Positions 1 to 33,760 of a DNA stretch of 33,760 nt are shown here, one piece after another. The position numbers were made by a program, and so were the translations under genes. Positions within the stretch are counted from its first letter, which is position 1; each line of letters begins with the position of its first letter. This stretch comes from Pseudomonadota bacterium (GTDB lineage: Bacteria > Pseudomonadota > Alphaproteobacteria > Reyranellales > Reyranellaceae), in NCBI GenBank assembly GCA_018240695.1, contig JAFEFH010000024.1, forward strand, positions 1 through 33,760. Direction: 5' to 3'. Under the pieces are notes generated by a model. That model had not been told where the DNA came from. It made no database searches and saw only the letters and a program-made list of their open reading frames with translations.

Positions 1-512
1 GCTACGACGACGGCGCCGCGGGCTCGGCCTATCGCTGGGAGGACTATGCCGCCGGCGAGCGCATCGACCATGTGAGCGGCTACACGCTCGAGGACGCCGA
101 CCACATGTTCTCGACGCGTCTCTATCAGAACAACGCCTGGGTCCATTTCGACGCGGTGCGCGGCAAGACCACGCGCTTCGGCCGCCGGCTGGCCTATGGC
201 GGCCATGTGATCTCGCTGGCGCGGTCGCTGTCGTTCAACGGGCTGGCCAACGCCTTCCGCGTCGCCGCCTTCAACGCCGGCAGCCATGTCGGACCGACCT
301 TCGGCGGCGACACGATCTATGCCTGGTCGGAGGTGCTGGAGACGGCGGAGCTGCCGGGCCATGCCGATGTGGGCGCGCTGCGGCTGCGGACGGTCGCCGC
401 CAAGAACCAGGCCTGCGCCGACTTCCCGCACAAGGGGCCGGACGGCCGCTACCACCCGGCGGCGGTCCTCGATCTCGACTATTGGGTGCTGATGCCGCGC
501 CGCGGCTCATGA
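1..512 (+). CDS. MaoC-family (hot-dog fold) acyl-CoA hydratase, C-terminal part
   Basis: The frame is open from base 3 to the TGA at 510-512, so the gene begins left of the window. The first visible residues (YRWEDYAAGERIDH) look like the usual opening of a MaoC dehydratase domain. They are followed by a GRRLAYGGHVISLARSL segment that fits the hydratase helix and active-site loop. MaoC proteins hydrate or dehydrate enoyl-CoA thioesters in fatty-acid, branched-chain or C5-dicarboxylic acid CoA metabolism. The visible ~169 residues are about one hot-dog domain; many relatives, such as mesaconyl-CoA hydratases, carry two, so an upstream domain is possible. The substrate cannot be told from this fragment. 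A 129-bp gap with its own promoter separates it from sdhC, so it is probably not part of the sdh operon. Confidence 0.75.
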   Translation, partial: YDDGAAGSAYRWEDYAAGERIDHVSGYTLEDADHMFSTRLYQNNAWVHFDAVRGKTTRFGRRLAYGGHVISLARSLSFNGLANAFRVAAFNAGSHVGPTFGGDTIYAWSEVLETAELPGHADVGALRLRTVAAKNQACADFPHKGPDGRYHPAAVLDLDYWVLMPRRGS

Positions 513-578
513 GAACCGTTCGCATCTGAATTTCGCTGCCGAATCCGGGGCTTAACACCTCTGCAAGGCCGCCCTTCA

Positions 579-606
579 TTGACTTGGAGGCCGTGGGCGC
601 TAAAAA
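579..606 (+). promoter_or_regulatory. sigma70-type promoter of sdhCDAB
   Basis: TTGACT at 579-584 is followed after 16 bases by TAAAAA at 601-606, a good match to housekeeping -35 and -10 boxes. Transcription would start near 612-614 and leave a leader of about 30 nt. A GAGG Shine-Dalgarno at 628-631 lies 10 nt before the sdhC ATG. The box is seen in the sequence; its activity is inferred. Confidence 0.6.
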
Positions 607-641
607 CGTCCTGCCTTCAGGCGCATTGAGGTTTTAACGCG

Positions 642-1040
642 ATGAGCGTCGCCAATCGGCCGTCGAACCGGCCGCTTTCTCCCCATCTGCAAGTCTACCG
701 GCTGCAGCTTACGTCCGCCCTCTCCATCCTGCACCGTGCCACGGGTATCGCCTTGTCGGTCGGGGCACTCTATCTCGCGACCTGGGTGATCTACGCCGCG
801 TCGACCCCCAAGGCCTACGCGATGTTCCAGGAGTTCAACGGCTCGATCGTCGGCCGGATCGTGCTGGGCGGCTGGCTGTTCTCGGCCTTCTACCACCTGT
901 GCAACGGCATCCGGCACCTGTTCTGGGACGCGGGCTACGGCTTCGAGCTGAAGGACGCGTATCGCAGCGGCTGGATCGTCGTCGGTGTCTCGCTGGTCGC
1001 CACGGCGCTGTCGTGGATCGTCGGCCTGCGGTTGATGTGA
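642..1040 (+). CDS. sdhC: Succinate dehydrogenase cytochrome b556 subunit
   Basis: 132-residue membrane anchor subunit of complex II, which carries electrons from succinate oxidation to ubiquinone in the cytoplasmic membrane. The N-terminus has the typical RPLSPHLQVYR opening. The SILHRATG motif (about residues 28-35) is near the quinone site. HLCNGIRHLFWD (85-96) holds the conserved His that ligates haem b. Three hydrophobic segments lie at about 32-52, 70-90 and 110-130, as expected. Length is normal for the family. It is the first gene of sdhCDAB, 7 nt before sdhD, and has its own promoter upstream. Identification is firm. Confidence 0.96.
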   Translation: MSVANRPSNRPLSPHLQVYRLQLTSALSILHRATGIALSVGALYLATWVIYAASTPKAYAMFQEFNGSIVGRIVLGGWLFSAFYHLCNGIRHLFWDAGYGFELKDAYRSGWIVVGVSLVATALSWIVGLRLM

Positions 1041-1047
1041 GGACAAG

Positions 1048-1428
1048 ATGACCGATCTCAGGACTCCTCTCGCCCGCGCCCGCGGGCTCGGTTCGGCCAA
1101 GGACGGCGTGCACCATTGGTGGATGCAGCGCCTGACGGCGATCGCGCTGATCCCGCTGGTCGTCTGGTTCGCCGTCTCGCTGGTGATGATGAGCGGTGCC
1201 GACTACGCCGTCGTGCGCGCCTGGATCGGCTCGCCGCTGGTCATGGTGCTGCTGATCCTGACGATCGGCATCGGCCTGCATCACGGCCAGCTCGGCATGC
1301 AGGTCGTGTGGGAGGACTACACCGACGGCGCCCTGCGCGTCGTCATGATCGTGCTCACCAAGTTCATCGCTGTCGTGTTCGGCCTCGGCGCCATCGTGGC
1401 GATCATGCGTATCGGTTTCGGAGGCTAG
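1048..1428 (+). CDS. sdhD: Succinate dehydrogenase hydrophobic membrane anchor subunit
   Basis: 126-residue second membrane subunit of complex II. With SdhC it binds haem b and ubiquinone and docks the SdhAB catalytic arm. The N-terminal part has [20 protein letters not shown], typical of alphaproteobacterial SdhD. Hydrophobic helices lie at about 30-48, 62-82 and 97-122. [18 protein letters not shown] (about 75-92) contains the His pair expected to supply the second haem ligand and the conserved DY used for quinone contact. It starts 7 nt after sdhC and ends 2 nt before sdhA, so it is clearly cotranscribed. Confidence 0.95.
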
Positions 1429-1430
1429 TC

Positions 1431-3275
1431 ATGGCCGCAGAGAGCAACGGCAAGAGCAGCGACGCCAAGGCTGGCACCATGAACATCGGCGGCCGCGCCT
1501 ACACGGTCATCGATCACGAGTACGACGTCGTCGTGGTCGGCGCCGGCGGCGCGGGCCTGCGCGCCACGTTCGGCATGGCCAACAAGGGCTTCAAGACCGC
1601 CTGCATCACCAAGGTGTTCCCGACCCGCAGCCACACCGTGGCGGCCCAGGGCGGCATCTCGGCGGCGCTCGGCAACATGGGTCCGGACGACTGGCGCTGG
1701 CACATGTACGACACGGTCAAGGGCTCCGACTGGCTCGGCGACCAGGACTCGATCGAATATATGTGCCGCGACGGCATCCCGGCGATCATCGAACTCGAGC
1801 ATTTCGGCGTGCCGTTCTCGCGCACGCCCGAGGGCAAGATCTACCAGCGTCCGTTCGGCGGCATGACCACCGACTACGGCAAGGGCATCGCCCAGCGCAC
1901 CTGCGCCGCGGCCGACCGCACCGGCCACGCGATCCTGCACACGCTCTACCAGCAGTCGCTCAGGAACCACGCCGAATTCTTCATCGAATACTTCGCGCTC
2001 GACCTGATCATGGACGAGGGCGTGTGCCGCGGCATCATGGCGTGGAACCTCGACGACGGCACGATCCACCGCTTCCGCGCCCACAAGGTGGTGCTGGCGA
2101 CCGGCGGCTACGGCCGCGTCTACGCGACGGCGACCTCGGCCCACACCTGCACCGGTGACGGCGGCGCGATGGCGCTGCGCGCCGGCCTGCCGCTCCAGGA
2201 CCTCGAGTTCGTGCAGTTCCATCCGACCGGCATCTACGGCGCGGGCTGCCTGATCACCGAGGGCGTGCGCGGCGAGGGCGGCTACGTCACCAACTCCAGC
2301 GGCGAGCGCTTCATGGAGCGCTACGCGCCCTCGGCCAAGGACCTCGCCTCGCGCGACGTCGTCTCGCGCTCGATGACCGTCGAGATCCGCGAAGGCCGCG
2401 GCTGCGGCCCGAACAAGGACTACATCGAGCTGCACATCGAGCATCTCGATCCGAAGATCATCCACGAGCGCCTGCCGGGCATCGCCGAGACCGCGCGCAT
2501 CTTCGCGGGCGTCGACGTCACGCGCCAGCCGATCCCCATCCTGCCGACCTGCCACTACAACATGGGCGGCATCCCGGCGAACTATCACTGCGAGGTCATG
2601 ACGGTGAGGGACGGCGATCCGTTCAGCGCCGTGCCCGGCCTGATGGCGCTGGGCGAGGCCGCCTCGATCGGCGTGCACGGCGCCAACCGCCTGGGCTCGA
2701 ACTCGCTGCTCGAGCTGGTCGTGTTCGGCCGCTCCGCCGCCAACCGAGTCGCCGAGCAGATGACGCCCGGCATGCCGCACAAGGACCTGAAGAACGCCGG
2801 CGAGAACGCCGTCGCGCGCCTCGACAAGCTGCGGCACGCCAACGGCGGCACGCCGACCGCCGAGCTGCGCGCCGGCATGCAAAAGACCATGCAGAACGAC
2901 TGCGCGGTGTTCCGCACGACCAAGAGCCTGGCCGAAGGCTGCGCCAACATGGACAAGGTGTTCGCCGGCAAGGACGACGTCCGGGTCAAGGACCGCTCGA
3001 TGATCTGGAACTCCGATCTCATGGAGACGCTGGAGTTCGAGAACCTGATCGTCCAGGCGATGGGCACGATCTACTCCGCCGCCAACCGGCACGAGAGCCG
3101 CGGCGCGCACGCGCACGAGGACTTCCCCGAGCGCGACGACAAGAACTGGCTGAAGCACACGGCCGTCTGGGTCGACGCCGAGACCGGCAAGACCCGGATC
3201 GACTACCGCCCGGTCAACCTCCAGCCGATGAGCAACGACGTGCAGTCGTTCCCGCCCAAGGCCCGCGTTTACTAA
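1431..3275 (+). CDS. sdhA: Succinate dehydrogenase flavoprotein subunit
   Basis: 614 residues. It oxidises succinate to fumarate with covalently bound FAD and passes electrons to SdhB. The dinucleotide-binding motif [12 protein letters not shown] is at about 34-45. [10 protein letters not shown] gives the His (about 68) to which FAD is attached. Substrate-site segments are [23 protein letters not shown]-type, the HYNMGGIP loop and the [16 protein letters not shown] motif. Length is the family norm. The ATG at 1431 is chosen because it lies 2 nt after the sdhD stop and gives the standard N-terminus; the same frame is open far upstream into sdhD, but that part is not coding. It is followed by sdhB after 16 nt. 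Confidence 0.97.
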
Positions 3276-3291
3276 GGCATACGAGGAAGCG

Positions 3292-4068
3292 ATGGCTGAG
3301 TTTGCACTGCCCGCCAATTCGAAGATCGGCGTCGGCGACACCTACAAGGCGACGGGCGCCAAGAACATCAAGACCTTCAAGGTCTACCGCTGGTCGCCCG
3401 ACAGCGGCAACAAGCCCACGGTCGACACCTACGAAGTCGACATGGACACCTGCGGCCCGATGGTCCTGGACGCGCTGATCAAGATCAAGAACGAGATCGA
3501 CAGCTCGCTGACCTTCCGCCGCTCGTGCCGCGAGGGCGTGTGCGGCTCGTGCGCGATGAACATCGACGGCACCAACACGCTGGCCTGCACCAAGTTCATC
3601 AACGACGTGAAGGGCGACATCAAGATCTACCCGCTGCCGCACATGCCGGTGGTGAAGGACCTGGTGCCCGACCTGACGGTGCCGTACGCGCAGCTCGCCA
3701 CCATCGAGCCGTGGCTGAAGTCGACCAGCCAGCCGCCGACGCGCGAGCGGCTGCAATCGCCGGAAGAGCGCGCCAAGCTCGACGGCCTGTGGGAATGCAT
3801 CCTGTGCTTCTCCTGCACGACCTCGTGCCCGTCCTACTGGTGGAGCGGCGACCGCTATCTCGGCCCGGCCATCCTGCTCCAGGCCTATCGCTGGATCGCC
3901 GACAGCCGCGACGAAGCCAAGGGCGAGCGCCTCGACAACCTCGAGGATCCGTTCCGGCTCTATCGCTGCCACACGATCATGAACTGCACCAAGACCTGCC
4001 CCAAGAGCCTCAATCCGGCGAAGGCGATCGCCGAGATCAAGAAGCTGCTGGTCGAGCGCACGATCTGA
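3292..4068 (+). CDS. sdhB: Succinate dehydrogenase iron-sulfur subunit
   Basis: 258 residues carrying the three Fe-S clusters that wire SdhA to quinone. The [2Fe-2S] ligands are in CREGVCGSC and the following C (C79, C84, C87, C99). The C-terminal ferredoxin-like domain has [11 protein letters not shown] (C169, C172, C175, C179) and [11 protein letters not shown] (C226, C232, C236), which together supply the [4Fe-4S] and [3Fe-4S] clusters. No ligand is missing. It is the last gene of the operon, with a strong terminator 23 nt past its stop. Confidence 0.97.
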
Positions 4069-4090
4069 GGTTTCGCGCCGCGCGAAGTAG

Positions 4091-4116
4091 AACGGCCCGC
4101 ATTGCGGGCCGTTTTT
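4091..4116 (+). terminator. Rho-independent terminator after sdhB
   Basis: A ten-base-pair stem (4091-4100 with 4104-4113, AACGGCCCGC / GCGGGCCGTT) closes an ATT loop and runs into a T tract (4112-4116, then GTTT). The T-rich side is on the plus strand, so it mainly ends sdhCDAB transcription. It lies just before the 3' end of the convergent serine hydrolase gene. Confidence 0.85.
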
Positions 4117-4122
4117 GTTTGG

Positions 4123-5724
4123 TCAGCCCGTGCGTTCGAAGCGCAGGTTCTTCACGCGGCCGGTCGAGACGACGAGGGCGGCGATCTTGCCGGCCTTGTC
4201 GCGTTCGAGGCGGGCGAGCTGGGTCGACTTGATCCACGCGCCGGGCGAGACGATCTCGATCGTGTCGCTGTCGACGCCGTTCACGGTCCACGCAGCCCCA
4301 CCCGAGACCAGGGGACCGTAGACCGCCATCGACCAGTCCGCGCCGCCGCGGCGGATGTGCCAGGTCGCGCCGGTGTCGGGCGAGCTGAAGATGCCGGCGA
4401 CCGCCGCAGGGACCGCCTTGCGCTTGCCGAGCTTCCTGAACGTGAGCACGCGGCCGGCGCCGAGGTCGACGCGCAGGCCGCCGTTGCCGGGCTTCAACAT
4501 GAATTCGAACGAGCCGCGCTCGGCGCCCAGCCAGCCGCCGGCGCGGCGGCCCAGCACGAACGGCAGGCCGTTCTGCGTCACGACGGCTTCGCCGTTCTTC
4601 CACGCCAGCTCGAACAGCGACGGCTCGGCGGCGTTGAACCAGGTGCCGGCGAGCGGCTTGATCTCGGCCTCGGTGATCGGCGCGAGCGCAGGCTTCAGCC
4701 GCTTGTCGCCCGCCAGGGCTTCGGCCGCGATCCTGTGCGCGAGTCGCCACGGGTCGATGCCGCCCAGATTGGCGATCACGACGACGGTGAGACCGGCCGC
4801 CGGCACGCGCAGGAACTCGGTGCGGAAGCCCGGCCACAGGCCGCCATGGCCCAGGGTGTCGAAGCCGCGCACGTCGCCCACGGCGACGCCGCGGCGATAG
4901 CGGTTGGCGTGGCCGCCGGTCAGCGCGCTCTCGGCGGCGAGTTCACCCGGCAAGGTCTTGCCCAGCACCGGCGCGTCGAAGTGACGGCTCCAGATCAGCA
5001 GGTCCTCGACCGTCGAGGTCAGGCCGCCTTCGCCACCCTGCGGATAGGCGTGCGCGGCGCGGCGGAAGCCCGTCGTGGCGTCGCCGAGATAGCCGGTCGC
5101 GAGGTTCGGGATCACCGTGTCGATCTCGGCCGCCAGCGTCGTGTCGGTCATGCCGAGCGGGGTGAAGATGCGCTCGGCCAGCACCTCGCCGAGTTTCTTC
5201 TTCGCGAGCTTCTCGACGATGAGGCCGAGCAGCAGGAAGTTGGTGTTGCTGTAGAGGAAGCGGCTGCCCGGGGCGAAGTTGAGATGGCGGTTGAGCACGC
5301 AGGCCGCGTACAGGTCCTCGGGCCGCGCCGGCTTGTCGAGCCCGTGGCCGCCCAGCCGCAGCAATTCGAGGAAGTCGGGCAGGCCGCTGCAATTGCGCAT
5401 CATCTGGTCGACCGTGACCGGCAGCGGCGCCAGCTCCTTGAGGTATTTGTGCGGCGGATCGGAGAGCTTCAGCAACCCCTCGCGCGCCAGCATCAGCGCC
5501 GCCGTCACGGTGAACTGCTTGCTGACCGAGGCGATGCGGAAGCGCGTGCGCGGTCCGATCGGCACGCCGAGTTCGATACTCGCGAGCCCATAGCCCTTGC
5601 ACAGTTCGATCGTGCCGCCCCGCATGACGCCGACGACGGCGCCCGGCGAGCCGGCGCGCGTCCAGGGGGCGAACAGCGCGTCGACGGCGCGTTCGAGGGC
5701 GATGGCGGCGAGGGTGTTCGTCAT
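4123..5724 (-). CDS. Serine hydrolase of the beta-lactamase/peptidase S12 fold, D-aminopeptidase (DAP)-like
   Basis: 533 residues from the ATG at 5724; a TTG four codons upstream at 5736 is possible but less likely. The penicillin-binding fold motifs are all present: SVSK (S66, K69) with the nucleophile, YSN (Y158-N160), and HGG (H293-G295) in place of the usual KTG. Position and form of all three match Ochrobactrum D-aminopeptidase (about 520 aa). So does the length, which leaves about 200 residues after the catalytic domain for two beta-barrel-like domains. The likely activity is release of N-terminal D-residues or hydrolysis of other small peptides or esters. No signal peptide is obvious, so a cytoplasmic location is likely. 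It is convergent with sdhB and divergent from the enoyl-CoA hydratase. An EstB-type esterase is the main alternative. Confidence 0.82.
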   Translation of the reverse strand: MTNTLAAIALERAVDALFAPWTRAGSPGAVVGVMRGGTIELCKGYGLASIELGVPIGPRTRFRIASVSKQFTVTAALMLAREGLLKLSDPPHKYLKELAPLPVTVDQMMRNCSGLPDFLELLRLGGHGLDKPARPEDLYAACVLNRHLNFAPGSRFLYSNTNFLLLGLIVEKLAKKKLGEVLAERIFTPLGMTDTTLAAEIDTVIPNLATGYLGDATTGFRRAAHAYPQGGEGGLTSTVEDLLIWSRHFDAPVLGKTLPGELAAESALTGGHANRYRRGVAVGDVRGFDTLGHGGLWPGFRTEFLRVPAAGLTVVVIANLGGIDPWRLAHRIAAEALAGDKRLKPALAPITEAEIKPLAGTWFNAAEPSLFELAWKNGEAVVTQNGLPFVLGRRAGGWLGAERGSFEFMLKPGNGGLRVDLGAGRVLTFRKLGKRKAVPAAVAGIFSSPDTGATWHIRRGGADWSMAVYGPLVSGGAAWTVNGVDSDTIEIVSPGAWIKSTQLARLERDKAGKIAALVVSTGRVKNLRFERTG

Positions 5725-5786
5725 GAGTGCAGTCAAACGAAGCGGCTCGCGCTTGTAAAGGCGAGCGGCTACGCTTGCCGTGCAAC

Positions 5787-5793
5787 AGGAGGA
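5787..5793 (+). promoter_or_regulatory. Shine-Dalgarno deciding the enoyl-CoA hydratase start
   Basis: AGGAGGA sits 8 nt before the ATG at 5802, a near-perfect ribosome-binding site. The same reading frame stays open upstream to an ATG-like codon at 5727, but that extension is Arg/Cys-rich, unlike the family, and lacks a comparable site. Confidence 0.8.
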
Positions 5794-5801
5794 CCGGCGG
5801 C

Positions 5802-6611
5802 ATGGAGCGGCGCTTCGTCAAGGTGGAGAAGGGGCTGGGGCCGCAGGGACGCATCGCCGTCGTGCGCTTCGACCGGGGCGACAACGTCAATGCGCTCAGC
5901 CATCAGGCGATGCGCGAGCTGCGCGACGTAACGCGCGACTTCGAGGACGATCTCGAGACCACGGTCGTGATCCTGACCGGCAGCGCCAAGGCCTTCTCCG
6001 CCGGCTTCGACCTCAAGGACCCGGACGGCCGCGCGCGCGACAAGCTGCCGCTCGGCGAGCGCATCCAGCGCCAGCGGCTCGGCCCCAAGATGTGCAAGGC
6101 GTGGCAGGACATGGACCAGGTGACGATCGCCGCAGTCGAGGGTCACTGCGTGGGCGGCGGCGCGGCGCTGGTCGTGTCGCTCGACTTCCGCTTCTGCGGC
6201 AAGGGCGCGCATTTCCGCATCCCCGAGGTCGAGCTCGGCATGAACATGAGCTGGGGCTCGATCCCGCGCATGCTGGCGCTGATGGGCCCGGCGCGCACCA
6301 AGCAGGCGGTGATCCTGGCCTCCGATCGCATCTCGTCGGCCGAGGCGCTGGAGTGGCGGCTGGTCGAGAAGGTGGTCGACGACGGGCAGGTGCTGGCGGC
6401 GACGCTGGCGTTCGGCGAGCGCATCGCCAAGCAACCGCCGATCCCGGTGCGCATGAGCAAGGCGTCGGTCAATCGCCTCGCGCATGCGCTCGACGATCTC
6501 GCCGCGCACATGGATGCGGACCAGAACGTGCTGACCGGCCTGACGGAAGACTACAAGGAAGGGACGTCGGCCTTTCGTGAGAAGCGCAAGCCCAGCTTCA
6601 AAGGGGGCTGA
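5802..6611 (+). CDS. Enoyl-CoA hydratase/isomerase family protein
   Basis: 269 residues with the crotonase fold. The first CoA and oxyanion-hole segment is KAFSAGFDLKD (about 63-73). The second is EGHCVGGGAALVVSLDFRF (about 113-131), whose Gly-rich turn polarises the thioester carbonyl. FRIPEVELGMNMSWGSIPRM (138-157) holds the acidic residues at the usual catalytic position. Such enzymes hydrate 2-enoyl-CoAs or catalyse related isomerase or hydrolase steps; which one cannot be read from the sequence. It overlaps the 3' end of the convergent DUF1289 gene by 14 nt. Its closeness to PHA genes would let it supply 3-hydroxyacyl-CoA, but that is inference and the stereochemistry is unknown. Confidence 0.85.
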   Translation: MERRFVKVEKGLGPQGRIAVVRFDRGDNVNALSHQAMRELRDVTRDFEDDLETTVVILTGSAKAFSAGFDLKDPDGRARDKLPLGERIQRQRLGPKMCKAWQDMDQVTIAAVEGHCVGGGAALVVSLDFRFCGKGAHFRIPEVELGMNMSWGSIPRMLALMGPARTKQAVILASDRISSAEALEWRLVEKVVDDGQVLAATLAFGERIAKQPPIPVRMSKASVNRLAHALDDLAAHMDADQNVLTGLTEDYKEGTSAFREKRKPSFKGG

Positions 6612-6795
6612 GCTTCCGCGCCTTCAGCTCGTCGACGATCTTCTGGCGTTCCTGATCGTCCATCATCGGCCAGCGGCCGATCTCGTCGATGGTGCGCTTG
6701 CAGCCGAGGCAATAGGGCCCGCGCGGGTCCATCATGCAGATGCCCTTGCACGGCGACATCACGCGCCGCGGCTGCGGGGACGGCGGCAACGCCAT
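6598..6795 (-). CDS. DUF1289 small cysteine-rich protein
   Basis: 65 residues. The conserved core is SPCKGICMMDPRGPYCLGCKRT followed by IDEIGRW, with four cysteines in a C-x3-C...C-x2-C pattern. This is the hallmark of DUF1289 (YdhL/Fe-S-like small proteins), whose function is unknown. The ATG at 6795 is chosen because it lies 10 nt after the phaR stop; the frame is open further upstream but that part reads as phaR shadow. It is probably cotranscribed with phaR. The cysteines suggest zinc or iron-sulfur binding, which is inference. Confidence 0.85.
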   Translation of the reverse strand: MALPPSPQPRRVMSPCKGICMMDPRGPYCLGCKRTIDEIGRWPMMDDQERQKIVDELKARKLSPL

Positions 6796-6805
6796 CGGCT
6801 TCGCC

Positions 6806-7468
6806 TCAGGGCTTCTTGCTGAGCTGCGAGAGCTGGTTCTGCAGCTCGTCGAGCTTGCGCTTGAGGTCGCCGATCGCCTCTTCGCTGGGCGGCGCCCCGG
6901 CGGCGGACGGGGCCTTTGGCGGCTCGGCGGGCGTGCCATTCATCGCGCCGGGAGCATGCTGGTTCGGACCTTGGGCCGGGCCTTGGCCGCCCGCGCCGAA
7001 CGGATTGAACATGCGCATGGCGTTCTCGAACATCGCCATGTTTTGCTTGCCCATCGATTCGAACTGCTGGAACGGGTTGAAACCGAACGCATTCTGCATG
7101 TAGCTGCGCATCTGTTCCTGATTGCGCGCGAACTGGGTCATCGACATCTCGAGATACTGCGGCACGACGCCTTGCAGGCTGTCGCCGTAGAAGGAGATGA
7201 GCTGGCGCAGGAACGGGATCGGCAACAGCGTCTGTCCGCCCTTGCTCTCTTCCTCGAAGATGATCTGCGTCAGCACCGGCCGCGTGATGTCCTCGCCGGT
7301 CTTGGCGTCGTAGACCACGAAGTCAGTCTTGTCCTTCACCATCTGCGACAGGTGGTCGAGCGTCACGTAGGCGGAGGTCGCGGTGTTGTAGAGCCGCCGG
7401 TTCGCATACTTCTTGATGACGACCGGAGCGGGTTTGGGGCCGCTCTCGGGTACTGCCTGGTCGGCCAT
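6806..7468 (-). CDS. phaR: Polyhydroxyalkanoate synthesis repressor PhaR
   Basis: 220 residues. The N-terminal DNA/granule-binding domain is unmistakable: VIKKYANRRLYNTATSAYVT at about 17-36, then the VYDAKTGEDITRPVLTQIIFEEE segment. A PHB-accumulation regulatory domain follows (to about 135; IPFLRQLISFYGDSLQGVVPQYLE). The middle is Pro/Gly/Ala-rich, and the C-terminus ends in a short coiled coil (about 200-217). PhaR represses phasin and PHA genes and is released when it binds nascent PHA granules. It is divergent from the PhaE-like/PhaC-like genes, so the 146-bp intergenic region is a natural site for its control. DUF1289 follows in the same operon. Confidence 0.93.
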   Translation of the reverse strand: MADQAVPESGPKPAPVVIKKYANRRLYNTATSAYVTLDHLSQMVKDKTDFVVYDAKTGEDITRPVLTQIIFEEESKGGQTLLPIPFLRQLISFYGDSLQGVVPQYLEMSMTQFARNQEQMRSYMQNAFGFNPFQQFESMGKQNMAMFENAMRMFNPFGAGGQGPAQGPNQHAPGAMNGTPAEPPKAPSAAGAPPSEEAIGDLKRKLDELQNQLSQLSKKP

Positions 7469-7515
7469 TACGCTGCGCTCCTCTCGCCCCCGCGAACACG
7501 CTGAACGCCCATTTA

Positions 7516-7528
7516 CCGGACGTCCGTC
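7516..7528. promoter_or_regulatory. Possible operator in the phaR / synthase intergenic region
   Basis: CCGGACGTCCGTC contains a perfect 10-bp palindrome (7517-7526, CGGACGTCCG). Its first ten bases are identical to the first LytTR-type repeat at 9871-9880. It lies between divergent phaR and the synthase operon, which itself encodes the LytTR regulator. Only one copy is seen here, with no partner 21 bp away, so it may be chance or belong to another regulator such as PhaR. Confidence 0.3.
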
Positions 7529-7602
7529 AGACTAGCGCCGATGCCGCAGTGCGACAAGGCGGCCTTTGCGCCTGCGAACACGCGTCGGCGAGCGCGATGG
7601 TC

Positions 7603-7608
7603 TATAGT
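7603..7608 (+). promoter_or_regulatory. Candidate -10 box for a near-leaderless transcript of the PhaE-like gene
   Basis: TATAGT ends 7 nt before the ATG at 7615, the spacing expected if transcription began at the start codon. I see no convincing -35 at 16-18 bp, so support is weak. Confidence 0.35.
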
Positions 7609-7614
7609 GCAGGG

Positions 7615-7956
7615 ATGGTGTCCGGAAACGACAAGCCTGGCGAGGGCGGGGGCGAAGATTTCGAAGCCCTGGCACGCCGCTATCTCGATCTGTGGCAGGG
7701 CCAGCTCTCGGGCATGGCGTCCGACCAGGCCCTGACCGAGCAGATCGCGCGGCTTTTTGCGGCCGCGAATGCCCAGGTTGCGTCTGCAATACAAGCCGCC
7801 CAAGGTGCGATGCATGGCACCAACGCCGCGTCTGGGTCCGCGACCGCTGCCGCTTCATCTGGGAACGGCCCTGATGACGTGGGCGAGCTCCGAAAGCGCG
7901 TGGCAGCTCTGGAAGAACGGATCGCCCAGCTCGAGGCAAGGCTCGCCGGCCGCTGA
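7615..7956 (+). CDS. Small coiled-coil protein, candidate PHA synthase partner (PhaE/PhaR-subunit-like)
   Basis: 113 residues from the ATG at 7615; ATG 7597 and 7549 are in frame but give an unnatural Cys/Ala-rich start. The order is an acidic Gly-rich tip, an amphipathic helix (about 15-65, with RRYLDLWQGQLSGMA), an Ala/Ser/Gly linker (66-86) and a C-terminal heptad coiled coil, VGELRKRVAALEERIAQLEARL (about 89-110). Class III and IV PHA synthases have a helical second subunit, PhaE or PhaR, often ending in such a coiled coil. This protein is much shorter than PhaE (about 350 aa). The gene overlaps the PhaC-like gene by 83 nt, which supports a joint role. I do not recognise it as a named family member, so function is inferred from context and shape. 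Confidence 0.6.
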   Translation: MVSGNDKPGEGGGEDFEALARRYLDLWQGQLSGMASDQALTEQIARLFAAANAQVASAIQAAQGAMHGTNAASGSATAAASSGNGPDDVGELRKRVAALEERIAQLEARLAGR

Positions 7957-9040
7957 CCTGCTGGCCGGGATTCCGGCCGGCGGCGAGGCACGCTTCGAGG
8001 CGGCGCTCCAACGCGAGATCGCGCGACGGCTCGATCGCCTGGCCGAGGGCGTGCAGGCCTATCGCCGGCATCCCGTCCATCGCACGCTCGAAAATCCACC
8101 GGCGGTCTGGAGCGAGGGCAACACGCGCCTGCTCGACTACGGCGCCACGCATCCCGCGGCGCGCCAGCGCGGCGCGCGCGCGGTGCTGGTGGTGCCGTCG
8201 CTGATCAACCGCTGGGAAGTGCTCGACCTCACCGCCGAGAAGAGCCTGCTGCGCGGCATGGCGGCGGAAGGCCTGCGGCCCTATCTCGTCGACTGGGGCA
8301 CGCCCGATAGCGAGGAGCGCCGCTTCGACACGACGGCCTATGTCGAGCGTCTCGAACGCATGGCGGCCTTCCTCGCCCGTCGGGCGCGGCGCGCGCCGGC
8401 GGTGATGGGCTACTGCATGGGCGGCACGCTCACCGTGGCGCTGGCGGCGCGCCAGCCGCGCAAGGTGGCGGGCCTCGCGCTGCTCGCCGCGCCGTGGGAC
8501 TTCCATGCCGACAAGACGGGACACGCGTTCCTGCTGTCGGCGGGACCGATGCTGGCCAAGCTCGCCGACACCGCAGGCGAACTGCCGGTCGACATCCTGC
8601 AAACCTTGTTCTGGTCGCTCGATCCGTGGCTCGCGGTGAAGAAGTTCGGCCGCTTCCTCGGCATGGACCCCGAGAGCGAGCACGCGCGCGAGTTCGTGCT
8701 GCTGGAGGACTGGCTGAACGAGGGCGCACCGCTGGCGGGTCCCGTCGCGCGCGACTGCCTGATCGGCTGGTACGGCGACAATCTCACCGGCACCGGCCAG
8801 TGGATCGTGGGCGGCAAGAAGATCGTGCCGCACAAGATCGCGCGGCCGGCGCTGGTGATGATCCCGTCGGGCGACCGCATCGTGCCGCCGCTGTCGGCCG
8901 CGGCGCTCGCCGATCCCAAGCGCGGCCTAAAGAATGCCACGCGCCGCGACGTGCCGCTCGGCCATATCGGCATGGTGGTGAGCGGCCGTGCGCGCGAGCT
9001 GTGCTGGACGCCGCTGATCGGCTGGCTGAAGGCGCTATGA
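7874..9040 (+). CDS. Poly(3-hydroxyalkanoate) synthase-like alpha/beta hydrolase (class III-like PhaC)
   Basis: 388 residues. The lipase-like box has Cys in place of Ser, GYCMGG (C181 nucleophile), the signature of PHA synthases. The catalytic Asp is in PSGDRIVP (D334) and the His in PLGHIGMV (H364). ALLAAPWDFHA (about 203-212) and the DWG segment (140-142) also match PhaC. Length fits class III PhaC (about 355-390), whereas class I has about 590. It polymerises (R)-3-hydroxyacyl-CoA on the PHA granule. The start is ATG 7874, the only ATG/GTG/TTG in frame ahead of the conserved helix; this makes the first 28 codons overlap the preceding gene. A CTG at 7958 is the alternative. The lytTR gene follows with an ATGA overlap. 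Confidence 0.82.
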   Translation: MTWASSESAWQLWKNGSPSSRQGSPAADLLAGIPAGGEARFEAALQREIARRLDRLAEGVQAYRRHPVHRTLENPPAVWSEGNTRLLDYGATHPAARQRGARAVLVVPSLINRWEVLDLTAEKSLLRGMAAEGLRPYLVDWGTPDSEERRFDTTAYVERLERMAAFLARRARRAPAVMGYCMGGTLTVALAARQPRKVAGLALLAAPWDFHADKTGHAFLLSAGPMLAKLADTAGELPVDILQTLFWSLDPWLAVKKFGRFLGMDPESEHAREFVLLEDWLNEGAPLAGPVARDCLIGWYGDNLTGTGQWIVGGKKIVPHKIARPALVMIPSGDRIVPPLSAAALADPKRGLKNATRRDVPLGHIGMVVSGRARELCWTPLIGWLKAL

Positions 9041-9870
9041 CGGCGGTGCGCGAGGATTCCTGGCGTTGGAAGATCCCGGCGGCCTGGGCCGCGATCCTGA
9101 TCGTGTCGTGCCTCACCCAGTCCTACATCACGGTGATCGACGACGCGCGGCGCGGGCGGATCACGCCGTTCGACTGGTCCTTCGCGGTGCAGGCGACCAG
9201 CCATATCGTGGTCGCGGCGCTGGTGCCCGCCGTCTACTGGATGCAGCGCCGCTTTCCCGTGACGCGGCCACGCAACATCGCCGTGCACGCCGTAGCGCTG
9301 GTCGTGTTCAGCATCGTGCACACGCTCGGCATGGCGCTGCTGCGGCGGCTGTGGTTCGTCGACATCCTCGGCCAGCCGTTCCACTTTCCGATCACGCTCG
9401 AACGGCTGGGCTACGAGTTCAGCAAGGACATCTTCACCTACTTCGTGATGAACGCCGGCGTCATCGCGATGGACTATCTGCGCCAGCGGCAGAAGCCACC
9501 GGGTGCGGCGCCGGTCCCGGCCGCTTCCGCGCCGCCGGAGCGCTTTGCGGTCCGCAAGCGCGGCGGCAGCGAGGTCATGGTCGACGTGGCCGACATCGAC
9601 TGGGTCGAGGCGTCGGGCAACTACGCCATCCTGCATGTCGGCGGCGAGACCTTCGAGATCCGCTCCTCGCTTGCCCGGCTGGAAGGTGAGCTCGACCCGA
9701 AGCGCTTCGTGCGGGTCCACAAGTCGCATCTCGTTAACATCGCGCGGGTGGCCGAAGTCGTGCCGTGGGTCAGCGGCGACTGGCGCCTGCGGTTGCAGGA
9801 CGGCGCCGAGCTGAACCTGAGCCGCCGCTACCGCGCCCGGTTCGAGGCGCTGGCGCCGGTGAAGGCCTGA
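9037..9870 (+). CDS. Membrane-anchored LytTR-family transcriptional regulator
   Basis: 277 residues. Four hydrophobic segments (about 13-31, 52-70, 80-102, 131-148) form a membrane sensor half. After an Ala/Pro linker (about 152-168) comes a LytTR DNA-binding domain (170-272) with the typical DIDWVEASGNYAILHV, the RSSLARLEGELDPKRFVRVHKSHLVN core and ELNLSRRYRARF end. LytTR domains usually bind paired direct repeats about two helical turns apart. The start overlaps the stop of the PhaC-like gene (ATGA), so the two are translationally coupled. No receiver domain or histidine kinase is present, so the signal is probably sensed in the membrane. The repeat array right after its stop codon is the likely target. 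Confidence 0.88.
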   Translation: MTAVREDSWRWKIPAAWAAILIVSCLTQSYITVIDDARRGRITPFDWSFAVQATSHIVVAALVPAVYWMQRRFPVTRPRNIAVHAVALVVFSIVHTLGMALLRRLWFVDILGQPFHFPITLERLGYEFSKDIFTYFVMNAGVIAMDYLRQRQKPPGAAPVPAASAPPERFAVRKRGGSEVMVDVADIDWVEASGNYAILHVGGETFEIRSSLARLEGELDPKRFVRVHKSHLVNIARVAEVVPWVSGDWRLRLQDGAELNLSRRYRARFEALAPVKA

Positions 9871-9925
9871 CCGGACGTCCCATCCGTCGCGCCGGTCGTC
9901 CCATGGGGCGCGCCGGTCGTCACAA
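9871..9925 (+). promoter_or_regulatory. Triple 21-bp-spaced direct repeat, candidate LytTR operator
   Basis: Three 13-bp copies start at 9871 (CCGGACGTCCCAT), 9892 (CCGGTCGTCCCAT) and 9913 (CCGGTCGTCACAA). The period is exactly 21 bp, two turns of DNA, as for LytTR sites. The core CCGGTCGTC differs by one base from the AlgR (LytTR family) consensus CCGTTCGTC. The array begins directly after the lytTR stop codon and ends 66 nt before the flavoenzyme ATG, just upstream of where a promoter would lie (weak -10 candidate TATCCG, 9954-9959). Confidence 0.6.
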
Positions 9926-9991
9926 AATCCGCTCGAAACAGGGCGTTGGCGGCTATCCGGTGGCCCGTCACACTCTGTCCGGGAGCCCGCC

Positions 9992-11776
9992 ATGATCCGT
10001 CGTCGCCTGCTGCAAGCTGCCGCCTGCCTGCCCGTCGTGGGAACGTCTGCGCAGGCCCAGACCGCGCCGTTCAAGCGGGTGCGGCCGGGCGAGCCGGGCT
10101 GGCCCTCCGAGGCGCAGTGGCAGGAGCTGAAGGCCAGGGTCGGCGGCCAGCTCGCGGCGGTGCAGTCGCCGCTCGACGCCTGCAAGGGCGCCGATCAGGC
10201 GGCGTGCGATGCCGTCTTCAAGCAGTTCAAGAACCCCTATTTCATCCGCGACAATCCCGCGTTGACCCAGACCACCGGCTGGGCCGAGGCCTGGGCATCG
10301 AAGCCCAGCGCCTACGTCGTCGATGCGCGCAGTGCCGCCGATGTGGCGGCGGCCGTGAACTTCGCGCGCGAGCACCGGCTGCGCCTCGTGGTGCGCGGTG
10401 GCGGACATTCCTATCAGGGCACGTCGAACGCGCCGGACTCGCTGCTCGTGCGCACACGGCCGATGGACAGGATCGAGCTGCACGACGCGTTCGTGGGGCA
10501 GGGCTGCACCGACGCGCCGCAGCCAGCGGTGTCGCTGGGCGCCGGCAACATCTGGCTCAAGGCCTATGCCGCCGTGACCAAGGCCGGCCGCTACGTGCAG
10601 GGCGGCGGATGCTGCACGGTGAACGTGGGCGGTCTGATCCAGAGCGGCGGCTTCGGCAGCTTCTCGAAGAAGTTCGGCCTGGCCGCCGCCAGCCTGATCG
10701 AGGCCGAAGTCGTGACGGCCGACGGGCAGGTGCGCATCGCCAATGCCTGCACCAATCCCGATCTCTTCTGGGGCCTGAAAGGCGGCGGGGGCGGCAGCCT
10801 GGGCGTGGTCACGCGCCTCACGCTCAAGACGCATGCGCTGCCGAACTTCCTGGGCGGCGCCTTCGGCAACGTGAAGGCCAACTCCGACGAGGCCTACAAG
10901 CGATTGATCGCCGAGTTCATGGCCTTCTATCGCGACAAGCTGTTCAATCCGAATTGGGGCGAGTCGGTGCGCTTCCGGCGCGACAACGTCCTCGACATCG
11001 AGATGGTCTTCCAAGGCCTCGACCAGGCCGCCGCGCAGGCGACGTGGAAGCCGTTCGTCGACTGGGTGACGGCGCATGCGAGCGACTATTCGTTCGTCGC
11101 GCCGCTGATGGTGCTGGCCGCGCCGGCGCACTTCTTCTGGGATGCCGCGTTCCTAAAGGCCAACATTCCGTCGGTCATCCGCTCCGACGACCGGCCGGGC
11201 GCGCCGGCCGACGCGATCTACTGGGCGGGCAATGTCGGCGAGGCCGGCTGGTTCCTGCACAACTACGAATCGGCGTGGCTGCCGCAGGGGCTGCTGGACG
11301 CCGCGCGCCGCGCGAGCTTGGTCGACGCGTTGTTCGCCGCCTCGCGCAAATGGTCGATCCAGTTGCACTTCAACAAGGGTCTGGCCGGTGCCCCGCCCGA
11401 GGCGCTCGCGGCGGCGCGCGAGACGGCGATGAACCCATCCGTGCTCGACGCCTTCGCGCTGGCCATCGTCTCGGCCTCCGGCGCGCCCGCTTTCGCGGGC
11501 TTCGCCGGCCACGAACCCGATCTCGCACGGGCCAAGCGCGAAGCCGCCGCGGTCAGCGCCTGCCTGGCCGAAGTGACCAAACTCGCCCCGGACAATGGCG
11601 CCTACGTCTCGGAATCGAGCTATTTCCAGAAGGATTGGCCGACCGCCTATTGGGGCCCCAACTACGGCCGTTTGCGTGCCGTTAAGCAGAAATACGACCC
11701 CGACGGCCTGTTCTTCGTGCACAACGGCGTGGGCAGCGACGAGTGGAGCCCCGACGGTTTCAGCCGGTTGCCCTAG
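9992..11776 (+). CDS. Exported FAD-linked oxidoreductase, berberine bridge enzyme (BBE)-like
   Basis: 594 residues. The N-terminus MIRRRLLQAAACLPVV...AQA has twin arginines and a cleavage site after about residue 23, so export by Tat is likely. The PCMH-type FAD domain has VVRGGGHSYQG, where H139 is the expected 8-alpha FAD attachment, and YVQGGGCCTVNVGG, where C207 aligns with the second FAD-linking Cys of BBE; flavin may be bicovalent. FWGLKGGGGGSLGVVT follows. The C-terminal BBE segment is NYGRLRAVKQKYDPDGLF. Such enzymes oxidise alcohols, sugars or alkaloids with O2; the substrate is unknown. It is larger than many relatives (about 450-500), with extra N-terminal sequence (24-90). The upstream repeat array suggests control by the LytTR protein. 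Confidence 0.85.
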   Translation: MIRRRLLQAAACLPVVGTSAQAQTAPFKRVRPGEPGWPSEAQWQELKARVGGQLAAVQSPLDACKGADQAACDAVFKQFKNPYFIRDNPALTQTTGWAEAWASKPSAYVVDARSAADVAAAVNFAREHRLRLVVRGGGHSYQGTSNAPDSLLVRTRPMDRIELHDAFVGQGCTDAPQPAVSLGAGNIWLKAYAAVTKAGRYVQGGGCCTVNVGGLIQSGGFGSFSKKFGLAAASLIEAEVVTADGQVRIANACTNPDLFWGLKGGGGGSLGVVTRLTLKTHALPNFLGGAFGNVKANSDEAYKRLIAEFMAFYRDKLFNPNWGESVRFRRDNVLDIEMVFQGLDQAAAQATWKPFVDWVTAHASDYSFVAPLMVLAAPAHFFWDAAFLKANIPSVIRSDDRPGAPADAIYWAGNVGEAGWFLHNYESAWLPQGLLDAARRASLVDALFAASRKWSIQLHFNKGLAGAPPEALAAARETAMNPSVLDAFALAIVSASGAPAFAGFAGHEPDLARAKREAAAVSACLAEVTKLAPDNGAYVSESSYFQKDWPTAYWGPNYGRLRAVKQKYDPDGLFFVHNGVGSDEWSPDGFSRLP

Positions 11777-11795
11777 GGGACGGCCGGTCTATAAC
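11768..11795 (+). promoter_or_regulatory. Candidate promoter of phaA
   Basis: TTGCCC at 11768-11773 and TATAAC at 11790-11795 are separated by 16 bp. The -35 overlaps the last codons of the flavoenzyme gene. An AGGAG site at 11819-11823 lies 7 nt before the phaA ATG. Confidence 0.5.
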
Positions 11796-11830
11796 ATCGG
11801 CCTCAAGGGCGGCCTTTCAGGAGAAGTTCA

Positions 11831-13009
<1,179 letters not shown>

Positions 13010-13045
13010 GACGGCAATAGCCGGCGGTTGCCGGATAGAGCGGGT

Positions 13046-13093
13046 ATCGGGGGCTCCCTAGGTTCGTGGAATGCGAGCCCAGGAGCCCCCGAT
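13046..13093 (+). promoter_or_regulatory. Inverted repeat that buries the MFS gene ribosome-binding site and start
   Basis: ATCGGGGGCTCC (13046-13057) and GGAGCCCCCGAT (13082-13093) are perfect 12-bp reverse complements with a 24-nt loop. The right arm contains most of the AGGAG Shine-Dalgarno (13081-13085) and the first two bases of the ATG at 13092. In RNA this would be a very stable hairpin blocking initiation. There is no T tract after it, so it is not a classical terminator. A DNA operator is the alternative reading. Confidence 0.65.
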
Positions 13094-14327
13094 GTCTTTC
13101 AAGGAACAGGAAACGATGCTGCCGGCGACCTTCAATCGCCTGGTCTGGTCGAACCTCGTCGCGCAGTCGGCCGAGCAGATCGCGCTCGCCGCCGCGCCGA
13201 TCGTGGCGGTGCTGCTGCTGGGGGCAGGTGAGGGCGCCACGGGCGCGTTGCAGACCGCGCTCACCTTGCCGTTCGTGCTGTTCGCCATTCCCGCCGGCCT
13301 GATGGCCGATCGCATGAAGCGCCGCCGCCTGATGGCCGCGGCCGAGGCGCTGCGCGCCGGCGCGCTGCTGGCCATCCTGCTGGCGATCGTGACGGGCACG
13401 CTCACCCTCTGGCTGCTCGCGCTGCTGGGCTTCGTCGCGGTCTGCGGCACCGTGGTCTACAGCGTTGCAGGCCCCGCGCTGGTGCCGTCGATGGTGTCGC
13501 CGCAGTCGCTGCCGGCCGCCAATGCCCGCATCGAATTGGGACGCACGGTGGCCTTCGCGGCCGGCCCGGCGCTGGGCGGCCTGCTGGTCGGCTGGATCGG
13601 CGCGGGCCCGGCCTTCGGGTTTGCGGCCGCGCTCTCCATCGTCGCGGTCGTCCTGCTCTCGGGCATCGTCGAGCCGGCGCGCGAGCCGAAGCCGCGTCGC
13701 CATCCCTGGCAGGAGATCAAGGAAGGCGCCTCGTTCGTCTTCCATCACGAACTGCTGCGGCCGGTCTTCGTCACGCAATTCATCTTCAATACCGCCTGGT
13801 TCCTGATCCAGTCGGTGTTCGTGCCCTATGGCGTGCATAAGCTCGGCCTGTCGGCGGCGGGTATCGGCATCGTGCTCGGCACCTACGGCATCGGCATGGT
13901 GGTGGGCGCGCTGTGCGCGACCCGCATCCTGCGGGTCGTCTCCTTCGGCACCGTCGTGGGCCTCGGCCCGGTGGCCGGGCTGATGGCCGCCATCGTGATG
14001 GCGCTGACCACCGTGTTCCCGACGCCGCTGCTGGCGGGCCTCAGCTTCTTCCTGTTGGGCGCCGGTCCGATCCTCTGGGTCATCAGCACCACGACCTTGC
14101 GCCAGTCGGTGACGCCGCCCAGCCTGCTGGGCCGAGTCTCGGCCATCAACATCATGGCCTATGGCGCCCGGCCGCTGGGTGCGGGCCTCGGTGCCCTCGT
14201 GGGCGGCCTCTACGGCGCGGAGACCTGCCTCTATCTCGCGGTCGCGGGCTTCGCGATCCAGGCGCTGGTCATCTGGATGTCGCGGGCCGTCGCCTTGCCG
14301 CGCCAGCCGGAGATGGCCTGCGACTGA
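13092..14327 (+). CDS. Major facilitator superfamily transporter (drug-exporter-like)
   Basis: 411 residues with about 12 hydrophobic segments. The loop 2-3 signature GLMADRMKRRRLM (about 69-81) is the MFS motif A, and the central cytoplasmic loop EPAREPKPRRHPWQEIKEG (about 196-214) divides the two halves. It resembles the MFS_3/EntS-like group of proton-driven exporters; the substrate is unknown. ATG 13092 is chosen because AGGAG lies 6 nt ahead; ATG 13071, in the loop of the inverted repeat, would add seven residues and avoid the hairpin. It lies between phaA and phaB on the same strand, 41 nt before phaB. A link to PHA metabolism is not established. Confidence 0.85.
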   Translation: MSFKEQETMLPATFNRLVWSNLVAQSAEQIALAAAPIVAVLLLGAGEGATGALQTALTLPFVLFAIPAGLMADRMKRRRLMAAAEALRAGALLAILLAIVTGTLTLWLLALLGFVAVCGTVVYSVAGPALVPSMVSPQSLPAANARIELGRTVAFAAGPALGGLLVGWIGAGPAFGFAAALSIVAVVLLSGIVEPAREPKPRRHPWQEIKEGASFVFHHELLRPVFVTQFIFNTAWFLIQSVFVPYGVHKLGLSAAGIGIVLGTYGIGMVVGALCATRILRVVSFGTVVGLGPVAGLMAAIVMALTTVFPTPLLAGLSFFLLGAGPILWVISTTTLRQSVTPPSLLGRVSAINIMAYGARPLGAGLGALVGGLYGAETCLYLAVAGFAIQALVIWMSRAVALPRQPEMACD

Positions 14328-14368
14328 TTTCCGGCTAGAGTGTCCGTCCAGAGCCAAGGGAGGACATA

Positions 14369-15094
14369 ATGGCCGGAAGAGTTGCACTGGTGACGGGCGG
14401 CACGCGTGGTATCGGCGCGGCGATCTCGCGGATGCTGAAGCTGCGCGGCTACAACGTCGCCGCCAACTACGCGGGTAACGACGTGGCGGCCGCCGCCTTC
14501 AAGGACGACACCGGCATCGCCGTCTACAAGTTCGACGTCAGCGACTACGAGGCGGTGAAGGCCGCGATGGCGCAGATCGAGAAGGATCTCGGTCCCGTCG
14601 AGATCGTCGTCAACAATGCCGGCATCACCCGCGATTCCACGATGCGCAAGCTCGACCGCGGCATGTGGGACGCCGTCATCGACACCAATCTCGGCTCCTG
14701 CTTCAACGTCTGCAAGGCGGCGTGGGACGGCATGAACGCGCGCGGATTCGGCCGCGTCGTCAATATCGGTTCGATCAACGGCCAGGGCGGCCAGTACGGC
14801 CAGGTCAACTACGCCGCGGCCAAGTCGGGCATCCACGGCTTCACCAAGGCGCTTGCCCAGGAAGGCGCGGCCAAGGGCATCACCGTCAACGCCATCGCGC
14901 CGGGCTACACCGACACCGACATGGTCTCGGCGGTGCCGCCCAACGTGCTGGAGAAGATCGTGGCCAAGATCCCGGTCGGACGGCTCGGCAAGGCCGACGA
15001 GATCGCGCGCGGTGTGCTGTTTCTCATCGCGGACGATGCCGGCTTCATCACCGGCTCGACCCTGTCGATCAACGGCGGCCAGCACATGTACTGA
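14369..15094 (+). CDS. phaB: Acetoacetyl-CoA reductase
   Basis: 241 residues, a short-chain dehydrogenase. It reduces acetoacetyl-CoA to (R)-3-hydroxybutyryl-CoA with NADPH, giving the PHB monomer. The cofactor motif is GGTRGIG (10-16) and the NNAG motif lies at about 82-85. The catalytic S135, Y148 and K152 lie in NIGSINGQGGQYGQVNYAAAK. PGYTDTDMV (about 178-186) and the ending GSTLSINGGQHMY are typical of PhaB. A GGGAGG site (14358-14363) precedes the ATG. A TAGAGT box at 14336-14341 may be its -10 element. It could also act as FabG, but the PhaB-type ending and phaA nearby favour PHB synthesis. Confidence 0.92.
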   Translation: MAGRVALVTGGTRGIGAAISRMLKLRGYNVAANYAGNDVAAAAFKDDTGIAVYKFDVSDYEAVKAAMAQIEKDLGPVEIVVNNAGITRDSTMRKLDRGMWDAVIDTNLGSCFNVCKAAWDGMNARGFGRVVNIGSINGQGGQYGQVNYAAAKSGIHGFTKALAQEGAAKGITVNAIAPGYTDTDMVSAVPPNVLEKIVAKIPVGRLGKADEIARGVLFLIADDAGFITGSTLSINGGQHMY

Positions 15095-15123
15095 CGCCGG
15101 CGGCAGCGCGGCGATATGATGGA

Positions 15124-15150
15124 GGGCCGGCGGTGCACGCCGGTCCTTTT
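15124..15150 (+). terminator. Hairpin with T tract between phaB and the AhpD-like gene
   Basis: GGGCCGGCG (15124-15132) pairs with CGCCGGTCC (15138-15146), 9 bp with one G-U, around a GTGCA loop and followed by TTTT. It reads as a short rho-independent terminator for phaB. A TATGAT sequence just upstream (about 15115-15120) could instead be a -10 box, placing the hairpin in the leader of the next gene. Confidence 0.5.
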
Positions 15151-15168
15151 CATTTGATGGAGCCTCGC

Positions 15169-15567
15169 ATGCCCAAGCTCGTCGCCTACAAGGACATGAA
15201 CCCGCGCGCGAAGGCCGTGGTCGACGGCATCGCCCGCGCCCGCAGCATCAAGCCCGACGAGATCAACAATGTCTGGAAGGCGCTGGCCAGGCATCCCGAC
15301 GTGATGGAGCGCTTCGCCGACGAGCTGAAGATGGCGATGGGACCGGGCAAGCTCGATCCGCTCACCAAGGAGTTGGTTTATCTCGCTGTATCGATCGCCA
15401 ATCAGTGCGACTACTGCATCGCCTCGCACACCGCGATGGCAGCGAAGAAGGGCATGACCGGCGAGATGCATGAGGAGTTCATGGCGGTCGTCCTGGCCGC
15501 GCAGAAGGGCAACAAGATTGCCTCGGCCTACCGCGTGCCGGTCGACGCGGCCTTCGAGGAGAATTGA
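15169..15567 (+). CDS. AhpD-like / carboxymuconolactone decarboxylase-family protein
   Basis: 132 residues, all-helical. The active-site motif is CDYCIASH (C80, C83, H87), the CxxC...H of AhpD-type alkylhydroperoxidases. Helices before (LTKELVYLAVSIANQ) and after (HEEFMAVVLAAQKG) match the CMD fold. Such proteins are peroxidase partners or have unknown redox roles. The ATG at 15169 is preceded by GGAG at 15159-15162; an ATG four codons earlier (15157) is possible. Its stop lies 2 nt before the next gene, so it is cotranscribed with the tam-like gene. Confidence 0.85.
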   Translation: MPKLVAYKDMNPRAKAVVDGIARARSIKPDEINNVWKALARHPDVMERFADELKMAMGPGKLDPLTKELVYLAVSIANQCDYCIASHTAMAAKKGMTGEMHEEFMAVVLAAQKGNKIASAYRVPVDAAFEEN

Positions 15568-15569
15568 TC

Positions 15570-16385
15570 GTGGCCCTGAGCCCTGCCGCCGCGTCGACCA
15601 AGTGGGATGCGAACCTCTATCTGAAATTCTCCGATGCGCGCATGCGCCCCGCGATCGACCTGATGGCCCGGCTCGACCCGGCCTCTGGTCTACCGGCGGG
15701 CCGCGCGGTCTACGACCTGGGCTGCGGCGCCGGCAACATCTCGCGCCTGCTGGGCGAGCGCTTTCCCGGCACGCCGGTGATCGGCATCGACTCCTCGGAG
15801 GAGATGCTGGACAAGGCGCGTGGCCAGACCGCGGCCGGCGCGCATGTCACGTTCGAGAAGGGCGATCTCGCGCGTTTCAAGCCCTCGACGCCGCCCGCCA
15901 TCCTCTACAGCAACGCCGCCTACCAGTGGCTGCCGGGCCATATCGACATGTTCCCCGGCCTGATGCAGTGCCTGCCCTCGGGCGGCCAGCTCGCCATCCA
16001 GATGCCGCGCAACCACGACTCGCCGTCGCACGTGCTGATGCGCACGGCGGCCGAGGCGGGTCCGTGGAAGGAGAAGCTGAAGGGTGTCGGCGGCATCTCG
16101 CGCGTCGAGGAGCCGTCGCGCTACTTCGACGTACTGAAGCCTGTGTCGGCGGAACTCGACGTGTGGGAGACGATCTACCAGCAGGTGCTGACCGGCCAGG
16201 ATCCGGTGGCGCAATACACGTCGAGCACGGGCTTGCGTCCGTTCCTGGAGGCGCTCACGCCCGACGAAGGCAAGGCGTTCTACGAGACCTATGCCGCGAT
16301 GATCGCCAAGGCCTATCCGACGCGGTCCGACGGCATCACGCTGTTCCCGTTCCGCCGCCTGTTCATCGTGGCGCGCAAGGCGTGA
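15570..16385 (+). CDS. tam: Trans-aconitate 2-methyltransferase
   Basis: 271 residues. It transfers methyl from SAM to trans-aconitate, a by-product that inhibits aconitase in the TCA cycle. The opening KWDANLYLKFSDARMRPAIDL (about 11-31) is characteristic of Tam. The SAM motif is YDLGCGAGNISRLL (48-61), then GIDSSEEML (72-80) for the acidic ribose contact. NAAYQWLPGHIDMFPGL and QMPRNHDSPSHVLMR follow, as in E. coli Tam. The GTG at 15570 is chosen because GAGGAG (15556-15561) lies 8 nt upstream; a TTG at 15564 is too close to that site. It overlaps ggt by GTGA. Confidence 0.9.
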   Translation: MALSPAAASTKWDANLYLKFSDARMRPAIDLMARLDPASGLPAGRAVYDLGCGAGNISRLLGERFPGTPVIGIDSSEEMLDKARGQTAAGAHVTFEKGDLARFKPSTPPAILYSNAAYQWLPGHIDMFPGLMQCLPSGGQLAIQMPRNHDSPSHVLMRTAAEAGPWKEKLKGVGGISRVEEPSRYFDVLKPVSAELDVWETIYQQVLTGQDPVAQYTSSTGLRPFLEALTPDEGKAFYETYAAMIAKAYPTRSDGITLFPFRRLFIVARKA

Positions 16386-18028
16386 GGCTGCTGCGGCCTC
16401 TTCTCGTTGCCGTGGCCCTGCTGGCCGGGGCGGGCGCCGCGCGCGCCGAGCCGCGGCAGATGGTGGCGGCCGCGCATCCGCTGGCGGTCGAGGCCGGCCT
16501 CGAGGTGCTGGCGCGCGGCGGTACGGCGGTCGATGCCGCCGTCGCGGTGCAGATGATGCTGGGCGTCGTCGAGCCGCAGGCCTCGGGCATCGGGGGCGGT
16601 GGCTTCCTGCTCTATTTCGACGGCGCGACCAGGGCGATCACCGTCTATGACGGCCGCGAAGCCGCGCCCGCCGGCGCCACGCCCACGATGTTCCTGGGCG
16701 CCGACGGCAAGCCCTTGCCGTTCCGCCAGGCCGTGGCCTCGGGCAAGTCGGTCGGCGTTCCCGGTACCGTGGCGCTACTGGAACGGGCGCACAAGGAACA
16801 CGGTACGCTCGCCTGGAACAGCCTGTTCGCGACCTCGATCGACGCGGCGCGTCATGGCTTTCCCGTCTCCTCCCGGCTCGCGGCCTGGCTCGACCAGGTG
16901 AAGGCCTTCGCCGGGGAGCCGGCGGCGCGCGCGACTTTCTTCGATGCCGACGGTGCGCCCAAAAAGCAGGGCGACACGGTCGTCAACGCAGCGCTCGCCG
17001 ACACAATGCAGCGCGTGGCCGACAAGGGCGCGACCGTGCTGCGCGAGGGGCCGCTGGCCGAGGAGATGGTGAGGCGCGTCCAGGCGCATGCGCGGCCGGG
17101 CACGCTGTCGCTTGCCGACCTCGCCGGCTATCGGGTGATCAAACGTGAGGCGCTGTGCGGGCCGTATCGGATCTGGACGATCTGCGGCATGGGCCCGCCC
17201 TCGTCGGGCGGGCTCGCCATCCTCCAGGCGCTGGCCCTTCTCGAACCGTTCGAGCTGTCGCGCGACCAACCCAACGACCTGCGCTCGGTTCATCTGATCG
17301 CCGAGGCGAGCCGGCTCGTCTTCGCCGACCGTGCCCACTATGTCGCCGATCCCGCCTTCGTGCCGGTGCCGGTCGAGAAGCTGCTGGCGCCGGCCTATCT
17401 CGCCGAGCGCCGCACGCTGATCTCGCCCGACCGCAGCATGGGCGTGCAGGGTGCCGTGCCGCCGGGCTATGTCGAGCACGGCACCAGCCACATGACCATC
17501 GTCGACCGGCAGGGCAACGCGGTGAGCTTCACCACCACCATCGAATCGCCGTTCGGGTCGCTGATGATGGTGGGCGGCTTCATCCTGAACAACGAGCTGA
17601 CGGATTTCTCGGCGGTCGCCGAGCGCGACGGCCGGCCGGTGGCCAACCGGGTCGAGCCGGGCAAGCGGCCGCGCTCATCGATGTCGCCCACCTTCGTGCT
17701 GAACAAGGACCGCGAGCTGGTGCTGGCGGTGGGCTCGGCCGGCGGCCAGCGCATCATCGGCGACACGCTCCAGGCCCTGATCGGCATGCTCGACTGGAAC
17801 CTGTCGGCCCAGGCGGCCCTCGACCTGCCGCGGGTCCTCAACATGAACGGGCCGACGGAGCTCGAGGAAAAGGGCGATTTGCCGGCTTTGGCGGAGCGCT
17901 TGCGCGCGCTGGGCCATCAAGTACAAGTCCGCCGACATGAAGGCGGCCTGACGGCCATCCGCCGCGAGGGGGATGGCTGGGGAGGGGGCGCCGATCCGCG
18001 GCGCGACGGCGTCGCCAAAGGCGACTGA
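16382..18028 (+). CDS. ggt: Gamma-glutamyltransferase (glutathione hydrolase), periplasmic
   Basis: 548 residues, beginning with GTG inside the tam stop. The signal peptide is VRLLRPLLVAVALLAGAGAARA, cleaved after ARA. The enzyme is an Ntn-hydrolase that cleaves itself; the new N-terminal Thr is T368 in EHGTSHMTIVD, matching T391 of E. coli Ggt. SGIGGGGFLLYFDG and GPPSSGGLAILQAL form substrate-binding parts. ESPFGS and NNELTDFS follow in the small subunit. It removes gamma-glutamyl groups from glutathione and related peptides in the periplasm. Its length (E. coli about 580) is normal. The nearby peptide ABC genes and amidohydrolase fit with scavenging of the products. Confidence 0.92.
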   Translation: MRLLRPLLVAVALLAGAGAARAEPRQMVAAAHPLAVEAGLEVLARGGTAVDAAVAVQMMLGVVEPQASGIGGGGFLLYFDGATRAITVYDGREAAPAGATPTMFLGADGKPLPFRQAVASGKSVGVPGTVALLERAHKEHGTLAWNSLFATSIDAARHGFPVSSRLAAWLDQVKAFAGEPAARATFFDADGAPKKQGDTVVNAALADTMQRVADKGATVLREGPLAEEMVRRVQAHARPGTLSLADLAGYRVIKREALCGPYRIWTICGMGPPSSGGLAILQALALLEPFELSRDQPNDLRSVHLIAEASRLVFADRAHYVADPAFVPVPVEKLLAPAYLAERRTLISPDRSMGVQGAVPPGYVEHGTSHMTIVDRQGNAVSFTTTIESPFGSLMMVGGFILNNELTDFSAVAERDGRPVANRVEPGKRPRSSMSPTFVLNKDRELVLAVGSAGGQRIIGDTLQALIGMLDWNLSAQAALDLPRVLNMNGPTELEEKGDLPALAERLRALGHQVQVRRHEGGLTAIRREGDGWGGGADPRRDGVAKGD

Positions 18029-18049
18029 GGTCGTCCGAAGGAGACTAGT

Positions 18050-19243
18050 GTGGCCAATAAACTCCCCAGTGTGCTGCTGCGTGCCGGCGAGGATCGTCGT
18101 GTCCGCTCGGGCCATCCCTGGGCCTTCTCCAACGAGATCCTGATGGACGCCGAGACCAAGGCGCTGCCGGCCGGGTCGCTGGCGCTGCTGCGCGCGCCCG
18201 GCGGCGAGCAGCTGGGCGTGGTCACCTTCAACCCACATTCGCTGATCGCCGCGCGCCTGCTGACCTCCAATCCCGAGGCCACCATCGATGCGTTGTTCCT
18301 CGGCCGGCGGATCGCCCAGGCCGTGGCGCTGCGCGACCGGCTGGTGGGCGTACCGTATTGCCGGCTGATCCATGCCGAGGCCGACGGATTGCCCGGCGTG
18401 ATCGTCGACCGCTTCGGCGACGCGCTGGTGGTCCAGGTCAACTGCGCGGGCATGGATGCGCTGACGCCGGTGCTGCTGGAGGCGCTCGAGGCCGAGCTGT
18501 CGCCAAAGACCATCGTGCTGAAGAACGACTCGCCGGTGCGCGAGCTCGAGGGTCTGAAGCGCGAGGTCACGGTCGCCAAGGGCGATGCCGACGGCACGGT
18601 CGAGCTGATCGAGAACGGAGCGAAGTTCGTGGCCGATCTGTCGGGCGGCCAGAAGACCGGATGGTTCTACGACCAGCGCGACAACCGCCGCTTCATGGCG
18701 CGCTTCGCCAGGGACGCCAACGTGCTCGACGTCTATTGCTATAGCGGCGGCTTCGGCGTGCTGGCGGCCAAGGAAAGCGCGAAAGCCGTGACCTGCATCG
18801 ACCGCTCCGCCGCCGCGCTCGACTCGGCGCGCGCCGCGGCGAAGCTGAACGGCGTCGAAGGCATCATGACCTTCGAGAAGAGCGAGGCGTTCGACGCGCT
18901 CGAGAAGCTGAACGGCACGCATGCGCGCAAGTTCGGCGTCGTGATCTGCGACCCGCCGGCCTTCGTGAAGAGCCGCAAGGATCTCAAGACCGGCGCCCAG
19001 GGTTATCGCAAGCTGGTGCGGCTGGCCGCGCCGCTGGTGGCGCGTGGCGGCTTCTTCTTCGTGGCGTCGTGCTCGCATCTGGTCGATGCGCCGGTCTTCG
19101 CCGACCAGGTGCGGCGCGGCCTGCGCGATGCGCAGCGCAACGGCCGCATCCTGCGCACGTCCGGCGCCGCGCTCGATCATCCGGTGCATCCCAGCCTGCC
19201 CGAGACGGCGTATCTCAAGGCGCTGACCTTGCAGCTCGACTGA
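18050..19243 (+). CDS. Class I rRNA large-subunit cytosine methyltransferase, RlmI-like
   Basis: 397 residues from a GTG at 18050 with AAGGAG upstream at about 18037-18042. An N-terminal PUA-like domain (1-75; VLLRAGEDRRVRSGHPWAFSNEI) is followed by a middle domain (80-190) and a Rossmann methyltransferase domain. The last has NVLDVYCYSGGFGVLAAKESA as SAM site, VTCID, and VICDPPAFVKSRKDL as the catalytic DPPxF motif. This order is that of RlmI (YccW), which makes m5C1962 in 23S rRNA; the family has several specificities, so the exact base is inferred. The ggt stop is 21 nt upstream and the next gene begins 2 nt after its stop. Confidence 0.87.
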   Translation: MANKLPSVLLRAGEDRRVRSGHPWAFSNEILMDAETKALPAGSLALLRAPGGEQLGVVTFNPHSLIAARLLTSNPEATIDALFLGRRIAQAVALRDRLVGVPYCRLIHAEADGLPGVIVDRFGDALVVQVNCAGMDALTPVLLEALEAELSPKTIVLKNDSPVRELEGLKREVTVAKGDADGTVELIENGAKFVADLSGGQKTGWFYDQRDNRRFMARFARDANVLDVYCYSGGFGVLAAKESAKAVTCIDRSAAALDSARAAAKLNGVEGIMTFEKSEAFDALEKLNGTHARKFGVVICDPPAFVKSRKDLKTGAQGYRKLVRLAAPLVARGGFFFVASCSHLVDAPVFADQVRRGLRDAQRNGRILRTSGAALDHPVHPSLPETAYLKALTLQLD

Positions 19244-19245
19244 CC

Positions 19246-20274
19246 ATGCTGAAGCCCGGCCCGCGCAACCTCATCACCGACGTCGACGGCATCCTGGTCG
19301 GCAATGCCGGGGACCAGCGCCTGCGCTCGGGGGTGAGCGTGGTGATGTGCGATCCGCCGTCGGTCGCCTCGGTCGACGTGCGCGGCGGCGCGCCGGGCAC
19401 GCGCGAGACCGATCTCCTCGACCCGGCGTGTCGCGTCGACCGCATCGACGCGATCTGCCTGTCGGGCGGTTCGGCCTATGGATTGTCGGCCGCCGATGGC
19501 GTGATGCGCTGGATGCGCGAGCGCGGCCGGGGCGTGGCGATCGCCGACATCGTCGTGCCGATCGTGCCGTCGGCCATCCTGTTCGACCTGCTGAACGGCG
19601 GCGACAAGAACTGGGATTGGCCGCCTTATCCGCAGCTTGCCTACGATGCCTGCGGCGGGGCCGCGCACGACTTCGCGCTGGGCAATATCGGCGCGGGACT
19701 CGGCGCCAAGGCGGGCAATCTCAAGGGCGGGCTGGGCAGCGCCTCGGCCGTCGATCCGGAGACCGGCCTCCAGGTCGGTGCGCTGGTCGCGGTCAATGCG
19801 CGCGGCTACACGACCATGGGCGGCCAACCGCAATTCTGGGCCTGGGCGCTGGAACAAGACGGTGAATTCGGCGGCCTGCCGCCGCCGTCGCGCGGTCTTG
19901 GCTTGGGCGTGCCGCACGACCGCGCCGATCTCAGCCACGATCCCGCCAACGCCGCCCGCAGCGACCCGCGCGCCAATACCACGATCGCCGTGGTCGCGAC
20001 CAATGCCCGCCTCGACAAGGCCTCGGCGCAGCGGCTCGCGGTGATGGCGCAGGACGGGCTCGCCCGCTCGATCCGGCCCGTGCACACGCCGCAGGACGGC
20101 GACACGGTGTTCGCCGTGGCGACCGGCCGGCACGATCTCGACATCGACCCACTGGCGCTGGCCGAACTCGGCACCCTGGCTGCGGACTGTCTGGCCCGCG
20201 CGGTGGCGCGCGGCGTTTACAACGCCGCCACCCTCGGGGCGGCGCGCGGCTGGCGGGACGCGTTCGGCCGCTGA
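19246..20274 (+). CDS. P1-family (S58) self-processing amidohydrolase, NylC/DmpA-like
   Basis: 342 residues. LITDVDGILVGNA at the start, ICLSGGSAYGLSAADGVMRWM, and GNIGAGLGAKAGNLKGGLGSAS are the hallmarks of the DmpA/BapA/NylC Ntn-type family. These enzymes cut themselves, and the new N-terminal residue is the nucleophile. Here the site reads RANTTIAVVATN, with N244/T245, like the Asn-Thr site of NylC (nylon oligomer hydrolase) rather than the Gly-Ser of DmpA. Predicted chains are about 244 and 98 residues. The family acts on small amides, beta-peptides or N-terminal residues. There is no signal peptide. It lies 2 nt after the methyltransferase stop. Confidence 0.87.
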   Translation: MLKPGPRNLITDVDGILVGNAGDQRLRSGVSVVMCDPPSVASVDVRGGAPGTRETDLLDPACRVDRIDAICLSGGSAYGLSAADGVMRWMRERGRGVAIADIVVPIVPSAILFDLLNGGDKNWDWPPYPQLAYDACGGAAHDFALGNIGAGLGAKAGNLKGGLGSASAVDPETGLQVGALVAVNARGYTTMGGQPQFWAWALEQDGEFGGLPPPSRGLGLGVPHDRADLSHDPANAARSDPRANTTIAVVATNARLDKASAQRLAVMAQDGLARSIRPVHTPQDGDTVFAVATGRHDLDIDPLALAELGTLAADCLARAVARGVYNAATLGAARGWRDAFGR

Positions 20275-20306
20275 TAGACTGCCGCCGTCAGGACGGAGGA
20301 CATTCA

Positions 20307-21806
20307 GTGGAAGCTCTTCATCGCCGTCGTCTTCTCGGCGCCGCGGGCGCGGTGGCGACGGTCGGCCTGTTCGGCCCCGACGTGTGGGCGCAGGCGAAGG
20401 ATCGGCTGGTGATCGGCATGTCGCTCGAGCCGCCGGTGCTGGACCCGACCAAGAACGCCGCCGCCGCGATCCGCGAATTGACTTGTCCCAGCGTCTACGA
20501 GAGTCTCGGCCGCATCGACCGGACGGGCGCGGTCGGGCCGGGCCTCGCCGCGAGCTGGACGGTCTCGACCGACGGCAAGGAATATACGTTCAAGCTGCGC
20601 AGCGGCGTGAAGTTCCACGACGGCGAGGCGCTCGACGCCTCGGTGGTGAAGTTCTCGCTCGACCGGCTGTTTGCCCCCGGCTCCACGGTGCCCGCCAAGT
20701 CGCTCTACACCGACATCGGGAAGGTCGAGGCGGTCGATTCGACGACGGTCAAGATCACGCTGAAGTCGCCGAACTCGTACCTGCTCTACAATCTCTCGCT
20801 CGGCGACGCCGGCATCATGCATCCAAAATCGGCGGCCACGAACGACAAGCATCCGGTCGGCACCGGTCCGTTCGTGTTCCAGGGACGCAAGGAAGGCGAC
20901 TCGGTGAGCTTCGCCAAGTTCTCGGGCTATCGCGATGCTGCCGCGATCAAGCTCAACAGCGTGATCTTCAAGGTGGTGAAGGATCCGTCGGCGCAGGTGA
21001 ACGCGCTGCTGGCCGGCGACGTCGACACGTTCCCGGGCTTCCAGGCGCCCGAACTGGTCGCGCGCCTCAGGAAGGACGCGCGCTTCGCCGTGGTCGTCGG
21101 CACCACCGAGGGCGAAGTCATTCTCGCGACCAACAACGGCAAGAAGCCGTTCAACGACCTCAAAGTGCGCCAGGCGATGGCGCACGCGATCAACCGCAAG
21201 GACCTGATCGAGGCGGAGTCGGGATTCGGCACGCCGATCGGCAGCCACTTCCCGCCGCACAACAAGGCGTATATTGACCTCACCGGCACCTATCCGTTCG
21301 ACATCGCCAAGGGCAAGGCGCTGCTGGCCGAGGCAGGCTATCCCAACGGCTTCGACGCCAGCCTGAAGCTGCCGCCGGTCGGCTACGCCCAGCGCGCGGG
21401 CGAGGTGCTGGCCAGCCAGCTCGGCAAGATCGGCATCAAGGTCGCGATCACCCAGCTCCAGTGGCCGCAGTGGCTCTCCGAGGTGTTCAAGGAACACAAT
21501 TACGACCTCACGGTCGTGGCCCATACGGAGGCCAACGACCTCGATCGCTATGCGCGCGACGGCTACTACTGGAACTACAACTCGCCGGCGTTCAAGGCCA
21601 AGTGGCGCGAGGTCGTCGAGGCGACCGACTTCGCCAGGCGCGACGAGCTCCTGAAGGAGTGCCAGCGCATCATCGCCCGCGACGCGGTCAACGGCTTTCT
21701 CTACCAGCTCGCCAAGATCGGCGTGTGGAAGAAGGAGCTGGTGGGCATGTGGGAGAATTCGCCGACGCCGTCGGTCGATCTCACCGGCGTGCACTGGAAG
21801 GCGTGA
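20307..21806 (+). CDS. ABC transporter substrate-binding protein, peptide/nickel (SBP_bac_5) type
   Basis: 499 residues from a GTG with GGAGG at about 20295-20299. HRRRLLGAAGAVATVGLFGPDVWAQ is a Tat-like signal with cleavage after WAQ. VLDPTKN...CPSVYESLGRID and LRSGVKFHDGEALDASVVKFSLDRL are typical of family-5 binding proteins (DppA/GsiB/OppA). VRQAMAHAINRKDLI follows. It would capture peptides, glutathione or similar cargo in the periplasm. A TAGACT box at 20275-20280 may be its -10 element. It overlaps the first permease gene by GTGA. The substrate is not known. Confidence 0.9.
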   Translation: MEALHRRRLLGAAGAVATVGLFGPDVWAQAKDRLVIGMSLEPPVLDPTKNAAAAIRELTCPSVYESLGRIDRTGAVGPGLAASWTVSTDGKEYTFKLRSGVKFHDGEALDASVVKFSLDRLFAPGSTVPAKSLYTDIGKVEAVDSTTVKITLKSPNSYLLYNLSLGDAGIMHPKSAATNDKHPVGTGPFVFQGRKEGDSVSFAKFSGYRDAAAIKLNSVIFKVVKDPSAQVNALLAGDVDTFPGFQAPELVARLRKDARFAVVVGTTEGEVILATNNGKKPFNDLKVRQAMAHAINRKDLIEAESGFGTPIGSHFPPHNKAYIDLTGTYPFDIAKGKALLAEAGYPNGFDASLKLPPVGYAQRAGEVLASQLGKIGIKVAITQLQWPQWLSEVFKEHNYDLTVVAHTEANDLDRYARDGYYWNYNSPAFKAKWREVVEATDFARRDELLKECQRIIARDAVNGFLYQLAKIGVWKKELVGMWENSPTPSVDLTGVHWKA

Positions 21807-22750
21807 TCGAGTTCCTGTCCCGTCGGCTGGTCGCGGCGCTGGTCACCCTGGTGCTCGCGACCGTCGTCGTCTTCGCGGTCGTCGAGGTGCTGCCGGGCGA
21901 TCCCGCTTTGGTCATGCTGGGCACCGATGCGCGGCCCGATACGCTGGCGGCGCTGCGCGCCCAATACGGTTTCGACCAGCCGCTGTCGGTGCGCTACTTC
22001 CATTGGATCGGCGGGTTGCTGCGCTTCGATCTCGGCGCGAGCCATGCCTATGGCACGCCGGTGGCCAAGCTGATCGGCGACCGGCTGGCAGTCACCTTGC
22101 CGCTCGCCGGTCTGGCGCTCGGCTGGGCGCTGCTGGTCGCGGTGCCGCTCGGTGTCTTCGCGGCCTGGCGGCACGGCAGGGCGAGCGACTGGGGCGTGAG
22201 GGGCTTCACGCAGATCGGCATCTCGATTCCCAATTTCTGGTTCGGCATCGTGCTGGTGCTGATCTTCGCCGTGACCTGGCAGATCTTTCCCGCCGGCGGC
22301 TTTCCCGGCTGGGCCCAGGACGCGCCGCGCTCGCTCCTGTCGCTGGTCTTGCCGGCGGTCGCCTTGTCGTTGAGCGAGATCGCGATCCTGACGCGCGTGA
22401 CGCGCTCAGCCCTGCTCGACACGCTGCGCGAGGACTATGTGCGGACCGCGCGGGCCAAGGGCGCATCGGAGGGCCGGGTGCTGTTCGGGCACGCGTTGCG
22501 CAATGCGTTGATCCCGGTGACCACGGTCGCCGGCCTGATCGCGGGCTTCCTGGTGGCGGGCGCCGTCATCATCGAAAGCGTCTTCCGGCTGCCCGGCGTG
22601 GGCCAGCTCGTCTACGACTCGATCAACAACCGCGATCTCGCGGTGATCAAGAACGTCGTGATCCTGTTCACGATCCTCGTGCTGGCGGTAAACCTGCTGG
22701 TCGACCTCGCTTATGCGCTGCTCGACCCGCGGCCGCGCGTGACAGCATGA
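21803..22750 (+). CDS. ABC transporter permease, DppB/GsiC type
   Basis: 315 residues starting with a GTG that overlaps the binding-protein stop. The N-terminal membrane helix with VEVLPGDPA is typical of DppB proteins, and about six hydrophobic segments follow. The EAA loop that meets the ATPase is REDYVRTARAKGASEGRVLFGHALRNALIP (about 206-237). FRLPGVGQLVYDSINNRD and the ending YALLDPRPR match the family. It forms the inner-membrane channel with the next gene product, which overlaps by ATGA. Confidence 0.92.
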   Translation: MIEFLSRRLVAALVTLVLATVVVFAVVEVLPGDPALVMLGTDARPDTLAALRAQYGFDQPLSVRYFHWIGGLLRFDLGASHAYGTPVAKLIGDRLAVTLPLAGLALGWALLVAVPLGVFAAWRHGRASDWGVRGFTQIGISIPNFWFGIVLVLIFAVTWQIFPAGGFPGWAQDAPRSLLSLVLPAVALSLSEIAILTRVTRSALLDTLREDYVRTARAKGASEGRVLFGHALRNALIPVTTVAGLIAGFLVAGAVIIESVFRLPGVGQLVYDSINNRDLAVIKNVVILFTILVLAVNLLVDLAYALLDPRPRVTA

Positions 22751-23589
22751 ACGGGTTCGGCGCACGTGCGGCCCGGCACATCGGATTCCAGGTGGGCGTG
22801 GTGCTGCTCGCGCTGTTCGTCGGCACGGCGTTGCTATCGCTGGTCTGGACGCCCTATGCGGTCGATGCCTTGCAGATGCGCTCGAAGCTCCTGCCGGCGT
22901 CGGCGGAGCATCTGTTGGGCACCGACCATCTGGGCCGCGACGTGCTCTCGCGCATCATGGTCGGTGCGCGCACCTCGCTGGCCGTGGGCCTGATCGCGGT
23001 GGGACTCGGCATGTCGGTCGGCGTGGCGCTCGGTGCCTGGGCCGCCGCGCGCGGTGGCTGGGTTGACGAGATGTTGTCGCGCGCCTCGGATCTGGTCTTC
23101 GCGTTCCCCGCGGTGCTGATCGCTATCCTGATCACCTCGGTGCTGGGCGCCAGCGCGGGCAATGCCATCCTGGCGATCGCGATCTTCAATGTGCCGGTAT
23201 TCGCGCGGGTCACGCGCGGAGCGGCGCTGGCCATGTGGAGCCGCGATTTCGTGCGGGCTGCCGTGGCGCTCGGCCGTGCGCCGGTCGGCATCACCCTGCG
23301 GCACGTGCTGCCCAACATCGCGAGCGTGCTGATCGTGCAGGCGACCATCCAGTTCGCGGTGGCGATCCTCGCCGAGGCGGGCCTTTCATATCTCGGTCTC
23401 GGCGCGCAGCCGCCCACGCCGTCGTGGGGTGGTATGCTGCGCGATGCGCAGACCTACATCTTCCAAGCACCCGAATTGGCGATCTGGCCGGGTCTTGCCA
23501 TCGCTATGGCCGTTCTCGGCCTCAACATGTTGGGGGACGGGCTGCGCGACCTGCTCGATCCTCGACTGCGTCTTCTCCGCGTCGGCTGA
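22747..23589 (+). CDS. ABC transporter permease, DppC/GsiD type
   Basis: 280 residues. HLLGTDHLGRDVLSRIMVGARTSL (about 56-79) is the diagnostic N-terminal motif of DppC permeases. The EAA loop is SRDFVRAAVALGRAPVGITLRHVLPN (about 163-188), and EAGLSYLGLGAQPPTPSWGGML lies near the end. The ending DGLRDLLDPRLR is also typical. It pairs with the DppB-like protein. The usual next genes, one or two DppD/DppF ATPases, are absent; tamA starts 44 nt downstream. The ATPase must come from elsewhere or the system is incomplete. Confidence 0.92.
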   Translation: MNGFGARAARHIGFQVGVVLLALFVGTALLSLVWTPYAVDALQMRSKLLPASAEHLLGTDHLGRDVLSRIMVGARTSLAVGLIAVGLGMSVGVALGAWAAARGGWVDEMLSRASDLVFAFPAVLIAILITSVLGASAGNAILAIAIFNVPVFARVTRGAALAMWSRDFVRAAVALGRAPVGITLRHVLPNIASVLIVQATIQFAVAILAEAGLSYLGLGAQPPTPSWGGMLRDAQTYIFQAPELAIWPGLAIAMAVLGLNMLGDGLRDLLDPRLRLLRVG

Positions 23590-23621
23590 CGCATCCAACG
23601 GATGTTTCGAGCGTTGTCCTT

Positions 23622-23627
23622 CATAGT
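23622..23627 (+). promoter_or_regulatory. Candidate -10 box for a near-leaderless tamA transcript
   Basis: CATAGT ends 7 nt before the tamA ATG at 23634, the same geometry as the TATAGT box at 7603. I see no Shine-Dalgarno in the last 12 nt and no clear -35. Support is weak. Confidence 0.3.
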
Positions 23628-23633
23628 GTTGCC

Positions 23634-25520
23634 ATGTTCGCCGGCCTAACAACGTCTATCGTGCAACGGCGAATCCGACCCTCGTGGCGCGGCCGCCTCG
23701 CGGCCGCCCTGACCCTCGCCGTCCTCGTGACCGGCGATGCGTATGCCCGCACGGCCGACATCGCGCTGACCGTCATCGGCGACGACCGCATGACCGAAGA
23801 GCTGAAAACCCTGGCGAAGAATCTCGACAAGGACGAGCCCTTGTCGGGCGACGGGCTGTCGCTGCTCCAGGCGGCCCAGGCCCGGCGCGCGCGCATGGTC
23901 TCGGCGTTGCGCTCGCGCGGCTTCTACGATTCGCGAGTGATCGCGACGGTGGCGGGCCAGCCGATCGAGGATGCCGCCGCCCTCGATGCGATCGATGCCA
24001 AGCCGGAGGCCGAAAAGATCGACTTCGTGTTCAACGTCGCGACGGGCCCCGTCTATCGCGTGAAGTCGATCGACATCGACGGCCCGCCCTCGGTGGTGGG
24101 CTATCCCGCGCTCGACCGCGGCAAGCTCGGCCTGCTGACCGATCAGCCCGCCGATGCGGCCGTCATCCTGGCGACCGAGAACCAGATCCTCGACCAGGTG
24201 CGCCAGCACGGCTACGCCCTGGCGGAGATGCCGCGCCGCGAGGTGGTGATCGATCACGCCACGCGCGAGGCGCATGTCACGTACCACGTCGCGCCCGGCC
24301 CGGCGGCCACGATGGGACGGGTGACTTTTACCGGCACCGAGAAGGTCAACACGACCTACCTCCAGAAGCGCGTGCCGTTCAAGGAAGGCGAGCCCTACAC
24401 GCCGGACAAGGTGACGGCGATGCGTGACCGGCTGACCGGACTTGGAGTCTTCAGCGCCGTCCGCATCAAGCCCGCGCAGCAGCTCAACGCCCAGGGCGAG
24501 CTGCCGTTCGAGGTCGAGGTCAAGGACCGCCTGCCGCGCACCATCGGCTTCGGCGTCAGCTACGAGACGATCCTCGGCGTCGGCGTCAACGCCTATTGGC
24601 AGCATCGCAACCTGTTCGGCGAGGCGGAGAACCTGAAGCTGACCGCCGAGGTCAACCACATCGGCGAGGGCGCGTTCCCGGCCGATCTCGGCTATTCGTT
24701 CAAGGCGGAGTTCCTCAAGCCCGATTGGTGGCTGTCGGGGCAGGACGCGACAGCCTCGGCCCAGGCATTGCGCGAAGTGCTGCCGGCCTACACGCGCGAA
24801 GCGGCACTGCTGGGCGTGGGCCTCAATCGCGCGTTCAGCCCGCATCTGCGCGCCTCGGCCGGCCTGACGGCGGAGATTTCGCAGATCCTGAAGTACGGTG
24901 TCACCAACTACTACAGGCTCGTCGGCATCCCCCTGTCCGCCACGCTCAACTACGCCGACAGCGATACCGATGCGACCAAGGGCTACAAGCTCGTGGGCAA
25001 CATCACGCCCTACGCCGACCTGAACCACGACAACAACCTGTTCGCGATCCTGAAGATCGTCGGCACGACCTACCTGAATGTGAGTGGCGATGGCCGCAGC
25101 GTGATCGCCGCCCGTGCCGCCTTCGGCTCGATCCCCGGCGGCACCAATGCCTTCATCCCGCCGGACAAGCTCTTCTATGCCGGCGGCGGCGGTTCGGTGC
25201 GCGGCTTCACTTATCAGAGCGCGGGGCCACGCGACGCCTATAACAACCCGCTGGGGGGCGCGAGCCTGGTCGAGGGCAGCGTCGAGTTCCGCCAGCGCAT
25301 CGGCAAGTCGTTCGGCGTCGTGGCGTTCGTCGATGCCGGCAGCGCCTATCTCACGACGCTGCCCAATTTCGGCGAGAACATGCCGCGCCTCGGCGCCGGT
25401 CTCGGGGCGCGCTACTACACGGGCTTCGGCCCGGCGCGACTCGATCTCGGCATCCCGCTCAACAAGCGCGACGGCGACGCCCCGTTCGGCGTCTACGTCA
25501 GCCTGGGCCAGGCGTTCTGA
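23634..25520 (+). CDS. tamA: Outer-membrane assembly factor TamA (Omp85 family)
   Basis: 628 residues. A signal peptide (basic RRIRPSWRGR, then LAAALTLAVLVTGDAYA) precedes the mature protein at about residue 36. POTRA-like domains follow to about residue 280, including VYRVKSIDIDG and MGRVTFTGTEKVNTTYLQKRV. The C-terminal half is a 16-strand Omp85 barrel with the FYAGGGGSVRGF motif, whose VRGF tetrad is diagnostic. It ends in Phe (YVSLGQAF) as outer-membrane barrels do. TamA works with TamB to place proteins or lipids in the outer membrane. It is a little longer than E. coli TamA (577). tamB begins inside its stop codon. Confidence 0.92.
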   Translation: MFAGLTTSIVQRRIRPSWRGRLAAALTLAVLVTGDAYARTADIALTVIGDDRMTEELKTLAKNLDKDEPLSGDGLSLLQAAQARRARMVSALRSRGFYDSRVIATVAGQPIEDAAALDAIDAKPEAEKIDFVFNVATGPVYRVKSIDIDGPPSVVGYPALDRGKLGLLTDQPADAAVILATENQILDQVRQHGYALAEMPRREVVIDHATREAHVTYHVAPGPAATMGRVTFTGTEKVNTTYLQKRVPFKEGEPYTPDKVTAMRDRLTGLGVFSAVRIKPAQQLNAQGELPFEVEVKDRLPRTIGFGVSYETILGVGVNAYWQHRNLFGEAENLKLTAEVNHIGEGAFPADLGYSFKAEFLKPDWWLSGQDATASAQALREVLPAYTREAALLGVGLNRAFSPHLRASAGLTAEISQILKYGVTNYYRLVGIPLSATLNYADSDTDATKGYKLVGNITPYADLNHDNNLFAILKIVGTTYLNVSGDGRSVIAARAAFGSIPGGTNAFIPPDKLFYAGGGGSVRGFTYQSAGPRDAYNNPLGGASLVEGSVEFRQRIGKSFGVVAFVDAGSAYLTTLPNFGENMPRLGAGLGARYYTGFGPARLDLGIPLNKRDGDAPFGVYVSLGQAF

Positions 25521-28500
25521 TGGGCGCGTTGCGCATCGCCGCGTGGAGCCTGGGCGGCCTGGTCGCCGTCGGCGCCCTGCTGTTCGCGGGCGTGCAGACC
25601 GGCCCCGGCAAGCGACTGTTGGCATGGGCGGTCTCCTCGCCGTCGATGGAAGTCTCGGGCCTCTCCGGATTCGTGCCGACGGACCTCTCCATCGCCAGGA
25701 TCGAGATGCGTGACCGGCAAGGCACGTGGCTCGCCATCGAAGACGCGCAGGTACGCTGGTCGTTCGCGTCGCTGTTCGGCGGGCGGCTCGAGATCGCTAC
25801 GGTGGCCGCGCACAAGATCGACGTGGCGCGCGCGCCCGTGCCGGACGAAAAGGCCGCGCCTTCGTCTTCGAGCGGGCCGCCCAGCCTGCCGTTCGGCATC
25901 GATCTCAAGCGGCTGGCTGTCGACGAGCTGCATATCGGCGCGCCGTTGGGCGGCGGCGTCGATTCGCGCTGGAAGCTGGCGGGCACGGCGCTGGTCGCCG
26001 CCCATACGCCGGGCCATCTCACCTTCGACATGGTCCGCACCGACGGGCCGGTGGCGAAGGCGACCGCCGATCTGTCGTTCAACCTCGACAACTTCACCGT
26101 CGACGGTGCGATCACTGCCGAGGAATCCTCGCAAGGCGGCGTGGTCGCTGCGCTGATCGGCCGGCCCGATCTCCAGCAGGTCTCGGCCAAGCTGGTGGCC
26201 AAGGGCGGCCGGGACGACGGCACTGCGACACTCACGGTCGCCGCCGGCGACGCGGTGAACTCGACCGGCGGCGCGCGCTGGCATCGCGAAAACGGCACGA
26301 CGGCGATCTCCCTCGATATCTCCGCCGTCGGGCCGGGCCTGCCCGACAGCCCGGTGGCGCGCCTGGTGCGCAAGCCTGCGACGCTGAACGGCGAGGCGAC
26401 GCTCGACGATGCCGGCCTGCTGGTCGTGAAGACGCTGACCCTGGCCGCCGGCCCGGCGAAGATCGACGTTGCCGGCCGCTACGATACGGTGGCCGACAAG
26501 CTCGACGCGACGACGACGATCGCCGCGCCCGAGGCGGGCCCGCTGGCCGATCTGGCGGGCGGCGTGACCTGGCGCAACCTCCGGGTCGAGGCGAAGACGG
26601 TGATGTCGGGCTTGGCCGCCAAGCCCGAGGGCACCGTGACGATCAAGGGCGGTGCCGACGATGTCGCCGCCGCGAGCCTCGACGGCCGCGCGCCGCCGCC
26701 CGGCCATGTCGACCTCGCCACCGAGATCGCCATCGAGAAGAGCGGCCGCATCGTCGTGAAGTCGCTCGACAGCGGCTCGCCGCTGGCGGCGGTGAAAGGC
26801 AGCGGCGACCTCATGCCTGCGTCGCAGGCGATCAACGCCAGGCTGGCGATCGATCTCACCGACTTCGCGCCGTTTTCAGCGCTGGTCGGCATGCCGATCG
26901 GTGGGCGCGGCCATGTCGACCTCACGGTTGCGATCGAGCAGGGCGCCGCCAAGGTCGACTGGCAGGGCCAGCTCGACGACCTGTCGGTGCCCAACCTGCC
27001 GCCCGAGCTTCAGAGCCCGACGGTGAAGCTCGCCGGCAGCGCGGCGATGCAGGCCGACCGGTCGTGGCGTCTCGACGACATCAAGATCGCCGCCGAACCG
27101 GCAACGCTTCTGCTCTCGGGCAACGGCCGCGGCGCCAAGAGCGACTTCGCCATCGGCGTCGACATGCCCAAGCTCGGGCAGGTGAAAGCCGCGCTGGGTC
27201 TCGACACGGCCGATGGCGGATTGAAGGGCTCGATCAAGGCCGACGGCACGCTCGCCAAACAGGCGCTGACCCTGGCCGGGACGTTTGCGCTGCAAGGCGA
27301 TGGCGGCGTACGCGTGCCGATCCTGCAAGGCAGCTGGGCCAGCGCGTCGGTCGACGTCAAGGACCTGTCGGTCACGCCGCAGGGTGCCACCGGCAGTGGC
27401 CATCTCAAGATGACGCGCCTCGAGGATTTGAAGGAAATCCTGGGCGTCGATCTCGCGGGCGGTGTCGATCTCGATCTCGCGACGGCGGACGATCCGGCAG
27501 GCAAGGTCACGCTTGCGTTGCGGGGCGACAAGCTGCGCAGCGGCGCGACCGGCGTCGGTGCGCTTCAGCTCGACGCGACGGTGACGGACCCGATGGGGCT
27601 CGCGGTGACCGACGCCACGATGAAGGCGGACCGGCTGACCGGTGTTCCGGAAGTCGGATCGGTCAGCGCCACGGTGAAGGGAGACCGGAGCGCCTTCGAC
27701 CTCGGCGTCAAGGTCGCGGGCGCCGCCAATGCCGCCCTGGCGGCGAAGATCGAACCGGCTGCCGACGAAATCCGCATCGCGCTCCAGAAGCTCGACGCGC
27801 GCTATCACGGCATTCCCATCGGGCTGAACGCACCGGGCAAGTTCACGGTCGTGGGCTCGCGCGTAAAGGTCGAGGCGGCGTCGCTGCGCGTCGGCGGCGG
27901 GCGTGTCGATGCGCGGGGCATCGTCGATCCGGCGGCGAGCGATCTCACCGTCAACGTCACCGGCCTGCCGCTGGCGCTCGCCGACAATTTCGCGCCCGGC
28001 ACGGACCTCCAGGGCACGCTCGCCGTGAAGGCCCATGTCGTGGGCGCGCTTGCCAATCCCAAGATCGACGCGAACTACGCGGCCGACGGCGTGAAGATCA
28101 AGCGGCCGGAAACAGCCTTGCTGCCGGCGCTGGCTCTCAAGGGCACGGCGACGCTCGCCAACCAGCAGGCGACGTTCAATTCGGGGCTCTCGGCGGGCAG
28201 CGGCACGCAGCTCGCGCTGAAGGGCACGGCCCGTCTGCCGCAGGGAAATGCGCCGCTCGTGGCGGCCGTGACGATCACCGGCTCGACCGGTATCGCGCCG
28301 TTCTCTCCGGCGCTGGGAAACAGCCTGCGCAACATCGCGGGCACGCTCACGCCCAATCTCACGGTCAACATCAACGACGAGAAGATCACCGGCAGTGGTA
28401 CGATCGCGCTGACGGGCGCCACCGTCTACCTGCCGGCGAGCGGCCTGCGCCTGACCGGCGGCGCCGCGACGCTGGCGCTCCAGGGCGATGCGCTGCAACT

Positions 28501-29608
28501 CCAGAAGCTGAGCTTCCAGACCGCGCGCAATGGCGTCGTCTCGGCCACCGGCACGATCCGCCTCGATCCGGCCAGGGGCTTTCCGGTCGATCTCACCGTC
28601 ACGACTCAAAAGGCGCTGCTCGCCAACCGGCCGGACCTGATCGCCACCGTCTCGAGCAACCTCAAGGTCACCGGCTCGGCGGCCGACGGCTTCGACGTCA
28701 CCGGTCCCGTCACCGTCGATCGTGCCGAGATCGGTATCGGCGTCAGCCAGGCGGCCAACTATCCGACCTTGAAGGTGCGCGAGATCAACGGCGGCAATGC
28801 GCCCGATCCCACGGCCCCCAAGCCGCCCCCGCCCGGCGCGGCGACGGGCAAGAAGCCGCCCAAGGCGCCCGACGGCGTGCGGCTGGCGCTCACCATCAGC
28901 GCCCCGCAGGCGGTGTTCGTGCGCGGCCGCGGCCTCGACGCGGAGGTCGGCGGCCAGTTCACGGTGAACGGCAATCCCGAGGCGCCGCAGGTGCTGGGCA
29001 ACTTCACGCTGCGGCGCGGCACCTTCGACTTGCTGGGCCACAAGCTCGATTTCACGCGCGGCAACGTCTCGCTGGCCAACGTCAACGAGATCGATCCCGA
29101 GCTCGATTTCGCGGCGACCACCACGGTGCAGTCGACCACCATCGAGGTCGACATCACCGGCAGTTCGCGCGCGCCCAAGATCGCGCTCACTTCCTCGCCG
29201 ATGCTGCCGCAGGACGAGGCCATGGCGATCCTGCTGTTCGGCAAGCCGTCCTCGAGCCTCAGTCCGGTCGAACTGCTGAGTGCGGCCCAGGCGCTGGCCG
29301 AGTTGACCGGCGGCACGCCGCCGGGCGGCGGCTTCTTCGGCCGGCTGCGCTCTGGCCTCGGCCTCGATCAGCTCTCGGTCAACTCGGGCTCGACCACCAA
29401 CGCCGACGGCTCGACCTCGAGCAAGACGTCGTTGCAGGGCGGCCGTTACGTGGCGCCGGGCGTCTATGTCGGCGCGCAGCAGGGCGCCTCGGCGGACTCC
29501 AGCCGCGGCGTGGTCGAGATCGAAGTGTTCAAGCACATCAAGATCGAAGGCGCGATCGGCGCGGACTCCAACGACAAGATCGGCGCCAAGATGGAATGGG
29601 ACTATTGA
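25520..29608 (+). CDS. tamB: Translocation and assembly module protein TamB (AsmA/TamB-like, DUF490)
   Basis: 1362 residues. One N-terminal membrane helix (about 5-26) anchors it in the inner membrane. The rest is a long run of beta-rich repeats rich in Gly, Ala, Asp and Lys, forming a hydrophobic groove thought to carry phospholipids or substrates across the periplasm. The C-terminal DUF490 domain (about 1000-1362) includes GNPEAPQVLGNFTLRRGTFD, LDFTRGNVSL and LPQDEAMAILLFGKPSSSLSP. A Pro-rich insert (PDPTAPKPPPPGAATGKKPP, about 1095-1114) interrupts the domain. It ends in WDY, an aromatic end that may dock to TamA. It overlaps tamA by 1 nt and is nearly abutted by the convergent GST gene. 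Confidence 0.92.
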   Translation: MGALRIAAWSLGGLVAVGALLFAGVQTGPGKRLLAWAVSSPSMEVSGLSGFVPTDLSIARIEMRDRQGTWLAIEDAQVRWSFASLFGGRLEIATVAAHKIDVARAPVPDEKAAPSSSSGPPSLPFGIDLKRLAVDELHIGAPLGGGVDSRWKLAGTALVAAHTPGHLTFDMVRTDGPVAKATADLSFNLDNFTVDGAITAEESSQGGVVAALIGRPDLQQVSAKLVAKGGRDDGTATLTVAAGDAVNSTGGARWHRENGTTAISLDISAVGPGLPDSPVARLVRKPATLNGEATLDDAGLLVVKTLTLAAGPAKIDVAGRYDTVADKLDATTTIAAPEAGPLADLAGGVTWRNLRVEAKTVMSGLAAKPEGTVTIKGGADDVAAASLDGRAPPPGHVDLATEIAIEKSGRIVVKSLDSGSPLAAVKGSGDLMPASQAINARLAIDLTDFAPFSALVGMPIGGRGHVDLTVAIEQGAAKVDWQGQLDDLSVPNLPPELQSPTVKLAGSAAMQADRSWRLDDIKIAAEPATLLLSGNGRGAKSDFAIGVDMPKLGQVKAALGLDTADGGLKGSIKADGTLAKQALTLAGTFALQGDGGVRVPILQGSWASASVDVKDLSVTPQGATGSGHLKMTRLEDLKEILGVDLAGGVDLDLATADDPAGKVTLALRGDKLRSGATGVGALQLDATVTDPMGLAVTDATMKADRLTGVPEVGSVSATVKGDRSAFDLGVKVAGAANAALAAKIEPAADEIRIALQKLDARYHGIPIGLNAPGKFTVVGSRVKVEAASLRVGGGRVDARGIVDPAASDLTVNVTGLPLALADNFAPGTDLQGTLAVKAHVVGALANPKIDANYAADGVKIKRPETALLPALALKGTATLANQQATFNSGLSAGSGTQLALKGTARLPQGNAPLVAAVTITGSTGIAPFSPALGNSLRNIAGTLTPNLTVNINDEKITGSGTIALTGATVYLPASGLRLTGGAATLALQGDALQLQKLSFQTARNGVVSATGTIRLDPARGFPVDLTVTTQKALLANRPDLIATVSSNLKVTGSAADGFDVTGPVTVDRAEIGIGVSQAANYPTLKVREINGGNAPDPTAPKPPPPGAATGKKPPKAPDGVRLALTISAPQAVFVRGRGLDAEVGGQFTVNGNPEAPQVLGNFTLRRGTFDLLGHKLDFTRGNVSLANVNEIDPELDFAATTTVQSTTIEVDITGSSRAPKIALTSSPMLPQDEAMAILLFGKPSSSLSPVELLSAAQALAELTGGTPPGGGFFGRLRSGLGLDQLSVNSGSTTNADGSTSSKTSLQGGRYVAPGVYVGAQQGASADSSRGVVEIEVFKHIKIEGAIGADSNDKIGAKMEWDY

Positions 29609-29611
29609 TCC

Positions 29612-30256
29612 TCAGGGATCGATTTCCGCGTCCTTCTTCGGGATCAGGTCGTAGGGCAGTCTGAAGCCCGGCAGCGCGTGGATGCGCTCCCACCAGGCCT
29701 TCGCATGCGGCCGCTTGTCGAGCGACATGCCGCCTTCGGCCATGAATACCATGCGGCCGAAGCAGCCGAGGTCGGCGATGGTGCAGCTATCGCCCACCAG
29801 CCACTTGCGGCCGTCGAGGCTCCTGTCGACGAAGTCGAGCGCGGCCTCGGCCTGCGGCCGGAAGAAGTTCACGATGTCCTGCGACACGTCGGGCCGGAAG
29901 CGCGCGAAATGGCGGACGCGCGCCACGTTCTGGATCGCATCGTTCTCCCACGACAGCCACTCGCGGGCATGGATCCTGTCCTGCTCGGTGGCGCCCTCGA
30001 ACTTGCCCGTCGTGCGCGCAAGATAGTCGAGGATCACGTTGGACATCACCAGCACCAGCCCGCGATGGCGCAGCACCGGAACCTGGCCATAGCGATTGAT
30101 CGCGAGATGCTCGGGCTGCTTCTGCACGCCGTTCTTGAGGTTGACGGTGCGGAAAGAGAAGGGAAGGCCGCCCAGGGTCAGGAACAGCATCGGCTTGTAG
30201 GAGGAGCTGGAGGTGAAGCTGCCATGCAGGACCAGCCGGTTCGCGTCATCGCTCAT
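29612..30256 (-). CDS. Glutathione S-transferase family protein
   Basis: 214 residues. The thioredoxin-like N-terminal domain (about 6-82) contains FTSSSSYKPMLFLTLGGLPF, with serines near the usual catalytic position, and GQVPVLRHRGLVLVMSNVILDYL, which supplies the cis-Pro and the Glu/Ser-type glutathione contact (here MSN). The helical C-terminal domain has the N-capping motif SCTIADLGCFG (about 157-167). Substrate unknown. AGGAGAAGGAC lies just before the ATG. It is 62 nt downstream of the antiporter gene on the same strand and probably cotranscribed. It ends 3 nt from the convergent tamB stop. Confidence 0.88.
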   Translation of the reverse strand: MSDDANRLVLHGSFTSSSSYKPMLFLTLGGLPFSFRTVNLKNGVQKQPEHLAINRYGQVPVLRHRGLVLVMSNVILDYLARTTGKFEGATEQDRIHAREWLSWENDAIQNVARVRHFARFRPDVSQDIVNFFRPQAEAALDFVDRSLDGRKWLVGDSCTIADLGCFGRMVFMAEGGMSLDKRPHAKAWWERIHALPGFRLPYDLIPKKDAEIDP

Positions 30257-30318
30257 GTCCTTCTCCTGCCGTCGTTCTCGTGCGGAGAAGTATGGAGCCT
30301 CCGCGACAGGCGCGGAAG

Positions 30319-32451
30319 CTATCGGGCCAACAGCAGGATCGGTGTGCGAACCGCCCTCAGCAGGCCTGCGGTACGTGGGCCGAGGAACTTGGTTTCGCCG
30401 TGGCGCAGCGACGTGCCCAGCACGATCAGGTCGAAGTTGCCGCCGCGCACGGCGCGCCGGATCTCGGACTCCGGCCGGATATTGGTCGCGGTCAGTCCCT
30501 TCACCGGGACGCCGCCGCGCTTGCCCGCGCGATGCACGTCGACCAGGACCGACATGCCGGCGCGGCGGCCGCGACCGCGCAGGATCGCGGTGTCGATCTG
30601 CGGGTCGAACACGTGCAGCGCCGTCACGTTGCCCTTGGTCGCCGCGGCGAGCGAGATCGCGACCTCGGTGGCGAGTCGCGTGTCCTGCGTGCCGGCGGCG
30701 GGCAGCAGGATGTCGAGCGGCACGTCGGCCGGCCCGGCGGCGCCGCGGCCGTTGATCGCGATCGCGACCGGCCCGTCGAAGGCGTTGACCAGTTTCTGGA
30801 GGCGGTTCTCGAAGCGCAGCTGGGACTCGGCGACCGGCCGGTCGATGCCCACGAAGACGATGTCGTAGCCGCGCGCGATCTCGCGCTCGATGGCGTTCTC
30901 GGCATGGCCGGCCCGCTCGGTCACCAGCTCCTCGATCGGCGGCTTCTTGCCCTCGGCCGCGGCGTTGGCGTGCACGGCCTGCGCCGCCTCGCTGAGATGG
31001 CCGCGCTTGATCGTGTCCTCGGCGTCGGCCTCCTTGGGCTGGAGCACGGTCGCGAGGATCTCCTGCCGCACGGTGAACAGGCCGGCCAGGCGGGTCGCCA
31101 GCCGGCCATTGGGGCTGTCGTCGGCATAGACCAGCGCACGCTCCATCTTCGGCAGGTGCTCGAGCGCCTCGGCTTCCTCCTTCTCGAGACGCTTGGTCTC
31201 CTCCTCGCCGAGCGGCACGCGCGACATCACCCAGCGCAGCATCGGCGGCATGATCATGGTCGTGATCACCGCCATGGCGACGATCATCGTATAGAGCTGG
31301 TTGCTGAGCGCGCCCATGGCAAGGCCGATGCTGGCGATGATGACTTCGGTCGAGCCACGGGCGTTGAGGCCCACGCCTAACGCCAGCGATTCGCGCGTCG
31401 TCAGGCCGCCCAGCTTGCCGCCCAGCAGCGCGCCGGAGAACTTGCCGATGCTGGCGACGACGATGATGGCCGCCGTGAAGATAGCGAGCATCGGATCGGC
31501 CAGCGTGCGCAGGTCCATGCCGAGGCCGGCCACGGCGAAGAACACCGGGCTGAAGAAGGCGAAGACGAAGCCGCGCACCTGGTTCTCGATCTGCTCGGTC
31601 AGGATCGGCGAGCGGCCGACCAGGATGCCGGCGATGAAGGCGCCGAGCGCCGTATGCACGCCGATCAGCTCGGTGGTCAGCGACATCGCCAGCATGACGA
31701 TCAGGATCGCGGTGATCACCGGCACGTCGATCGTCATGTGATCGTTCACCCAGACGATCAGGCGCGCGACCAGCCGCTGGCCGATCGACAGGCTGAAGGC
31801 CAGGAACAGCGCCGTGCCGGCGAGGCTCGCGCCCACCGAGGCGAGGTCGACAGTACCGTGGGCGGCGATGCCCGCAATCACCGCGATGATGATCCAGGCG
31901 ATCGTGTCGTCGAGAATGGCGGTGGCGAGGATCAGCTGGCCGAGATCGCGCCGCATGGCGCCGATGTCGATCAGGACCATGGCCACGATCTTCACCGACG
32001 AGATCGACAGCGCCGTGCCGAGGAACATGGCCGTCACCAGCCGGTTCTCGTGCATCGGGACGGCATTGCCCGGCAGCCCATAGGCCAGCACCATGCCGAG
32101 CGCGAACGGGATGGCGATGCCCGAGAGCGAGGAGGCGATCACCGCGCGCTTGCGACGCTGGACCAGGCCGAGATTGGTCTCCATGCCGGTCAGCAGCAGC
32201 AGGAGAAGGATGCCGATCTGGGAGATGGCATCGATCATCGTCTTCAGCGTCTTGTTGTCCGGGAAGACGAAGTGGTGTGCCGCGGGGAACAGGTAGCCGA
32301 ACACCGAGGGGCCGAGCAGGACGCCCGCAATCAGCTGGCCGAACAAGGCGGGCTGGCCCAGCCGGTTCATCAGTTCGCCCAGCAAACGGCCGGTGAGCAG
32401 CAGCAGGATCAGTTCCGCGGCAAAAATCGCGAGCGTATGGTCGCCAGACAA
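30319..32451 (-). CDS. CPA2-family cation/proton antiporter with tandem UspA-like domains
   Basis: 710 residues from a TTG; GGGGGAA lies about 10 nt upstream and no in-frame ATG is nearby. The membrane half (1-395) has about 12-13 helices. It includes GQLIAGVLLGPSVFG, ILLLLLLTGMETNLG and the paired acidic residues LATAILDDTIAW (D181, D182) expected to carry the ion. NARGSTEVIIASIGLAMG is another family motif. The cytoplasmic half (about 430-710) holds two UspA-like folds: MERALVYADDSPNG...YDIVFVGIDRP, and PLDILLPAAGTQDTRLATEVA ending in LIVLGTSLRHGE. There is no RCK/KTN nucleotide domain, so it differs from KefB/KefC. It exchanges Na+ or K+ for protons; ion specificity is not visible. Confidence 0.88.
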   Translation of the reverse strand: MSGDHTLAIFAAELILLLLTGRLLGELMNRLGQPALFGQLIAGVLLGPSVFGYLFPAAHHFVFPDNKTLKTMIDAISQIGILLLLLLTGMETNLGLVQRRKRAVIASSLSGIAIPFALGMVLAYGLPGNAVPMHENRLVTAMFLGTALSISSVKIVAMVLIDIGAMRRDLGQLILATAILDDTIAWIIIAVIAGIAAHGTVDLASVGASLAGTALFLAFSLSIGQRLVARLIVWVNDHMTIDVPVITAILIVMLAMSLTTELIGVHTALGAFIAGILVGRSPILTEQIENQVRGFVFAFFSPVFFAVAGLGMDLRTLADPMLAIFTAAIIVVASIGKFSGALLGGKLGGLTTRESLALGVGLNARGSTEVIIASIGLAMGALSNQLYTMIVAMAVITTMIMPPMLRWVMSRVPLGEEETKRLEKEEAEALEHLPKMERALVYADDSPNGRLATRLAGLFTVRQEILATVLQPKEADAEDTIKRGHLSEAAQAVHANAAAEGKKPPIEELVTERAGHAENAIEREIARGYDIVFVGIDRPVAESQLRFENRLQKLVNAFDGPVAIAINGRGAAGPADVPLDILLPAAGTQDTRLATEVAISLAAATKGNVTALHVFDPQIDTAILRGRGRRAGMSVLVDVHRAGKRGGVPVKGLTATNIRPESEIRRAVRGGNFDLIVLGTSLRHGETKFLGPRTAGLLRAVRTPILLLAR

Positions 32452-32545
32452 ATGTCTATTCCCCCGTGCGAATGGCGCCGATGGACGGGCGGGCGCTATT
32501 CATGCTGACCTGCTTAACGGCGAGAGCCTCTAGGGGATGCGTTGC

Positions 32546-32728
32546 ATGGACAAGGAAATTATCGAATTGCTGGCCCGCCGGGCGGGCCTTCAGAAGGCGA
32601 TGGCCGAGTTTCCCGACGACGTGATCGCTGCGGCCAGGCAGGCCGCCGATGTCGCCGCCACCATCGTGGCCCCGGAAGACCCGCGGGCCGAGCCCTGGCC
32701 GCCGATGCGCGCGGGAGAGGGGCTGTGA
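32546..32728 (+). CDS. AtzG-like small amidase partner (DUF4089-like)
   Basis: 60 residues from the ATG at 32546, which has AGGGG at 32532-32536 nine nt upstream; ATG 32537 is too close to that site. The protein is an acidic/Ala-rich helical stretch (IIELLARRAGLQKAMAEFP...VAATIVA) and ends in a PRAEPWPPM tail. This looks like AtzG, the small subunit that stabilises the amidase AtzE in the cyanuric-acid/biuret pathway. The match is by shape and by the amidase gene whose GTG overlaps its stop (GTGA). It is divergent from the antiporter, 94 nt away. The residue match is loose, hence moderate certainty. Confidence 0.6.
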   Translation: MDKEIIELLARRAGLQKAMAEFPDDVIAAARQAADVAATIVAPEDPRAEPWPPMRAGEGL

Positions 32729-33760
32729 AGGACCTGCACTGGCTCTCCGCCGCGGAAGCCGCTGCCGCGATCGCCTCGCGCGAACTGTCACCCGTCGAAC
32801 TGATGCAGGCGCTGCTGGCGCGCATCGACACGCTGAACCCGCGGCTCAACGCCTTCACCACGCTCGATGCCGAGCAGGCATTGGCCGCCGCGCAGGCAGC
32901 CGAGACCGAGATCATGGCGGGCCGATCGCGCGGGCCGCTGCACGGCGTGCCGGTCGGCATCAAGGACATCATCGATGTCGCGGGCCTGCCCACCACCTGC
33001 CACTCGAAGATCCTCGCCGACAACGTGGCGAGCGCGGATGCGGTGTGCGTCAGCCGCCTGCGCGGCGCGGGCGCCATCGTCGTGGGCAAGCTCTCGACGC
33101 ACGAGTTCGCCATCGGCGGCCCGAGCTTCGACCTGCCGTGGCCGCCGGCCCGCAACCCGTGGAACACCGACCATCATCCCGGCGGCTCGTCGTCGGGCTC
33201 GGGCTCCGGCGTGGCCGCAGGCCTGTTCCCGATGGCGCTGGGCAGCGACACTGGCGGCAGCGTGCGCAATCCTGCGAGCTGCTGCGGCATCGTCGGCCTG
33301 AAGCCCACTTATGGATTGGTCTCGCGGCGCGGCGTCTTCCCGCTGTCGTTCACGCTCGACCATGTCGGCCCGATGACCCGCACCGTGGCCGACAACGCGC
33401 TGATGCTCGAGGCGATCGCCGGCCACGATCCGCTCGATCCCGGCAGCGCGGCATCGGCGCCCGGCCACTACGCGTCGGCGCTGGGCCGTGGCGTGCGCGG
33501 CCTGCGGGTCGGCTTCGTGCGGCACTTCCATGAAGTCGACATGCCGGCCGAGCCCGACGTGACGGCGGCGTTGCAGCATGTGGCGCGCAGCCTCCAGATG
33601 GCGGGTGCCGAGCTGCGCGACATCACCCTGCCGACGCTCAACGAGTTCGGTGCGGTCAACCGTGTGATCCTGCAAAGCGAGGCCTGGTCGATCCACGCCA
33701 AGTGGCTGCGCGAGCGGCCGGGCGACTATGCGCGCTTCTCGCGCCGCCGCCTGATGGCCG
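32725..33760 (+). CDS. Amidase-signature enzyme, AtzE/GatA-like (3' end beyond window)
   Basis: 345 residues are visible and the frame is open to the last base. Starts at a GTG overlapping the AtzG-like stop. The opening LHWLSAAEAAAAIASRELSPVELM is usual for amidases. The catalytic Lys is K80 in GVPVGIKDIID. The cis-Ser is in HPGGSSSGSGSG (155-157) and the nucleophile is S179 in SDTGGSVRNPASCCGIVGLKP. All three triad members are present. It hydrolyses amides or ureido compounds; AtzE removes the amide from 1-carboxybiuret. GatA is less likely, since no gatC or gatB is visible in the window. The full length is probably 450-480. Confidence 0.85.
   Translation, partial: MKDLHWLSAAEAAAAIASRELSPVELMQALLARIDTLNPRLNAFTTLDAEQALAAAQAAETEIMAGRSRGPLHGVPVGIKDIIDVAGLPTTCHSKILADNVASADAVCVSRLRGAGAIVVGKLSTHEFAIGGPSFDLPWPPARNPWNTDHHPGGSSSGSGSGVAAGLFPMALGSDTGGSVRNPASCCGIVGLKPTYGLVSRRGVFPLSFTLDHVGPMTRTVADNALMLEAIAGHDPLDPGSAASAPGHYASALGRGVRGLRVGFVRHFHEVDMPAEPDVTAALQHVARSLQMAGAELRDITLPTLNEFGAVNRVILQSEAWSIHAKWLRERPGDYARFSRRRLMA

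Follow-up and report, generated by a model that had tools for sequence, protein, structure and literature searches.

A start-masking hairpin nested in a predicted Ada-type promoter is a probable lock against read-through expression of an MFS exporter gene

In the ROSE and fourU RNA thermometers the Shine-Dalgarno (SD) sequence is sequestered in a hairpin at the 5′ end of the mRNA, while in the insertion sequences IS10 and IS50 it is the read-through RNA that folds over the transposase start, which the element's own transcript does not do. For the phage T4 genes e (lysozyme), soc, 49 and I-TevI, a hairpin occupies the ribosome-binding site when the RNA is a long early transcript, the region that codes for the 5′ strand of this hairpin holds late promoters, and lysozyme is lowered about 100-fold by the hairpin (PMC3014915). 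At the level of the promoter, the Ada regulon of E. coli and P. putida is defined by the Ada box AAT(N)6GCAA, in which AAT constitutes the A box (PMC3788762, PMC4437013).

Here we analyzed a stretch of 33,760 nt from a genome of the alphaproteobacterial family Reyranellaceae (hereafter the window), in which a hairpin covers the start of mfsA, a gene for an MFS exporter that lies between phaA and phaB (Table 1). In our assessment this hairpin is probably a read-through lock that silences RNA derived from phaA and is nested in an inducible promoter, predicted to be of the Ada type. It is a real, conserved element, and most likely a variant of the device known from T4, placed in a new setting. 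As in T4, the stem would hide SD and AUG in RNA that enters from upstream, and the predicted promoter of the gene itself sits in the 5′ half of the hairpin and would give transcripts that lack this strand. The T4 genes differ in their viral early/late timing, their mapped 5′ ends and their measured 100-fold effect, whereas the present case concerns a chromosomal promoter class of the stress type at two unlinked loci, with transcription starts that are predicted only. The likeness to IS10 and IS50 lies in the protection from outside transcription; insertion sequences, however, can insert anywhere, whereas mfsA has a fixed operon neighbor.

Table 1 Features of the mfsA locus (positions of the window; all on the forward strand)
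Feature	Position	Strand	Basis or remark
phaA (acetyl-CoA acetyltransferase)	11831..13009	+	ORF; Thiolase_N/C Pfam matches; presumed source of read-through RNA
AAT block, the "A box" of Ada operators	13016..13018	+	Constant distance to the next block in the compared leaders
CGGATAGAG block, predicted -35/activator contact region	13032..13040	+	Common to ada and the second MFS family
Hairpin 5′ arm	13046..13057	+	Inverted-repeat and fold evidence
CTAGGT, predicted -10, in internal loop and inner stem	13058..13063	+	Near-fixed spacing in mfsA, mfsB and ada
Inner stem-loop	13061..13079 (13061-13067 / 13073-13079)	+	7-bp stem; compensated in relatives
Predicted transcription start, in terminal loop	13071	+	7 nt past the -10; inferred from the position of the -10
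Shine-Dalgarno AGGAG	13081..13085	+	GGAG retained in aligned orthologues
Hairpin 3′ arm, overlapping the greater part of the SD and the AT of ATG 13092	13082..13093	+	Repeat and fold
mfsA, MFS exporter gene	13092..14327	+	MFS_3 / MFS_1 Pfam matches; ATG 13092 by orthologous starts
phaB, co-directional, downstream	14369..15094	+	ORF; short-chain dehydrogenase Pfam matches

The two arms, ATCGGGGGCTCC and GGAGCCCCCGAT, are exact reverse complements over 12 bp with 24 nt between them, which confirms the perfect hairpin of the original prediction, and both the sequence and the fold bear out that the 3′ arm overlies most of AGGAG and the AT of the ATG. When folded as RNA, the repeat grows into an outer stem of 16 pairs with a 7-bp stem inside it, and the leader segment reaches −39.4 kcal/mol (z = −5.2 against the shuffled leader). 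Chance would give 0.75 perfect 12-bp inverted repeats with a loop of 3-60 nt per window, against two that were found, the other one at 15540-15599; taken alone, the 12-bp repeat is thus near the chance level and proves little, so that the comparison among relatives must decide. The hairpin is nevertheless not accidental, as seen from the z of its leader and from its conservation and compensatory pairing in orthologues. We rejected the possibility of a genome-wide repeat: the genome of the window holds a single full copy of the element. ATG 13116 was considered as an internal start of mfsA, as the alignment in the protein search began at residue 8-9, and was likewise rejected in view of the orthologous SD and ATG at 13092; it is not conserved among orthologues. 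The additional in-frame ATG at 13071, which had been put forward as an alternative start in the loop, is present in the window and was unseen in orthologous loops; it coincides with the predicted transcription start, and a leaderless start at this position is possible in the species of the window.

The leader of mfsA contains a series of promoter-like blocks at near-fixed spacing, AAT-N13-CGGATAGAG-N~19-CTAGGT. Across the genus these blocks are common to mfsA, to mfsB (an MFS family of ~36% identity) and to the unlinked gene ada, which was identified by its Ada_Zn_binding and HTH_18 matches. Specifically, AAT-N13-CGGATARNG followed by a -10-like TA element occurs upstream of ada (37 leaders), mfsA and mfsB, and the strict form of AAT-N13-CGGATARNG has only two sites in the genome of the window, namely those of ada and this exporter. 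The third block varies, with CTATAT in some ada copies and CTAGAA or CATAGA in mfsB. Since CTAGGT is retained in those mfsA loci where the hairpin is weak (L010, L013, L041, L044), the hairpin does not explain the conservation of this block. The promoter scan found no match to the sigma-70 -35/-10 consensus, and the -35 is non-canonical. In ada and mfsB, GGATA and the ATG are separated by 38-40 nt with little variation, the ATG lying shortly past the third block and having no obvious SD, an arrangement that would fit leaderless mRNAs. By the same distance from GGATA, the transcript of mfsA is predicted to start near 13071; a start in the loop implies that the gene's own mRNA would be without the 5′ arm.

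On the basis of this arrangement, we propose that RNA entering from phaA would carry both arms, fold, hide SD and AUG of the exporter and hence probably not be translated into it, phaA being the presumed source of such RNA as the co-directional neighbor, with its stop codon 36 nt upstream of the hairpin. The exporter's own promoter (AAT / CGGATAGAG / CTAGGT) would start RNA in the loop, at ~13071, which without the 5′ arm would have a freer SD and could be translated, and the exporter would thus be made only when its own promoter fires. As the promoter class is common to ada, alkylation damage is the most likely signal, presumably acting via the Ada activator. In computed folds, SD accessibility in the window is 0.00 for the read-through RNA and 0.68 for the RNA that starts in the loop, and the sequestration of SD and AUG in the longer transcript was found by fold and accessibility for the window as well as for relatives. 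The computed SD of the own RNA is only partly open (~0.1-0.5) in several mfsA orthologues, and for two of them (L043 and L044) the accessibility is predicted to change in the opposite direction.

The hairpin could also act as a switch in the gene's own leader, which we hold to be unlikely. Transcription would then start upstream of 13046, e.g., from a -10 formed by GGATAG, and the stem would be opened by temperature, a ligand or the ribosome. Such an mRNA would have the hairpin at its 5′ end and both SD and AUG beneath it, and GGATAG resembles a weak -10; however, the spacing between AAT and GGATAG is unfit for a -35/-10 pair, the TA-rich block looks like a -10 and is near-fixed in mfsB and in mfsA copies with a divergent neighbor and no strong hairpin, and ada and mfsB keep the ATG distance and lack of an obvious SD that leaderless starts would have. 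Within the window, no Rfam covariance model of a riboswitch or RNA thermometer family was matched at the gathering threshold, and the locus further differs from ROSE and fourU in its very GC-rich stem and in the predicted promoter inside the hairpin. The original prediction had suggested a translational switch that must be opened (thermosensor, ligand or ribosome-coupled); this is probably wrong, given the -10-like element inside the upper hairpin, from which transcription of the gene itself is expected to start in the loop, so that its mRNA would never include the 5′ arm. Judged from the same layout, a thermosensor or a ligand switch appears less likely than the read-through lock.

For the comparison among relatives we used those genomes of the genus with a close mfsA match (16 out of 65, that of the window counted in), plus named MAGs; three named relatives were found, of which two are MAGs that carry the title Enhydrobacter aerosaccus. 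Of the 16 distinct same-genus mfsA leaders, all but one retain the element, and the exception (L042) has a different gene context without pha neighbors and without the promoter blocks. The pairing of the arms was assessed using an arm-swap test, in which the 5′ and 3′ arms of all leaders were combined in every way and own partners were compared with permuted ones (20,000 permutations). Own partners paired better in mfsA (Z = −3.2, p = 7.5 × 10−4, leaders cut in the loop) and in ada (Z = −6.4, p at its lower limit of 1/20001), and more weakly so in mfsB (Z = −1.7, p = 0.045), phylogeny not being modeled in any of the three. The test was run twice with different cuts: in the first version the leaders were divided at the -10, which split the inner stem, and mfsA showed no signal (p = 0.32), while the result for ada stands with both cuts. 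Individual leaders illustrate the compensation. For example, the outer stem in L036 and L039 is rebuilt from A-U and G-U pairs (GAGGATTCC / GGGAGTTCTT) ahead of a GTG start, and in L040 the inner stem is swapped on both sides (GGTTGCC/GGCAACC). Compensatory changes in homologous 5′ regions, the search for which accompanied the original prediction, were therefore found, and with the conservation of the structure, seen in both the arm-swap test and the alignments, they support a stem that hides the SD and the start codon, as expected for a start locked against read-through. Some mfsA leaders (L037, L006, L008) fold only weakly when compared with their shuffled sequences. The arms slip by one base between species, and for this reason a single-register consensus structure was not used.

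The same design recurs at ada, which is unlinked to the exporter. Most ada leaders have a long hairpin with the -10 in its loop and with the ATG and the next codons in its 3′ arm, built from different letters in different genomes, as in GTTGGGTCATGGTGC-tttgatg-GCGCCATGACCCAAC (L095) and GGTCATGACGCC-tatatg-GGCGTCATGACC (L127). Folding is strongest in ada (mean z −4.2), followed by mfsA (−2.8) and mfsB (−0.3), and in the computed folds the start region of ada has an accessibility of 0.13 when the RNA reads through versus 0.88 when it is the gene's own, leaderless RNA. As for the possible source of read-through, 32 of the 37 ada genes sit 4-66 nt behind a co-directional gene that ends like a DUF1127 protein, and in the genome of the window the gene upstream of ada is a DUF1127 domain match. 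A small co-directional gene with this domain immediately upstream of ada was observed in most genomes of the genus (L045:1226-1468 and loci L085-L132).

The recurrence at ada also bears on whether the palindrome acts as DNA, either as the operator of a repressor or as a cruciform round the -10 that controls promoter opening, which we consider improbable. The inverted repeat does flank the -10 in both ada and mfsA, and short repeats are found in some mfsB promoters too; however, the arms of ada are unlike those of mfsA and also differ among ada genes (GGGTCATGGTGC vs GGTCATGACGCC), so that no arm sequence common to the sites, as a palindromic operator would have, was found between ada and mfsA or among species. 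Complementarity is preserved despite this divergence, in part by tolerated G-U pairs, and mfsB has the same promoter blocks with no excess folding. The DNA operator, the other option of the original prediction, is hence disfavored.

We also compared the direction of the neighboring genes. Wherever phaA was seen, mfsA is co-directional with it, whereas mfsB, with its mean z of −0.3, runs against phaA and phaB in all loci that show them. MFS leaders next to divergent genes have a weak hairpin or none. Many genomes of the genus (L014-L034) have mfsB between phaA and phaB in this opposite orientation, with the same blocks. Among the mfsA leaders, the mean z is −3.4 for the 11 with no intervening divergent gene and −0.7 for the four with a divergent neighbor (one-sided Mann-Whitney p = 0.003), which is an association rather than an independent test, since the four represent one or two lineages. 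For L006, where the contig end cuts the upstream gene, the locus was scored as co-directional via its close relative L037. Two of the loci with a divergent neighbor still have phaA farther upstream on the same strand.

With its GC-rich stem 36 nt past the phaA stop, the hairpin might serve as a terminator or attenuator of phaA transcription with incidental overlap of the SD. This is very improbable, as no U-run follows the stem, the terminator scan found none, the sequence tail past the stem is not conserved, and the hairpin of ada reaches into the coding sequence. Finally, template switching at quasi-palindromes can produce perfect arms and paired changes without selection and could mimic compensatory changes, and the 12-bp repeat is near the chance expectation per window, yet functionless repeats perfected in this way are the least credible explanation, given their recurrence over the translation starts of two unlinked genes that belong to the same promoter class, the absence of the hairpin in mfsB, and the G-U pairs, which would argue against such an origin of the compensation.

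The assignment of the promoter to Ada was based on its operator and on the Ada protein. The A box AAT is fixed by our search pattern, yet it is also present in nearly all mfs leaders that were found by protein similarity. The GCAA B box at 6 nt past the A box is absent in the mfs and ada leaders of the genus, and AATN6GCAA was found upstream of ada where H115 and R118 are retained, in several other alphaproteobacteria (e.g., L148, L154, L158). In the two Ada proteins of the genus that were examined, the A-box contacts R45/R71 are kept and the B-box contacts are replaced (H115 by T/A, R118 by K), while position F114 is variable among relatives in any case. When L145 and L146 are compared with L147-L174, the loss of the B-box contacts goes with the absence of GCAA, a possible change of operator specificity. 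The locus is therefore akin to the Ada regulon of E. coli and P. putida in having its blocks at ada itself and in keeping AAT and R45/R71, and differs from it in lacking GCAA, in the replaced B-box contacts, in the presence of CGGATAGAG instead, and in an MFS exporter as part of the presumed regulon. From the blocks at ada, the AAT and R45/R71, control of the exporter by Ada appears likely, and the promoter of the genus should not be classed as a canonical Ada box. Our literature search found no paper on Ada in this genus. We see about an even chance that the genus builds read-through locks into those alkylation-response promoters that have a co-directional upstream neighbor, with the operator of Ada re-specified in the same lineage (loss of the B-box contacts, gain of CGGATAGAG) and an MFS exporter recruited to the regulon.

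If this is true, the 5′ end of the mRNA would record the state of a stress promoter whose -10 is nested in a start-masking hairpin, and translation would obey this promoter alone. The device of T4 (and of insertion sequences) would extend to a chromosomal DNA-damage response, where it recurs at unlinked genes and is apparently tuned to the direction of the neighboring gene, and would give compact genomes a simple means to keep genes under tight control downstream of active operons. A further prediction is an unrecognized Ada-type regulon with an exporter and an altered operator. The same blocks were observed ahead of a glutathione S-transferase gene (L057:1501-1560, genome G001), a plausible extra member of the regulon. 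Related blocks also precede a small protein gene starting with MSKEQENK or similar (L064, L111, L135), with a different start spacing, and extra AAT/CGGATA blocks occur before small DUF1127-like genes (L102, L110, L137), of which the product of L102 is a DUF1127 match.
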